A stretch of DNA of 61,111 bases from assembly GCA_029932915.1 (NCBI GenBank), contig JAOZPE010000005.1, forward strand, positions 1-61,111, read 5' to 3'. Source of the DNA: Candidatus Krumholzibacteriia bacterium. GTDB taxonomy: Bacteria > Krumholzibacteriota > Krumholzibacteriia > JAJRXK01. Below are positions 1-61,111 of this stretch, piece by piece. The number at the start of each line of letters is the position of its first letter. Within the stretch, counting starts at the first letter, position 1. The notes below the pieces were generated by a model. The model was not told where the DNA came from. It was given only the letters and a program-made list of their open reading frames with translations, and did not search any database. The translations under genes and the position numbers were made by a program.

Positions 1-1814
1 AAGGGAAGAAGGAACGGGCTGCCCGGCACCGCGCCCGCGAAGAGGCCCATTACACCCGCAGGGACGTGTTGAGAATCACCGAATACATCACCGTGCAGGA
101 GCTGGCCCACCAGCTCGACATCAATCCGACGGAGATCATCGCCAAGCTCATGGGCATGGGGGTCATGGCCACCATGAACCAGCGTCTCGAGAGAGACGTC
201 ATCGAATTGTTGGCCGAGAGCTACGAGATCGAGATCGAATGGCTCGATCAGTACGGCGAGGATGAACTCGAGCTGCCCGAGGAAGAGGTCCAGGGTGAGG
301 AGCTGCCCCGTCCTCCGGTGGTCACCGTCATGGGTCACGTCGACCACGGCAAGACCAGTCTGCTCGACCACATCCGCCAGACCAACGTCATCGCCGGCGA
401 GGCGGGAGGCATCACCCAGCACATCGGCGCCTACCAGGTGGAAACCTCGCGCGGAAGGATCACCTTCCTGGACACCCCGGGTCACGAGGCATTCTCGGCG
501 ATGCGTGCACGCGGCGCCCAGCTCACCGACATCGTGGTCATCGTGGTGGCGGCCGACGACAAGGTGATGCCGCAGACCATCGAGGCCATCGACCACGCCA
601 AGGCCTCGAAGGTTCCCATCATCATCGCCATCAACAAGATCGATCTTCCCGCGGCCGACCCCATGGGGGTGAAGCAGCAGCTCATGCAACACGGAGTGGT
701 GGTGGAGGAGTTCGGCGGCGACGTCCAGTCGGTGGAGATCAGCGCGAAGAAGGGTCTCAACATCGAACAACTGCTCGAGGCCATCTCGCTGCAGGCCGAA
801 TTGATGGAACTCAAGGCGGTCCGGGAGGGACCCGCCCGGGGTGTCGTGGTCGAGTCACAGAAGGATCCCGGACGCGGCATCACCTTCACCGTGCTCATCA
901 ACCGGGGAACCCTGCACAAGGGAGATCCCTTCGTGGCCGGATTGGCCGACGGGAGGGTCCGCGCCCTGCGCGACGAATACGACAAGGACGTCACCGAAGC
1001 ACTGCCGGCCCAGCCGGTGGTGGTGCTGGGGGCCAACGAAGTGCCCGCGGCGGGTGACACCCTCTCGGTGGTGTCCAGCGAGCGGGAGGCCCGCGAGATC
1101 GCCACCAAGCGTCAGCAGCTCCAGCGCGAGCAGGCGCTCCACGCTCCCCGCCGGGCCACCACCCTGGAGAACATCTTCGAGAAGATCCAGGAGGGAGACG
1201 TCCACGAACTCAATCTCCTGGTGAAGGGCGACACCGCCGGTTCGGTGGAAGCCCTGTGCGATGCCTTCATGAACGCCTCCACCGACAAGGTGCAGGTGAA
1301 CGTCATCCACAAGGCGGTCGGTGGCATCACCGAGAGCGATGTCCACCTGGCGGTGGCCAGTGACGCCATCATCATCGGCTTCCACCTGCACCCGCCGGTC
1401 TCGGTGCTCGAAGAGGCCAAGCGGCAGCACGTCTCGGTCCGCACCTACAACGTCATCTACGAGGCGGTGGACGAGGTCAAGCAGGCCATGGCCGGTCTGC
1501 TCAAGCCGGTGGAGCGCGAGGTCGCGTCGGGAACCGCCGAGGTCCGCGAGATCTTCAAGGTGCCCCGCATCGGTCTCGTCGCCGGCTGCATGGTCGTCGA
1601 CGGGGTCATCAAGCGGAACAGCCGGGTGCGCGTCATCCGTGACCAGGTGCAGATCTACGAGGGGAAGATCTCCTCGCTGCGCCGCTTCAAGGAGGATGCG
1701 CGGGAGGTCGCCTCGGGTTTCGAGTGCGGAATCGGCATCGACGGCTACCAGGACGTGAAGGTCGGCGACGTGTTGCAGACCTTCGAGATCGAGGAAGTGG
1801 CCCAGGAACTCTGA
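1..1814 (+). CDS. infB: Translation initiation factor IF-2, 5' end cut by the window
   Basis: IF-2 is the GTPase that recruits initiator tRNA to the 30S subunit and promotes subunit joining. The reading frame is open from base 3 to the TGA at 1812-1814, so the natural start lies before the window. The first visible codons form a basic stretch typical of the end of the variable IF-2 N-terminal region, followed by the IF2_N domain ([20 protein letters not shown]). The G domain shows GHVDHGKTS at about base 333, the switch-I motif [17 protein letters not shown] at about base 471 and NKID near 640. The four C-terminal domains are complete and end in the usual [13 protein letters not shown] at 66 could be read as a start but sits inside the protein; it lacks a good ribosome site and the frame is coding upstream of it. 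Downstream genes (DUF503, rbfA, truB) are the classical infB neighbours. Confidence 0.97.
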
Positions 1815-1842
1815 TCGCCCCGCATCTGGCGGTCCGGATCCA

Positions 1843-2124
1843 ATGCTCGTGGCATCCATGCACTTGACGCTTCGCCTGTACGACTCCCATTCGTTGAAGG
1901 AGAAGCGTTTCGTGTTGCAGAGCGTCAAGAAGCGCCTGCGCAACCGCTTCAACCTCAGTGTCAGTGAAGTGGGGCTCAACGATCGTCACGCCGAAGCCGA
2001 ACTGGGGTTGGCAGTGGTGGCGAACGGCCGCAAGCCCGTCGACCGCGAACTGGAGGCCGTCATGCGTTTTCTCGACGCCGATTCGCGCTTCGAGGTCGTC
2101 CAGCGGGCCGTCGAGTATTTCTAG
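1843..2124 (+). CDS. DUF503 family protein (YlxP-like)
   Basis: A 93-residue protein matching the DUF503/YlxP family: an N-terminal MHLTLRLYDSHSLKEKRFVL segment (the SLKEKR motif is the family hallmark), then RNRFNLSVSEVG and a C-terminal alpha-beta half. Family members are small cytoplasmic proteins of about 90-100 residues found next to infB and rbfA in many bacteria. Their exact role is unsettled, but the conserved position suggests a function in ribosome maturation or translation initiation. The gene lies 28 bases after infB and 46 bases before the rbfA fusion, in the same direction, so it is probably co-transcribed. The start at 1843 gives MLVASMHL; a second in-frame ATG at 1858 would remove five residues and is equally possible. 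Confidence 0.9.
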   Translation: MLVASMHLTLRLYDSHSLKEKRFVLQSVKKRLRNRFNLSVSEVGLNDRHAEAELGLAVVANGRKPVDRELEAVMRFLDADSRFEVVQRAVEYF

Positions 2125-2170
2125 CCGCGGTAGTGGGCCCTCCTGGGGGAGGGCCTGAAAGAGGTTCACC

Positions 2171-3538
2171 ATGCGAGAGGGACATCTCGAGGAAACACTG
2201 CGGCGCATCATCGCCCAGGCCCTCGTGGATCGGGTGAAGGATCCGCGGATCGCCTTCGTGACCATCAACGAAGTGCGGCTCAGCCGGGACAAGACCTCGG
2301 CCCAGATCTTCTACACCGTGCTGGGAAGCGACGAGGAGAGGCGGAAGAGCATGCAGGGCCTTCGCAGCAGCGCCGGGTTCCTGCAGAGCATCATCGGCGA
2401 TTCGCTGCGGTTGAAGACCATTCCCAGGCTCCATTTCCGTTACGACGACAGCCTCGACCGCTCCTTCCGCCTGGAGGAGATCCTCGACGATCTCCATTCC
2501 GGGCCGGAAGGGGAGGCAGAGCGGAGCGAAGAGATGCGTTTCATTCCCTATCCTCCTCCGCCCGATCTGGTCGAGGTCTTCCGCGAGCACCACAGCTTCC
2601 GCCTGACCACCCACGTCAACCCCGACGCGGACGGCATCGGCAGCCTGCTCGGGCTGGGCCTGGCTCTGGAAGCGGCGGGAAAGACGGTGCAGATGGTGCG
2701 GCATGAGGACGGTCCGTCGGCCTTCTCCGTGCTGCCCGGCTACGATCGGGCCGTGCTGCCCGGCGAGCTCCAGGGTGAGGACGAGGTGCTCGTCCTCCTG
2801 GATTGCCACGAGCTCGAACGGATCGGGCCGGCGGCGGATGGATTGACCGGACGGGAGAAGGTGGTGGTGATCGACCACCATCTCACCGGCGACGGCGACA
2901 GTGAGGGAGAGGTCCAGTGGATCGAGCCAGCGGCTGCGGCCAGCGCGTCGATGGTGCACTCGTTGGTGGGAGCGATGGAGGAACTGTCCCTGAGCGGGGA
3001 AGTGGCGAGTTGCCTGTACGCCGGTCTCATCACCGACACCGGGGGTTTCCGCTTCTCCAATACCGACGCGACGACCCTTCACGTGGGCGGGGATCTGGTC
3101 GAGCATGGCGCCGACGCGGCCGCCCTGGCCGAGAGCTTCCTGCATCGCCGCAGTCCGGCGACCCTGCGCTTGCTGGCGCGCGTCCTCGACTCCTTCGACT
3201 ACCGGTTGGGGGGGAAGGTCGTGCTGGCCCGGATGACCCGCGCCATGTGCGAGGAGACCGGCGGCCGCATGGAGGACACCGAGGGCTTCGTGAATTTCGC
3301 CACCTCGGCCGAGGGAGTCGAACTCGTCGCCCTGTTGAAGGAGGTCGACGAGCAGACCTGGCGGGTGAGCCTGCGGGCCAACGATCCCTACGACGTGCAG
3401 AGGGTCGCCGAGACCTTCGGCGGTGGCGGCCATGCCAAGGCGGCCGGCTGCACCCTGCAGGGCCCGGTGGAGGAAGTCGAGGAGAGGATCCTCGAGGCAC
3501 TCAGCCGCGAACTCCAGATGGAGACGGCGGAAGGGTGA
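2171..3538 (+). CDS. rbfA-nrnA: Ribosome-binding factor A fused to NrnA-type DHH/DHHA1 phosphoesterase
   Basis: One uninterrupted 455-residue frame carries two proteins that are normally separate neighbours. Residues 1 to about 112 are RbfA, the 30S maturation factor binding near 16S helix 1 (VKDPRIAFVTINEVRLSRD, then a KH-like fold). After a charged linker (about 112-124), residues 125-455 form a complete NrnA-like nanoRNase/pAp phosphatase: metal motif HVNPDADGIGS at 148-158, VVIDHH with the DHH at 235-237, TDTGGFRFSNT, and the DHHA1 motif GGGGHAKAAG near 417-426. NrnA degrades 2-5 nt RNAs and 3'-phosphoadenosine 5'-phosphate. An internal ATG at 2534, preceded by GGAG at a usable distance, could also give a free NrnA of about 334 residues. 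The start at 2171 follows a weak GAGG. The stop overlaps the GTG of truB. Function of each half is well supported; whether the product stays fused is not known. Confidence 0.93.
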   Translation: MREGHLEETLRRIIAQALVDRVKDPRIAFVTINEVRLSRDKTSAQIFYTVLGSDEERRKSMQGLRSSAGFLQSIIGDSLRLKTIPRLHFRYDDSLDRSFRLEEILDDLHSGPEGEAERSEEMRFIPYPPPPDLVEVFREHHSFRLTTHVNPDADGIGSLLGLGLALEAAGKTVQMVRHEDGPSAFSVLPGYDRAVLPGELQGEDEVLVLLDCHELERIGPAADGLTGREKVVVIDHHLTGDGDSEGEVQWIEPAAAASASMVHSLVGAMEELSLSGEVASCLYAGLITDTGGFRFSNTDATTLHVGGDLVEHGADAAALAESFLHRRSPATLRLLARVLDSFDYRLGGKVVLARMTRAMCEETGGRMEDTEGFVNFATSAEGVELVALLKEVDEQTWRVSLRANDPYDVQRVAETFGGGGHAKAAGCTLQGPVEEVEERILEALSRELQMETAEG

Positions 3539-4449
3539 GCCGCCGCGGCAGGAAGGGACCGGCGGGCATCATCCTGCTGGACAAGGAGAGCGGGCCCACC
3601 AGCTTCCAGCTCGTGCAACGGGTCCGCCGGCTGACCGGCATCGCCAAGGTGGGTCACGCCGGAACCCTCGACCCGATGGCCTCGGGCCTGCTGGTGGTGG
3701 GGGTGGGACCGGCCACCCGTCTGTTGCGCTTTCTCTCCGAGGGAGGAAAGAGCTATCGGGGCGTGGTGCGATTCACCGGCTCGACCGACACCGACGATGC
3801 CACCGGGACCTTTCTCGATCGGGGCCATGCCGACTTCAGCGACGACGAGCTGCGCCGCGCCCTCGACCAATTCACCGGTGAGATCGAACAGCTCCCGCCC
3901 CGGGTGAGCGCGGTGAAGGTGCAGGGCAAGAGGGCCTACGCGCTGGTCCGCGATCACGGCGAGAACCCCGAACTGAAACCACGCCGGGTCGTCATCGAGG
4001 AGATCTCCCTTCTGCGCCGGGAAGGCGACGAGGCGGAGATCCGCGTCCGCTGCGGCGGTGGTACCTACATCCGGGCCCTGGCCCGCGATCTCGGAGAGCG
4101 GCTGGGCTGCCCGGCCCACCTGGCCTCGTTGCGCCGGGAGACGGTGGGGCCCTTCACCTTGTCCCGGGCGCTGGGCTGGAAGGAATTCGAGCAGTCGTAC
4201 CGCCGCGACGGCGATGCGGTCCTGCTTCCCCCGCTCAGCGCGGTCGAGGGCTGGCCCCGCCTGCCTCTCTCTGCCACCCGTCTGGAGACGGTGCGCCACG
4301 GGGGGCAGCCGTCGATGGATTGGTGGGAGGGCGGAGCATGGCCCGAGGACGCTCCACGCGCGGCCCTGGTCGACGAGGACGGAGCTCTCGCGGCGCTGGC
4401 CGAGCGCGGTCCCGCCGGTCCCCGCCTGTTGATGGTTCTCACGGAGTAG
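3535..4449 (+). CDS. truB: tRNA pseudouridine-55 synthase TruB
   Basis: TruB isomerises U55 in the T loop of tRNAs. The frame is open well upstream, but homology begins at the GTG at 3535 (VSRRGRKGPAGIILLDKESG), which overlaps the TGA of the preceding gene as GTGA and gives 304 residues, the normal size. The catalytic motif GHAGTLDPMASGLL places the nucleophilic aspartate at residue 46. Later family motifs follow (KSYRG, GSTDTDDATG, PPRVSAVKVQGKRAYALVR, RCGGGTYIRALARDLGE). The C-terminus resembles a reduced PUA domain (ALVDEDGALAAL). The 4-base overlap implies translational coupling to the rbfA-nrnA fusion. The next gene, ribF, starts only 4 bases after the stop. Confidence 0.96.
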   Translation: MSRRGRKGPAGIILLDKESGPTSFQLVQRVRRLTGIAKVGHAGTLDPMASGLLVVGVGPATRLLRFLSEGGKSYRGVVRFTGSTDTDDATGTFLDRGHADFSDDELRRALDQFTGEIEQLPPRVSAVKVQGKRAYALVRDHGENPELKPRRVVIEEISLLRREGDEAEIRVRCGGGTYIRALARDLGERLGCPAHLASLRRETVGPFTLSRALGWKEFEQSYRRDGDAVLLPPLSAVEGWPRLPLSATRLETVRHGGQPSMDWWEGGAWPEDAPRAALVDEDGALAALAERGPAGPRLLMVLTE

Positions 4450-4453
4450 GGCA

Positions 4454-5491
4454 ATGGAGATCGTCGAGAGCGACATCGGAGGGCTCGAGACCCGGTCGGA
4501 GGACTGGGCGCTCACCCTGGGCAGTTTCGACGGCGTGCACCGGGGCCATCTGGCCATCTGCCGGCGGGTGGTCGAACTCGTGCGGGAGAACGGTCTGCGG
4601 GGTGGAGCCGCGGTGACCTTCGCCCGGCATCCCCGCGCGGTGCTCGATCCGCAGCGTCCGCCACGGCTGCTGACCACCCCGGCCGAGAAGATCCCCCTGC
4701 TGGCGGCCACCGGACTCGATCGTCTCTACGTGCTCAGCTTCGACGAGGAGTTGCGCAAGCTCGACTACCGGAGCTTCGTGCGGGACGTCCTCATCGCGCG
4801 CCTGGGCATGCGCGACCTCGTGCTCGGTCACGACGTGCACTTCGGCCACGAGCGCGGTGGCACCGCCGACGCGGTGGCCACCCTGGCCCGCCACGACGGC
4901 TTTCGTTTCCACCAGGTGGAGAGCGTGCTCGAAGGCGGAGAGCCGGTCTCGAGCACGCGGATCCGCGGGCTCATCGAGGCGGGTCGGCTGGAGGATGCCT
5001 GTGCCCTGCTGGGCCACCCCTATCTGGTGCGGGGTGAGGTGGTCGAGGGCCGCGGCCTGGGCCGCCGGCTGGGCTTTCCCACCGCCAACCTGAAGTGGGG
5101 GGATCCGGCCAAGTTGTTGCCTCCGCCGGGCGTCTACGCCGCCTGGGCGCGGGAGGAGGGCAGGCGCGAGTGGGCCGAGGCGGTCCTGAACCTGGGGACG
5201 GCCCCCACGGTCGATCCGCACGGATCGATGGGCCTGGAGGTCCATCTGCTGGACGGCGATCACCGCCTCCAGGGGCGGATCCTCCAGGTGGTGTTCGGCG
5301 AGAGAATCCGCTCGGAACGGCGTTTTCCGAGCCTGGAGGAGCTGGTGGCACGAATCCAGCAGGACGTGGCCGAGGCGCGGCCGCGCCTGGCGGCCCTGCG
5401 GGGCTGGCGCCGTCCGGAGGCCTGGGACCGGCCGGGGGAGATGGACCGCCCCGGTGGGGCAGCGCTTGACAAAGATGGGCCCTCTACTTAG
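4454..5491 (+). CDS. ribF: Bifunctional riboflavin kinase / FAD synthetase
   Basis: RibF phosphorylates riboflavin to FMN and adenylates FMN to FAD in the cytoplasm. The 345-residue product has the N-terminal nucleotidyltransferase domain (GSFDGVHRGH at residues 23-32, later the ISSTRIR-like VSSTRIRGLIEAG) and the C-terminal flavokinase domain (VVEGRGLGRRLGFPTANL, then NLGTAPTVDPHG). The last 30 residues are a Pro/Gly/Asp-rich tail beyond the usual family end. The gene is the last member of the infB-truB run; the truB-ribF-rpsO order is common in bacteria. The stop codon TAG (5489-5491) coincides with the first three bases of a predicted -10 element for rpsO. No FMN riboswitch is visible upstream. 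Confidence 0.95.
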   Translation: MEIVESDIGGLETRSEDWALTLGSFDGVHRGHLAICRRVVELVRENGLRGGAAVTFARHPRAVLDPQRPPRLLTTPAEKIPLLAATGLDRLYVLSFDEELRKLDYRSFVRDVLIARLGMRDLVLGHDVHFGHERGGTADAVATLARHDGFRFHQVESVLEGGEPVSSTRIRGLIEAGRLEDACALLGHPYLVRGEVVEGRGLGRRLGFPTANLKWGDPAKLLPPPGVYAAWAREEGRREWAEAVLNLGTAPTVDPHGSMGLEVHLLDGDHRLQGRILQVVFGERIRSERRFPSLEELVARIQQDVAEARPRLAALRGWRRPEAWDRPGEMDRPGGAALDKDGPST

Positions 5492-5494
5492 CGT
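5466..5494 (+). promoter_or_regulatory. Sigma-70-type promoter for rpsO (and possibly pnp)
   Basis: A perfect -35 TTGACA (5466-5471), a 17-base spacer and a -10 TAGCGT (5489-5494) lie inside the 3' end of ribF. The -10 starts with the ribF stop codon. Transcription would begin near 5501 and give a leader of about 140 nt before rpsO. Identified by motif only. Confidence 0.6.
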
Positions 5495-5539
5495 AGCTTG
5501 CTGTTTGCAGGGAATAACCAGAAAAGGACGAACACTGCG

Positions 5540-5575
5540 GGCGCTCCACCGGCGCCTCCGCGGAACGAGCCGCGG
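5540..5575 (+). promoter_or_regulatory. Two-hairpin leader of rpsO mRNA (candidate S15 autoregulatory site)
   Basis: The leader contains two adjacent inverted repeats. The first is GGCGC (5540-5544) with GCGCC (5552-5556), and the second is CCGCGG (5558-5563) with CCGCGG (5570-5575) around a 6-base loop. In several bacteria S15 binds a structured leader of its own mRNA and represses translation. The position and structure fit that idea, but no sequence match to a characterised S15 leader was recognised. Confidence 0.4.
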
Positions 5576-5640
5576 GGGAGAGCTGGTTGGTTCTGCCTGC
5601 GACCATCGCGAAGCCGGATCTTCCGGCGGGAGGAATGACG

Positions 5641-5910
5641 ATGGCCTTGGACAAGGATGCCAAAGAACGGATCATCAAGTCCTATCAGAAACACGAGGGT
5701 GACTCGGGCTCGCCCGAGGTGCAGATCGCACTGTTGAGCGAACGCATCGCCACACTCACGGAGCACTTCAAGGTCCACAAGAAGGATCATCATTCCAGAC
5801 GCGGTCTGTTGAAGATGGTCGGGCAGCGCAAGCGTCTGCTGAACTATCTGAAGACCAAGGACCTGGAAAGCTACCGGAAACTGATCAAGGAACTGGGGAT
5901 CCGCGGCTGA
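5641..5910 (+). CDS. rpsO: 30S ribosomal protein S15
   Basis: S15 binds the central domain of 16S rRNA and bridges to the 50S subunit. The start at 5641 gives 89 residues ([20 protein letters not shown]), exactly the usual S15 length, and follows GGGAGGAATGACG as ribosome site. The frame stays open upstream to a GTG at 5587, but that would add 18 residues not found in the family. Family motifs are intact: [33 protein letters not shown] and RKRLLNYLK. It precedes pnp, the usual rpsO-pnp arrangement, with a 129-base gap that holds no clear terminator. Confidence 0.97.
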
Positions 5911-6039
5911 GCCGTCTTCCTTGGTGCGTGGTCCAACCGGGCATTGCACTTCCGCAGCTTCCACTGTGAAAGCCGCTTGCGTGGATGTCTTCACGTTTGT
6001 CTGTTCGTCGTTTGTCGTCAGTCGTAGGGAGAAACCATC

Positions 6040-8142
6040 TTGTTGAACAATCCAGTCAGTGTGTCGATGGAGCTCAATGGAGCCCTCTTTTCCATCGAGA
6101 CCGGGCGCTTCGCCAAACAGGCCGATGGCTCGGTCATCGTTCGTCACGGGGACACCATGGCCCTGGTGACCGCCGTCGCTTCCAAGAAGGAGAGCGACAA
6201 GGACTTCCTTCCTCTCTTCGTGGAATACCGGGAGAGGACCTATGCCGCGGGAAAGATCCCCGGCGGATTCTTCAAGCGCGAGTCGCGCCCGGCGGACCGG
6301 GAAGTGCTCTCGTGCCGTCTCATCGATCGCCCGCTGCGCCCGCTCTTTCCCAAGGAGTTCCACAGCGAGATCCAGATCGCCAGTCACACCTTTTCCGCCG
6401 ACGGACAGTACAGCGCCGACACCATCTCCATCACCGGAGCGTCGGCAGCCATGGGCCTGTCGGACATCCCCTTTCCCGAGATCGTCTCCGGAGTGCGGGT
6501 GGGCCGCGTCGACGGCCAGCTGATCTGCAATCCCACCTTCGATCAGCTCGATGAGAGCGACGTCGACCTGGTCGTGGCCGGCACCGACGAGATGGTGGTC
6601 ATGATCGAGGGCAGCTGCGACGAGATCTCCGAGGACGAGCTGCTCGACGCGGTCGACTTCGCCCACGAGTGGATCCGCAAGATCAACGCGCTGCAGCGCG
6701 AACTCATCGAGAAGGTCGGCGCTCCCACCAAGCGCGAGCTGAAGCCGGCCGAGGTGGATGAAGCCCTCGCCGCCAAGGTGAAGGAGCTGGCGGCGGAGAA
6801 GATGGACCAGGCCGTGCGCCATCGCGGCAAGATGGAGCGCGAGAACGCAGTCAGTGCGGTGAAGGAAGAGGTGAAGGCGGCGCTGGTTCCCGAGGACGAT
6901 ACCGAGGGGATCGGAGCCCAGGTGTCCAAGCTGCTCTACCAGCTCGAGAAGGACACCATGCGCCAGATGGTGCTCGAGGAGAAGGTCCGCGCCGACGGCC
7001 GTGGTCTCAAGGAGGTCCGGCCCATCGAGATCGAGGTGGGGGTGCTGCCCCGCGCCCACGGCTCGGCCCTGTTCACCCGCGGCGAGACCCAGAGTCTCTG
7101 CGCGGCCACCCTGGGCACGCAGAAGGACGAGCAGAAGATCGACGCGCTCGAGGGCGAGAGCTACAAGAGCTTCATGCTCCACTACAACTTCCCCCCGTTC
7201 AGCGTGGGCGAGGTCGGATTCTTCCGCGGCGCCGGCCGCCGGGAGATCGGCCACGGCATGCTGGCCGAGCGTGCGCTGGAACCCATGGTTCCTGCGAGTG
7301 AGGACTTCCCGTACACCATCCGTCTGGTCAGCGACATCCTCGAGTCGAACGGCTCGTCGTCGATGGCCTCGGTCTGCGCGGGCAGTCTGGCCATGATGGA
7401 TGCCGGGGTTCCCATGCACGCACCGGTGGCCGGTGTGGCCATGGGACTGATCAAGGAAGGCGAGAAGGTCGCCATCCTCACCGACATCCTGGGTCTGGAG
7501 GATCACCTCGGGGACATGGACTTCAAGGTGACCGGCACCCGTCAGGGGATCACCGCCTTCCAGCTCGACACCAAGATCGCCGGCCTGTCGCGGGAGATCA
7601 TGACCCAGGCGGTCAGTGACGCGCGTGAGGCGCGCCTGCACATCCTCGACAAGATGGACGAGGTCCTTCCCGCTCCGCGCAAGGAACTCAGCCAGTACGC
7701 ACCGAAGATGTCGACCATCCAGATCCCCGTGAGCAAGATCGGAGCGTTGATCGGACCGGGAGGGAAGATCATCAAGAAGCTCCAGGAGGACACCGGCGCG
7801 ACCATCGAGGTCAACGACGAGGGTCTGGTCTTCGTCTCGGCGATGGATCAGGCTTCCGGCCAGGCCGCGATCGACATGATCGCGGGCATGATGGCCGAGC
7901 CCGAGGTGGGCAAGCGCTACAAGGGCCTGGTGAAGAGGATCACCGACTTCGGGGCCTTCGTGGAGATCCTTCCCAACAAGGAAGGCCTGCTGCACATCAG
8001 CGAGCTCGACAACAAGCGGGTGCGCTCGGTGAGCGACGTGCTCCAGGAAGGCGAAGAGGTGGAGGTGGAGGTGCTCGAGGTCGATCCCCGGGCCGGCCGC
8101 ATCCGCCTGAGCCGCAAGGCCGTTCTGAACGCCCAGAAGTAG
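6040..8142 (+). CDS. pnp: Polyribonucleotide nucleotidyltransferase (PNPase)
   Basis: PNPase is the phosphorolytic 3'-5' exoribonuclease of the RNA degradosome. The 700-residue product contains two RNase PH-like domains (the second begins near [18 protein letters not shown] and has the active-site region around [22 protein letters not shown]), the helical domain between them, a KH domain with the GPGGK loop ([20 protein letters not shown]) and a C-terminal S1 domain ([21 protein letters not shown]). The start is TTG at 6040, about 8 bases after GGGAG. ATG at 6067 is a possible alternative, but it would remove the first strand. The gene is followed by a strong hairpin and then an M16 protease, an order also known from Bacillus. 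Confidence 0.97.
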
Positions 8143-8164
8143 GGGCGAAGCACTCTCGGACGGT

Positions 8165-8191
8165 GGGGGGCGGATCGGCGATTCGCCCCCC
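8165..8191. other. Strong GC hairpin between pnp and the M16 protease gene
   Basis: GGGGGGCG (8165-8172) pairs perfectly with CGCCCCCC (8184-8191). The stem continues through a G-T pair and ATC/GAT to a 3-base loop, for about 12 pairs in all. No U-run follows, so it is not a classical terminator. It is a candidate stabilising 3' end, partial terminator or processing site; the sequence shows only the structure. Confidence 0.6.
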
Positions 8192-8211
8192 TGTCGTCCC
8201 CGGAGGCCGGT

Positions 8212-9480
8212 GTGAATCTACCCCCGATGGAGAAGGAAAGCCCGCCGCAGCGCCGCGTCCTCGGCAACGGCGCCGTCCTGTTGAGCCGTTTCACCCCCGG
8301 TGCGCACGGCGTGTCCCTGGGGGTATGGATGAAGACCGGCAGCCGTCACGAGGATGCGGCCCTCGGAGGCATCAGCCATCTGCTCGAGCACATGGTCTTC
8401 AAGGGGACCCGTCGGCGGGGAGCCTTCGAGCTGAGCCGCGACATGGAGGCCCTCGGCGGCAACCTCGACGCCTTCACAACCAAGGAGACCACCGCCTACA
8501 CCCTGCGCGTGCTTCCCGGACAGCTTCCGGCCGCGCTGGAGATCCTGGCCGAGATGCTCGAGGAGTCGACGCATCCGGAGGATCAGCTCATCCTGGAGAA
8601 GGACGTGGTGATCGAGGAGATCCTCTCCAGTGAGGACACGCCGGACGACTTCGTGCACGAACGCTTCATCGAGCACCTCTTCGGAAGCCATCCGCTGAGC
8701 CGTCCCATCCTCGGAACGAAGGAGACGGTGACCGCGATCGGGCGCGACGATCTCATTGCCCACATGGACGCGGTCCACCGCGGGGGCAACGTGGTCTTCG
8801 CCCTGAGCGGGGCGATCACCTCCGGTGAGATCGATGCGGTGGCCCAGGCCTTCCACTTCCCTCCGGGGCGGCCCCCCTTGCCGCCGCCGGTCCCGGCTCC
8901 CCGTCCCGCACCGGGCCACTTCAGCTATCCCCGCGATCTCACCCAGCTCTATCTGGAGATCGGTGTGCCCACCGTCGGGATGGACCACCCCGACCGCTAC
9001 GGCCTGGTCCTGCTGGCGAACCTCCTGGGCGGGGGCATGAGCAGCCGTCTGTTCCAGCGGGTCCGCGAACAGGAGGGGCTCGCCTACAGCGTCTACTCCT
9101 GGGCCGACTTCAACGCCGACACCGGCTCGCTGTGCACCTCGCTGTGCGCGAGTGTGGACAAGGGTCTGCGGGCCCTGGAGGTGGTGGCCGAGGAATACCA
9201 GCGTCTGCGGCGTGGTGAGGTAGGGGAGGAGGAGATCGAGATGAACCGCAACCAGGTGCTCTCGGCGATGATCCTCTCCCTGGAGGGTTCGATGCACCAG
9301 ATGTCGCGTCTGGCCCGCGAGGAGATCTACTTCGGCCGTTTCGTTCCGCTGGAGGAGATGATCCGCAGCCTCTACGAGGTCGACCGCGACGAGCTGGTCC
9401 GCCTGGCCGAGACCTACCTCGATCCCACTCTGCAGACCGTCGTCGGTCACGGTCCGGCCCACGAGCTGGCCTTCGCCTGA
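8212..9480 (+). CDS. M16 family zinc metallopeptidase (mitochondrial-processing-peptidase-like)
   Basis: A 422-residue pitrilysin/M16B protein. The inverted zinc motif HLLEH is at residues 56-60, and the distal glutamate ligand falls in IEEI at residue 136, the normal 76-residue spacing. The second half carries the expected inactive repeat and the Arg/Tyr region (LANLLGGGMSSRLFQRVREQEGLAYSVYSW). Related single-chain bacterial enzymes (YmxG/MlpA, PqqL-like) degrade or process peptides; the substrate is unknown here. The start is GTG at 8212 with GGAGG 5 bases upstream; ATG at 8227 is an alternative. No signal peptide is seen, so a cytoplasmic location is likely. Neighbourhood: directly after pnp, as in Bacillus. 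It converges with the minus-strand gene that follows. Confidence 0.93.
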   Translation: MNLPPMEKESPPQRRVLGNGAVLLSRFTPGAHGVSLGVWMKTGSRHEDAALGGISHLLEHMVFKGTRRRGAFELSRDMEALGGNLDAFTTKETTAYTLRVLPGQLPAALEILAEMLEESTHPEDQLILEKDVVIEEILSSEDTPDDFVHERFIEHLFGSHPLSRPILGTKETVTAIGRDDLIAHMDAVHRGGNVVFALSGAITSGEIDAVAQAFHFPPGRPPLPPPVPAPRPAPGHFSYPRDLTQLYLEIGVPTVGMDHPDRYGLVLLANLLGGGMSSRLFQRVREQEGLAYSVYSWADFNADTGSLCTSLCASVDKGLRALEVVAEEYQRLRRGEVGEEEIEMNRNQVLSAMILSLEGSMHQMSRLAREEIYFGRFVPLEEMIRSLYEVDRDELVRLAETYLDPTLQTVVGHGPAHELAFA

Positions 9481-9535
9481 AGCACTTCCGATGATGGGGC
9501 GGGCCGAAGCGGGGGCCTCCGGTCTCGTGGACGGT

Positions 9536-10729
9536 TCAGGCCGGCTGGAAGGCGCCCGTCTCCTCCAACCGCATCAGGCAGGCATCGAAGGCCGCGTCGT
9601 CCAGGGAGAGGCTCACCCGCACGAAGCCCCGTCCTGCCTCTCCGAAGGCCGAGCCCGGTGCCAGGACCACTCCGCTGCGCTCGATGACCTTCGTCACGAA
9701 ACCCAGATCGTCGTCGGCGAAGGCAGGGGGAATCCTTCCCCACAGGAAGATCGTGCCCGGCGAGGGGGGAAGGTCCAGACCCAGGCCCCGCAATCCCTCG
9801 CGGAAGCGAAGCTGTTGACGCCGCAGGCGCGTGCGCTGTTGGCCGAGGAAGGTGTCGTCTCCGGTGAGCGCGGCGAGGGTCGCCTCCTGCGCGGCCAGGA
9901 AGGGTCCGGGACCCCGGTGGCTGGCCAGGATCCGAAGGCGATGGATGCGCTCGGCTCCCCCGGCCAGGAAGGCCACGCCCCATCCCCCCAGGTGGTGGCT
10001 GCAGGTGGGGGTGGAGATCTCCAGGGCACCCTCGCGGGCTCCGGCCAGTTCGAAGATCGACGGCGGCAGGTGCCCCTCGACCAGTGCGAACTCACTCCAG
10101 CGCACGTCGTTGACCAGCAGGATGTCCCGGTCACGGCACAGGGCCAGCAGGCGTCGCAGCTGCGGCAGTTCACAGATCGAACCGGTGGGATCGTGGGGAT
10201 AGGACGACAGGAGGACGCGGGCCGCCGCGAGCGTGTCCTCCTCGATGGAGTCCAGATCGATCACCCCGTCGGGGTTCAGCGGCAGGGCCACTGCCCGGCC
10301 CCTGGCCAGCGCGATCGCCGACAGCCAGGTGGGAGGGCAGGGTGAGGGCACCAGGACGGTGTCGCCCTCCTCGATGAATGCGGACAGGACCAGGTGCAAG
10401 GCGTCCAGCGAACTGGACAGGGGCAGGATCTCCGACTGGGGATCCAGGTGCACGGTGAAGCGTCGCTCGTACCAGTCGCCGACGGCGCGGCGCAACTGGG
10501 GGGTGCCGGCCACCGAGGAGTGCCGGTGGGCGCTGGTGCGCAGGCGGCGCAGCGCGTCGGTGAAGGCGCGGATCACGTGCTCCGGCGGCCGGCCGGTGGG
10601 ACAGCCCAGGCTGAGGTTGAAGACGGGGCTGCCCTCGGCGCGGACCGCCTCGGCTCTCTCGTGGAGGGTCTCGAAGATGAAGGGCTCTCGCAGGATCCGA
10701 TCGAGCTGGTCTTCGCGCATGGCCGCCAT
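9536..10729 (-). CDS. Fold-type I aminotransferase-like protein lacking the PLP lysine
   Basis: The 397-residue product aligns over its whole length with class I/II aminotransferases (AspAT fold). However, most cofactor residues are changed. The Schiff-base lysine of the SK...GWR motif is Cys243 (PTCSHHLGGWGVAF). The phosphate-binding arginine eight residues later is Gly251. The asparagine of NPTG is Asp180 (YPHDPTG). The tyrosine of the DExY motif is Trp211 (NDVRWSEF). The cofactor aspartate (Asp208) and the C-terminal carboxylate-binding arginine (Arg371 in GFVRVSLS) are kept. I checked the codons around 9990-10020 and TGC is unambiguous. This argues for a pseudoenzyme or for altered chemistry, not a frameshift. 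Two adjacent starts exist (10729 and 10720), both with weak ribosome sites. It is divergent from the NodB-like gene. Confidence 0.85.
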   Translation of the reverse strand: MAAMREDQLDRILREPFIFETLHERAEAVRAEGSPVFNLSLGCPTGRPPEHVIRAFTDALRRLRTSAHRHSSVAGTPQLRRAVGDWYERRFTVHLDPQSEILPLSSSLDALHLVLSAFIEEGDTVLVPSPCPPTWLSAIALARGRAVALPLNPDGVIDLDSIEEDTLAAARVLLSSYPHDPTGSICELPQLRRLLALCRDRDILLVNDVRWSEFALVEGHLPPSIFELAGAREGALEISTPTCSHHLGGWGVAFLAGGAERIHRLRILASHRGPGPFLAAQEATLAALTGDDTFLGQQRTRLRRQQLRFREGLRGLGLDLPPSPGTIFLWGRIPPAFADDDLGFVTKVIERSGVVLAPGSAFGEAGRGFVRVSLSLDDAAFDACLMRLEETGAFQPA

Positions 10730-10764
10730 CCGGGGATGAGGAGACAGGGGCGGGACACGAGCGC

Positions 10765-10793
10765 AGCCTAGCACAGGGCCGGCCGGGGGAAAA
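10765..10793 (-). promoter_or_regulatory. Possible promoter of the aminotransferase-like gene
   Basis: Read on the minus strand: TTTTCC (10793-10788), a 17-base spacer and TAGGCT (10770-10765) preceded by TGC as in an extended -10. The leader to the ATG at 10729 would be about 30 bases. Weak motif match. Confidence 0.3.
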
Positions 10794-10838
10794 CCGCGGC
10801 CTGCCGGCCTCCCCGCCCTGCTCGGCGGAGACCGGTCT

Positions 10839-10867
10839 TGGACAGACGGGCCCGATCGTGGTACGGT
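10839..10867 (+). promoter_or_regulatory. Possible promoter of the NodB-like gene
   Basis: TGGACA (10839-10844), a 17-base spacer and TACGGT (10862-10867). The -35 is one base off consensus and the -10 is poor. It lies in the divergent intergenic region 10730-10988, which holds no other recognisable element. Confidence 0.35.
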
Positions 10868-10988
10868 AGAAGTCCTGACACTGGTGTTTCCTCGAGGGCG
10901 CCACCTTGGATCGAACGACTCTTCGGCCCCGGTCACGACGACCGCGGCGGACGAATCGGCTGGCGAACGACACCGGTACGAGGCTCCC

Positions 10989-11744
10989 ATGATCTGGTCG
11001 ACCGCTGAACGCGTTGACAAGCGCGGTGCGTCCATTGCTTCCATCGCCATCGCTTGCCCCCGGGTGAGTGAACATCCACGTCTGGCTCTGTCGTGGATCT
11101 CCCGCTCCCGCTTCGAATCCATTCTCGACGGGCTCCTGGAACGGGGCGTTCGCTTCCTCGACCTGGACGACTTCCGGCGGCAGGTCGAGGATCCGTCGGC
11201 CGAGGCTTCCGGGGGCATCCTGTTGACCTTCGAGGACGCCGACGAGAACTTCCTCCACCGGGTGGCTCCGCTTCTCCACGAACGGGAGATCCCCGCCGTG
11301 CTCTTCGTGGCCACTGCCTCGGTGGGCCATGTGGAAGGCCGCAGTTTCGGCCCCTTCCGGCGGGAGACCCCCCAGCTCTCCTGGTCGCAACTGAGGAAAC
11401 TCCGAGCGTGGGGCATCCGCACGCAGTCGGCGGGGCATCACGTCCTCGATCTGCGGAGCGTACCGCCGGAGGTGGCCTTCGGCGACCTCATCCGCTCGCG
11501 CCGTGAACTCGAGCGCCGTCTCTCGGAGGAGGCGGTGGCGCTGAGCTATCCGCATCGTGCCGTCGACGAGGAGATCGCCGACCTGGCCCGGCGGGCGGGC
11601 TTCGCACTGGCCTTCGGAGGGGGGGAGGGCAAGCTCAGCGATCCGCTGATGGACCTGCCCCGGATGGCCCTGCGACCGTCGGACAGTGCCGACGGCGTAC
11701 TCCGCCGCATGGAGAAGCAGAAGGCGCGGAGGGAACAGGCCTGA
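10989..11744 (+). CDS. Divergent polysaccharide-deacetylase-like (NodB/CE4 fold) protein
   Basis: About 251 residues with the NodB layout. Motif 1 appears as LLTFEDADENF at residues 78-88, where canonical enzymes have TFDDG, so the catalytic-base aspartate would be Glu82 and the metal aspartate Asp83. Motif 2 reads TQSAGHHVLDL: the first metal histidine position is Gln146 and the second is His150. A SYPHR segment near 186 matches the usual YPxG motif. CE4 enzymes remove N- or O-acetyl groups from polysaccharides such as peptidoglycan; the changes make activity doubtful. No signal peptide is visible. The start at 10989 follows GAGG at 5 bases. A GTG at 10884 extends the frame by 35 residues without a ribosome site or homology. 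The gene ends convergent with the DUF4388 gene. Confidence 0.7.
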   Translation: MIWSTAERVDKRGASIASIAIACPRVSEHPRLALSWISRSRFESILDGLLERGVRFLDLDDFRRQVEDPSAEASGGILLTFEDADENFLHRVAPLLHEREIPAVLFVATASVGHVEGRSFGPFRRETPQLSWSQLRKLRAWGIRTQSAGHHVLDLRSVPPEVAFGDLIRSRRELERRLSEEAVALSYPHRAVDEEIADLARRAGFALAFGGGEGKLSDPLMDLPRMALRPSDSADGVLRRMEKQKARREQA

Positions 11745-11789
11745 GATCAGACCCGACGGGAGCGGGATGCGTGCGTCTCGTGGTGCCGC

Positions 11790-12887
11790 TCAGCGCCGGG
11801 CGGGCGCGCGGGCCGTGTCGAAGTCGAGCCGATAGCCGCCTTCACCGTCCAGCTCGTAGTGATAGACGCTGAGCTCGGGAAGGCTCTCGCCCAGGTACAG
11901 GGGCGAGCGCAATTCCTCCAGCCGCTGGGGATAGTGTCCCTCCGCCTGGTGATAGAGGTCGAGGGCGGCATCGATGCGTGCCGTGCGCTGCTCCACCTGG
12001 AAGCGTTCGTTCCGCTCGGCGGCCGGGGTGGGCCGCTGGGCGTAACCGTCCAGGGGCTTCAGCCACCAGGATGCCGCCAGCGCGACGAGGGAGAGGGCCA
12101 GGACCACCCAGGTGGCCGTCGAGGCCAGGGGGGAACGGTGCTCGGCCGCCTGCTGTGGGCTCTCCTCGGTCTGGGTGGCCGGCTGGTCGAGAACCCGGAT
12201 GAGGTCGTCCTCCAGCAGCAGGTCGAGGTTCTGCAGGACGTCGAAGTACGACATCCGGCCGTGCGCGACGATGTGCCCCAGGGTGTTCTCCTCGCCGATG
12301 ACCTCCAGGAGGTGGAGGAGACGTTCGTTCAGCGGGAGCTGATCGCTGGGGGTGTCGGTGCGGCGGATGCGCACGCTCTCGTCGAAGAAGCGTTCCTCGA
12401 GCGTGGCGATCTCGTCGATCCGCCGGGCCGCTTCCATCAGGAGCCCTTCCACCTTCACCCGGATGCGTCCCTTCAGACCCTGCAGCGCGTCGCGTTCGGC
12501 GCGGAAGTGGTAGCGTCCGTGGTGCAGGAGCATGCCGCGGAAGATGTGTTCCTGGACCACCTCGTGCTGGATCCGCAGCAGTTCCTCCGGACTGAAGTGT
12601 CCCTCGTTCACCAGGATCTCGGCCAGGTCGAGCGAGCTGTTCTGCTGGATGAAGTCGAGGTGCTCCCAGCTCTCCGATCCGAGGAAACCGTAGGATCTCA
12701 GGTAGGTCTTCAACGGGTCGGGTGAGCTTCCCCGGCGGTCGCGGTAGCTGACGAGTTCTCCACTCTCGAAGTAGAGAACCATGGGGTAGGATGCCTCCAC
12801 CGTGAGCACGCCGGTCTTCTGCTGCAGCGCGATGAGCTGGAGGATCTCCTCCAGGGTGAATTCGCTGAGACGTCCTTCCAGTGCCAT
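11790..12887 (-). CDS. DUF4388 domain protein with one membrane segment and pseudopilin-like C-terminal domain
   Basis: A 365-residue protein. Residues 1-110 match DUF4388 (MALEGRLSEFTLEEILQLIA, KTGVLTV, YFESGELVSY), a domain common in gliding and gene-regulation proteins of myxobacteria and related phyla. The middle (110-235) is helical and acidic. A single hydrophobic helix lies at 257-276. The C-terminal part (about 298-360) starts RIDAALDLYHQAEGHYPQRLEEL, resembling the globular part of GspG-type pseudopilins, so it would face the periplasm. The domain order suggests a transmembrane adaptor linking a cytoplasmic DUF4388 platform to an outside domain. It lies 14 bases after the TPR/Cys-cluster gene on the same strand and is almost certainly co-transcribed. 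Precise function is unknown. Confidence 0.8.
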   Translation of the reverse strand: MALEGRLSEFTLEEILQLIALQQKTGVLTVEASYPMVLYFESGELVSYRDRRGSSPDPLKTYLRSYGFLGSESWEHLDFIQQNSSLDLAEILVNEGHFSPEELLRIQHEVVQEHIFRGMLLHHGRYHFRAERDALQGLKGRIRVKVEGLLMEAARRIDEIATLEERFFDESVRIRRTDTPSDQLPLNERLLHLLEVIGEENTLGHIVAHGRMSYFDVLQNLDLLLEDDLIRVLDQPATQTEESPQQAAEHRSPLASTATWVVLALSLVALAASWWLKPLDGYAQRPTPAAERNERFQVEQRTARIDAALDLYHQAEGHYPQRLEELRSPLYLGESLPELSVYHYELDGEGGYRLDFDTARAPARR

Positions 12888-12901
12888 CGTTTCCTACCTC
12901 G

Positions 12902-14938
12902 TCAGGCCTTCAGCTTGTTGTCCACGCGGTTCTCCAGCAGATCGGAGAACTTGACCATGCTCGAAGGATGCAAGAGGAAGCTGCGGCTGCGCCAGGAAGT
13001 GCGGCCGTAACGGGAGATGAGGAAGAGCAGCAACAGGCCGGCGAAGGAGAGGATGCGGGGCAGGGCCAGCAGAGGCGTGACCGTCACCGGTGCCCAGGGA
13101 CTGGGAAGCAGACCCTGGGGAAGGACGATGCCGTACACGCAGGTCCAGGCGAAGAGGGTCAACAGCAGCCCGCGCTTGCGCAGCCCGTTGTACAGGTCGC
13201 CGGCCCCGATGGCCCAGGCATTGAGCCTTCTCACCTTCGAGTGGAAGGCGTACTCGGCGGCGCGGCGCCGGTTGCGCAGCAGGGTGCTCAACACCATCTC
13301 CGAACGCGCCCGTTGGGCGGTGGTGGTACAAGTCGGGCACAGGATGCTTCCCTCGTGCTCGCCGCTGCAGCGCTGGCAGGCGAGCTTTCCGCAGTTGGAA
13401 CACTCGTAGACCAGCCGCTCGCGGGAGAAGACCTTGAACAGGACCAGCGAGAGCAGCAGGGTGACGACCAGCCACGCCGGGATGGCGTCAGGCGGCACAC
13501 CGAGCCAGCGTCTCCACGGTACCAACAGGTCGTAGGGCTGCAGGCTTCCGCGCTCGTGCCAGGCCATGGCCCAGGTCTCGCCTGCACTGGGGGCCTGGTA
13601 GTAGACGGCGCCCGTGGGGAGCCTTCGCGCGCTCGATCCCAGCTCGAAACCCAGTTGCGAGGCGCGCTGCATGTATTCGCCGCCCTCCTTGAAGAAGAGC
13701 TTCTTGATGTACGACTGGGCCAGGTTGTACCAGGTCGAGCCCTGCAGGGAATCGATCGACGCGCTGCGCTGGAAGCCGGCCACGGCCCGGTCGTAGTTCC
13801 CGCGGAAGTAGTGGTTGCCGGCCAGGTTGTTCACCGCCTTGGCGTCATCGCCGCGCAGGCTGAGCACCTTCTGGAAGTCGAGACTGCTGGCCTCGAACTG
13901 TCCCCGGTGGGCCTTCAGCATGGCGCGGGCGAAGAGCAGATCGGCGTTCTCCGGATCGTTGGCGATCGCTTCCTCCAGTTGCGCGGCCAGGGAGGTGGAG
14001 GGTGTGTCGTGCGCCGCTCTCCAGGAGAGACTCGCCGTGCTCGTCTCCCTCACGCCCACCAGCGGAGTGGAGAGCAGGCCGCCATCGAGGCCCTGGATCG
14101 CGAAGAAGAGCACGAAGGCCGACAGGACGATCCGCTCGCGCCGACCGCCGTAGAGCCAGATCATCACCACCGCCAGGCACAGGAGGGGAATCACCCCGAG
14201 GCGCAGGGCGAAGACGGCCAGGGCGGGGATCCACAGCATCCACGCCACCCCCTGCTCGCGGTGGCCGGGCTGCAGCCACGAGGCGAGCTGGTGATGGAGG
14301 AAGGGGAGGTAGCGGAGCAGGAGGATCAGGACGATCCACAGGAAGGCGCCCGCGAGCACCAGATCGATTCCCAGCAGCAGGCGGGCGGCCCAACGGCTCT
14401 GTGAGCGATATCCGTGCAGGCTTGCCTTGAATCCTTCCACGGCATCCTGGACGACCATGGGGTTGCCCTGGGAGAGGTGGACGCGGGCCAGGGTCCACCA
14501 CGCCCCGGCGAAGTCGGGGTCTTCGGCGACCGCGCTCTCGAGCCGGTCCAGCGCGGGTGAACGCCGTCCCTCCTCCAGGGCCAGCTTTCCCTGGCGCCAG
14601 AAGAGGCGGGCGCGCAGGGGGTGCTCGGCCCAGGCCACCAGTACGGTTTCCCAGTTGGCGGGCGGTTCCGCGGTGAAACGCGGGTCCGCGGCCGAGGTTT
14701 CGGTGCTGGACGAAGGGAGTTCGGAGCCGACGGGTTGGGTGGGGGCGAGGCCGGATTCCACCGGAGGAGAGGACACGCCCACATCGGGGGCCGGCGAGGA
14801 GGCCGGCTCGGAGGTGGGGGAAAGCGTGGCCGCCGCCGCCGTGGCGGCGAATCCCCACAGAAGGACGCACACGACCCCGATTCGGAGTGGAGCGGAGGAA
14901 AAGCGTCCATGGCTCGCCGGCGATTCTAGCACTATCAT
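12902..14938 (-). CDS. Membrane TPR protein with a six-cysteine cluster
   Basis: About 678 residues of unassigned function. A signal or anchor helix ([19 protein letters not shown]) is followed by a Ser/Pro/Thr-rich linker, TPR-like repeats near 110-190, and several membrane helices (roughly 200-310). A second TPR block comes next ([52 protein letters not shown]), then another helix near 490. A compact cysteine group follows at 513, 516, 521, 524, 534 and 537 ([12 protein letters not shown]...CPTC) that looks like a zinc ribbon. Two more helices lie before the C-terminus. ATG at 14938 sits too close to AGAGGG; GTG at 14932 has better spacing (7 bases), so the start is uncertain by two residues. 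It precedes the DUF4388 gene and the pair probably works together at the inner membrane. Confidence 0.8.
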
Positions 14939-14992
14939 GCCCTCTGGCTTGGTGGTCTGTGATGGCCCTCCACGGCCGCCGATGGCTGGCCC

Positions 14993-15021
14993 TTTCCCCG
15001 CAAGGATTGTGCCGCTATACT
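14993..15021 (+). promoter_or_regulatory. Candidate promoter of asnS, possibly bidirectional
   Basis: A good -10 TATACT (15016-15021) with only a weak -35 (TTTCCC, 14993-14998) precedes asnS by about 90 bases. The same bases read on the minus strand give TATAGC, a possible -10 for the divergent TPR/Cys-cluster gene. Motif evidence only. Confidence 0.4.
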
Positions 15022-15110
15022 CCACGGTTTCCCGGCTGGAAGCTCTGAAACCAGCTCCTTTCCCCCTTTCCGCGCGCCTCGGGCGGCGGGATCGCAAAGA
15101 GGACGGCGCC

Positions 15111-16409
15111 ATGCAGCCTCAGGTCTGGATCGAAGAAATCGGCCGGCACGACGGTGAGACGGCCCTGGTTCGTGGTTGGGTCTACCACCTGCGTACCATG
15201 AAGAAACTGGCCTTCGTGGTCCTGCGGGACGGCACCGGTCTGCTCCAGGTGGTGGCGGTCAAGGGAGAGATCGACGACGAGCTCTTCGAGCGGGTGTGCG
15301 ATCTCACCCAGGAGAGCTGCGTGGAGATCACCGGCACCGTCCGCGAGGACCGTCGCGCCCCCGGCGGCTACGAGATGCAACTGCAGAGCCTGAAGGTGAT
15401 CGGGGAGAGCCACGACTATCCCATCACCCCCAAGGAACACGGGACCACCTTCCTGATGGATCACCGTCACCTGTGGCTGCGCAGCCGCAAACAACATGCG
15501 CTGATGAAGCTGCGGCACACGGTGGTCGCCGCCATCCGCGATTTCCTCGACCGGGAGGGCTTCACGCTGGTCGACGCGCCCATCTTCACGCCGAGTGCCT
15601 GTGAGGGAACGAGCACGCTGTTCGAGACCGATTACTTCGGCGACAAGGCCTATCTCACCCAGAGCGGTCAGCTCTACATGGAGGCCGCCGCTGCGGCCTT
15701 CGGAAAGGCCTACTGCTTCGGCCCGACCTTCCGCGCGGAGAAGAGCAAGACCCGGCGCCATCTCACCGAGTTCTGGATGGTCGAGCCGGAAGTGGCCTTC
15801 GCCGATCTGGACGACATCATGGAACTGGAGGAACGCTTCGTCAGTTCCATCGTCGAGCGGGTGCTCGAAGAGCGCCGCGATCTGCTGGAGAACGTGCTCG
15901 AGCGCGACATCTCCCGTCTGGAGGCGGTCCAGGCACCCTTCCCCCGCCTGAGCTACGACGAAGCGGTGAAGAAACTCAACGACGGCGGCTTCGCGTTCGA
16001 GTGGGGCGGAGACTTCGGCGCGGCCGACGAGACCTTCCTGTCCGAGGAATACGACCGGCCGCTCTTCGTCCACCGCTATCCGGCCGAGGTCAAGGCCTTC
16101 TACATGGAGCGCGATCCCCAGGATGCGAGGCTGTCGCTGTCGGTCGACCTGCTGGCGCCGGAGGGATACGGAGAGATCATCGGCGGCGGACAGCGCAGCG
16201 CCGATCTCGACTACCTGCTCGAGCAGATCGAACGGCACCAACTGCCCCAGGAGGCCTTCCAGTGGTATCTCGACCTGAGGCGCTATGGAACCTTTCCCCA
16301 CGGAGGTTTCGGGCTGGGCCTCGAACGGATGGTGACCTATCTGGCCGGCATCGCCCACCTGCGCGAGGCCATTCCCTTTCCCCGTCAGATCCATCGACTG
16401 GCCCCGTGA
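15111..16409 (+). CDS. asnS: Asparaginyl-tRNA synthetase
   Basis: Class IIb synthetase that charges tRNA-Asn. The start at 15111 ([20 protein letters not shown]) gives 432 residues, the normal AsnRS size, with GAGG a few bases upstream. The N-terminal OB fold contains [21 protein letters not shown]. The catalytic domain has motif 2 ([20 protein letters not shown]) and motif 3 ([11 protein letters not shown]). [11 protein letters not shown] and the absence of a GAD insert favour AsnRS over AspRS. The frame is open far upstream, but that region lies opposite the divergent gene. Its presence implies direct asparaginylation of tRNA-Asn. The next gene starts 26 bases after the stop. Confidence 0.95.
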
Positions 16410-16435
16410 GGCCGTTCCCCGGAGGGCGAGGTTCC

Positions 16436-19400
16436 ATGATGAAGCAAGTTCGCCGCGGCGCACCGGCACTGATCGCCGTGATCCTCCTGCTCCTGGCGGG
16501 CGTGTCGTTCGCGCAGGATCCGCAGGAACAGGGTTCCGAGGGCTTCTCGGCGGGCCGGGAAGAACCCACAGGACCCGCCTCGCCGTCGGCATCGATGTCC
16601 ACCGCCGACGCCGACCGCGACTGGCGCTTCGTGCAGAAGCTCAAGGACGACGGCATGTTCGATGTGGCCGCCCGACAGCTCGCGGCCTTCGCCGACAAGC
16701 ACGCCGACGATCCGCGCGCGCCGGGTGCGCTGCTCGAGGCGGCGTCCATCTACCGCCGGCTCGACCAGCCGGTGAACGCCCTGGATGCCTACCAGACGCT
16801 CCTCGACCGCTTCCCCACCTCGAAGGAAGCGCCCCGGGCGCTGTTGAACAAGGGTGAGCTGCTGGTCGAGTCGCACCGCTGGGAAGAGGCGGCCTCGACC
16901 TACCGCGATCTGCTCAGCTCCTTTCCCGCCAGCAGCGAGGCCGATGCGGCCCGCCTGGGACTGGGCGAATCGATGATGGCCCTGGACCGGCGGGACGAGG
17001 CGGCGCGCCTGTTCCGCTATCTGGTGGGAGGACGGGCGGCGCCTCCGCTGGCCGCGCGCGCTCTCTTCGACCTGGGGGTGCTCGCCCAGAAGGCCGGACA
17101 GGACAGTCTGGCGGTGGTGCGTTTCGACAGCGTGCACGAGAGCTATCCGCAGGAAGTGGTGGGGGCCTTCGGCCTCTTGCGCTCGGCGGAGATCCTCGCC
17201 GCCAACGAGGCGCCCGATGCGGCGCGCGAGCGCTACGAAGCGGTGAACGATCACTACCAGGATCCCTACCTGCAGGCGCGGGCCGAACTGGGCCTGGCCA
17301 TCCTCGACGAGCAGGCGCACGACTGGAAGAGCGCCGCCCGCCGCTACCGCTCGGTGGCCGAACGAGGCGGCAGCCCCGAGCAGGTGCAACGCGCCCTGTT
17401 GGGTCTGGGTGAGAGCGAGTTGCAGGCCGGCCGTCCGAAGAAGGCGCGCGAGGCGGCCGACGCCTTCCTGCAGAAGTATCCGAAGGCCAAGCAGGCCGAG
17501 AAGGCCCGCCTGCTCGCCGCGCGCGCGGACGCCGCGCGTGGAGAGGAAGCTGCGCAGGACGAGCTGCGGGCGCTCACCCGCAGTGACGATCACGAGGTGG
17601 CCTACCAGGCATTCTCCACCCTGGCCGGTCTTCTGGAGGGTCAGGCCGACGAGATGGAGGACGCCGCGGCGCGCGATGGCAAGCTGATCGAGGCGCGCGA
17701 TCTGTGGCGCAGCGCGGCGACGGTGGCTCCCGACGCGGACAGCCGGGCCCAGGCGCTGGCCGAGGCCGCGCGTATCGCGGCGGAGAAGATGGGACGGCCG
17801 GCCCTGGCCGCCGAACTCTACCGCGAGGCCTCCGAGGCGGCCGAGTCGACGGCGCAGCGCGCCGAACTCCTCTACCAGCAGATCCAGCAGGAGTGGGCCG
17901 CCGGCGAGGAGGACGAGGCGCGCGCCGACGCCGAGCGCCTCATCACCGCCTTTCCCCTGAGTCCCCAGGCGGCCCAGACGCGCACCCGGCTGCGCTGGAT
18001 CGAGCGCCGATCGCGGGGGGATGCGCAGAAGGCATTGGGCGAACTCTCCAAGCTGGCGCTCCAGGACGAGGGCGACGCCTTCACCCGCCGGCTGGAGGTG
18101 GCCCGGGTGCTGCGCGACGTGGCGGGCGACGCCGCCGGTGCGGCCACGCTCTATGCGGCGGCGGCCCGGGAAGCCACCGGCGGGGCCGAAGCGGCCCGCG
18201 CCCGTTATGAACTCGCGCGCACCCTGTTGCAGCAGGCGTTGGATGCAGCGCTGGAGGATCCGTCGAGCGGGCAGTGGGAGAGCCTGTGGGATGAAGCCGC
18301 CGCGGCCTTCCAGGAAGCGGAGAGCGCGCAGGAGCTGCCGGCGGAACAGGCGGCGGAGATCCGTCTGGCCCGCTGGAAGATGAAGCTGGCCGAGGCGGCC
18401 TCTTCCATCCCGCCTCTCTTCAACGCCGAACTCGATCCCCTGCTGGCGGGCATGGGCGAACAGGAGGCACTCGACTTCGCTGCCGCGCCGTGGCCTGCAC
18501 TGGCCGCCGATCTGGAGGGCATGCGGGACCGGCAGGGGAAGGGAGCCCGGCGCGCCTGGGTGCTGTGGCGCTCGGCGGAGATCACCGCCGCGGCCGATTC
18601 CACCCAGCGGGTGGAGTGGCTGCAGGAGGGTCTGAGGACTTCGACTCCACAGGCCCTGCAGATGCGGCTGCGCTATACCCTGGGCGAACTGCTGCTGGGA
18701 ATGGGTCGAGGTGAGGAAGCGGCACGGCAGTTCCGCCAGGTCATGGAATCGCCCGACTCGGGCGAGGTGGCGGTGGCGGCGCGCTACGCGATGGCCGAGC
18801 TGCAGAGGAAACAGCGCCGCTACTCGGCGGCGCGTGAGCTGTACCAGGCGTACGCGGCCGCCTATCCGGCCACCCGGCGCGGCCAGCGTTCGCTGTTGCT
18901 CGCCGGGGACATGGCCCTGTACGGAGGCGATGCCGACGGTGCGGCGGCCATCTACCGCTCGCTGCTGCAGCGCTATCCCAACGGGGTGTATGCCGACGAC
19001 GCCCAATACCGTCTGGCCACGGCCCAGATGCGCCGGGGACGGCGCGAGGACGCGCGCAAACGCTTCGTGCATCTGGCCGATCCGGCCACCAACAGCCGCT
19101 ACGCCGGGCGCAGTCTGCTCAAACTCTCCGAGTTGGAGAGCGAGGCGGGACACGACAGTCTCGCCGTCGAGGCCCTGTCCCGTCTGAACGAGATCGATCC
19201 CAAGCTGGCCGAGCAGGAACAGGTGCCCCTGAAGCTGGCGCGCCTGGAGCTCGAGCGGGGCCGGCCGGAGAGCGCGCTGCGCTGGCTCGGCCGTCTGCCG
19301 GACGATGCGGTCGACGCGGAGGTGCTGGCCCTGCGCGTGCAGGCGCTGGCCCAGGCGGGCAAGGTGAAGAAGGCCCGGGAGGCCCTCGGCCGTCTGGACG

Positions 19401-20266
19401 ACGGTTTCCCCGATGCTGGCCGCTTCGCCGCCGCCGCGCGCTGTGATCTGGCCGACGCCGAACGGCAGGCCCATCAGATCGAAGCGGCTCTGGAGGACTA
19501 CCAGCGGGTGGAGCAGGAACCGGTGACCACCGAGCTGCGGGCGCGGGCGCTCTACGGGATCGGCATGACCCGTCTGCAGCAGGAGCACTGGGACGAGGCC
19601 CGCGCGTCGTTCGCCGCCGCGGCGAAGGCGGCGCCCCACAGCGACTGGGCCGCTCGCGCCCTGTTCAAGGTGGCCAACCTGGCCGCGCGTGCCGGAGACG
19701 ACGAGCAGGCGCGCAATGCCTACCAGCAACTGGTGGACGATTTTCCCGGCCACCCGCTGCAGGCCAAGGCGATGAAGGGGCTGGCGGTGAGCTGGCGTCG
19801 TCTCGACCGCTACGACAAGGCCGTCGAGGTGTACCACCGTCTGCTCGAGGAACATCCGGACTTCCCCGGGGCCGAGCAGATCCTCAGCGACATCGCCTAC
19901 TGCTACCACGAGCTGGGCAAGTACGAACTCAGCATCGCCGCCTATCAGAGAGTGCTGCCCCTGTTGGGGGAGGAGGACCAGGCCTACGCCCAGTTCTGGA
20001 TCGCCGATTCGCTGGAGAAGCTCTCGCGCCTGGACGAGGCGGCGGCGGCGTACCTGAAGATCCCCTACCTGTACCCCAAGAGCGGTCAGCTCCCGGTGAC
20101 CGCCCAGTTGAAGGCGGCGCGGGTGTACCAACGGATGGGTGATGTCGATTCGGCCGTCCGCCTGTACCGGAAGGTCATCGATCGGTATGGACCGGGCAGC
20201 CAGTGGGGTGCCGAGGCGCAGCGGAGGTTGCAGGCGATCGAATCGCGGAACGATGCGGATTCCTGA
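16436..20266 (+). CDS. Large exported tetratricopeptide-repeat protein
   Basis: A 1276-residue protein beginning with a clear signal peptide (MMKQVRRGAPALIAVILLLLAGVSFAQ, cleavage near residue 26). Almost the whole mature chain is tandem TPR/Sel1-like helical pairs rich in Ala, Arg and Glu, for example AVNDHYQDPYLQARAELGLA, AELYREASEAAESTAQRAEL and AVEVYHRLLEEHPDFPGAEQ. C-terminal repeats such as YELSIAAYQRVLPLLGEE resemble the YbgF/BamD class. Such proteins usually scaffold envelope complexes; no specific partner can be named. ATG at 16436 follows GAGG at 5 bases, and a second ATG is at 16439. The last 14 bases overlap the uvrA start in another frame, so the two are translationally coupled. 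Confidence 0.9.
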   Translation: MMKQVRRGAPALIAVILLLLAGVSFAQDPQEQGSEGFSAGREEPTGPASPSASMSTADADRDWRFVQKLKDDGMFDVAARQLAAFADKHADDPRAPGALLEAASIYRRLDQPVNALDAYQTLLDRFPTSKEAPRALLNKGELLVESHRWEEAASTYRDLLSSFPASSEADAARLGLGESMMALDRRDEAARLFRYLVGGRAAPPLAARALFDLGVLAQKAGQDSLAVVRFDSVHESYPQEVVGAFGLLRSAEILAANEAPDAARERYEAVNDHYQDPYLQARAELGLAILDEQAHDWKSAARRYRSVAERGGSPEQVQRALLGLGESELQAGRPKKAREAADAFLQKYPKAKQAEKARLLAARADAARGEEAAQDELRALTRSDDHEVAYQAFSTLAGLLEGQADEMEDAAARDGKLIEARDLWRSAATVAPDADSRAQALAEAARIAAEKMGRPALAAELYREASEAAESTAQRAELLYQQIQQEWAAGEEDEARADAERLITAFPLSPQAAQTRTRLRWIERRSRGDAQKALGELSKLALQDEGDAFTRRLEVARVLRDVAGDAAGAATLYAAAAREATGGAEAARARYELARTLLQQALDAALEDPSSGQWESLWDEAAAAFQEAESAQELPAEQAAEIRLARWKMKLAEAASSIPPLFNAELDPLLAGMGEQEALDFAAAPWPALAADLEGMRDRQGKGARRAWVLWRSAEITAAADSTQRVEWLQEGLRTSTPQALQMRLRYTLGELLLGMGRGEEAARQFRQVMESPDSGEVAVAARYAMAELQRKQRRYSAARELYQAYAAAYPATRRGQRSLLLAGDMALYGGDADGAAAIYRSLLQRYPNGVYADDAQYRLATAQMRRGRREDARKRFVHLADPATNSRYAGRSLLKLSELESEAGHDSLAVEALSRLNEIDPKLAEQEQVPLKLARLELERGRPESALRWLGRLPDDAVDAEVLALRVQALAQAGKVKKAREALGRLDDGFPDAGRFAAAARCDLADAERQAHQIEAALEDYQRVEQEPVTTELRARALYGIGMTRLQQEHWDEARASFAAAAKAAPHSDWAARALFKVANLAARAGDDEQARNAYQQLVDDFPGHPLQAKAMKGLAVSWRRLDRYDKAVEVYHRLLEEHPDFPGAEQILSDIAYCYHELGKYELSIAAYQRVLPLLGEEDQAYAQFWIADSLEKLSRLDEAAAAYLKIPYLYPKSGQLPVTAQLKAARVYQRMGDVDSAVRLYRKVIDRYGPGSQWGAEAQRRLQAIESRNDADS

Positions 20267-23090
20267 ACGCTCCTTCATCCACATCAAGGGGGCGCGGCAG
20301 CACAACCTCAAGAACATCGAGTTGCGCCTGCCGCGCCACCGGCTGGTGGTGATCACCGGACCGAGCGGTTCGGGCAAGAGCAGCCTGGCCTTCGACACCC
20401 TCTACGCCGAGGGCCAGCGCCGCTACCTGGAGAGCCTGTCCACCTACGCGCGCCATTTCCTCGAACAGGTCCCCAAGCCCGAGGTCGACCGGGTGGAGGG
20501 GCTCAGCCCGGCCCTGGCCATCGAACAGAAGGGCCTCGCGCACAACCCGCGCTCGACGGTGGGGACGATCACCGAGATCCTGCCCTATTTCCGTCTGCTC
20601 TTCGCACGGCTGGGCGAACCGCGTTGTCCGCAGTGTGGCAGCGTGATCGCCGCCGGTCGGCCCTCGCGCATCCTCTCCGAACTGGAGGCGTTGAAGGGGG
20701 GGACGCGCTACCTGCTGCTGGCTCCGCTGGTGCGGGGCCGGCGCGGAGGGCAGAAGAAGATCCTGGCCGCCTTGAAGAAGAAGGGCTACACGCGTGTTCG
20801 CGTGGACGGTGAGCTCCTCGCGCTGGAGGAGATCGACGAGCTGCCCAGAGGGTCGGTCCACGACCTGGACGTGGTCATCGACCGACTGGTGGCCGGACGT
20901 GTCTCCCGTCAACGCCTGCAACGCAGTGTCCAGCAGGCCCTGGCCGAGGGCGGCGGCAGTCTGGTGGTCGCCCTCGTGGGTGACGCCGAGCGTCTCTACA
21001 GCGACCGTCTGGCCTGCCCGCGCTGCGGAACCGGTTTCGCCGCGCTCGAGCCACGGCTCTTCTCCTTCAATTCTCCGGTGGGAGCGTGTCCCGCCTGCCA
21101 CGGCCTGGGCGTGATCAACCGGGTGAGCGAACGCCTGGTGCTGCCCGACCCCTCCCTGAGCCTGCGTGAGGGGGGGCTGACTCCGCTGAAGGGTCGCAGC
21201 CAGGGTTTCGCTGCCGAACAGGTGGAATACCTCTGCCGGCGCATGGGCTTCGACATGGATCGCCCGGTCGGTGAGATGCCCGCCCGCCTGCGGCAGGCGC
21301 TGCTGTACGGGACCGGCGGCGAGGAGTTCGAGGATCTGCGGGATGGCGTGCAGGGTCACGAGCGTTTCCTCGGCGACTTCGAGGGCTTCATTCCCCTCAT
21401 CGAACGGCGCTTCACCCAGACCCGGAGTCCGCGCATCCGCCGTTGGTGCGAGGGCTTCATGGAGGAACAGCTCTGCCCGGAGTGCGGAGGCACGCGCCTG
21501 TCACCGCAGGCCCGCAACGTCTTCCTCTTCGATCACCAGCTCGGAGAGCTGAGCGCGCTGTCCCTGGGCGAACTGCGCGAGCTCGTCGATGGCTGGCACT
21601 TCGAGGGCGCGGCCGAGGCCGTCGGTGCTCCTCTCGTGCGCGAGATCTCCGCCCGTCTGGGCTTCCTCGTCGAGGCGGGCCTGGGCTATCTGCGGCTCGA
21701 CCGCAGCGTCGACTCGCTCAGCGGTGGAGAGGGACAGCGGGTGCGCCTGGCCACCCAGGTGGGCGGAAGGCTCACCGGCGTGCTCTACGTGCTGGACGAG
21801 CCCAGCGTGGGCCTGCATGCACGGGACAACCTGCGTCTGATCGGCCTGCTCCGCCGCCTCGTCGACCGGGGCAACACCGTGGTGGTGGTCGAGCACGATC
21901 GGGACATCATGGAGGCGGCCGACCATCTGGTCGATCTCGGTCCGGGGGCGGGCGACCATGGGGGGCGGATCATGGGAGAGGGCTCCCCTTCCGAACTGCG
22001 CCGTCAGAGCGAGAGCCTGACCGGCCGCTGGCTGCGGGAGAGGCCCGTCGTCCCGGCGGCGCGCCCGCGTCTCCTCTCCGGCGAACGCATCGTGGTGCGG
22101 GGGGCCCGCGCCCGCAATCTCAAGGACATCGACGTGGAGTTCCCCCTGGGGGCCCTGATCGCCGTCACCGGTGTCTCGGGCAGCGGCAAGAGCACCCTGG
22201 TGCACGAGGTCCTCTACCGGGCCCTGGCCGCCCGTCTGCACCGCGCGCTGGGCCGCCCCGGCGAGCACGACGGCATCGAGGGGGCCGAGCGGCTCAAGAA
22301 GGTCATCCTCATCGACCAGGAGCCCATCGGGCGCTCGCCGCGCAGCACCCCGGCCACCTTCACCGGTGTGTACACCCATCTGCGGCGCCTGATGGCGATG
22401 ACCCCGGCGGCCAAGGCCCGTGGTTTCGGCCCCGGCCGTTTCTCCTTCAACACCAAGGGCGGGCGCTGCGAGGCCTGCGCGGGAGCGGGCGTACGCACCT
22501 TGAGCATGGATTTCCTTCCCGAGGTGAAGGTGCTCTGCGACCTGTGCCGGGGACGGCGTTTCAACCGCCAGACCCTGGAGGTCACCTACAAGGGCCGCTC
22601 GGTCGCCGATTTCCTGGAGATGACCGTCGAGGACGCCCATTCCCTGCTCGAATCGATTCCCCCCATCCGCCGCATCCTGTCCACCCTCATCGACGTGGGT
22701 CTGGGCTACCTGCATCTGGGCCAGGCGGCCGATACCCTCAGCGGCGGCGAGGCCCAGCGATTGAAGCTGGCCCGCGAACTCAGCCGCCCCTCCTCGGGGG
22801 ACACCCTGTACCTCTTGGACGAGCCCACCACCGGACTACATTTCCACGATGTGGAGATGCTGTTGACGGTCCTCGATCGACTCGTCCAGCGGGGCAACAC
22901 GGTGGTGGTCATCGAGCATCACCCCGATGTCATCGCCCGGGCCGACTGGATCGTCGATCTGGGGCCCGAGGGTGGAGCCGAGGGCGGTGGAATCGTGGTT
23001 GCCGGGCCCTTGCCCGAGGTCCTAGATTGTCGCGCGTCGTACACTGCGGAGATGCTCCGCCGTCACCTCGACCCATCCCGTTTCCGGTGA
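20253..23090 (+). CDS. uvrA: Excinuclease ABC subunit A
   Basis: UvrA recognises DNA damage and loads UvrB in nucleotide excision repair. The start at 20253 (MRIPERSFIHIKGARQHNLK) gives 945 residues, the family norm, and lies inside the end of the TPR gene. Both ABC modules are complete: Walker A GPSGSGKSS and GVSGSGKST, signatures SLSGGEGQRVRLA and TLSGGEAQRLKLA, and Walker B LYVLDEPSVGLH and LYLLDEPTTGLH. Zinc modules are intact (CPRC...CPAC near 255-290; CEAC...CDLC near 740-770). An extra CPQC appears near 127-130 (GEPRCPQCGSVI). uvrB is not in the window. The coupling to a TPR gene is unusual. Confidence 0.97.
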   Translation: MRIPERSFIHIKGARQHNLKNIELRLPRHRLVVITGPSGSGKSSLAFDTLYAEGQRRYLESLSTYARHFLEQVPKPEVDRVEGLSPALAIEQKGLAHNPRSTVGTITEILPYFRLLFARLGEPRCPQCGSVIAAGRPSRILSELEALKGGTRYLLLAPLVRGRRGGQKKILAALKKKGYTRVRVDGELLALEEIDELPRGSVHDLDVVIDRLVAGRVSRQRLQRSVQQALAEGGGSLVVALVGDAERLYSDRLACPRCGTGFAALEPRLFSFNSPVGACPACHGLGVINRVSERLVLPDPSLSLREGGLTPLKGRSQGFAAEQVEYLCRRMGFDMDRPVGEMPARLRQALLYGTGGEEFEDLRDGVQGHERFLGDFEGFIPLIERRFTQTRSPRIRRWCEGFMEEQLCPECGGTRLSPQARNVFLFDHQLGELSALSLGELRELVDGWHFEGAAEAVGAPLVREISARLGFLVEAGLGYLRLDRSVDSLSGGEGQRVRLATQVGGRLTGVLYVLDEPSVGLHARDNLRLIGLLRRLVDRGNTVVVVEHDRDIMEAADHLVDLGPGAGDHGGRIMGEGSPSELRRQSESLTGRWLRERPVVPAARPRLLSGERIVVRGARARNLKDIDVEFPLGALIAVTGVSGSGKSTLVHEVLYRALAARLHRALGRPGEHDGIEGAERLKKVILIDQEPIGRSPRSTPATFTGVYTHLRRLMAMTPAAKARGFGPGRFSFNTKGGRCEACAGAGVRTLSMDFLPEVKVLCDLCRGRRFNRQTLEVTYKGRSVADFLEMTVEDAHSLLESIPPIRRILSTLIDVGLGYLHLGQAADTLSGGEAQRLKLARELSRPSSGDTLYLLDEPTTGLHFHDVEMLLTVLDRLVQRGNTVVVIEHHPDVIARADWIVDLGPEGGAEGGGIVVAGPLPEVLDCRASYTAEMLRRHLDPSRFR
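22999..23028 (+). promoter_or_regulatory. Possible promoter of the glycine-cleavage operon
   Basis: TTGCCG (22999-23004), an 18-base spacer and TAGATT (23023-23028) lie in the 3' end of uvrA. Transcription would give a leader of about 100 nt before gcvT. Each hexamer matches consensus at 4 of 6 positions. No glycine riboswitch architecture is recognisable downstream. Confidence 0.35.
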
Positions 23091-23135
23091 TCGGTCCCAC
23101 TTCCACCACGAGTCGGCCGTAGAGGAGGCCCGGGC

Positions 23136-24248
23136 ATGACACAGACACGTCGCACTCCCTTGAGCGACTGGCACGAGGCCCATGGCGCCCGGATGGTCGA
23201 TTTCGCCGGCTATCTGATGCCCCTCCAGTACGAGGGCGTGATGGGTGAGCACCGGCGGGTCCGCCGTTCGGTTGGGCTCTTCGACATCAGCCACATGGCC
23301 GAGTTCCACCTGCGGGGTGGACAGGCCCGGGCCATGCTCGACCGCCTGGTGACCAACAACGTCGGCCGATTGGCCGAGGGCCGGGTCCTGTACACCGCCA
23401 TGTGCCGCGAGGACGGCGGCGTTCTCGACGACCTCCTGGTGTATTGCCTCGCTTCCGATCACTTCCTGGTGGTGGCCAATGCGGCGAACCGGGAGAAGGT
23501 CTTCCGCTGGCTCGACGATCATCGGGACGGCGATGTCGAACTGGAGGACGCCAGCGACGCGACGGCGCTCATCGCCATCCAGGGGCCCGACAGCCTGAAG
23601 CTGTTGCAGCAGTGGCCGCGCGCGCGTCATCTGGCCGACGAACTCACCGCGCTGGAGTACTATCACAGTCTGGACATCGAGCTCGGAGGGGTACCGTGCG
23701 TGCTCTCACGCACCGGCTACACCGGCGAGAAGGGCTACGAACTGTACCTGCCCGCCGACGAGGCGGTCGCGGTATGGGAGGAATTGCTCGAGGCCGGCGC
23801 TGTCTTCGATGTCGCTCCGGTGGGTCTGGGGGCGCGGGACACCCTGCGCCTGGAGGTGTGCTACAGCCTCTATGGACATGAGCTGGACGAGGAGCACACG
23901 CCCTGGGAGTCGAACATCGGCTGGGTCGTCCGTCTGAAGAAGCCCGTCGATTTCATCGGCAAGCAGGCCCTGTCGCAGCAGAAGAGTGAAGGTGTCCGCA
24001 GCGGCATCCACGGTTTCCAGTTGGAGGGGAAGGCCATCGCCCGCGCCGGGGCCACGATCCATGCGGGCGGACGCGAGGTGGGGCGGGTCACCAGTGGAAC
24101 CTTCTCACCCACCCTCGAACGGGCGATCTTCCTGGCCCGGGTGGAGAACTCCGTTCTCGATGAGGCACTCGAAGTGGAGATCAGGGGAAAGCGCATTGCC
24201 GTGCGGCAGGTGGAGATCCCCTTCGTCCCCGTCCGAGTGAAGGACTGA
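23136..24248 (+). CDS. gcvT: Glycine cleavage system aminomethyltransferase (T protein)
   Basis: GcvT releases ammonia from the aminomethyl-lipoyl arm of GcvH and forms methylene-tetrahydrofolate. The 370-residue product starts MTQTRRTPLSDWHEAHGARM after GAGGAGG. It shows SVGLFDISHMAEFHLRG, the folate-site aspartate region GGVLDDLLVYCL, SRTGYTGEKGYELYLP, and the C-terminal barrel ending in EVEIRGKRIAVRQVEIPFVP. All expected blocks are present. It is the first gene of a T-H-PA-PB-lipM operon; only the L protein (dihydrolipoamide dehydrogenase) is absent and must be encoded elsewhere. Confidence 0.96.
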   Translation: MTQTRRTPLSDWHEAHGARMVDFAGYLMPLQYEGVMGEHRRVRRSVGLFDISHMAEFHLRGGQARAMLDRLVTNNVGRLAEGRVLYTAMCREDGGVLDDLLVYCLASDHFLVVANAANREKVFRWLDDHRDGDVELEDASDATALIAIQGPDSLKLLQQWPRARHLADELTALEYYHSLDIELGGVPCVLSRTGYTGEKGYELYLPADEAVAVWEELLEAGAVFDVAPVGLGARDTLRLEVCYSLYGHELDEEHTPWESNIGWVVRLKKPVDFIGKQALSQQKSEGVRSGIHGFQLEGKAIARAGATIHAGGREVGRVTSGTFSPTLERAIFLARVENSVLDEALEVEIRGKRIAVRQVEIPFVPVRVKD

Positions 24249-24294
24249 ACGCTCCGGCCAAGTGGGGGCGTTCGATGCAAGCCAAGGAGAAGAC

Positions 24295-24672
24295 ATGAGA
24301 CCCACCGATGTCCAGTACACCCGCGAGCACGAGTGGATCCGGATGGAAGGAGACGAGGCGGTGATCGGCGTCACCGACTACGCCGCGGCCGAACTGGGGG
24401 ATGTCGTCTTCGTCGAGCTTCCCGAACCCGGTACGAAGATCTCCACGGGACAGTCCTTCGGCAGCATCGAGACGGTCAAGGCGGTGGAGGATCTGTACGC
24501 GCCGGTGGACGGCATCGTGCTGGAGGCGAACCCGCTGCTGGACGGCACGCCGGAGAAGGTCAACGAGGATCCCTTCGGCGACGGCTGGTTGATCCGGATC
24601 GAGGTCAGCGGCACCGCCGACTCGGAGTTGTTGAGCGAACAGGAGTACTCGGCCGAAGTCGGTGAGGCCTGA
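24295..24672 (+). CDS. gcvH: Glycine cleavage system H protein
   Basis: GcvH is the lipoylated shuttle of the glycine cleavage complex. ATG at 24295, after AAGGAG, gives 125 residues starting MRPTDVQYTREHEWIRM. The lipoylation site is Lys62 within SIETVKAVEDLYAPVDG. The family ending (EDPFGDGWLIRIEV) is intact. An upstream in-frame ATG at 24262 is rejected because the added residues are not family-like and the ribosome site favours 24295. The gene lies between gcvT and gcvPA. It would also serve as the octanoyl acceptor for the LipM-type enzyme encoded at the end of the operon. Confidence 0.97.
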   Translation: MRPTDVQYTREHEWIRMEGDEAVIGVTDYAAAELGDVVFVELPEPGTKISTGQSFGSIETVKAVEDLYAPVDGIVLEANPLLDGTPEKVNEDPFGDGWLIRIEVSGTADSELLSEQEYSAEVGEA

Positions 24673-24675
24673 GCC

Positions 24676-26045
<1,370 letters not shown>

Positions 26046-26049
<4 letters not shown>

Positions 26050-27506
26050 GCCAGCGCGAAGTGCTCACCATCTTCGAGCGCAGCCGGAAGGGCCGACCGG
26101 GCTATCTCCCTCCGGCGCTGGACGTGCCGGAGTGGGAACTGCCGGCCGGGCTGGGGCGCTCGACCCCGGCGGATCTGCCCGAGGTGTCCGAGAGCGAGGT
26201 CGTGCGGCACTACACGAACCTGTCGGTGAAGAACCATCACCTCGACCGCGATTTCTACCCGCTGGGATCGTGCACGATGAAGCACAATCCCAAGGTGAAC
26301 GAACAGCTCGCCGCTCTCGATGGCTTCACCTCCCTGCATCCTCTCCAGGACGTCTCCCAGGTGCAGGGCGCGCTGGAGGTGATGGTGGAACTCGAGGAAC
26401 ACCTGGCCGCCATCACCGGCATGGATGCGGTGAGTCTGCAGCCGGCGGCCGGCGCCCACGGCGAGCTCCTGGGCATGATGGTGACCCGTCAGTACCACCT
26501 GGCCCGCGGCGATGCCCACCGCACCCGGGTGCTCATCCCCGATTCGGCGCACGGGACCAATCCGGCTAGCGCCACCTTGGTGGGTTTCACCGCCGAGTCG
26601 ATCCGGACCGCGCCGGACGGAAGACTGGACGTCGATGCCCTGAAGGAGAGCCTGGGCGACGACGTGGCCGCGCTGATGATCACCAATCCGAACACCCTGG
26701 GCATCTTCGAGTCGCGCATCGTGGAGATCGCCGAGGCGGTGCACGAGGCGGGTGGCCTGCTGTACATGGACGGGGCCAACATGAACGCCATCCTCGGGCA
26801 CGCGCGGCCCGGGGACATGGGCTTCGATCTGGTGCACCTGAACCTGCACAAGACCTTCGGCACGCCCCACGGCGGAGGGGGACCGGGCAGCGGTCCCCTC
26901 TGCGTGGTGCAGCGCCTCGAGCCCTACCTGCCCTATCCCCGCCCGGTGCGCGAGGGGGACGGCTTCACCTGGCGTCTGCATCCCCCCGAAGGCATCTTCG
27001 AGCAGCGCATCCACGGCACCTACGGCAACTTCCTGGTCCTGGTGAAGGCCCTGGCCTACATCCTCCGCAACGGGGCCGACGGCCTGCGCCGCATCAGCGA
27101 CATGGCCGTCCTCAACGCCAACTACCTGAAGGTGCGTCTGCAGGACGTCTTCCCCGTCGACTACCCCGACGGCACCCTGCACGAGTTCGTGGCCAGCGGC
27201 CGTGAACTCAAGGAGAAGGGTCTGCACACCCTCGATGTGGCCAAGCGTCTGCTCGACCTGGGCTACCACGCCCCGACCATCTACTTCCCCCTGGTGGTGG
27301 ACGAGGCGATGATGATCGAGCCCACCGAGACGGAGACCCTCGAGACCCTCGATGCCTTCGCCGAGGCCATGATCCAGATCCGGCGCGAAGCCGACGAGGA
27401 TCCCGAGCGCCTGCGCGAGGCTCCGGTGACCACCCCCGTCCGGCGTCTGGACGAGACGCGGGCCAACCGCGCCCCGGTCGTCTGTTGGGGGGGGCATTGC
27501 GATTGA
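26046..27506 (+). CDS. gcvPB: Glycine dehydrogenase (decarboxylating) subunit 2
   Basis: The beta subunit of the P protein carries the PLP cofactor. The 486-residue product begins MSQREVLTIFERSRKGRPGY and contains DFYPLGSCTMKHNPK, SLQPAAGAHGE, DSAHGTNPASA and the PLP-lysine motif LNLHKTFGTPHGGGGPG (Lys269). The subunit is full length and shows no damage. It is preceded by GGAGG within the end of gcvPA. The short gap of 4 bases to the next GTG supports one operon that also includes the octanoyltransferase. Confidence 0.96.
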
Positions 27507-27510
27507 GGCC

Positions 27511-28311
27511 GTGAACCCCGTGGACTCGAGCCGCCCGCCGCTGCTCGTGCTGTGCGATACGGCCCGTCCGGGCCGGGAGAACATGGCCATCGACCGGGCG
27601 GCTCTGGCCGCGGCCGAGGATGGGGGGCTGTCCTCGGCCTTTCTGCGCATCTATGCGTGGGATCCACCGGCGGTCTCCCTCGGCTACCACCAGCGTGAAG
27701 AGGTGCTCGACCTGCCGGCGCTGCGCCGGGACGGGATCGAGGTGGTGCGCCGGCCCACCGGCGGCGCCGCGGTCCTGCACTGGCAGGAATGGACCTACGC
27801 GGTGGCTGGACCGCGGCCTCTGGAGGGGCTTGGAGAGGGCTTCGCCCAGATCTACACGAGCCTCGCCGCCGCCCTGGTATCGGCCCTGCGCGCTTTGGGG
27901 GTGCCGGCCGAGAGCGGGGGAAGGGGAGGCCCGGACACCTTCGCCTGTTTCGAAGCGGTGGAGGGACACGAGATCACCGCCGGCGGGCGGAAACTGGTGG
28001 GCAGCGCCTTCCGGCAGACCCGCCGGGCCTTCCTGCAGCACGGCAGTCTCCTGCGGGACGATGCCCACGTCGCCCTGGCCAGCTACCTCGCCGGGGCCGA
28101 TGAGCCACGCCGCGACGCGCACCGCGAGCGCCTGCGCCGACGCACCACCGACCTCGCCCGGCTCGGGCGGGACGGCATCGAGGCCCGGGACTTCGCGCAG
28201 GCCCTCGGAGGGGCCCTGGCCGAGGCCATGGGCGTTTCGTTGAGGTGGATCGACCGTCTGCCCGAGGGGGTGCTTCGGCACCGACAGAAGGGGATGGGGA
28301 TTGCCCCTTGA
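27511..28311 (+). CDS. lipM: LipM-type octanoyl-[GcvH] transferase (lipoate-ligase fold)
   Basis: A 266-residue member of the biotin/lipoate protein ligase fold. It has the RRPTGGAAVLH motif (81-90), then the segment around Cys146 (DTFACFEAV) and Lys161 (GRKLVGSAF) followed by LQHGSLL. The catalytic cysteine and lysine in this order and spacing are characteristic of LipM octanoyltransferases. Lipoate-salvaging LplA enzymes lack the cysteine. LipM moves octanoyl from ACP to GcvH in de novo lipoate synthesis, and the position directly after gcvPB fits that role. GTG at 27511 is the first start; GTG at 27520 is an alternative, and both have a poor ribosome site. Lipoyl synthase is not in the window. 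Confidence 0.8.
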   Translation: MNPVDSSRPPLLVLCDTARPGRENMAIDRAALAAAEDGGLSSAFLRIYAWDPPAVSLGYHQREEVLDLPALRRDGIEVVRRPTGGAAVLHWQEWTYAVAGPRPLEGLGEGFAQIYTSLAAALVSALRALGVPAESGGRGGPDTFACFEAVEGHEITAGGRKLVGSAFRQTRRAFLQHGSLLRDDAHVALASYLAGADEPRRDAHRERLRRRTTDLARLGRDGIEARDFAQALGGALAEAMGVSLRWIDRLPEGVLRHRQKGMGIAP

Positions 28312-28368
28312 CCCGCCCCGCACCGTCCGGGCACCTTGGCAACGAGAACCTCAACGCTGGCGCGACCG

Positions 28369-29334
28369 ATGCTTCGTTATCTCTTCCGGCGCATTCTGGG
28401 CTCGATTCTCCTGCTCTGGGGCGTGGTCACCCTGACCTTCGTGCTCCTGCAGGTGGCTCCGGGAGACCCGGTCGACCTGCTGGTCGATCCGAGCTTTCCC
28501 CCGGAGGACGTCCAGGCGGTGCGCGATCATTTCGGCTTGGACCGTCCCTTCCACCAGCAATACCTGTCGTGGATCGCGGGTACCGTGCACGGCGATCTGG
28601 GCATCAGCCTGCGGCACAAGCGTCCGGTCCGGGACGTCCTGGCCGAGGCCGTTCCCAACACCTTGCGTCTGAGCGTGATCTCCCTGCTCGCCTGGCTGGT
28701 CGTCGGGGTGATGCTGGGGGTCTGGTCGGCGGCCCACCGCGGGAGCCTGCGCGACCGGGTGGTGACCGTCTCCACCCTCATCGTCTACAGCCTTCCATCC
28801 TTCTGGCTGGGCCTGATGCTGCTGTTGATCTTCGTGTGGAAGCTGCACTGGTTCCCCTCGGGGGGCATGTCCGACGGCACCGTCGCCGAGCTGGGGTGGT
28901 GGCGGTGGCTGCTCTCCAGCATCCGGCACCTGGTCCTGCCGGTGGCGGTGCTGGGCCTGTCCGGCGCGGCCGGCCTGGCTCGCTACATGCGCTCGTCCAT
29001 GCTGGAGATCCTCTCGGAGGACTACATCCGCACCGCGCGGGCCAAGGGCCTTGGCGAGCGCAGCATCCTCTTCAAGCACGCCCTGCGCAACGCGGCCATC
29101 CCCCTGGTGACCCTGTTGGGCCTGAGTCTTCCCTTCCTCCTGAGCGGGGCGGTGGTGACCGAGGTGATCTTCTCGTGGCCGGGCATGGGACAGGTCGCCG
29201 TCCAGGGTCTGCTGAGCCGGGACTACCCGGTGATCCTGGCCACCACCCTCCTGTCCGGGGGAATGGTCATCCTGGGGAACCTGCTGGCGGATCTGGCCTA
29301 CGGCCTGGTGGATCCGCGGATCCGGGTGGGATGA
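28369..29334 (+). CDS. Oligopeptide/dipeptide ABC transporter permease, DppB/OppB type
   Basis: About 321 residues with six predicted membrane helices. It opens MLRYLFRRILGSILLLWGVV and continues with the family-typical LDRPFHQQYLSWIAGTVHGDLG. The EAA loop is ARYMRSSMLEIL...DYIRTARAKGL, and the signature near the end is SWPGMGQVAVQGLLSRDYP. It forms the heteromeric membrane channel with the next gene. A TTG at 28336 would add 11 residues; neither start has a good ribosome site. It opens a four-gene transporter operon in which the ATPases follow, but no periplasmic binding protein is encoded here. Confidence 0.93.
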   Translation: MLRYLFRRILGSILLLWGVVTLTFVLLQVAPGDPVDLLVDPSFPPEDVQAVRDHFGLDRPFHQQYLSWIAGTVHGDLGISLRHKRPVRDVLAEAVPNTLRLSVISLLAWLVVGVMLGVWSAAHRGSLRDRVVTVSTLIVYSLPSFWLGLMLLLIFVWKLHWFPSGGMSDGTVAELGWWRWLLSSIRHLVLPVAVLGLSGAAGLARYMRSSMLEILSEDYIRTARAKGLGERSILFKHALRNAAIPLVTLLGLSLPFLLSGAVVTEVIFSWPGMGQVAVQGLLSRDYPVILATTLLSGGMVILGNLLADLAYGLVDPRIRVG

Positions 29335-29335
29335 G

Positions 29336-30394
29336 ATGGCGCAGCAGGCCGCCCGGCAGGCTTCCCGATCGGTGGCCCCGTGGTGTGGGGCCGCAGGTGT
29401 CGTGGCGGCGCTTCCCCTGATGGTGAAGGGGAGTGGGGCGGGGGCCTGGCTGCTGGGGCAGCACGGGGCGGAGGCCGCGCTGGTGTCGTGGATCTCCCTG
29501 CTGACGGCGGTGCTGCTGCTGGTCGCCTGTTTGCTGGAGCGCGAGCGGGGCCTTCCCGTCTGGCTGGACGATCCCTCGGCCCGGCTGGGTCTGTCCCTCG
29601 TGCTCGTCCTGGCCTGGGTCGCGCTCATGGCCCCCCTGCTGGCCACCCACGACCCGTCGGCCCTGGGCGCGTCGGTGCGCTCGCGTTTCCTTCCCCCCTC
29701 ACTGGAGCACTGGATGGGCACGGACATCCTGGGCCGCGATCTGTACAGCCGCGTGGTCTTCGGGGCGCGGGTGTCGCTCTTCATCGGGGTGGCCAGCGTG
29801 TTCACCTCGGTGGTCCTGGGACTTCTCGTGGGCGGTCTGGCCGGTTTCACCGGCGGGGTGGTCGACACCGTTCTCATGCGCTTCACCGACCTCATGCTCG
29901 CCTTTCCCCGGCTCTTCCTCATCCTGGCCCTGATGGCCTTCTTCTCGCCCTCGACCTGGCTGGTGGTGCTGGTGCTGGGCACCACGGGCTGGATGGGGGT
30001 GGCCCGGGTGGTGCGCGGCGGTGTGCTCCAGGTGAAGAACATGGAATTCGTCGAAGCGGCCCGGGCCCTGGGCCTGCCCCCGGCCCGGGTGCTGTGGCGT
30101 CACGTCTTTCCCGCGGCGATGGCACCGGTGATCGTGGCGGCCACCCTGCGGGTGGGCAACGCCATCCTGGCCGAGAGTTTCCTGAGTTTCCTGGGCCTGG
30201 GGGTCCAGGCCCCGGCGGTGAGCTGGGGTCAGCTCATCGGCCAGGGCCGCGATACGCTCTTGACGGCATGGTGGATCTCCACCTTCCCTGGCCTGGCCAT
30301 CACCCTGACCGTGGTCGGATTCAATCTGCTCGGTGACGGCCTCCGGGACGCCGCCGATCCGCGTCTCATCGTGAGGAGTTCATCGCGGCCATGA
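29336..30394 (+). CDS. Oligopeptide/dipeptide ABC transporter permease, DppC/OppC type, with extra N-terminal helices
   Basis: A 352-residue permease. The family hallmark HWMGTDILGRDLYSRVVFGA is at about residue 122, and the EAA loop reads NMEFVEAARALGLPPARVLW. The C-terminus shows ESFLSFLGLGVQAPAVSWG. Members usually have one membrane helix before the hallmark. Here two extra hydrophobic stretches (about 15-30 and 50-67) precede it, so the protein is some 50 residues longer than typical. The ATG at 29336 follows the previous stop by one base, and the stop overlaps the ATPase gene by 4 bases. Confidence 0.93.
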   Translation: MAQQAARQASRSVAPWCGAAGVVAALPLMVKGSGAGAWLLGQHGAEAALVSWISLLTAVLLLVACLLERERGLPVWLDDPSARLGLSLVLVLAWVALMAPLLATHDPSALGASVRSRFLPPSLEHWMGTDILGRDLYSRVVFGARVSLFIGVASVFTSVVLGLLVGGLAGFTGGVVDTVLMRFTDLMLAFPRLFLILALMAFFSPSTWLVVLVLGTTGWMGVARVVRGGVLQVKNMEFVEAARALGLPPARVLWRHVFPAAMAPVIVAATLRVGNAILAESFLSFLGLGVQAPAVSWGQLIGQGRDTLLTAWWISTFPGLAITLTVVGFNLLGDGLRDAADPRLIVRSSSRP

Positions 30395-31401
30395 GCGAGA
30401 CCCTGCTGGCCATCGAGGATCTGCGTGTCGCCTTCGCCACCGAGAGAGGCGAGGCCGTGGCCGTCGACGGGGTCACCCTCGATGTGGCCGAAGGGACGGC
30501 CCTGGGTCTGGTGGGCGAGTCCGGCTGCGGCAAGAGCGTCACCGCCCTGTCCATCCTCCGGCTGCTGCCCACCCCGGCGGCGCGGATCGTCTCCGGCCGC
30601 ATCCTCTTCGGGGAAAGCGATCTGCTGCGGCTGGACGAAGAGGAGCTGCGGCGGGTCCGCGGGCGGCGGATCGGGATGATCTTCCAGGAACCGATGACCA
30701 GTCTGAATCCCGTCTACACCTGCGGCGAGCAGATCGACGAGGTGCTGCGCCTGCACGAGGGTCTGGGCCGGCGCGAGGCCCGCGAGCGCACCGTCGAGTT
30801 GCTTGCCCAGGTGGGGATCGCCGACCCGGCCCGGCGCGCCCGGGACTATCCCCACCAGCTCTCCGGCGGGATGCGCCAACGGGTGATGATCGCCATGGCC
30901 GTGGCCTGCCGGCCGGCGCTGCTGATCGCCGACGAACCCACCACCGCCCTGGACGTGACCATCCAGAGGCAGATCCTCGAACTGCTCCAACGTCTGCGCG
31001 AGGAGATGGGGATGGCGCTGTTGCACATCACCCACGACCTGGCGGTCATCGAGGGCAGTGCCCAGGAGGTGGCGGTGATGTACGCCGGAGTGATCGTCGA
31101 ACGTGCCCCGGCTGCGGAGATCTTCTCCCGGCCCGCCCATCCCTACACCCTGGGTCTGCTGGCCTGCCGGCCGGACGGCCGACGGGCCGGCGAGCGTCTG
31201 CCGGTGATCGGGGGCAAGGTCCCCGATCCCCTGGAGCGGCCCGGCGGATGCCGTTTCCACGACCGCTGCCCCTTCGCCCGGGAGCGCTGCCGGAACGAGG
31301 AACCCGCCCTGGAGGAACTCGACCGGGGACACCGGGTGGCGTGTTTCGAGGCGGCCCGGGTGCAGGCCGAAGGGAGGTGGCCCGATGAAAGCTCTTCCTG
31401 A
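30391..31401 (+). CDS. Oligopeptide ABC transporter ATP-binding protein, DppD/OppD type
   Basis: A 336-residue ATPase with Walker [11 protein letters not shown]-loop [10 protein letters not shown], signature [14 protein letters not shown] and Walker [15 protein letters not shown]. It ends with the oligopeptide-ATPase C-terminal domain that holds the cysteine pattern [14 protein letters not shown], known in some DppD/OppD proteins to bind an Fe-S cluster. It pairs with the DppF-type protein encoded next. ATG at 30391 overlaps the DppC stop; its own end overlaps dppF by 17 bases. Confidence 0.95.
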
Positions 31402-32488
31402 ACCGGAGGGAGATCTTCGGGAACGCCCGGCCAGGGGCGGCGAGGCCGTCTTCTCCCCCGATGCGCCCGTCCTGCGGGTGCGGGGTCTGGTGAAGCACTT
31501 CCGGCGCCGGGGAAGCTGGTTCGGTCCACGGCCGGCGCCCCTGGCCGCCGTCGACGGTGTCGACCTGGAGATCGCCGCCGGCGAGACCCTCGGCCTGGTG
31601 GGCGAATCGGGTTGCGGGAAATCGACCCTGGCCCGTTGCATCCTCCATCTCGTCCCGCCGACGGCGGGGGTGGTCGAAGTCGGGGGTGTCGATCTGGGGA
31701 CCCTTCGGCAGCGCGAGCTGCGGCGCTTCCGCCGCCACATGCAGATCGTCTTCCAGGATCCCTACGGCAGCCTCAACCCCCGGCTCACCGTGGGACAGGC
31801 CCTCGAGGAGCCCCTGGCCGTCCACGGGGTGGGCGATGGCAGGGAACGCCGGCGGAGGGTGGAGGCCATGCTCCAGCGGGTGGGCCTGCGCAGGGACCAG
31901 GCCCGCCGCTACCCGCACGAGTTCAGCGGGGGCCAACGCCAACGCATCGTCATCGCCCGGGCCCTGATCCTCCGGCCCCGGCTGGTCATCGCCGACGAAC
32001 CGGTCTCGGCCCTGGACACCAGCGTGGCCGCCCAGATCCTCAATCTCCTGCAGGACCTCCAGGAGGAGATGGGCCTGGCCTACCTTCTCATCGCCCACGA
32101 CCTGGCGGTGGTCCGGCACCTGAGCCATCGCATCGCGGTGATGTACGCCGGCCGCGTCGTCGAGGAGGCCCCGGCCGAGGAACTCATGGACCATCCCCTG
32201 CATCCCTATACGCAGGCCCTCCTGGCCGCTGCGCCCCGTCTGGGCACCTCGCCCGCGGGGGCCGTCCCCGCCGGGGACGTCCTCTCCTCCTCCCGGAAGG
32301 GTCTTCCGAGCCCGGAGGATCTCCCGTCTCCGGAGAGCCTGGAGGGGGCTTGTCCCTTCCATCCACGCTGCCCGCTGGCCATGGATCGTTGCCTCACCGA
32401 GGAGCCCCATCTGCGCCCCTCGGTAGGGGGTCATCGGGTGGCCTGCTGGGCCGTCGAGGAGACAGATCCTCCAGTGCCGCCCCAATAG
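31385..32488 (+). CDS. Oligopeptide ABC transporter ATP-binding protein, DppF/OppF type
   Basis: A 367-residue ATPase, the partner of the DppD-type subunit. It has Walker [12 protein letters not shown]-loop FQDPYGSLNPR, signature FSGGQRQRIVIARAL, Walker B LVIADEPVSALDTS and the C-terminal cysteine motif CPFHPRCPLAMDRC. A basic stretch RRRGSWFGPR appears before the ATPase core, as in other DppF proteins. The start at 31385 lies within the end of the preceding gene after GGGAGG. This is the last gene of the transporter operon. No convincing terminator follows before the strong promoter at 32525. Confidence 0.95.
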   Translation: MKALPEPEGDLRERPARGGEAVFSPDAPVLRVRGLVKHFRRRGSWFGPRPAPLAAVDGVDLEIAAGETLGLVGESGCGKSTLARCILHLVPPTAGVVEVGGVDLGTLRQRELRRFRRHMQIVFQDPYGSLNPRLTVGQALEEPLAVHGVGDGRERRRRVEAMLQRVGLRRDQARRYPHEFSGGQRQRIVIARALILRPRLVIADEPVSALDTSVAAQILNLLQDLQEEMGLAYLLIAHDLAVVRHLSHRIAVMYAGRVVEEAPAEELMDHPLHPYTQALLAAAPRLGTSPAGAVPAGDVLSSSRKGLPSPEDLPSPESLEGACPFHPRCPLAMDRCLTEEPHLRPSVGGHRVACWAVEETDPPVPPQ

Positions 32489-32524
32489 TGTGTACTGCAA
32501 GGGCTTACAAGGCCAAAGGCAGGG

Positions 32525-32553
32525 TTGACTCGCTTTGGGCCGCCCCGTATATT
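32525..32553 (+). promoter_or_regulatory. Strong promoter of the TonB-receptor/surface-protein operon
   Basis: TTGACT (32525-32530), a 17-base spacer and TATATT (32548-32553), each one base off consensus. The start point would be near 32560, leaving a leader of about 307 nt before the receptor gene. Confidence 0.7.
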
Positions 32554-32594
32554 TCGCACGTGACGTCGGAGCCCATGGACGTCGTGACCTCGCC

Positions 32595-32645
32595 AAACCC
32601 CTGGGCTTGCCGGGCTTTGGGCCCAAGGCTTTGCCACGGGGGTTT
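32595..32645 (+). promoter_or_regulatory. Long stem-loop in the leader of the TonB-receptor mRNA
   Basis: AAACCCC (32595-32601) is complementary to GGGGTTT (32639-32645). The enclosed region holds a perfect 10-base palindrome TTGGGCCCAA (32617-32626), so a branched or extended hairpin is possible. It is not recognised as a known riboswitch. Confidence 0.5.
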
Positions 32646-32866
32646 CAGTGCGTAGAGGGCCTCAACCGGGTCTTCGGGGTCGTCGGCGAAGCCGGGCTCC
32701 TCGGTACATCCCCACTTCAAGTGCCCCACATCCGATCTCGGTGGTGGATCCGGTCGTTCTTGTTTCTCGGCCGGGGTTCTCGACAGGATCGAAGTCGTGG
32801 GTGGGATCTGCAGCCCTGGGTAGGGTCACGGAGTTGTTCCATCGGGGAACAGCAAGGAGCGCCGTC

Positions 32867-35863
32867 ATGCCGAATCGGCCATTCGCACGTGGGATCAGTT
32901 GGGTGCTGGGCCTGCTCCTGCTCATGGGGGCGACGGCCGCGTTCGCCCAGGGAACGGGAAGCATCTCCGGAACGGTGCGAAACGGCGAGACCGGCGAACT
33001 GCTCGACTACGCGAACATCGTCCTGACCGATTCGCAGGGCAACCACTGGGGAACGATGTCCCTCGGCGGCGGCCGTTTCTTCCTGCGCGATCTGCCCGCC
33101 GGCGATTACACGATCACCATCCTCTACCTGGGCTACAAGAAGGTCACCCAACCGGTCACCGTCAAAGCCGGCGAGTCGCAGCAACTCACCTTCGATCTGG
33201 AGGTGACGGTGGTGAAGACCTTCGACGAGTTCGTGGTCGAGGGTGAAGCGGTGATGGTCGAGGTGAAGGAGACCGAGTTCAAACAGACCGTGCGCAGCGA
33301 GGACCTCACCGACTACGCGGTCGACTCGGTGGAGGAAGCGGTGGCCCAGCAGGCGGGAATCGTGGCCCGCGGCGGCGAGCTGTACGTGCGCGGCGGCCGC
33401 TCCGGAGAGATCTCCTTCCGCATCGACGGTGTGGCGGTCGACGACCCCCTGGGCGGTGGCGCGATGGGCGTGGGCAGCCTCGGCGTGGCCAATGTGGAGA
33501 CGGTCACCGGTGGTCAGGATCCCGAGTACGGAAACGCCCTGTCCGGGGTGGTGAACATCACCACCCGTGAGGGCGGTGACCACTTCGAGGCCCGTTTCCG
33601 CTACCTCACCGACGACTTCGGACGGCAGGACCGTACCTACACCAACTACGACCGCTTCGAGTTCGCCTTCGGCGGTCCGACGGGTATTCCCCGCTTCACC
33701 TACTTCGTCAACGGTGACCTGTCCTTCTCCGACAACGAGAACTACAACCGTGCCGACCGGCCCGAGAGTGACGTGCAGCTCTTCGGGGTGACGCTGTGGA
33801 AGTGGCGTCGCCGCATGACGAACCAGGCGCGCGGTTCGGTGAAGCTGGCCTACCGTTTCGACGAGTCCGGGGCGCGCAAGATCACCGGTGAGTTCACCAC
33901 GAACTTCAGCCGCCGTGAGTCGTACTTCCCCAACTGGGACGCACAGGGTTACGCCCAGAAGCTGCTGCGGCTGCCGGAGGTCGAGTCGACCTCGGCCGGC
34001 TACCGCTATACCGGCCGCATCCGCACCGTGTACTACGGTCCGTGGGTGGAGACCATGCAGCAGAGGGCCCACACCGTCCGCGTCGCCGTCGACCGCGGTG
34101 AGGGAACGGTCTACGAGGCCATTCCGGTGCTGGAGGTGCGCGATATCCGCGGCAGCACCTTCCTGGCCGGTATCCAGCCTCTGTTCGAGGGTTTCCAGTA
34201 TCCGTATTCGCGCTTCTCGACGGTGCAGGAAGACTCGAGCTACGTGAAGTTCAACGCGGCGAACCACGGTCCGCAGTACCAGCGCTGGAGCACCCAGGCC
34301 AAGATCGTGTGGCGGCAGGCGCTCAACGACACCGATTTCTACACCTTGCGGCTGGCGCGTCTGGAGTTCGACAACTTCAACACCGTCACCCCGGACAAGA
34401 TGCCCTATCAGTTCAACCACGGGGGCATCGACGGAGCGGGTTTCTTCTTCGACACCCACAACCTGTACCAGATGGGCCAGGACTTCGCGACCGACCAGGA
34501 CAACCCGCTGTACGTGACCAGCGGTGACTTCTACGCGTTCCGCGATCAGAACACGGTGCAGTACACCACCAAGTTCGACCTGACCAGCACCCGCTACGCC
34601 GGCCACAAGCTCAAGGCGGGTTTCCAGTTCGTCTACAACGATCTGCGGGACAACAACATCCAGAGCCCGGCGCGCGAGCGCCAGAACCGCTTCACCGGGG
34701 AATTCTCCCAGGGCACCAACCGCAACCAGTTCCACACCTTCAATCCCGAGGGCTCCTTCTACATCCAGGATCGCTGGGAGCACGAGGGCATGGTGGTGAA
34801 CGGGGGCTTCCGCTGGGACATGTTCTCGCCGGGCTCGGCGGCCAAGATCGAGCTGACCAACGAGGACGTCAACCGCAACGTCACCAAGTACAAGACCCAG
34901 TTCAGCCCGCGTCTGGGCTTCGCCTTCCCCATCACCGACCGCGACGCCTTCCACTTCCACTACGGGCGCTTCATCCAGTTCCCCGACCGCGAGGTCCTGT
35001 TCGCCAGCCAGGATCCCATCGGCAACCAGGGTTTCCTGGGCAATCCCAACCTCGAGTCGGAGCTGACCATCAGCTACCAGGCCGGGATCCGCCGCCAGTT
35101 CAACGACTTCATCGCCGGTCAGATGGTCGTCTACTGGAAGGACTTCTACGGCGGTGTGGCGGGGACTCCGGTCACCGACGAGACGACCGGCAACACCCTG
35201 CGGCGCTACATCAACAAGGCCTTCTCCAACGCCCGCGGCATCGAGTTGACCCTGGAGAAGCGCTACAGCAACCGCTGGGCCTTCGAGTTGGCCTATACCT
35301 TCGCCTACGCCGACGGCGTGGCGAGCAGCCAGGAGTTCGGTGCCAACCCCGAGGGCCTGCAATTCCTGCCCAACCAGGAGCTGCCGTTGGACTGGGACCG
35401 CCGTCACAGCCTGAACCTGCGTCTGCGTCTGGAGGAGCCGCAGGAGTGGGGGGCGAGCATGACCTTCCAGTACGGCTCGGGATTCCCGTGGACGCCCATC
35501 TTCCGATTCGAGAAGAAGCTCGATCCCCTGCTGGAGAACAGTCGTCGTCACCCGGACGAGTACAGCCTCGACGTGCAGGCCGAGCGCCATGTGAACATCT
35601 ACGGCCAGAAGGTGACGCTCTACCTGCAGGGCTTCAATCTCATCAACCAGGATCAGGTCGCCAGCGAGACGGCTTTCCTCGCCCCGGTGGCTCCCAATGC
35701 CGGCGCGGCCTATACCCCATATCTCACCGACACCGGGAAATACGGCGGTGCCTTGCTCTACGACGTCGACGGCGACGGCCGCAACGACTACGTACCGGTG
35801 AACGACCCGCGGGTGTTCCAACGTCACCGTCTGTTCCGGGTGGGTATCGGCTGGCAGTTCTAG
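32867..35863 (+). CDS. TonB-dependent receptor with N-terminal carboxypeptidase-regulatory-like domain
   Basis: A 998-residue outer-membrane receptor. A signal peptide (ISWVLGLLLLMGATAAFAQ) is followed by a CarboxypepD_reg-like beta-sandwich (GSISGTVRNGETGELLDYAN to about residue 110). The plug domain follows (VEEAVAQQAGIVARGGELYV, RIDGVAVDDPLGG, GGQDPEYGNALSGVVNITTR), and then a beta-barrel of about 750 residues rich in aromatic strands, ending in the outer-membrane C-terminal phenylalanine (VGIGWQF). Such receptors import large ligands or interact with surface proteins, energised by ExbB-ExbD-TonB; a matching set is encoded 5.5 kb downstream. Substrate is unknown. ATG at 32867 has AAGGAG 8 bases upstream. 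The gene next to it encodes a large surface protein, 34 bases away with GGAGG. Confidence 0.9.
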   Translation: MPNRPFARGISWVLGLLLLMGATAAFAQGTGSISGTVRNGETGELLDYANIVLTDSQGNHWGTMSLGGGRFFLRDLPAGDYTITILYLGYKKVTQPVTVKAGESQQLTFDLEVTVVKTFDEFVVEGEAVMVEVKETEFKQTVRSEDLTDYAVDSVEEAVAQQAGIVARGGELYVRGGRSGEISFRIDGVAVDDPLGGGAMGVGSLGVANVETVTGGQDPEYGNALSGVVNITTREGGDHFEARFRYLTDDFGRQDRTYTNYDRFEFAFGGPTGIPRFTYFVNGDLSFSDNENYNRADRPESDVQLFGVTLWKWRRRMTNQARGSVKLAYRFDESGARKITGEFTTNFSRRESYFPNWDAQGYAQKLLRLPEVESTSAGYRYTGRIRTVYYGPWVETMQQRAHTVRVAVDRGEGTVYEAIPVLEVRDIRGSTFLAGIQPLFEGFQYPYSRFSTVQEDSSYVKFNAANHGPQYQRWSTQAKIVWRQALNDTDFYTLRLARLEFDNFNTVTPDKMPYQFNHGGIDGAGFFFDTHNLYQMGQDFATDQDNPLYVTSGDFYAFRDQNTVQYTTKFDLTSTRYAGHKLKAGFQFVYNDLRDNNIQSPARERQNRFTGEFSQGTNRNQFHTFNPEGSFYIQDRWEHEGMVVNGGFRWDMFSPGSAAKIELTNEDVNRNVTKYKTQFSPRLGFAFPITDRDAFHFHYGRFIQFPDREVLFASQDPIGNQGFLGNPNLESELTISYQAGIRRQFNDFIAGQMVVYWKDFYGGVAGTPVTDETTGNTLRRYINKAFSNARGIELTLEKRYSNRWAFELAYTFAYADGVASSQEFGANPEGLQFLPNQELPLDWDRRHSLNLRLRLEEPQEWGASMTFQYGSGFPWTPIFRFEKKLDPLLENSRRHPDEYSLDVQAERHVNIYGQKVTLYLQGFNLINQDQVASETAFLAPVAPNAGAAYTPYLTDTGKYGGALLYDVDGDGRNDYVPVNDPRVFQRHRLFRVGIGWQF

Positions 35864-35897
35864 GCCGGCACCAGGAGATCGAAGGAGGATCTGAAGT

Positions 35898-38630
35898 ATG
35901 CGGTCCAATGCCACAAGCGCTCGCCGAAGGGGTCCGGGCGGAGTCCTTGCGCTCTGCTGTCTGATCCTGGGTCTGTCGGGCGCCCTTTCGGTGGCCCAGG
36001 CCAGATACGATGGTCCCGACGCCGCTCCGCCCCAGGACAAGAGCGGCCAGGGGATCTACACCCTCCACGGCAATTTCGTCCACAACGTGGGCAATGTGCA
36101 GTGCAACATCACCAACTTCGGTCTGATCGGCTCGCAGCCGTCCACGAGAACCACCTATTCGGACAAGCCGTCGATGATGTGGCCCGCCGGCAGCGGTGTC
36201 GACTACCTGTGGTCGGCCGGTCTGTGGGTGGGGGCCATAAAGAACGGCGTGCCCGCGGTCTCCACCGGGCAGTACACCTACGAGTTCCGGCCCGATGCGC
36301 AGAATCCCCTGGCCACCATCTACGTGTCCAAGCAGGGCGAGCCCAATGGAGCCCGTTATCCCGATCCGGCCGAAGATGACGACCAGGACGGTCTCATCGA
36401 CGAAGATCCCAAGAACGCGCTGGATGACGACGGGGACGGTCTCATCGACGAGGACTTCGCCGCGATCAGCAATCAGCAGTTCGCCTGCGTGTACACCGAC
36501 TACTCGCCCCAGGCCATCGAGTCGTATCCCGACCACGAGCCCCTGTACCTCGATGTGCTGCAGGAGAGTTTCGCCTGGGAGAACGCGACGGTCCGCGACT
36601 TCATCGGTTTCCAGTTCACCATCACCAACACCGGTGTCGCCCCGCTGAACGACGTGTTCCTGGGCTTCTTCGCCGACCCGGACTGTGGGCCGCGAGGAGG
36701 CAGTGAGATCGCCAACGACGACCTTCCCGGCTTCTGGTCGGGGAACTTCCGGGCCAAGGACGGCTCGTGGGTTCCGATGGACATCGCCTACCAGTACGAC
36801 GCCGACGGGGACAACGGACAGACTCTCGGCTATTTCGGCATGATGTTTCTCAACCACGACACCGATCCCACCGGCGAGACCGCCCCGAAGAAGGTGGGGG
36901 TGACCTCCTTCCAGACCTTCAGCGGGCAGGCACCCTTCGACCGCGGGGGTGACCCCACCAACGACGCCGAGCGCTACGAGCTGATGTCGCGCGTGGAGCG
37001 CGACCAGTTCCCCACCGATCCGCGACGCGCCAACGACTTCCGTCTGCTGCTGGCCACCGGACCCTTCGCCATCCTCGAGCCCGGTGAGAGCCTCCAGTTC
37101 CAGGCCGCCTTCGTGATGGGTGAGGGCCTGGAGGGCATGAAGCGCAACGCGGCCGAGTCGGCGTTGACCTACTACGGCGCGTACTTCAACCGCGACCTGG
37201 ATCGCGATACCGGGATCAAGGGCCGGGAGAAGAAGATCTGCATCGACGATTTCGGCCCCCGGGGATCGAACAATCCCATCTACTCGCTCTTCGTCGACTG
37301 CGTGGACAGTCTCGACCTGATCGGCGACAACCCGCCCGCGCCCATCTCCGACGACGACCTCGACGACGACGGTTGCGTGTTCATCAACGGCGACTGCGAC
37401 TTCGAGGCGGTCCGTACCGGCCAGGCCATCCGGGGTCTCGACCAGAACCCCTGTCTGCTGGACGGGACGGGCGTCGACCCGTCCGAGCTCGCCGGCTGCA
37501 CCGGGGTGGAGGGCAAGGAATACCAGGTCACCTGGCTGGTGGGATTGGCTCCGTCTCCTCCCACTGTTCGGCTGTGGAAGACCAACAACCGGGTGCACGT
37601 CTTCTTTGACAACAAGAGCGTGGTCGAGAAGGACGTCCGCTCGCAGAAGAGGGACTTCGAGTCGTTCCGTATCTGGCGTGCGGACGGCTGGGACCGCCCC
37701 TTCGGATCGTCGATCGAGAACGGCCCGGAGTCGAAGCTGTGGCGCCTGGTGGCCGAGTACGACATCGTGGACAGCTTCACCACCACCCGCAAACTCGCCG
37801 ACGGGACGGTGGTCAAGGAGACCCTGCCCCTGGGGCGGAACACGGGCCTGGAACCCATCGAATACACGCCCATCGTGAACCGGCCCGACTCGTACGAGGC
37901 GGCGAAATTCCGCGATCTGGCCTCGCTCCTGGATCAGATCATCCAGGAGAACAAGCTGGTCCTCAGCCCGCAGACCGTGCTGAGATACCGCGACCCCAAC
38001 GGCGAGGTGACCGAGGAGGGTATGCTGTATCCGGCCCTGGCCGACTGGGAGTGCTGCTACGATCAGCTCGACACCCTGTACTGGTCCAAACTCGATCCAC
38101 CGGTCCAGTTCTATGAATACATCGACCGGGACGTCCATAACGGCATCTACTACTTCTACTCGGTGACGGCGAGCGACTTCGACATGGATCCGGTCACCGG
38201 CGAGGCCACTGGCCCGGGCCTGGTGGGCGATCCGCAGAGCAATTTCGAGTTCGCCATTCCGAAGTCGGACGCCCAGACCCGTGAGGAGCGGGCCGCGTTC
38301 GGAGCCAACATCTACGTGGTTCCGAATCCGGCCACGCGTGAGGCCCTGTCCGAGTTCAGCCAGCTCTATCCCGACGCGAACGACCCCACCGGGGTCAGGG
38401 TCGAATGGCGCAATCTGCCGCGGGCGAAGAACACCGTGCGCGTCTACACCCTGTCGGGCGATCTGGTGGTGGAGCTTCCCCACGACGGAACGGACGGGGA
38501 CGGCTCGCTGTCGTGGAACCTGGTGTCCCGCAACGGTCAGGAGATCGTCAGTGGGTTGTACCTGTATTCCGTGGAATCCGAGGATACGAACTTCAACCGG
38601 GTGGTGGGCAAGTTCACCGTCGTCCGGTAG
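35898..38630 (+). CDS. Large secreted surface protein with calcium-type repeats and FlgD-like C-terminal domain
   Basis: A 910-residue exported protein: an Arg-rich N-terminus and hydrophobic core (GVLALCCLILGLSGALSVAQA) form a signal peptide. Two thrombospondin-type-3-like Asp loops occur near 159-185 (DDDQDGLIDEDP and DDDGDGLIDEDF), with a further DDDLDDDGC segment near 490 and several cysteines. A fibronectin-like part around 560-780 is followed by a C-terminal domain of about 90 residues (VVPNPATREAL...VRVYTLSGDLVVELP...SWNLVSRNGQEIVSGLYLYSV...VVGKFTVVR). That pattern is the FlgD-Ig-like/type IX sorting-domain layout: PNP start, YxLxG, G.YxY end. Function is unknown; likely a calcium-stabilised cell-surface or secreted protein. 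It is followed by a hairpin and a PorV-type gene. Confidence 0.8.
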   Translation: MRSNATSARRRGPGGVLALCCLILGLSGALSVAQARYDGPDAAPPQDKSGQGIYTLHGNFVHNVGNVQCNITNFGLIGSQPSTRTTYSDKPSMMWPAGSGVDYLWSAGLWVGAIKNGVPAVSTGQYTYEFRPDAQNPLATIYVSKQGEPNGARYPDPAEDDDQDGLIDEDPKNALDDDGDGLIDEDFAAISNQQFACVYTDYSPQAIESYPDHEPLYLDVLQESFAWENATVRDFIGFQFTITNTGVAPLNDVFLGFFADPDCGPRGGSEIANDDLPGFWSGNFRAKDGSWVPMDIAYQYDADGDNGQTLGYFGMMFLNHDTDPTGETAPKKVGVTSFQTFSGQAPFDRGGDPTNDAERYELMSRVERDQFPTDPRRANDFRLLLATGPFAILEPGESLQFQAAFVMGEGLEGMKRNAAESALTYYGAYFNRDLDRDTGIKGREKKICIDDFGPRGSNNPIYSLFVDCVDSLDLIGDNPPAPISDDDLDDDGCVFINGDCDFEAVRTGQAIRGLDQNPCLLDGTGVDPSELAGCTGVEGKEYQVTWLVGLAPSPPTVRLWKTNNRVHVFFDNKSVVEKDVRSQKRDFESFRIWRADGWDRPFGSSIENGPESKLWRLVAEYDIVDSFTTTRKLADGTVVKETLPLGRNTGLEPIEYTPIVNRPDSYEAAKFRDLASLLDQIIQENKLVLSPQTVLRYRDPNGEVTEEGMLYPALADWECCYDQLDTLYWSKLDPPVQFYEYIDRDVHNGIYYFYSVTASDFDMDPVTGEATGPGLVGDPQSNFEFAIPKSDAQTREERAAFGANIYVVPNPATREALSEFSQLYPDANDPTGVRVEWRNLPRAKNTVRVYTLSGDLVVELPHDGTDGDGSLSWNLVSRNGQEIVSGLYLYSVESEDTNFNRVVGKFTVVR
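36387..36451 (+). repeat. Direct repeat encoding Asp-rich calcium-type loops
   Basis: The 17-base sequence GACGGTCTCATCGACGA occurs at 36387-36403 and again at 36435-36451, 48 bases apart and in frame. It encodes the paired DGLIDED loops of the surface protein. The exact repeat at DNA level suggests recent duplication of the loop unit. Confidence 0.8.
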
Positions 38631-38631
38631 A

Positions 38632-38664
38632 ACCCGAAATCTGGGGACCCGGTTTCGGGTCTTT
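38632..38664 (+). terminator. Terminator-like hairpin between the surface-protein and PorV genes
   Basis: ACCCGAAA (38632-38639) pairs perfectly with TTTCGGGT (38653-38660), 13-base loop, followed by only three T residues (38662-38664). It is likely a partial terminator or an mRNA 3' stabiliser setting the ratio of the surface protein to the downstream barrel. Confidence 0.5.
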
Positions 38665-38695
38665 GAGCTGCTCTTCGTGAGCGGAGGTTGATCCG

Positions 38696-39649
38696 ATGAA
38701 GCTGCGCAACGTTGTCCGTGTTTTCATCCTGGGCCTGAGCTTGACGGCCATGCTCAGTGAGGTGGCTGTGGCGGCTGAGGTCTTCGAGAAAGTGGGTACC
38801 TACGGTGCGCAGTTTCTCAAGATCGGCCCGAGTGCGCGCGCAACGGCGATGGGTGGGGCCTTCACCGCGGTGGCGGACGATGGGACTGCGGTGTACTGGA
38901 ACCCGGCCGGAATCGTGTCGATCCGCGGCAATGAGCTGAGTCTGAACCAGACGATGTGGCCGGCGGACATCAAGCTCAGTTACGCCTCCTTCGTGTTCAA
39001 CCCCCGTTCGATCCCGGGAACCTTCGCGTTGAGCGCGCGCGCCCTGTGGATGGATCCACAGGTGGAGAGAACCGCGTACCGCCCCGAAGGTACCGGCCGT
39101 ACCTTCGATTCGGGCATGAGCACGCTGGGATTGACCTACAGCCGCTACTTCACCGACAAGTTCTCCGCCGGTTTCACCGGTACCTACATGCACAGCGGTC
39201 TGGCGGAGACCTCGGTGAACACCTTCGTCATGGACGTGGGCATCCTCTACCGGGTGGGCATCCGTTCGATGAAGATCGGCATGATCATCCAGAACCTCGG
39301 TGGAGAGGTCAATTACGACGACCGCTCGGCCCGTATGCCCACCACCTTCAAGGTGGGAGTGAGCTTCAACGCCATCCGGACCAAGCGTCAGCGGGTGCTC
39401 CTGTCCGCGGAATTCCAGCATCCGGCCGACAACGCCGAACGCGCGAACTTCGGGATGGAGTACAGCATGGACGAGACCTTCCTGCTGCGCGGCGGGTACT
39501 ACCTGAACTACGACGCCGAGACCTTCTCCGCCGGTGCGGGCTTCCAGATCCACACCGGGGAGAAGAGCGTTGCCATTCTCGACTACTCCTACGTGGACAT
39601 GTCGAGCCTGGGCGGCGTTCACCGAATCACCGTGGCCTTCCGCTATTAG
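38696..39649 (+). CDS. PorV/PorQ-family outer-membrane barrel protein
   Basis: A 317-residue protein with signal peptide (MKLRNVVRVFILGLSLTAML, cleaved near VAVAAE) and the PorV/PorQ (UPF0164) hallmark GPSARATAMGGAFTAVADDG followed by YWNPAGIVSI. The rest is alternating beta strands and ends in a terminal aromatic (HRITVAFRY), as in FadL-like outer-membrane barrels. In Bacteroidota PorV shuttles type IX cargo to the attachment complex. Here the adjacent upstream gene encodes a protein with a type IX-like C-terminal domain, so a cargo-shuttle pairing is a reasonable inference. ATG at 38696 is preceded by GGAGG. The next gene begins 22 bases after the stop. Confidence 0.85.
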   Translation: MKLRNVVRVFILGLSLTAMLSEVAVAAEVFEKVGTYGAQFLKIGPSARATAMGGAFTAVADDGTAVYWNPAGIVSIRGNELSLNQTMWPADIKLSYASFVFNPRSIPGTFALSARALWMDPQVERTAYRPEGTGRTFDSGMSTLGLTYSRYFTDKFSAGFTGTYMHSGLAETSVNTFVMDVGILYRVGIRSMKIGMIIQNLGGEVNYDDRSARMPTTFKVGVSFNAIRTKRQRVLLSAEFQHPADNAERANFGMEYSMDETFLLRGGYYLNYDAETFSAGAGFQIHTGEKSVAILDYSYVDMSSLGGVHRITVAFRY

Positions 39650-39671
39650 TGGCCTCCCCACCAGGAGAGTC

Positions 39672-41204
39672 ATGACGGAGGCCGGCCCCGGGCCGGAGAT
39701 CATGAGGAGCCGACACCAGCAGGTGGAGATCCAGCCGGCGGGACGGTTGCGTGTCGCTGTTGTGCTGCTGCTCCTGGCGGCCTCGATGTCGCAGGGACCG
39801 GAGGCGTGTGCCGGAGTGATGGCCGCCCTGCACGCGGCCGACACGCCGGTCTTCGATGCCGACCTTCCGGTGTTCTTCGAGGACGGCGCTGCCCGGATCG
39901 ATCTGGCGGTCTGTGTCCACCACCCCCAGCTCCAATTCGAACGGTCGGCGTCGGGCGACTACGTGGCCCGCGCCAAGGTCCATCTGAAACTCGCCCGCAA
40001 GGGTGAGGTCGCTCTCGATCTGGAGCAGCTCTTCGTGGTGCAGGCGGCCGATGAGGCGGCCGCCGTCGATCCCGAGCGCTTCGCCCTGTTCGAGCTGAGC
40101 CGGCCGGTGGAGCCGGGTCTGTGGGCGGTGACCGTCCAGGTGGAGGACCTGCAGGGGACGGTGGGACTGGCCCACGAGCGCTCCGAGGCCCACGGCGTGC
40201 TCTCCGTTCCCGTCCCCCCGCCGTCCGGGAGCTACCTGAGCGATGTGGAGTTTCGCTGGAGTCTTCCCGACGGCAGCGAGCTTCCCGCACCGGAGCGTCT
40301 CTACGGGGTGCGGCAGGACACCCTCATCGTGTATGCCGAGCTGAACCGGGTCGACCAGGACCGTACGGCCGTCGCCGTCCGCATCGAGGATCCGGCCTTC
40401 GGCTATGCGCAGGGCGACACGCTGTGGGTGAAGGGAAGCGGCCCGCGCCGGGCCTTCCGCTACCGGCTGGCCCTGGGGAGCTTTCCCGAGGGGAGCTATC
40501 GTCTGACGATGATCCCGCTGCGGGAGGGCGCTGCCTGTCGTCAGGGCGACTTCGCCGTGTCCTGGGACATCGAGGGCGTGGCCGACACCGGGAGGAATCC
40601 GGCCCTGGAGATCCGCCTGCTCTTCGAGGGTGAGGAACGCCAGCGCCTGCTGGCTCTGCCCCGGAGCGGCCAGGTGGCGGCCCTGAACGCGTTCTGGGCG
40701 CGTCATGATCCGACTCCGGGGACCCGGGCCAACGAGCTCTACGAGCGCTTCCTGAGGCGGGTGGACCACGCAGAGCGCTTCTTTTCCGAGCAGGGCACTC
40801 CCGGGGCTTTGAGCGCTCGCGGCCGCGTATATATTCGTTTTGGGCCTCCGGCGCAGAAGCAGATCGAGGTGCTTCCCAATGACAGCCGGGATCTCCAGGA
40901 GGCGGTGGTGAAGGTCCACGATCCGACCCAGGTCGACCGGGCGGGTTGGATGGCCAAGACGGCGATTCCGCTCAATAGCGGCGGAATCGAGGCCCGACAG
41001 GACCTTCGGCGCATCGCTCCCGGTTCGGCGATCACCCAGGCGGCCTTCGAACTGTGGATCTACGACGGAGTCGGCGATCCACTCTTCGCCGACCAGGCGG
41101 CCGGATGGACGGAAGGCGTGGATCTGCGCTTTCTTTTCGTCGACGCGCTGGGCACGGGAGTGTACCGTCTGGAGACCTCCAACGACCCCTTCCACCAGAA
41201 TTGA
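39672..41204 (+). CDS. GWxTD-domain protein, first copy
   Basis: A 510-residue exported protein. Its N-terminus is long, then LRVAVVLLLLAASMS forms a signal core. A beta-rich region (about 50-330) follows. The C-terminal GWxTD-type domain begins near FWARHDPTPGTRANELYERF, continues with RRVDHAERFF and GALSARGRVYIRFGPPAQ, and ends near residue 510. The eponymous GWxTDRG motif is degenerate here (GALSARG), but the spacing to RVYxxxGPP is kept. The family is widespread in FCB-group and Acidobacteria genomes next to surface-protein genes; its biochemical role is not established. ATG at 39672 has AGGAG upstream; ATG at 39702 is possible. The gene lies between porV and the TonB-energising genes. 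Confidence 0.8.
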   Translation: MTEAGPGPEIMRSRHQQVEIQPAGRLRVAVVLLLLAASMSQGPEACAGVMAALHAADTPVFDADLPVFFEDGAARIDLAVCVHHPQLQFERSASGDYVARAKVHLKLARKGEVALDLEQLFVVQAADEAAAVDPERFALFELSRPVEPGLWAVTVQVEDLQGTVGLAHERSEAHGVLSVPVPPPSGSYLSDVEFRWSLPDGSELPAPERLYGVRQDTLIVYAELNRVDQDRTAVAVRIEDPAFGYAQGDTLWVKGSGPRRAFRYRLALGSFPEGSYRLTMIPLREGAACRQGDFAVSWDIEGVADTGRNPALEIRLLFEGEERQRLLALPRSGQVAALNAFWARHDPTPGTRANELYERFLRRVDHAERFFSEQGTPGALSARGRVYIRFGPPAQKQIEVLPNDSRDLQEAVVKVHDPTQVDRAGWMAKTAIPLNSGGIEARQDLRRIAPGSAITQAAFELWIYDGVGDPLFADQAAGWTEGVDLRFLFVDALGTGVYRLETSNDPFHQN

Positions 41205-41232
41205 TGAGAGGCGTGACATGAGGAAGCTGCCC

Positions 41233-41262
41233 TTGACACTGAGAAACCGGGCTCCGTATACT
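41233..41262 (+). promoter_or_regulatory. Strong promoter of exbB-exbD-exbD-tonB
   Basis: Perfect -35 TTGACA (41233-41238), 18-base spacer and -10 TATACT (41257-41262). The predicted start near 41269 leaves a 100-nt leader. No Fur-box-like palindrome is seen around it. Confidence 0.7.
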
Positions 41263-41370
41263 ACCGCCTGTTTTTCGGACGATCTTTGGTCGAGGTCGAC
41301 TGCCCCACCGTCGCCTGCGGCCTCGCGAATCCCGCACAATCCGTCACTCGAGGAAAGGACAAGGCAGCCA

Positions 41371-42237
41371 ATGGCTCGCAATGGTCTGTTCAAGTGGGCC
41401 CTCCTGCTCCTGATGGCCCTGATCCTGGTCTCGCCCACCGTGGCCGTGGCCCAGGACGAAGCATCCGCCGATTCCCTCAACTTCGAGGGAGTCATGAACA
41501 CCGCCGACTCGCTCGCCTGGTCGCTCTCGGACTCCACGGACGAAGTCGTGGTGGTCGAAGAGCCCGTCGGCGGATTCATGGGCTGGTTCGAGCGGAGCAT
41601 GCCCTGGCTCGCCAAGAGCGGCGCGGGTCAGCTCTTCATCAAGGGCGGCAGCTTCATGCCGTGGCTTCTCCTTTCGGCCATCGTCATGCTTGCGGTCCTC
41701 ATCGAACGTTCGGTGACGCTCGCGCGGGCGAGGACGAACACCCGCCGGCTCATCGGTACCGTCATCACCACCTTGAGGACGGAAGGGGTGACCGCGGCCG
41801 CCCAGGTCTGTGAGCGCACCCGGGGACCGATCGCCGCGATCCTGCACAGCGGTCTGCTCAGGGCGGACCGCGGTCCCGAGGCGGTGGAAAAGGCCATCGA
41901 GACCTCCGGCACCATCGAGATGTCCTTCCTCGAACGTGGTCTGGTGGCCCTGTCGACGGTGGCCAATGTGGCTCCGCTGCTGGGCTTCCTGGGAACGGTG
42001 TCCGGGATGATCAACGCCTTCGAGGCCATCGCCAATGCCGACCAGGTGAACGCGAAGCTGGTGGCCAGTGGTATCTCCGAGGCGCTCATCACCACCGCCA
42101 CGGGTCTGGTCATCGCCATTCCCGCCAGTATCGGCTACAGCTTCTTCCTCTCGGTCATCGACCGCTTCATCATCGAAATGGAAGAGACCTCGTCCGAGCT
42201 CGTAGAGGAACTCACCCAGTTGGGACCGGGTGCCTGA
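41371..42237 (+). CDS. exbB: ExbB/TolQ-family proton-channel protein
   Basis: About 288 residues. A cleavable-looking signal (LFKWALLLLMALILVSPTVAVAQ) and a short periplasmic segment precede the channel body, as in the longer ExbB/MotA-like proteins of FCB bacteria. Helix 1 is SFMPWLLLSAIVMLAVLIER. The conserved cytoplasmic loop and helices 2-3 show LERGLVALSTVANVAPLLGF, LGTVSGMINAF and ALITTATGLVIAIPASIGYS. The ATG at 41371 follows AAGG at about 8 bases; the frame is open back to 41218, but that stretch contains the promoter. ExbB forms the pentamer that harvests proton-motive force for TonB. A 9-bp perfect hairpin begins at its stop codon. Confidence 0.9.
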   Translation: MARNGLFKWALLLLMALILVSPTVAVAQDEASADSLNFEGVMNTADSLAWSLSDSTDEVVVVEEPVGGFMGWFERSMPWLAKSGAGQLFIKGGSFMPWLLLSAIVMLAVLIERSVTLARARTNTRRLIGTVITTLRTEGVTAAAQVCERTRGPIAAILHSGLLRADRGPEAVEKAIETSGTIEMSFLERGLVALSTVANVAPLLGFLGTVSGMINAFEAIANADQVNAKLVASGISEALITTATGLVIAIPASIGYSFFLSVIDRFIIEMEETSSELVEELTQLGPGA

Positions 42238-42258
42238 TCGCCCGCCAGCGGGCGATCA
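42235..42258 (+). other. Intercistronic hairpin between exbB and exbD
   Basis: TGATCGCCC (42235-42243, including the exbB stop) pairs perfectly with GGGCGATCA (42250-42258) around a 6-base loop. No T-run follows. The likely role is partial attenuation or processing, which would favour ExbB over ExbD. Confidence 0.6.
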
Positions 42259-42282
42259 TGGCTCTCCGGGGAGTGTGAGATC

Positions 42283-42702
42283 ATGGCAGTCAATCTGAAG
42301 AGGAAAAAGGAAGGAGTCGCCGAGATCAACATGGCGTCGATCTCGGACATTGTCTTCCTCTTGCTCATCTTCTTCATGGTGGCGACGATCTTCAACCAGG
42401 AGCTGGGTCTTCCCATGATTCTGCCCGCCAAGACCGACGCGCAGAATCAGGAAATCAAGATCAAACAGTCCAACGTTGCCGATCTGAAGATCGACGAATT
42501 CAACCAGATCACCCTCGATGGCGTGCCCATCCGGGTGAACCAGATCGAGAACGAGTTGAAGCGCCGCTTGCGGGCCAACTCCAAACTTGTCGTTATTCTG
42601 AGTACGCACCCCAAGGCGAAGTACGGCACCATGGTGGCCGTTCTCGACGAGATCCGGTTGGCCCAGTGCCGACGGATGTCGATCAAGATGTTGAAGGTCT
42701 AG
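42283..42702 (+). CDS. exbD: ExbD/TolR-family biopolymer transport protein, first copy
   Basis: A 139-residue protein with one N-terminal membrane helix (ASISDIVFLLLIFFMVATIF). The conserved proton-path aspartate is in SDIVF, and a periplasmic domain follows. Basic residues before the helix (MAVNLKRKKEG) set the inside-negative topology. The C-terminal part (LVVILSTHPKAKYGTMVAVLDEIR) matches ExbD. ATG at 42283 is preceded by GGGGAGTG. It lies between exbB and a second, divergent exbD. Confidence 0.92.
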   Translation: MAVNLKRKKEGVAEINMASISDIVFLLLIFFMVATIFNQELGLPMILPAKTDAQNQEIKIKQSNVADLKIDEFNQITLDGVPIRVNQIENELKRRLRANSKLVVILSTHPKAKYGTMVAVLDEIRLAQCRRMSIKMLKV

Positions 42703-42713
42703 GGAGAGTCCAC

Positions 42714-43133
42714 GTGAACTTCGAAAAGAACATCCAGGCCAAGACCACGATTCCAACCGCTTCGATGGGTGACATCGTGTTCATGCTGCTGCTCTTCTTC
42801 ATGGTGACCACTGTGTTCAAGACCGAGGACGGTCTGCCGGTGGATCTGCCCCGGGCCGAATCGGGGGTGGAACCCAAGCGTGAGCTGGTCACCCACATCT
42901 GGATCGACCGGAGGGGTCGCATCTCCATCAATGACAAGATCGTCAACCTCGACGCGGTCTACGCCATCATGTCGCAGAAGTACAAGGAGAACCCCATGAT
43001 GATCGTGGCGTTCCAGAGCGACAAGGATGTCGAGTACAAGGTCATGGACGATGTGATGGAGAAGCTCAAGGAAGCCAACGCGGTACGGGTGAGCTTCAAC
43101 GACAAGTTCGAAGCACCCCAGCCCAAGTACTGA
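42714..43133 (+). CDS. exbD: ExbD/TolR-family biopolymer transport protein, second copy
   Basis: A second 139-residue ExbD with a distinct sequence: VNFEKNIQAKTTIPTASMGD, then membrane helix GDIVFMLLLFFMVTTVFKTE with the conserved Asp, and a periplasmic domain with ISINDKIVNLDAVYAIMSQK and VAFQSDKDVEYKVMDDVMEK. The start is GTG at 42714 after AGGGAGAG; the frame runs upstream to 42666 in the end of the first copy, but the homology begins at the GTG. The two copies share the fold but little sequence outside the helix, so they are not a recent duplication. Tandem ExbD genes are frequent in FCB bacteria and may form a heterodimer in the ExbB channel. Confidence 0.9.
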   Translation: MNFEKNIQAKTTIPTASMGDIVFMLLLFFMVTTVFKTEDGLPVDLPRAESGVEPKRELVTHIWIDRRGRISINDKIVNLDAVYAIMSQKYKENPMMIVAFQSDKDVEYKVMDDVMEKLKEANAVRVSFNDKFEAPQPKY

Positions 43134-43141
43134 GGGATGTG

Positions 43142-43816
43142 ATGGCCCAAGCACACGCGGCGAACGCGCCCGATGAGGGCGCACAGAAGCTGCTCTTCAT
43201 CAACGAGAACCAGCGTTTCAAGGCAGGCTATCCGAGATACCTGCGGCGCTCGTTCTATGCGTCGATGTTGATCTGGTTGCTCGTCTTCCTGTTCTCACCG
43301 GTCTACCGTCCCACTCCGTACCGTCTGCGCGAGGAGAAGATCGAGGTTCTCGACATTCCCGACGCCATCGACATCCCGCCTCCACCGAAGGAAGTGCCGC
43401 GGCCCCAGGTGCCCATCGAAGCGGCGCCGGATGCCGAGGTCGAGGATGACGTGGAGATCACCGAGACCTTGCCCGATACCTGGGAGACGGCTCCGCCTCC
43501 CACCACCGGTGGCGGTGGCAGCGCGTCCGGCAACAACTTCGTGGCCTTCGACACCAAGCCGGAGATCATCAAGTGGGTGGCGCCGAACTATCCGGAGACC
43601 GCCCGCGACATGGAGTTGCAGGGTACGGTGATGGTGAACGTCCTGGTGGGAACCGATGGGCGTGCCAAGGCGGCCGAGATCGCCAAGAGCGTGCATCCCA
43701 TCCTCGACCAGGAGGCCCTGAAGGCCGCCTTGCGGTGCATCTTCAAGCCGGGCAAGCAGCGGGACATCCCCGTCGAGGTGTGGGTGACCCTGCCCTACAA
43801 ATTCAAGCTCTACTAG
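43142..43816 (+). CDS. tonB: TonB-family energy transducer
   Basis: A 224-residue protein with an inner-membrane anchor (SFYASMLIWLLVFLFSPVY, about residues 40-58). A Pro/Glu/Asp-rich spacer (IDIPPPPKEVPRPQVPIEAA) and a Gly/Ser linker lead to a C-terminal TonB box-binding domain (APNYPETARDMELQGTVMVN...HPILDQEALKAALRCIFKP...VEVWVTLPYKFKLY). It connects the ExbBD motor to outer-membrane receptors, presumably the receptor encoded at 32.9-35.9 kb. The start at 43142 has GAGGG 5 bases upstream; GTG at 43139 is a possible one-codon extension. It ends the operon and is followed by hairpins. Confidence 0.92.
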   Translation: MAQAHAANAPDEGAQKLLFINENQRFKAGYPRYLRRSFYASMLIWLLVFLFSPVYRPTPYRLREEKIEVLDIPDAIDIPPPPKEVPRPQVPIEAAPDAEVEDDVEITETLPDTWETAPPPTTGGGGSASGNNFVAFDTKPEIIKWVAPNYPETARDMELQGTVMVNVLVGTDGRAKAAEIAKSVHPILDQEALKAALRCIFKPGKQRDIPVEVWVTLPYKFKLY

Positions 43817-43832
43817 GCCGTCGGAAACGGCC
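43816..43832 (+). other. Small hairpin directly after tonB
   Basis: GGCCGT (43816-43821) and ACGGCC (43827-43832) form a perfect 6-bp stem with a 5-base loop. It starts on the last base of the tonB stop codon and precedes the terminator-like hairpin. Confidence 0.4.
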
Positions 43833-43848
43833 GAAGTGTGCAACCCCG

Positions 43849-43882
43849 GAGGCGCTCTTCCGTAAAGGAAGGGCGCCTCTTT
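43849..43882 (+). terminator. Intrinsic terminator after tonB
   Basis: GAGGCGCTCTTCC (43849-43861) pairs with GGAAGGGCGCCTC (43867-43879) with one mismatch and a 5-base loop. The run of T after it is short (43880-43882). It separates the TonB operon from tolC. Confidence 0.65.
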
Positions 43883-43916
43883 CACAGGAGGGATGCGCGT
43901 GTCTCCCGCTTGTTGC

Positions 43917-43946
43917 TTGATGCCGCGGCGGGTCCCGGAGTAGCTT
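43917..43946 (+). promoter_or_regulatory. Possible promoter of tolC
   Basis: TTGATG (43917-43922), 18-base spacer and TAGCTT (43941-43946), 70 bases before the tolC start and just downstream of the terminator. Confidence 0.4.
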
Positions 43947-44017
43947 GGGCTTCGGGCCGGGCCGGGACGTGCCCGCGCCCTCGTTGGATTTTACCTGTCT
44001 CCCCAAGGGGTGATGTG

Positions 44018-45514
44018 ATGAAGCGGTCTTCCGCCCTTTGCATCGTGTTCGTCCTCACAGCGGTCCTGATCCTGGGGGTGGGCATGATTCCGCCCGCCCA
44101 TGCTCAACTCGAACTGAAGCTGCAGAAGCTGCAGGAGTCCATCTCCGGTCTCTACGATGGCCATCCGGTGACCTTGCAGGAGTGCATCGAGGTGGCCAAG
44201 GTGGGTTCGGCCACCCTGGGGGTCTACGAAGAGGACCTCGAGGCGGCCCGCAGCGAGAAGCGCGCCGCCAAGGCCCAGTGGTTGCCCGATCTGACCGCTT
44301 CGGCCGGTTGGCAGCGTTCGGAACGCACCGACTTCGATGTCGACGACTACAGCAACTTCGACATCGTGGCCGGAGCACCGATGATCTTCGTCGACGAGAA
44401 CGGAAACTTCCTCGGCCAGCTCGAGATCGGCGGCCAGCAGGCCTATCAGCCGCAGCTCGTGCCGCTGGGCACGCACAACGAGAAGGTCCTTCAGACCTTC
44501 AGCTCGGCAACCCTGCGTTCCACCTGGACGGTCTTCGACGGCTTCGGCCGCATCTCCGGGATCAAGGCCACCTCAGCCGCGTTGCGGGCCTCCGAAGCGG
44601 CTCTGGAGTACCAGGAGACGGTCCTGGTCCAGGACGTCAGCGAGGCCTTCTACAACGTCCTGCGGGCCCAGAAACAGGTGGAGGTGGCCCAGGAGACCCA
44701 GAAGGTCGCCCAGGAGGAACTCAAGCGTAGCCAGACCTACTTCGATCTGGGCATCGCCACCCGCAGCGACGTGTTGCAGGCCCAGGTGCGCTACAAGCAG
44801 ACCCAGCTGGACACCGTCCGGGCGCGCAACGGCGAACGCCAGGCCTTCGTGATGTTGACCCACTTGATGAACATCCCCGGCGCCCAGCGTTTCAAGCTGG
44901 CCTTCGATCTGCCCGGGGACATCTCCTCCGCCGAGATCCCCGAGTTGACCTCCCTGCTGCAGGAGGCCAGGAAGAAGAGGCTCGACCTGGTCTCGTCCCG
45001 GGAGCAACTGCAGGCCAACGGCTACCGCATCACCGAGGCGCGTTCGAGCTACTGGCCCCAGCTCAGCATCTTCGGCTCGGCTTCGTACAACCGGAGCGAG
45101 ACGCCCTATCGTTTCGGTGCGCAGAAGAACCGCTCGTACAGTTGGGGTGCCCAGCTGAGCTGGAATCTCTTCGACCGCTTTGTCACGCGGAACCGGACGC
45201 GCCAGGCCCTGGCTGCCAAACGCCGCGCCGAGTACAATCTGCGTCAGTCCGAACTGGTGATGGAGAGCGAACTCAGCGGCTACCTGAACAACCTGATCGA
45301 GGCCAAGGAGAGCTTCGTCGTCGCCATGGAGACCATCGACCAGGCCAAGGAGGACCTGCGTCTGGCCACCGAGCGCTTCAAGGTGGGCGCCGGCACCAGT
45401 CTCGATGTCATCAATGCCCAGCGAAGTCTGGCCCAGGCCAAGGTGGATGCAGTGAACGCGGTGGCTGACTTCTACATCACCCGGGCCAAGATCGAACGTG
45501 CTACCGGCCGCTGA
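44018..45514 (+). CDS. tolC: TolC-family outer-membrane efflux protein
   Basis: A 498-residue protein with signal peptide ([20 protein letters not shown], cleaved near PAHAQ). Two TolC repeats of coiled coil and strands follow ([57 protein letters not shown]-like, [20 protein letters not shown]). The double GxGT-S-L-D-V-type end of each repeat is present ([14 protein letters not shown] and [13 protein letters not shown]). It is an outer-membrane exit duct for drug or protein export or for type I-like secretion. ATG at 44018 follows AAGGGG. The next gene is an ABC ATPase that starts 10 bases after its stop, so the pair was probably once part of a tripartite exporter. Confidence 0.9.
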
Positions 45515-45524
45515 GCCGCCGAGG

Positions 45525-46220
45525 ATGGAAGCGCCCTTGCTCATCGAGTTGTCCGACATCCACAAGATCTACGAGGTCGGCGCCGATCGGGTCCACGCTC
45601 TGCGCGGCGTGGATCTGCGGATCGAGGAGGGCGAGTACGTTGCGGTGATGGGCGCCTCGGGTTCGGGCAAGTCCACCCTGATGAACATCCTGGGTTGCCT
45701 GGACACGCCCACCACCGGCTCGTACCGCCTGAAGGGTCGTCTGGTCAGTGACCTGGACGACGACGCCCTGGCCGGCATCCGCAACCGGGAGATCGGCTTC
45801 GTCTTCCAGACCTTCAACCTGCTTCCACGGTCGACGGCGGCGCAGAACGTGGAGTTGCCCCTGGTCTACGCCGGCCGCGATGCCGGGGAGAGGGAGCGCC
45901 GTGCCCGGGAGGCGCTCGAAGCGGTGGGGTTGGGCGATCGGGCCAAACATCGTCCCAACGAGCTCTCGGGGGGACAACGCCAACGGGTGGCCATCGCGAG
46001 GGCCTTGATCAACCATCCCTCCCTTCTGTTGGCGGATGAGCCCACCGGCAATCTCGATTCGACCACCAGCGAGGAAATCCTGCGGATCCTCGACGGTCTG
46101 CACGAACGCGGGCATACTGTGCTCATCGTCACCCATGAGGAGGACATCGCGGCCCATGCCCACCGTCTCATCCGTCTTCACGACGGTGCGGTCGTCGAAG
46201 ACCGCACCGCGACCGCCTAG
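45525..46220 (+). CDS. LolD/MacB-type ABC ATPase without a permease
   Basis: About 231 residues comprising one ABC ATPase domain: [20 protein letters not shown], Walker [10 protein letters not shown], signature [15 protein letters not shown] and Walker [12 protein letters not shown]. This is the subfamily that serves LolCE, MacB and FtsX-type permeases. No such permease and no periplasmic adaptor (MacA/HlyD) lies in this window, so the ATPase is an orphan here. ATG at 45525 is close to GAGG (poor spacing). GTG at 45498 overlaps the end of tolC in another frame and would add 9 residues. The following gene starts 43 bases after the stop. Confidence 0.85.
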
Positions 46221-46263
46221 CCCTTCCAGAGGCCGGCCCGTCGCGGCCGTTCTCTTGCCGGCG

Positions 46264-47598
46264 ATGCTTCGTGCTCTCGTCCTGGCGGCGGTGCTGATCC
46301 TGACGGCGGGAACGGCCGCGGCCCAACAGAGGTGGCCATCCTCGGACTGGGGAGGGGGAAGGCCCGGCTGGTTCGACGCCGTCGCCGAGGGGAACTACGA
46401 CGCATCGGGCCGGCCCGTCGCCCATCTGTCCCTCACCATTCCCTACCGCAATCTCATCTTCCTGCGCGGGAAGGACGGCCGTTTCCACTGTGACTACCGT
46501 GTCCGGGTGGTGCAGTACGACGAAAGCGGACGGGACGTGAGGGTGAAGGAGTACGACGGGGAGGTGGTCGTGGACGACTACGATGCCACCCGCGACACCA
46601 CTCCCCTGAAGCGCACACTCGATTTCCCGCTGAGGATCCCTCCCCATCCGGGCGCGGAGGAGATGCCCTCGAAGATCCGTCTCGTCGTTCAGGTGGAGAT
46701 CGATCACAGCCATCGCTGGGGCCGGCGGGAACTCACCATCGGTGTTCCCCGTGCGTCGAGCCAGGGAGTGGCGTTGGGTGATCCGATCGTCTACCGCAGC
46801 CTGCTGCCCCGTATCGGCGAGCCGGATGCCTCATGGATGGTCCGGGTCGAGGGGGAAGTCGATCCGGCCCGCTTCGTACGGGTGAGCCTTCCCGTCTTCG
46901 ACCTGTCGTCGGGCCCACCCTTCCTTCTGGTGAGGGTCTACGATCTGGGAGGGAAGGCGGAGGACGACTCGGTGACGGTGGAGTTGCGGACGCGAGCCGA
47001 CGACTCCAAGGAGAGCGGATGGAGCCGCATCGTTCGTCTTCCCGCGGGCAAGGGAGGGGCGGCGGCACTGGTGAGGGTCCCTCCGTCGGGCTTGCAGCCG
47101 GGACGCAACCACCTGTGGCTGCACTGCAGCGGCGCCGACTCGCGTGAGGTGGAGGTGGAGGACTTCGGTCTCGATCCCACCGACGACAGGCAGTGGAAGC
47201 AGAACCTGAGGGTCATCGAGGCGGTGGCCAGCCCGGAGGAGATGGACACACTCGAGGCCGCGCCGCCCCAGCGTCGGGTCCTCCTGTGGGAGGAGTTCTG
47301 GAAGCGCCGCGATCCCGATCCCAGGACGGCGGAGAACGAGGTCCTGCAGGAGCACGTTCGGCGGGTCGCCTATGCCCGGCGGAACTATCGTGACGGGGGC
47401 AAGGACGGAGCGATCAGCGACCGGGGCCGGGTGTACGTGGAACTGGGTCCTCCGGACAGCATCGAGAGTCAGACCATGTTGCAGGACGGCAGCAGTGAGT
47501 ACGAGATCTGGCACTATCTGGGTCCGGGTGTCTCGTACTGGTTCCGTGACGACGATGGTCTGGGACACTGGCGTCTCATCCGGCGCCAGGAGAATTGA
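46264..47598 (+). CDS. GWxTD-domain protein, second copy
   Basis: A 444-residue exported protein with signal peptide (MLRALVLAAVLILTAGTAAAQ). A beta-rich middle with basic/acidic repeats (about 60-330) leads to a C-terminal GWxTD-type domain: WEEFWKRRDPDPRTAENEVL, VRRVAYARRNYRDGGKDG, then AISDRGRVYVELGPPDS and an ending in Trp/Phe-rich strands (DGSSEYEIWHYLGPGVSYWF). It shares domain order with the protein at 39672-41204. The eponymous motif is again altered (GAISDRG). ATG at 46264 has no clear ribosome site; TTG at 46255 is an alternative. It lies just after the orphan ATPase and may use the same export route. Confidence 0.8.
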   Translation: MLRALVLAAVLILTAGTAAAQQRWPSSDWGGGRPGWFDAVAEGNYDASGRPVAHLSLTIPYRNLIFLRGKDGRFHCDYRVRVVQYDESGRDVRVKEYDGEVVVDDYDATRDTTPLKRTLDFPLRIPPHPGAEEMPSKIRLVVQVEIDHSHRWGRRELTIGVPRASSQGVALGDPIVYRSLLPRIGEPDASWMVRVEGEVDPARFVRVSLPVFDLSSGPPFLLVRVYDLGGKAEDDSVTVELRTRADDSKESGWSRIVRLPAGKGGAAALVRVPPSGLQPGRNHLWLHCSGADSREVEVEDFGLDPTDDRQWKQNLRVIEAVASPEEMDTLEAAPPQRRVLLWEEFWKRRDPDPRTAENEVLQEHVRRVAYARRNYRDGGKDGAISDRGRVYVELGPPDSIESQTMLQDGSSEYEIWHYLGPGVSYWFRDDDGLGHWRLIRRQEN

Positions 47599-47605
47599 GG
47601 ACGCC

Positions 47606-48589
47606 ATGATCGATCGTCGGCTGGATCGGAGGGTGCGCGGCGAGCTTTCCTCCCTGGACTTCGACTGGGGGAACGCCTACGTGGGCCCCGACGGCGAGGG
47701 TGGCTGGGTCGCGTGGCCATCGGAGGCAGCCGAGATGGCCGGCGCGGCGGCGCTCGAGGTGGAGGGACGAGCGATCCTGGAGAGCCCGGTGGAGCCCCTG
47801 CGCGAAGAGCCTGCGCACGCGGCGGCCCTGGTCAGCGAGGCGCGTCAGGGTGAGCTTCTGATGAAGCTGCGGCAAGAGGGTGAGTGGTGGCTCGTCGCCG
47901 GTGAGGACGGCTACGTCGCATGGATGCGTTCGTGGAATGCCCGCTCCCTCGGGGAAGGGGAGCTGGAGGCGATGCTGCGCAGCCAGGTTGGCGTGTACGC
48001 GCCGGCCGGTGGATGGTTCCTCCCGGAGGACGGTGGCGGCGTCCTCCTGACCGGGGGCACGCCCCTGTTGGCCCCCCAGGGCTTCGACCCCGAAGCCTCC
48101 GCGGCGCTCGTGCTCGTGGAATTGGTGGACGGCAGGAGGGGTCGCTTGAGGAGCGATGAGGTGGAGAGCTCGCTGCCCGATGCCGATCCGGAACGGCTGG
48201 TCCACTGGGCGGCCGAGATGGTGGGAAGCTCCTACCGCTGGGGTGGCCGCAGTGCAGGCGGGATGGACTGCAGCGGTCTGGCGCAGTGGGCCGCCCTGCG
48301 TGCGGGCTTCGATCTTCCCCGCGACGCCCGGCAGCAACGCGGCCGGGGCCGGCCGGTGTCTTCCTCCTCCGGGTGGCGAGCGGGTGACCTGTTGTTCTTC
48401 GGCGATCCGGCCGATCACGTGGCCATCTACGACGGCCGCGGAGGGCTGGTGCACGCCCGGGGACGGGTGGTCCGTCAATCTCTGGAGGAAGTCGGCGATC
48501 TCCTCGGGCGGCTCAGCGCGGTGCGCCGTCTCGGTGCCTCCGATGCCATCGAGGGAGAGAGCCTGTGGCGGCGGCGCCCGGGGGTTTGA
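47606..48589 (+). CDS. NlpC/P60 peptidase with two SH3-like domains and no signal peptide
   Basis: A 327-residue protein: two SH3b-like regions (about 55-113 and 145-190) followed by an NlpC/P60 domain with Cys222 (GGMDCSGLAQW), His271 (PADHVAIYDG) and a third polar position at His283. This three-domain layout matches the YkfC type of gamma-D-glutamyl-L-diamino acid endopeptidase, which cleaves cell-wall peptides in the cytoplasm. The N-terminus (MIDRRLDRRVRGELSSLDFD) has no signal peptide, so a recycling role on imported muropeptides is plausible. The peptide transporter at 28.4-32.5 kb is a possible supplier, by inference. ATG at 47606 follows GAGG at short spacing. It is convergent with the aspartokinase gene. 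Confidence 0.85.
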   Translation: MIDRRLDRRVRGELSSLDFDWGNAYVGPDGEGGWVAWPSEAAEMAGAAALEVEGRAILESPVEPLREEPAHAAALVSEARQGELLMKLRQEGEWWLVAGEDGYVAWMRSWNARSLGEGELEAMLRSQVGVYAPAGGWFLPEDGGGVLLTGGTPLLAPQGFDPEASAALVLVELVDGRRGRLRSDEVESSLPDADPERLVHWAAEMVGSSYRWGGRSAGGMDCSGLAQWAALRAGFDLPRDARQQRGRGRPVSSSSGWRAGDLLFFGDPADHVAIYDGRGGLVHARGRVVRQSLEEVGDLLGRLSAVRRLGASDAIEGESLWRRRPGV

Positions 48590-48647
48590 GCGGGAAGCGT
48601 GTGGCCAAGGAGGCGCGGCCTCGAAGCCGGTGCGCGCCGATGGACCT

Positions 48648-49847
48648 TCAGGGCCGGAGCAGACTCTGATACAGACTCGTGAGCCAGGCCGTACCCTCCG
48701 ACTCGTCCACCACGAAGGCGCGATGACGCGCACCCTGGAAGGTGAACGAAGGAGGGCCGAAGCGGGAGCCGGCCTGTTCGACCGCAGTGGTGGCCTTGCG
48801 GCCGGCGACGCCGTTGCCGACCATCGTCACCCTCCGGCGATGGCGCTGGAGAATGGTGGTGACCTGGCTCTCTTCCCTCAGGAAGTCGTCCAGTTGTTTC
48901 TTGAGGGTCTCCCCGTCGCGGTCGGGAGCCTGGATGGTCAGGCGCAGGCCCTGGTGGGTCTTGTTCAGGGCGGCGTCGATGGGGAGGTCGGTGCGGTCGA
49001 GCAGGGCGGTCAGACGCGCCAGAACGCGAATGTCGGGGGACAGTCCCTCGAGGGTGAGCAGACAGATCGACGGCGACAGGGAGACGCTCCACACCGGATG
49101 GGGGGTGGGGAAGGGACCCTCGGCCACGAGGGTGCCGCTGCCTCCTTCGCGGAAGCTGCGGATCTCCAGCTCGATGCCCCTCGCCCGGGCGATCTCCAGG
49201 GCCTGCGGATGGAGGATGGGGACGCCGGCCTCGGCCAGGTCCATCATCTGTTCGTAGTCGAGGCGGTCGATCTTCTCGCCGCGCCAGGGCAACAGCTTCG
49301 GGTCGATGCTGTAGAAACCGTCGGCGTCCCGGTAGTAGACGATCCGGTCGGCCTGGAAATGGGCTCCCAGGGCCGCCGCGGTGATGTCGGTGCCCCCGCG
49401 TCCGAGGGTGGTGATCCGTCCGTCGCGGGTGCGCCCCTGGAAACCGGCGATCACCGGAACCTCCTGGGCCTCCAGGGCGGCGGCCACCGGATCGGCCACG
49501 AGCTCGACGATGCGTGCCCGCCCGAAGTTCTCGTCGGTGATGATGCCGGCCTCGCCGCCGGTGAAGGATCGGGAGGAGACCCCGAAGCGTTGCAGGGCGA
49601 TGGCCAGCAGGGCGGCCGACTGGATCTCACCGGTGGCCAGAAGTCGGTCGAGTTCGGAGGCGGGTGCCTCCAGGTGGATCTCCCTGGCCAGGGTGAGCAG
49701 GCGGTCGGTGGTTCCACTCGGCGCGGAGACCACCACGATGGGGCGCAGGCCCCCGTCGAGGATCCTCTTGACCCTTTCCGCCGCGGCCTTGAGCAGCCGG
49801 GTGGTGGCGAGGGAAGTCCCGCCGAACTTGAGAATCCTTGAAATCAC
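48648..49847 (-). CDS. lysC: Aspartate kinase
   Basis: Aspartokinase phosphorylates aspartate, the first step to lysine, threonine and methionine (and diaminopimelate for the wall). GTG at 49847 with GAGG six bases upstream gives 399 residues starting VISRILKFGGTSLA (nucleotide motif KFGGTS). Further motifs are PIVVVSAPSGTTDRLL, ENFGRARIVEL, TTLGRGGTDITAAALGAH and the ACT-domain tail (DLPIDAALNKTHQGLRLTIQ...VTMVGNGVAGRKATTAVEQA). It is monofunctional (no homoserine dehydrogenase). The frame is open to 49949 but begins in the divergent promoter zone; the shorter start is chosen from homology and the ribosome site. It is the only gene of this run on the minus strand, divergent from radC. Confidence 0.9.
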   Translation of the reverse strand: MISRILKFGGTSLATTRLLKAAAERVKRILDGGLRPIVVVSAPSGTTDRLLTLAREIHLEAPASELDRLLATGEIQSAALLAIALQRFGVSSRSFTGGEAGIITDENFGRARIVELVADPVAAALEAQEVPVIAGFQGRTRDGRITTLGRGGTDITAAALGAHFQADRIVYYRDADGFYSIDPKLLPWRGEKIDRLDYEQMMDLAEAGVPILHPQALEIARARGIELEIRSFREGGSGTLVAEGPFPTPHPVWSVSLSPSICLLTLEGLSPDIRVLARLTALLDRTDLPIDAALNKTHQGLRLTIQAPDRDGETLKKQLDDFLREESQVTTILQRHRRRVTMVGNGVAGRKATTAVEQAGSRFGPPSFTFQGARHRAFVVDESEGTAWLTSLYQSLLRP

Positions 49848-49920
49848 CGCCGACCTCGAATCGTCAGGGATTGCCCCTGAATCGCAAGGATCGGGCCGAC
49901 GGGAACCGCCGGCCGCCAGG

Positions 49921-49949
49921 AAGGTACCCCAGCGCCCGCTTCGTTCCAA
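49921..49949 (-). promoter_or_regulatory. Possible promoter of the aspartokinase gene
   Basis: On the minus strand: TTGGAA (49949-49944), 17-base spacer, TACCTT (49926-49921). The leader to GTG 49847 would be about 65 nt. Confidence 0.35.
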
Positions 49950-49956
49950 ATAACTG

Positions 49957-49986
49957 TTGCTGCGAGGTGGGCCGCTCTGCTATCTT
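49957..49986 (+). promoter_or_regulatory. Possible promoter of radC and mreB
   Basis: TTGCTG (49957-49962), 18-base spacer and TATCTT (49981-49986), 45 bases before the radC ATG. It nearly abuts the minus-strand element for aspartokinase. Confidence 0.4.
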
Positions 49987-50030
49987 TCGCCTCAGCCGGC
50001 GACATAGCGTGTTGTCAGAAAAGAACTTAC

Positions 50031-50762
50031 ATGCTCCTCGGCTCGGCCAGGGCGCTTCCCACCACCCGGCCTCCTTCCCCTTTCGTGAAGTCATCCGGAC
50101 GGTTGGGAACGAAGGAACTCATTCAGCGCTGCCAGAAATGGGGTCCGGCGGAGCTGTCTGCCGTCGAATTGTTGGCGCTGGTCCTGCAGGGGGGTGGCTC
50201 GAGGCCTCCGGCGACGGCGATGGCGCGGTCACTGCTCGAGGACCTGGGCGATCTGCGGTCCCTGGCGCGCGCGGAGAGCGGGGAATTCTCTTCGGTGGCG
50301 GGTATCGGTCCCGCCCGGGCGTGTGCATTGACCGCGGCCTTCGAGCTGGGACGCCGGGTGGAGAGAGAGGACGTGGAGTCGCTGGACGTCGTGGAAGGGC
50401 CCTCCGATGCGGCCCGATGGTTGCGTCTGGTCCTCGGTGGACTGCGGCAGGAGGGAATCGCGGTCCTGCTCCTGGGCGCACGGCATCAAGTGCTGCGGGC
50501 GCAACTCGTTGCCCTGGGGGCGTTGAATGCGGCGTCGATCGAGCCTCGCGAGGTCTTTCGAAGCGCGGTGGCGACGGCCGCGGCGGCCGTTGTGCTTGCG
50601 CACAATCATCCGTCGGGATCTCCCGAGCCCAGTCAGGACGACCTGCGTCTGACACGCCGGCTGGCCGCCTGCGGCGAGACCCTGGGAGTGACCCTCCTGG
50701 ATCATCTGGTCCTGGGGGAAGGAAGAAGCTACGTCAGCCTGCGCGAGCGCGGTGCGCTCTGA
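50031..50762 (+). CDS. radC: RadC family JAMM protein
   Basis: A 243-residue RadC protein: an N-terminal helix-hairpin-helix-like part (FSSVAGIGPARACALTAAFE) and a JAMM/MPN-type metal domain with His191 and His193 in HNHPSGSPEPSQDD and Asp204. Despite the name, RadC members are not confirmed repair enzymes; the fold suggests a metal-dependent hydrolase. The N-terminal 25 residues are weakly conserved and the start is uncertain. ATG at 50031 has a poor ribosome site; a GTG at 50085 is a candidate. The radC-mreB order is common, with mreB 15 bases downstream. Confidence 0.9.
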   Translation: MLLGSARALPTTRPPSPFVKSSGRLGTKELIQRCQKWGPAELSAVELLALVLQGGGSRPPATAMARSLLEDLGDLRSLARAESGEFSSVAGIGPARACALTAAFELGRRVEREDVESLDVVEGPSDAARWLRLVLGGLRQEGIAVLLLGARHQVLRAQLVALGALNAASIEPREVFRSAVATAAAAVVLAHNHPSGSPEPSQDDLRLTRRLAACGETLGVTLLDHLVLGEGRSYVSLRERGAL

Positions 50763-50777
50763 GCAGGGGGAGGAACG

Positions 50778-51848
50778 ATGACCCAAATGGCCCCTGGCTC
50801 GAAGGGCGTCGGCCTGTGGAGCCGATTCAACAACCTCTTCACCAACGACATCGCGATCGATCTGGGTACGGCGAACACCCTGGTGTACATCAAGGGCAAG
50901 GGCATCGTTCTGAATGAGCCCAGCGTGGTGGCCGTCGACAAGTCCACGCGCAAGGTACATGCGGTCGGAAGCAAGGCGAAGGCGATGCTGGGGAAGACCC
51001 CGGATCGGATCGAGGCCATCCGCCCCTTGAAGGACGGCGTCATCGCCGACTTCGAGGTGACCGAGTACATGCTGCGCGAGTTCATCAACATGGCGCAGAA
51101 GAAGCGGCACTTCATCGCGCCGCGGATCATCATCTGTGTTCCCAGCGGCATCACCGAGGTCGAGAAGCGCGCGGTCCGTGACTCGGCGAAGCACGCCGGA
51201 GCGCGCGAGGTGTTCCTGGTGGCCGAGCCTATCGCGGCCGCCATCGGCGTCGGCCTGCCGGTCGATCAGCCCAGCGGCAACATGATCATCGACATCGGGG
51301 GCGGGACGACGGAGATCGCGGTCATCGCACTCAACGGCATCGTCTGCGACAAGTCGATCCGCGTGGGCGGGGACGAGATGGACGAGGCCCTCGTCGGCTA
51401 CATCAAGAAGAACTACAACCTCCTCATCGGGGACCAGACGGCCGAACAGATCAAGAAGGAGATCGGCAGCGCCTTCAAGCTCGACGAAGAACTGGAGATG
51501 GAGGTGAAGGGACGCGACCTGGTGGCGGGAATCCCCAAGACCCTGCGTATCTCCAGCGACGAGGTGCGGCAGGCCCTTCAGGAACCGGTCGATCAGATCC
51601 GTGAAGCGGTGAAGGAGGCGTTGGAGAACACGCCTCCCGAATTGGCCGCGGACATCGTCGATCGGGGCATCGTGATGACCGGGGGCGGGAGTCTCCTGCG
51701 CGGCCTGGGCGAATTGTTGCGGGAGACCACGAACCTGCCGATCAATCTGGTCGACGATCCGCTGTACTGTGTCGTTCTGGGCACCGGCAAGATCCTCGAC
51801 GACGTGAACGCCTATCAGGACGTGATCATCCACTCCGCCAGGGATTGA
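50778..51848 (+). CDS. mreB: Rod-shape actin homologue MreB
   Basis: MreB polymerises below the inner membrane and directs lateral wall synthesis. The 356-residue product has the actin-fold nucleotide motifs ([84 protein letters not shown]). A short Met/Pro/Gly/Ser-rich N-terminus ([20 protein letters not shown]) provides the amphipathic region. ATG at 50778 follows GGGGGAGGAACG. It opens the wall-elongation operon mreBCD-mrdA-rodA, each gene close to or overlapping the next. Confidence 0.97.
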
Positions 51849-51849
51849 C

Positions 51850-52707
51850 ATGGCCAGGCTTCCGGAGGGTATCTCCCGTTTCGGCGACCGCATCATCCTG
51901 GCCGTCTGCGTGGTGCTGTCGCTGTGGGCCGCTTCCCTCGATGAGCCTTCCCGCGTGGCGGTGGGAACCCGCCTCGCCCATGGTCTCCTCACCCCCGTCG
52001 AACGCTCGGTGGATTTCCTCGACGACCTGTCCACCCTCAAGGCGGAGAACGAGGAACTGCGCCGCCGGGTGGTCGCCCTGCGTCTGGATTTCCAGCAGGT
52101 GGAGAACGAGCGCCGGCACCTGGACGAGCTGCGCCGCCGGGCCGGATTCTACGAGAAGAACCGCGGCCGCCTCGCCCCGGCCCGCGTGCTGGAACTCATC
52201 TCGCCGCGCATTCCCATCCAGGCCAAGATCCAGTGTTTGAGTGGAGACAGCCTGCGGGTCCTCCAACCGGTCTTGACGGAGAAGGGACTGGTGGGAAGGA
52301 TCAGCCAGGTCCTCTCCGGTGACACCGCGCTGGTGGAGCTGTTGACCAACGACGACGCGCGGATCAGCGTCGAGTCGGTGGCCAGCGGAGTCACCGGCAT
52401 CCTTCGTTTCGACGGCCGCAGTTTCTTCATGGACTACGTTCCCCAGGGCGATCCGGTCTCGGTGGGGGACGCGGTCATCACCAGTGGTCTGGGTGGGACC
52501 GTGCCCCGGGGCATTCCCGTGGGGATCATCTCGCGGGTGCAACCTTCCGAGGTGGAACTGTTCCAGCATATCGAGGTCCAGCCGGCGGTCCACTTCAGCG
52601 CCTTGTCCCAGGTGTACGTCATCACGCGTGACGGTCCGTGGTACTCACGGCGCAGTGACATGATCCTGCCCGACGAGGGCGCGGTCACCGGGGAGGGGAG
52701 ACCATGA
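51850..52707 (+). CDS. mreC: Rod shape-determining protein MreC
   Basis: MreC is a bitopic periplasmic protein that links MreB and PBP2. The 285-residue product has one membrane helix near residues 15-33 (IILAVCVVLSLWAASL), a coiled coil around 55-105 (LKAENEELRRRVVALRLDFQ) and the beta-rich MreC core (ARVLELISPRIPIQAKIQ, GLVGRISQV, TSGLGGTVPRGIPVG). The ATG at 51850 is one base after the mreB stop. Its end overlaps mreD by four bases. Confidence 0.94.
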   Translation: MARLPEGISRFGDRIILAVCVVLSLWAASLDEPSRVAVGTRLAHGLLTPVERSVDFLDDLSTLKAENEELRRRVVALRLDFQQVENERRHLDELRRRAGFYEKNRGRLAPARVLELISPRIPIQAKIQCLSGDSLRVLQPVLTEKGLVGRISQVLSGDTALVELLTNDDARISVESVASGVTGILRFDGRSFFMDYVPQGDPVSVGDAVITSGLGGTVPRGIPVGIISRVQPSEVELFQHIEVQPAVHFSALSQVYVITRDGPWYSRRSDMILPDEGAVTGEGRP

Positions 52708-53213
52708 GTTCGATCCGCCTGGGTCTGGCCGCCTTCCTGGCCCTGGTCCTTCAACTGGCCTTCGTCGACCATCTCTCGGTGCTGGGAGTGCGTCCGGACA
52801 TGACCGTCCTCATCGTGGTCATGCTGGGATTGCGGCGGGGTCCGGTGGCCGGGACGCTCATCGGTTTCTTCCTGGGCCTCTTCCAGGATCTCCTCGCTCC
52901 GGCCACCCTGGGGATGAACATGCTGGCCAAGAGCGTCCTCGGCTATCTCTCCGGACGCCTGGGTCAGAACCTGGCCCTGTCGGGCCTGGCGCTGTATGCC
53001 CCTCTCTTCGCCATCGCGGTGCTCGTGCACGACCTCTTGTACCTGATGGTGTACACGCGGCTCGATCTGTACCGCGTCCTGAGGATCTTCCTCGTCGAAT
53101 CCCTTCCCACCGCAGTGTACACGGCGGTGGTCGGAGTGGTGATCCTCGCCGTCGCCATCGTCCTCGGAGGAGGAGTGTTCGCTTCTCGACGGGAGGCGGG
53201 CGGTGGTCTCTGA
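52704..53213 (+). CDS. mreD: Rod shape-determining protein MreD
   Basis: A 169-residue integral membrane protein with about five hydrophobic helices, for example AAFLALVLQLAFVDHLSVLG, GTLIGFFLGLFQDLLAPATL and GVVILAVAIVLGGGVF. MreD belongs to the elongasome, but sequence conservation is low, so the call rests on size, topology and gene order. The start overlaps the mreC stop (ATGA). The last 11 bases overlap the PBP2 gene, whose GTG follows GGGAGG. Confidence 0.92.
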   Translation: MSSIRLGLAAFLALVLQLAFVDHLSVLGVRPDMTVLIVVMLGLRRGPVAGTLIGFFLGLFQDLLAPATLGMNMLAKSVLGYLSGRLGQNLALSGLALYAPLFAIAVLVHDLLYLMVYTRLDLYRVLRIFLVESLPTAVYTAVVGVVILAVAIVLGGGVFASRREAGGGL

Positions 53214-55005
53214 CGGCGGGGGAATGGAATCGAGGGCGAGACTGCTCCTGCTGGTGCAGTTCCTGGCCTACGCGATGGTCGCCCTCTCGTTGATCTCCAC
53301 CCAGGTGATCCGCCGCGACTACTACACCGGTCTGGCCCTGCGGAACCGCCAGGTCACCCAGCGCATCCGGGCCCCCCGCGGGATCATCGCCGACCGCAAC
53401 GGGGTCGTTCTCGCCGACAACGTGTATCAGGCCCGCCTGACCATCGCCAGCAGCCGGGCGCATCCGGGCGACCCCGCCCTGGAGAAGTTGATCGAACTGC
53501 TGGGCTTCGACCGCGACGTCATCCTCCAGCGGGTGGCGGCATCGAGCGAATCCGATCGGGTGACCATCCTCCGTCATGCCGACCCCAAGCAGATCGCCGT
53601 CGTCGAGGAGCACTTCTCGATGCTTCCGGACGTCCAGCTCGATGTCCAGCCCCGGCGCCGCTATCACTTCGGCTCGCTGGCCGCGCACCTCTTGGGCTAC
53701 GTGGGTGAGGTGAACGCCCAGGACATGGAGAACGATCCCACCGGTTTCTACCAACCGGGGGATGTGATCGGGCGCAGTGGAGTGGAGGGCCTGGCCGAGG
53801 AACAACTCCGCGGGGTACACGGCCGGCGGGTGGTGGAGGTCAACGTCGCCGGCCATGTCGTCGGTGAGGTTCCCAAGGGTTCGAGGCAGGCCGTCCGCGG
53901 GGTGAAGATCTATCTGACCTTGAGCCAGCCCCTGCAGGCCAAACTGGAGAGTCTGCTCGAGGGGAAACGTGGAGCCGGCGTGGTCCTGGAGGTGAGCACC
54001 GGTGACGTGCTGGCCATGGCCTCCGCTCCCACCTTCGACCCGAACGAGTTCACCGGAGGTATCAGCGCCGACCGCTATGCCGAACTGCGCGACGATCCGG
54101 CCACTCCGCTCTTCAATCGCGCTCTGCGGGGCACCTATCCTCCCGGCAGCCCCTACAAGCTGATCACCGCCGCCGCCGGACTGGAGACGGGAAAGGTGAC
54201 GCCCAGCACCCGTTTCGCCGCCTGCACGGGCAGCTACCGTCTGGGCAACCGGATCTTCCGGTGCTGGAAGGCCTCCGGTCACGGTACGCTCGACCTCATG
54301 GGCGCCATCGCCCAGAGCTGCGACGTGTACTTCTACCAGTTGGCCGAACTTCTCACCATCGACGAACTCGACCACACCGCCACCCGCTTCGGTCTGGGAC
54401 GGCCCACCGGCATCGAACTCAGCGGGGAGGCCTCCGGTCTGGTTCCGGACAAGGCCTATTACGACCGGCGCTTCGGACCGCGAGGGTGGACCCGCGGCGT
54501 GCTGTTGAACAACGCCATCGGCCAGGGCGAGTTGCTGGTGACCCCCCTGCAGATGGCCCGCACCTTCGCCGGCATCGGCGGCGACGGGCATCTCTATCGC
54601 CCGCATCTCATCCTGGCCCGGGACTACGCCTCACGGGCCATCGAGAAGCGTCAACCCCGCCGGGTGAGCGACGCGATGGCGTCCACTTCGACCCTGGAGT
54701 TCCTCCGCAAGGCCCTGGTCGCGGTGGTGGGCTGGCAGGAGGGGACGGGGGGCCTCGCCCGGGTGGAAGGGGTGACGGTGGCGGGCAAGACCGGCACCGC
54801 CCAGAACCCCCGCGGCGAGGACCATGCCTGGTTCGTGGCCTATGCCCCGGCCGAGCGCCCGGAGATCGCGGTCGCGGTCATCGTGGAGAACGCCGGCCAT
54901 GGCGGAGAGATCGCCGCGCCCATCGTCGGTGAACTCCTGCGGACCTACTTCCACTGGCAGAAGGAACAGGTGTCGCTCCTGCAGCCGGGGAGGTCGGGAC
55001 GGTGA
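53203..55005 (+). CDS. mrdA: Penicillin-binding protein 2 (elongasome transpeptidase)
   Basis: PBP2 cross-links peptidoglycan during lateral growth. The 600-residue product has an N-terminal membrane helix (LLLLVQFLAYAMVALSLIS), a pedestal domain (RAPRGIIADRNGVVLADNVY) and a transpeptidase domain with Ser316 in GSPYK, SCD at 372-374 (the aspartate form normal for PBP2) and KTG at 529-531. GTG at 53203 has GGGAGG at 6 bases; ATG at 53224 is less likely. It overlaps mreD and is followed by rodA with a 4-base overlap, as expected for the transpeptidase-SEDS pair. Confidence 0.96.
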   Translation: MVSDGGGMESRARLLLLVQFLAYAMVALSLISTQVIRRDYYTGLALRNRQVTQRIRAPRGIIADRNGVVLADNVYQARLTIASSRAHPGDPALEKLIELLGFDRDVILQRVAASSESDRVTILRHADPKQIAVVEEHFSMLPDVQLDVQPRRRYHFGSLAAHLLGYVGEVNAQDMENDPTGFYQPGDVIGRSGVEGLAEEQLRGVHGRRVVEVNVAGHVVGEVPKGSRQAVRGVKIYLTLSQPLQAKLESLLEGKRGAGVVLEVSTGDVLAMASAPTFDPNEFTGGISADRYAELRDDPATPLFNRALRGTYPPGSPYKLITAAAGLETGKVTPSTRFAACTGSYRLGNRIFRCWKASGHGTLDLMGAIAQSCDVYFYQLAELLTIDELDHTATRFGLGRPTGIELSGEASGLVPDKAYYDRRFGPRGWTRGVLLNNAIGQGELLVTPLQMARTFAGIGGDGHLYRPHLILARDYASRAIEKRQPRRVSDAMASTSTLEFLRKALVAVVGWQEGTGGLARVEGVTVAGKTGTAQNPRGEDHAWFVAYAPAERPEIAVAVIVENAGHGGEIAAPIVGELLRTYFHWQKEQVSLLQPGRSGR

Positions 55006-56273
55006 GGCGCTACCTCCAACTCCTCTCGCGGATGGACCTGACCACCCTGGGCGCCTGGGCGGCCCTGGTGGTGATCGGCCTGGCCACGGTGTACTCGTGC
55101 ACCCAGCCCCTGCCCGGGGGGGCCGAGGGTGTACACCGCATGGTCGGGGTGGGGATCTTCTACAACCAGATCCTGTGGCTGATCCTGGGCGTGGCCATGG
55201 CCGCGGTGATCTTCGCCCTGCCCCTGCGTTTCTTCGAGACCTTCGCCTTCCTGTTCTACGGGCTGGCCATCGTGGCGCTCATCGCGGTCTTCCTGTACGG
55301 ACCCCAACGGGCGGGGACCCATCGCTGGTTGAGCCTGGGTCCCCTGTCGCTGCAACCCTCCGAACTGGCCAAGGTGGCCTTCCTCTTCGCCCTGGCCCGC
55401 TTCCTGGCCGTCCGCCGGGGCAAGGGGGCACTGTTCACCGTCGCCGGCGTGCTCCTGTTGGCCCTTCCTCCTTTCCTCCTCGTCCTGAAGGAGCCCGACC
55501 TGGGGACCGCCCTGATGTTCCTCGCCCTGGGGGTTCCCATGATGTACTGGTCGGGGGTGAGGGCCTCCTTCCTGCTGGCCCTGGTCTCGCCGCTGATCAG
55601 CGCGTTGATCATGTTCTACGGGCAGGAGGTCCTGCTGTCCAACTGGGTGTGGGCCATCTACATCATCGTGCTGCTGGTGACCATGTTCACCTCGCGGCTG
55701 TACATGTTGCAGAGCGTCATCCTGGTGGGCGTGAACCTGGCCACCGGACTCGGTGTCCCTCTCCTGTGGGCGAAACTGAAGCCCTATCAGCAGGAGCGCA
55801 TCCTCACCTTCTTCAAGCCGGGCGAGACCGATCACCTCGGCACCGGCTACCAGGTGTACCAGAGCAAGGTCGCCATCGGATCGGGTGGCCTGCTGGGGAA
55901 GGGTTATCTGCACGGAACCCAGAAGGGGCTGGCCTTCCTTCCCGAGCGGCACACCGACTTCATCTTCAGCGTGGTCGGTGAGGAACTGGGCCTGTGGGGA
56001 GCCCTCCTGGTGCTGGCCCTGTTCTCGGTGATCTTCTACCGGGCGGTGAAGATCGCCCTGCAGGCGAAGCGATCGTTCGCCAGTCTGGTCGCCATCGGCG
56101 CCGGCTCATACTTCTTCTTCCAGTCGGTGGTGAACGTCTCGATCACCCTGGGCCTGCTTCCGGTCACCGGCCTTCCCCTTCCCTTCATCACCTACGGAGG
56201 CTCGTCCATGCTCGCCTCGTGCCTGATGATGGGCATGCTCCTCAATGTCTCTGCGCGGTGGTCGGAGGTGTGA
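55002..56273 (+). CDS. rodA: Rod shape-determining protein RodA (SEDS glycosyltransferase)
   Basis: RodA is the SEDS-family peptidoglycan polymerase of the elongasome. The 423-residue product has about ten membrane helices and the family motifs GTHRWLSLGPLSLQPSELAK, LKEPDLGTALMF (with the catalytic aspartate), LPERHTDFIFSVVGEELGL and the C-terminal LPLPFITYGGSS. GTG at 55002 overlaps the PBP2 stop as GTGA, with GGGGAGG upstream. The last gene of the mre-mrd run; aroE starts one base after its stop. Confidence 0.96.
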   Translation: MRRYLQLLSRMDLTTLGAWAALVVIGLATVYSCTQPLPGGAEGVHRMVGVGIFYNQILWLILGVAMAAVIFALPLRFFETFAFLFYGLAIVALIAVFLYGPQRAGTHRWLSLGPLSLQPSELAKVAFLFALARFLAVRRGKGALFTVAGVLLLALPPFLLVLKEPDLGTALMFLALGVPMMYWSGVRASFLLALVSPLISALIMFYGQEVLLSNWVWAIYIIVLLVTMFTSRLYMLQSVILVGVNLATGLGVPLLWAKLKPYQQERILTFFKPGETDHLGTGYQVYQSKVAIGSGGLLGKGYLHGTQKGLAFLPERHTDFIFSVVGEELGLWGALLVLALFSVIFYRAVKIALQAKRSFASLVAIGAGSYFFFQSVVNVSITLGLLPVTGLPLPFITYGGSSMLASCLMMGMLLNVSARWSEV

Positions 56274-56274
56274 G

Positions 56275-57141
56275 ATGGCGCTGGTGTGTCGGGGCGGAGT
56301 GCTTCGGGAGGATGCATCCGGTCGGGAAGTCGCGTGGCCCCGCCTGGCCCTGTTCGGCCAGGAGGTGGCGCACAGCCTGAGTCCGCGTCTGCACGAAGCG
56401 GCCCTCCGTGCCCTGGGTCTTCCCGGCGATTACCGGGCGGTGCAGGTGGACGAGCGCGACTTCGATGCCTGTCTGCGCGCTGCCCACCAGGCCTCGGTCC
56501 TGGGCTTGAACGTCACCTTCCCCCACAAGCCCAGGGCGTTGGAGGTCGCTGCGTCGAGTGACCGTGACGCCCGTGAGGTGGGGGCGGCGAACACCCTGGT
56601 GAGACAGCCCGAAGAAGGCTGGAAGGCCTGCAATACCGATGTGGCTGGTTTCACCGACGCGCTGCAAGAGCGATTCCCGCATCGTCCCTGGCGGGGGGTG
56701 TGCGTCGTCGTCGGCGCAGGCGGCGCGGCTCGGGCGGTGGTGACGGCACTGCTCCGTCTGGGCGCGGAGGAGCTTCGGGTGGCGGCGCGCGATTCCCGGC
56801 GGGCAGAGTGGGCCCGAGCACGCGGGATCGCCGTGGAGGAGATGGGGCGTGTCTCCCTCGAGCGGTGTTCGCTGCTGGTGCAGGCGACACCGGTGGGTTG
56901 GCATCCCGACGATCCCAGCCCGGTGGAGGTTTCCGCCCTGCCCGAAGGGTGCGCGGTCATGGACCTGAACTATCCCCCCACACCTTCCCGTCTCCTGCGA
57001 TCGCACGCGCCCTCGGGTCCGGTGGCCGACGGACGGGCCATGTTGTTGGCCCAGGCCGTCCGCTCCTTCCGTCTGTGGTTCCCCGGCACCGATCCCGCTT
57101 GGGCCATGCGCCGTGCGCTGGAGGAAGCCTTCCACCGCTGA
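56275..57141 (+). CDS. aroE: Shikimate dehydrogenase
   Basis: AroE reduces 3-dehydroshikimate to shikimate using NADPH. ATG at 56275 (after GGAGG) gives 288 residues with the substrate pocket SLSPRLH, the catalytic lysine in NVTFPHKPR, and the aspartate in CNTDVAGF. The dinucleotide loop is GAGGAARAV, and the C-terminal AMLLAQAVRSFRLWF block is present. An upstream GTG at 56245 lies inside rodA and adds no conserved residues. The placement behind rodA is not a classical linkage; it probably just shares transcription. Confidence 0.93.
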   Translation: MALVCRGGVLREDASGREVAWPRLALFGQEVAHSLSPRLHEAALRALGLPGDYRAVQVDERDFDACLRAAHQASVLGLNVTFPHKPRALEVAASSDRDAREVGAANTLVRQPEEGWKACNTDVAGFTDALQERFPHRPWRGVCVVVGAGGAARAVVTALLRLGAEELRVAARDSRRAEWARARGIAVEEMGRVSLERCSLLVQATPVGWHPDDPSPVEVSALPEGCAVMDLNYPPTPSRLLRSHAPSGPVADGRAMLLAQAVRSFRLWFPGTDPAWAMRRALEEAFHR

Positions 57142-57160
57142 AGTCTCCCCGACCGTGGTG

Positions 57161-57898
57161 ATGGTGGTGAGAGAAACGGCGACGAGAGGGTGGATCCGCT
57201 GGCGGAGTGCCCTTCTCGAGTTGATGTGGCCCGCACGCTGTCCCATCTGCGGGCGATGGCTCGATGTGGCGGGCGAGGACGAGCGGCGGAATGGGATCCA
57301 TCACAGCTGCCTGGGCGGGCTGCTTCCGTCGGGCCAGGTGGTTCCCTCCCGTCCACCGCGGCCGCGTGGGCCGGTCCCGGTGGTATGGCGCTGGAAGGAC
57401 GACCCGGCCTTCTTCGCCGTGCTCCACGCGATGAAATACGAGGGCCGCAGCGATCTGGCCGTCTCGCTGGGGAAGGCCCTGGCCGCGTGGGCCGGTCCGG
57501 TCCTGGCCGCGTGGCCGGGGGGGATCGTGGTCCCCGTGCCCGATGATCCGGTGCGGAGACGCCGGCGCGGATTCTCGCCGGTTGGGATCCTGTCGCGTTC
57601 CCTGGCCCGGGCCGCCGGACGCCGCTGGTCGGACGGACTGCTGGTGCGAAGGCGACCCGCTCCGGCGCTGGCCACTCTCGATTCGGCGCAGCGGCGCCGC
57701 CGTGCGCTGGGTTCGGTGATCGGGGTCTCGCGTCTGGCGGAGATCCCCGGTGGCTGTCCGCTGGTCCTCGTCGACGACCAGGTCACCACCGGCGCGACCC
57801 TGGCTGCCTGTGTCGAAGTGCTGCAAGCGCGCGGGCATGCGGTGCTGGCGGTGGCGTTGGCCGGCGCGCGCGGGGCGCCCCGGCAACTGGGATCTTGA
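57161..57898 (+). CDS. comF: ComF-family phosphoribosyltransferase-like protein
   Basis: About 245 residues with an N-terminal cysteine pair (WPARCPICGRW, then HHSCLGG) resembling the ComFC zinc region. The core phosphoribosyltransferase domain has MKYEGRSDLAVSLG, PVPDDPVRRRRRGFSP and the PRPP loop VLVDDQVTTGATL. ComF proteins take part in DNA uptake for transformation in competent bacteria; in other lineages the role is unknown and no other competence gene is in the window. Start codons cluster at 57155, 57158 and 57161, none with a clear ribosome site. The stop codon TGA overlaps the -35 element of the pgk promoter. Confidence 0.85.
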   Translation: MVVRETATRGWIRWRSALLELMWPARCPICGRWLDVAGEDERRNGIHHSCLGGLLPSGQVVPSRPPRPRGPVPVVWRWKDDPAFFAVLHAMKYEGRSDLAVSLGKALAAWAGPVLAAWPGGIVVPVPDDPVRRRRRGFSPVGILSRSLARAAGRRWSDGLLVRRRPAPALATLDSAQRRRRALGSVIGVSRLAEIPGGCPLVLVDDQVTTGATLAACVEVLQARGHAVLAVALAGARGAPRQLGS

Positions 57899-57924
57899 CA
57901 AGGCCGGGGCGGCGTTCCTATCCT
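57895..57924 (+). promoter_or_regulatory. Promoter of pgk-tpiA
   Basis: Perfect -35 TTGACA (57895-57900), which contains the comF stop TGA, an 18-base spacer and TATCCT (57919-57924). The leader before pgk is about 120 nt and holds no clear element. Confidence 0.6.
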
Positions 57925-58052
57925 CTGCACAGGGATGGCCCTGGTAATCCTTTGTAGGTCAACGAGATACAGCATCGATTCCCGCTCCGCCGAAGACATG
58001 TCCCCATGTCTCCGCGCGGGGATGGGAACCCAGCGAGGAGATGGCGGCAACC

Positions 58053-59264
58053 ATGAAGAAGCTATCCGTGCAGGATGTCGATCTGCAGGGCCGCCGCGTG
58101 CTCATGCGCGTGGACTTCAACGTGCCGATGAGTTCGGCCGGCGGAATCACCGACGACACCCGGATCCGCGCCTCTCTTTCCACCATCGAGTTCATCCGGG
58201 CCCGTGGCGGACAGCCCATCCTGATGAGTCACCTGGGTCGTCCCAAGGGAAAGCGTGTGCCCTCGATGAGCCTGCGTCCGGTGGCCGATCGTCTGGCCGA
58301 ACTCAGCTCGACGCCGGTGCGTTTCGCCGTCGACTGCGTGGGCGAGGAAGCCCGGATGGCTCTCGAAGCGCTGCACCCCGGCGAGAGCGGCCGCCTGGAG
58401 AACCTGCGCTCCCATGCCGGGGAGACGGCCAACGATCCCGAGTTCGCGCGCGAACTCGCCCAGTGGGGTGAGATCTACGTGAACGACGCCTTCGGCACCG
58501 CCCATCGGGCCCACGCCAGCACCGTCGGGGTGACCGAGTACTTCGACCTGCGGGTCTCCGGCCTGCTCATGGACAAGGAGCTGGAGAACCTCGGCAGCCT
58601 GCTCGCCGATCCGGCGCGACCCTTCGTGGCGATTCTCGGCGGGGCGAAGGTGAGCACCAAGATCGGGGTGATCTCCAATCTCCTCGATCGCGTCGACTCC
58701 ATCCTCATCGGCGGTGGGATGGCCTTCACCTTCTTCGCCGTCCACGGCCTGGAGATCGGGGCCAGCATGGTCGAGCGCGACCACATGGACACGGTGCGGG
58801 AGCTTCTGCAGAAGGCCAAGTCGTCGCGGACCGAATTGCTCCTGCCGCAGGACGTGGTGGTGAGCAGCACCTTCGGTGAGGACGGGGAGACCCGGGAAGT
58901 GCTGGTGACCGACATTCCGGAGGGTTGGCAGGGTCTGGACATCGGTCCCAGGACCACCCGTCTCTTCTCCGACACCATCGCCGGGGCCCGCACCATCTTC
59001 TGGAACGGTCCGATGGGTGTCTTCGAGATGCCCACCTTCGCGCGGGGTACGCGGGCCATCGCCCGTGCCATGGCCCGGGCGACCGACCAGGGGGCGCGCA
59101 GCATCGTCGGTGGCGGCGATTCGGTGGCCGCCATCAACCAGATGGAGCTGGCCGACCGCATCTCCCACGTCTCCACGGGTGGTGGCGCCTCCCTCGAATT
59201 CCTGGCCGGCAAGAGCCTGCCCGGGGTCGAGGCCTTGTCCGACGTGAGCTCGACTCCGGTTTGA
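58053..59264 (+). CDS. pgk: Phosphoglycerate kinase
   Basis: Transfers phosphate between 1,3-bisphosphoglycerate and ADP in glycolysis. The product starts MKKLSVQDVDLQGRRVLMRV and has 403 residues, close to the usual 395-400. Motifs: RVDFNVP, SHLGRPKG (substrate arginines), LENLRSHAGE, NDAFGTAHRAHAST, GGAKVSTKIGVISNL, GGGMAFTF, WNGPMGVFE and the ATP loop VGGGDSVAAI. GAGGAG lies directly before an ATG at 58041, too close to initiate there; ATG at 58053 is preferred. tpiA follows 45 bases later; gap is not in the window. Confidence 0.96.
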   Translation: MKKLSVQDVDLQGRRVLMRVDFNVPMSSAGGITDDTRIRASLSTIEFIRARGGQPILMSHLGRPKGKRVPSMSLRPVADRLAELSSTPVRFAVDCVGEEARMALEALHPGESGRLENLRSHAGETANDPEFARELAQWGEIYVNDAFGTAHRAHASTVGVTEYFDLRVSGLLMDKELENLGSLLADPARPFVAILGGAKVSTKIGVISNLLDRVDSILIGGGMAFTFFAVHGLEIGASMVERDHMDTVRELLQKAKSSRTELLLPQDVVVSSTFGEDGETREVLVTDIPEGWQGLDIGPRTTRLFSDTIAGARTIFWNGPMGVFEMPTFARGTRAIARAMARATDQGARSIVGGGDSVAAINQMELADRISHVSTGGGASLEFLAGKSLPGVEALSDVSSTPV

Positions 59265-59309
59265 GGTAGTTCTCCATCTGACCGGTCGGTACCGGGAGAG
59301 GAGGGGGCC

Positions 59310-60065
59310 ATGCGTCGGCCTCTGGTCATCGGAAACTGGAAGATGAAGCTGGGGCTGGCCCAGAGTCTCAATCTTGCGCGCGATCTCAAACGGCGGGTGG
59401 CGAGTCTCCATTCGGAGACGGAACTCATGGTGTGTCCGTCCACACCCTTCCTGCTGCCGGTGATGGAAGCGCTCCAGGGTTCACCCATCGGTGTGGGGGC
59501 CCAGGATCTGGTCTCGCAGGAGCCGGGTGCGTTCACCGGAGGGGTCAGCGCCGAGCAACTCCGTGAAGTGGGCGTGTCATGCTGCATCATCGGTCACAGC
59601 GAGCGCCGGCAGTTCTTCGGCGACACCGACGAGGTGGTCGCGGCCAAGCTCCGTGCGGCCCTGAGGGTCGATCTCCTGCCGGTGGTCTGCTTCGGGGAGA
59701 GCGAGGAGACGCGGTTGCAAGGCAAGACCGAGACGTTCATCGCCGGCCAGATTCATGCCGCTTTGGATGGTCTCGATCCGGTGCAGGTGAAGCGGCTCGT
59801 TCTGGCCTATGAGCCTATCTGGGCCATCGGAACGGGCAAGAGCGCGATGCCGGACGATGCGGAAGCGGTGCATGGACTCATGCGATCGATCCTCCAGGAG
59901 AGCTTCTCCACCGAGACCGCCGCATCGGTGCGGATCCTCTATGGAGGCAGCGTCACCCCCGCGAACATCGCTTCCTACATGGAGCGGGAAGACATCGACG
60001 GCGCCCTGGTCGGTGGGGCGAGTCTCGAGGCGGAGAGTTTCCTCCAGATCGTCCAATTCCGCTGA
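59310..60065 (+). CDS. tpiA: Triosephosphate isomerase
   Basis: Interconverts dihydroxyacetone phosphate and glyceraldehyde-3-phosphate. The 251-residue TIM barrel is complete: GNWKMKLGLAQS with the substrate lysine, IIGHSERRQFFGDTD with the catalytic histidine, LAYEPIWAIGTGKSAMPDDA with the catalytic glutamate, and the phosphate loop ILYGGSVTPANIA and ALVGGASL. ATG at 59310 follows AGAGGAGG. It lies after pgk in the same operon, the common glycolytic pairing. Confidence 0.97.
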   Translation: MRRPLVIGNWKMKLGLAQSLNLARDLKRRVASLHSETELMVCPSTPFLLPVMEALQGSPIGVGAQDLVSQEPGAFTGGVSAEQLREVGVSCCIIGHSERRQFFGDTDEVVAAKLRAALRVDLLPVVCFGESEETRLQGKTETFIAGQIHAALDGLDPVQVKRLVLAYEPIWAIGTGKSAMPDDAEAVHGLMRSILQESFSTETAASVRILYGGSVTPANIASYMEREDIDGALVGGASLEAESFLQIVQFR

Positions 60066-60111
60066 TCTTGCCGTTTTCAGGGCTTTTCTGGGGGTTTGAA
60101 GACGGCCGGAT

Positions 60112-60140
60112 TTGACAGGCCGAGGAGGGAATGCTAGCTT
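60112..60140 (+). promoter_or_regulatory. Promoter of secG
   Basis: Perfect -35 TTGACA (60112-60117), 17-base spacer and TAGCTT (60135-60140). The expected start near 60147 gives a leader of about 60 nt before the secG ATG. Confidence 0.65.
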
Positions 60141-60208
60141 ACGCACCCCTTCTTCGGGGCGTGTTTTCCGTGTTCCTGAGCACCGATACCCGATTCGAGG
60201 ACCAGACC

Positions 60209-60682
60209 ATGTATGTCGTAGCGATCATCTTCCATCTCGTTTTATCCATCGTGCTCTGTGTGGTGGTGCTCTTGCAGAATTCCAAGGGTGACGGTCTGGC
60301 CGGCGCCTTCGGTGGGGGCGGCGCGGGTCAAGCGGTCTTCGGGGCGCGTGGCGTCACCACGATCCTGCACAAGGCAACGATCTATCTCGGAGCCGCTTTC
60401 ATGGTCAGCAGTGTCATCCTCGTCTTCCTGACCATGCACGAAGGAGCGCCGACCGCAACGAAGGCGCTCAGCCGTCAGGCCGCCGAGCGGGTGCCGGTCC
60501 ACAGCGGTCCGGCGACCCAGGGTGATGTGGTTCCGTTGAGTCCCGAGCAGATCCCGGCTGACGAGAATTCGGCGCCACAGCAGCCCGCAGGCGATACCAG
60601 ACAGAGCGGGAGCGATGCTCAGGAGAACTCCGGTTCGACTTCACAAGGACAGGGTTCGGAGTCCGGCGGTGGAGGACAGTAG
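60209..60682 (+). CDS. secG: Preprotein translocase subunit SecG with long acidic tail
   Basis: SecG assists SecYE in protein export. ATG at 60209 (GAGG about 8 bases before) gives 157 residues: helix 1 MYVVAIIFHLVLSIVLCVVV, the conserved LLQNSKGDGLAGAFGGGGAG loop, and helix 2 LHKATIYLGAAFMVSSVILV. The last 60 residues are Gln/Ser/Gly/Glu-rich and low complexity, well beyond the usual 70-110 residues. The frame is open to an ATG at 60131, but that lies in the promoter. The tpiA-secG order is frequent. tRNA-Leu follows 15 bases after the stop. Confidence 0.92.
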   Translation: MYVVAIIFHLVLSIVLCVVVLLQNSKGDGLAGAFGGGGAGQAVFGARGVTTILHKATIYLGAAFMVSSVILVFLTMHEGAPTATKALSRQAAERVPVHSGPATQGDVVPLSPEQIPADENSAPQQPAGDTRQSGSDAQENSGSTSQGQGSESGGGGQ

Positions 60683-60697
60683 GCATTGGACAGTCAC

Positions 60698-60782
60698 GCC
60701 CGGGTGGTGGAATTGGTAGACACGCTATCTTGAGGGGGTAGTGGCGAGAGCCGTGCGGGTTCGAATCCCGCCCCGGGCACCA
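60698..60782 (+). tRNA. tRNA-Leu (anticodon GAG)
   Basis: An 85-nt class II tRNA with encoded CCA. The acceptor stem GCCCGGG (60698-60704) pairs with CCCGGGC (60772-60778), discriminator A. The D arm contains AATTGGTAGAC. The anticodon stem CTATC/GGTAG encloses the loop TTGAGGG with anticodon GAG. A long variable arm (near TGGCGAGAGCCGT) and the T arm GCGGGTTCGAATCCCGC are regular. It reads CUC and CUU leucine codons. It probably shares transcription with secG and ends at the terminator directly downstream. Confidence 0.95.
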
Positions 60783-60787
60783 GTGTG

Positions 60788-60824
60788 ACGGAGGTTTCGA
60801 ACTTGTCGAAACCTCCGTTTTTTT
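60788..60824 (+). terminator. Rho-independent terminator after tRNA-Leu
   Basis: ACGGAGGTTTCGA (60788-60800) pairs perfectly with TCGAAACCTCCGT (60806-60818) around a 5-base loop, and seven T residues follow (60818-60824). It is the strongest intrinsic terminator of the window and closes the secG/tRNA transcript. Confidence 0.93.
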
Positions 60825-60826
60825 GT

Positions 60827-60855
60827 TTGACACAAAAATGCCGGATTAGAATAAT
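60827..60855 (+). promoter_or_regulatory. Promoter of the histone-like gene
   Basis: Perfect -35 TTGACA (60827-60832), 17-base spacer and AATAAT (60850-60855), one base off the consensus -10. It directly follows the terminator. The leader to ATG 60963 is about 100 nt. Confidence 0.7.
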
Positions 60856-60962
60856 CCGGAGGATTTCAAGATTGGAACGTGAGTTGCTCTTGCGTATCGA
60901 TCTGGAAATCGTTCCGGGGGGCGTCGCCCCTCAAGGCTGCACACAAAAGCGAGGCTTGAGAA

Positions 60963-61111
60963 ATGGAAGACGGAATCATCATGGAGGCGGCGGCGAAGAA
61001 GAAGACCACCGCCCGTAGGAAGAAGAAGACCACGGCGCGGAAGAAGACCACCGCCCGGAAGAAGAAGACCACCACGCGCAAGAAGAAGACGACGACGCGG
61101 AAGAAGAAGAC
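60963..61111 (+). CDS. Histone H1-like Lys/Thr/Arg-repeat DNA-binding protein, 3' end beyond the window
   Basis: Only the first 49 codons are visible. After MEDGIIMEAAA the chain is a tandem of basic units such as KKKTTARRKKKTTARKK and RKKKTTTRKKK. This low-complexity Lys/Arg/Thr pattern is typical of bacterial histone H1-like or nucleoid-associated tails (Hc1, AlgP-like). ATG at 60963 has GAGG 8 bases before; ATG at 60981 is a second option. The DNA repeats are nearly exact, so copy number could vary between strains. Function is inferred only from composition. Confidence 0.65.
   Translation, partial: MEDGIIMEAAAKKKTTARRKKKTTARKKTTARKKKTTTRKKKTTTRKKK

Follow-up and report, generated by a model that had tools for sequence, protein, structure and literature searches.

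The window, that is, the whole stretch of 61,111 nucleotides that was analysed, carries on its minus strand a class I aminotransferase-like gene, which lies between two conserved neighbours:

8212-9480, plus strand: M16 peptidase, a convergent neighbour whose conservation marks the position (profile match and synteny)
9536-10729, minus strand: putative pseudo-aminotransferase gene, present as a single copy and encoding 397 aa with the AspAT fold
10884-11744, plus strand: polysaccharide deacetylase-like protein, the divergent neighbour conserved in the family (profile match and synteny)

A scan of the locus for promoters and terminators found none, and PADLOC returned no antiphage-system match for the 9536-10729 gene, on which ground an antiphage function was rejected. 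Elsewhere in the window, a single ORF (2171-3538) combines a Ribosome-binding factor A domain with a DHH/DHHA1 phosphoesterase.

Translation of the reverse complement gives an uninterrupted frame, with no stop over 397 amino acids. Its product, which we call the Cys243 protein, is a full-length relative of the fold-type I aminotransferases, as the first-pass annotation had recognized: residues 35-383 match Aminotran_1_2 (profile search, E 2.9e-35), and the PDB matches are 2x5d, 2dou, BacF (6l1l) and other class I aminotransferases. The AlphaFold2 model (28 homologues in the alignment) reaches a mean pLDDT of 90.6, a confidence that is driven by the Lys-bearing relatives in the alignment and is not an independent test that this sequence folds, and the top PDB match of the model is 2x5d (TM 0.88). 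Based on this model, we infer that the chain still folds in the AspAT manner. The orthologues belong to an AlaA/LL-DAP-aminotransferase-like subgroup of class I. On the NCBIfam LL-diaminopimelate aminotransferase models NF006756 and TIGR03540, the Cys243 protein scores 246 and 241 bits, far below the cut-offs of 507 and 593, and the orthologues (about 404-437 bits) are likewise under these curated cut-offs. The protein contains one lysine against 40 arginines, the lowest lysine fraction among the 31 window genes counted, and its orthologues have 4-22 lysines each.

Alignment with homologues and inspection of the codons locate the active-site positions as follows:

10520-10522, minus strand: codon 70, CAC (His), at the partner-subunit tyrosine that contacts the PLP phosphate (alignment; role per PMC4094517)
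10334-10336, minus strand: codon 132 (Pro), at the tyrosine that stacks on the PLP ring (alignment; role per PMC4094517)
10190-10192, minus strand: codon 180, GAT (Asp), in place of the NPTG asparagine (homologue alignment)
10106-10108, minus strand: codon 208, GAC (Asp), the pyridine-nitrogen aspartate, kept (homologue alignment)
10097-10099, minus strand: codon 211, TGG (Trp), in place of the tyrosine bonded to PLP O3' (alignment; role per AlaA structure, PMC4094517)
10001-10003, minus strand: codon 243, TGC (Cys), in place of the Schiff-base lysine (Lys in 29/29 homologues)
9977-9979, minus strand: codon 251, GGC (Gly), in place of the PLP-phosphate arginine (homologue alignment)
9617-9619, minus strand: codon 371, CGG (Arg), the substrate-carboxylate arginine, kept (homologue alignment)

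All the residues named in the first-pass annotation are confirmed by these data, namely the substitutions Cys243, Gly251, Asp180 (within DPTG) and Trp211 and the retained Asp208 and Arg371, and to them we add further changes at columns that form contacts or lie close to them (H70, S106, L108, P132, S176, T240 and T242); Ser107 is retained. In E. coli AlaA, the phosphate of the cofactor is contacted by Tyr68* (from the other subunit), Ser105, Ser239 and Arg248, the lysine is Lys240, Tyr129 provides the stacking, Tyr210 and Asn179 lie at O3', and Arg378 serves the carboxylate (PMC4094517). With equivalent positions placed by motif and family alignment, the four phosphate contacts become His70, Ser107, Thr242 and Gly251, and Lys240, Tyr129, Tyr210, Asn179 and Arg378 become Cys243, Pro132, Trp211, Asp180 and Arg371. 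Among the columns that are invariant in 16 orthologues, seven of the nine that contact the cofactor have changed, as compared to 29 of the remaining 77 (one-sided Fisher test, p = 0.026), an enrichment that drops to p = 0.11 when the substrate Arg371 and Gly42 are counted as contacts. The exchange of lysine for cysteine has altered all three positions of the codon (AAR to TGC) and is therefore neither one recent mutation nor one base-call error. The possibility that another lysine occupies the Schiff-base position was rejected, because K347, in a C-terminal helix, is the only lysine of the protein and no other can substitute. On these residues, the loss of catalysis is well supported. Since the lysine, the phosphate arginine and the ring contacts are gone, cofactor binding is unlikely, and the Cys243 protein most likely neither holds PLP nor transaminates.

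A different possibility, towards which the first-pass annotation had pointed by analogy with ColD, is an enzyme that works independently of the lysine, with PLP or PMP held non-covalently and another residue acting as the base. ColD and the E1 3-dehydratases are likewise lysine-less on the AspAT fold, and in ColD a histidine replaces the lysine while cofactor binding is kept (PMC8987622); the retention of Asp208, Ser107 and Arg371 would be compatible with such a scheme. In the Cys243 protein, however, the residue is a cysteine and most contacts are changed, including the phosphate arginine, the partner-subunit and stacking tyrosines, and the asparagine and tyrosine at O3', which are contacts that a lysine-free holoenzyme would need even more. 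Moreover, ColD belongs to the sugar aminotransferase branch, unlike the Cys243 protein. The analogy is thus weak, and with both phosphate and ring contacts lost we regard a ColD-like enzyme as very unlikely.

The gene order infB-rbfA-ribF-rpsO-pnp-M16-AT-deacetylase-DUF4388 is shared with the three remaining family genomes and its M16-AT-DUF4388 core recurs in members of the class, which demonstrates that the 9536-10729 gene is the positional orthologue of a Lys-bearing aminotransferase gene. The Schiff-base lysine is kept in 29/29 aligned homologues, among them the orthologues from the three other family genomes, which occupy the equivalent chromosomal position, and the Cys243 protein alone lacks it; seven further loci in this genome that resemble class I aminotransferases all keep it too. 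A survey of 80 genomes of the phylum at E <= 1e-50 yielded 17 close matches, one of them the window gene itself; the remaining 16 are all Lys-bearing. A loss of lysine at the level of a clade is therefore rejected, and by the criterion that the first-pass annotation had set, Cys243 and Gly251 do not define a clade; the loss is confined to this lineage, which is represented by one genome. A contig search of the genome collection for a nearer relative returned only a 29% Prevotellaceae match.

The genome is a 98-contig draft with 4% estimated contamination, which could raise the suspicion of an assembly error or a contaminant contig. We consider this highly improbable, as the gene sits inside a long block that is syntenic with the family, its GC by codon position (0.73/0.51/0.87) matches that of neighbouring genes, and the substitutions are many and spread, with no frame errors.

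Regarding what the orthologues do, a role as LL-DAP aminotransferase is doubtful: a search of the four family genomes that covered dapA, dapB, DapD and dapF gave no match for dapB or DapD and no dapA over the cut-off in any of them, though dapF is present in all four. The diaminopimelate route of this family of four genomes looks incomplete or unrecognised, and one genome of another family has both dapA and dapB.

The Cys243 gene has also evolved at an unusual rate. In the LG+G4 tree, its terminal branch measures 1.51 changes per site against 0.27-0.47 in the three family orthologues, which makes it 3-6 times faster than its sisters; a second tree, which gave 3.57 for this branch, is probably saturated, and we relied on the LG+G4 tree instead. 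The acceleration is specific to this gene, since the branches of this genome for the flanking M16, pnp, ribF, DUF4388 and deacetylase proteins are ordinary (0.4-1.8 times those of the sisters). Of the family-invariant residues, 50/86 are retained and 36/86 are lost, whereas the three orthologues retain 93-96% (leave-one-out).

These last observations are also what would be expected of a dispensable gene that drifts under little or no selection after the loss of catalysis, its frame as yet unbroken by a stop or a frameshift; stops are rare in this GC-rich genome. Other data point in the same direction: the genome is smaller than those of its family relatives (2.9 Mb as compared to 3.5-5.8 Mb), invariant Gly/Pro residues are retained no better than under neutrality (17/22), and new prolines at 132, 241, 274 and 276, near the pocket, point to local degeneration. 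Against decay, we simulated an orthologue decaying neutrally down to the observed identity, which takes about 210-300 further substitutions; such runs acquired 2-5 stops on average and only 0-12% of them were stop-free. The actual gene has accumulated no frameshift and, within the aligned core, only a single gap of 2 codons, and its GC by codon position is unrelaxed. Outside the pocket, replacements have a mean BLOSUM62 of -0.18 to -0.42, much as in comparisons among working orthologues (-0.15 to -0.44). The simulated neutral excess divergence yields -0.61 to -0.79 (sd about 0.09), which places the observed replacements about 4-5 sd on the conservative side of neutral ones. For mixed simulations, the measure 'seen in homologues' is inflated by the presence of the starting orthologue in the set, and BLOSUM was used instead. 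Of the columns that are always hydrophobic, 96/106 (91%) stay so against neutral means of 78-87, a retention that is under that of working orthologues (about 96-100%). None of the close relatives found shares this Lys-less state. The majority of these tests speak for ongoing selection on the protein rather than for neutral decay, and we read it as still constrained, more loosely than an enzyme would be. The earlier suggestion of a selected loss is thus partly supported, well as regards the loss of catalysis and by most tests as regards selection; the retention of Gly/Pro does not support the latter. Decay is a serious rival, to which we give a real but lesser chance of being correct.

Based on our results, the explanation that we modestly favour, and do not regard as proved, is a pseudo-aminotransferase that is specific to this lineage and has ceased to bind PLP: a class I aminotransferase present as one copy, and catalytic by its residues in all relatives, would have turned into a pseudoenzyme in this lineage when the Schiff-base lysine, phosphate arginine, partner-subunit and stacking tyrosines and O3' contacts were replaced, its AspAT-type fold being kept under weaker selection. 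Overall, the gene is probably a lone dead enzyme retained for another role, or possibly one in slow decay. For a pseudoenzyme, what work remains would most likely be non-catalytic, and might consist in dimerising with or binding another protein, or in holding a carboxylate ligand by way of Arg371, which is retained. The role of regulator or carrier proposed by the first-pass annotation is possible, and we found nothing that points to it specifically. The more particular idea that the sole copy of a bacterial aminotransferase became, in place and with no active duplicate kept, a regulatory or scaffold protein devoid of cofactor is tentative and, in our judgement, rather unlikely. Pseudoenzymes usually derive from duplicated genes. 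A true pseudoenzyme here would offer a clean natural case of in-place enzyme repurposing, single-copy and open to comparison with the Lys-bearing orthologues that occupy the same locus; decay would instead illustrate for how long a reading frame may escape interruption when the genome is GC-rich, and would caution against annotating the 9536-10729 gene as an aminotransferase.

Among known systems, the closest are the class I AlaA/AlaC and LL-DAP-aminotransferase (DapL-like) enzymes (2x5d, 6l1l BacF, 2dou), with which the Cys243 protein shares fold, length, Asp208, Arg371 and, for its orthologues of this type, gene position. The clear differences are the absent Schiff-base lysine and the replaced phosphate arginine, subunit and stacking tyrosines, and O3' tyrosine and asparagine. 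LCB1/SPTLC1, the inactive subunit of serine palmitoyltransferase, is likewise a fold-type I chain without the PLP lysine (PMC3794620), and in other families dead paralogues act as activators of their partners (PMC5201418). As AspAT-fold chains form dimers that share their active sites (PMC4094517), pairing of the Cys243 protein with an active aminotransferase, in the manner of LCB1-LCB2, can be envisaged as a specific form of the pseudo-aminotransferase reading. LCB1/SPTLC1, however, belongs to the alpha-oxoamine synthase family and has a known active partner, whereas this genome has no close active paralogue, the next class I enzyme being only about 24-31% identical to the Cys243 protein or its orthologue; such a heterodimer is for this reason only a possibility, and an improbable one. 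Finally, yeast Alt2 is likewise a relative of alanine aminotransferase with its activity lost, with the key distinction that Alt2 has every catalytic residue in place and continues to form the Schiff base with PLP (PMC5960717), unlike the Cys243 protein.
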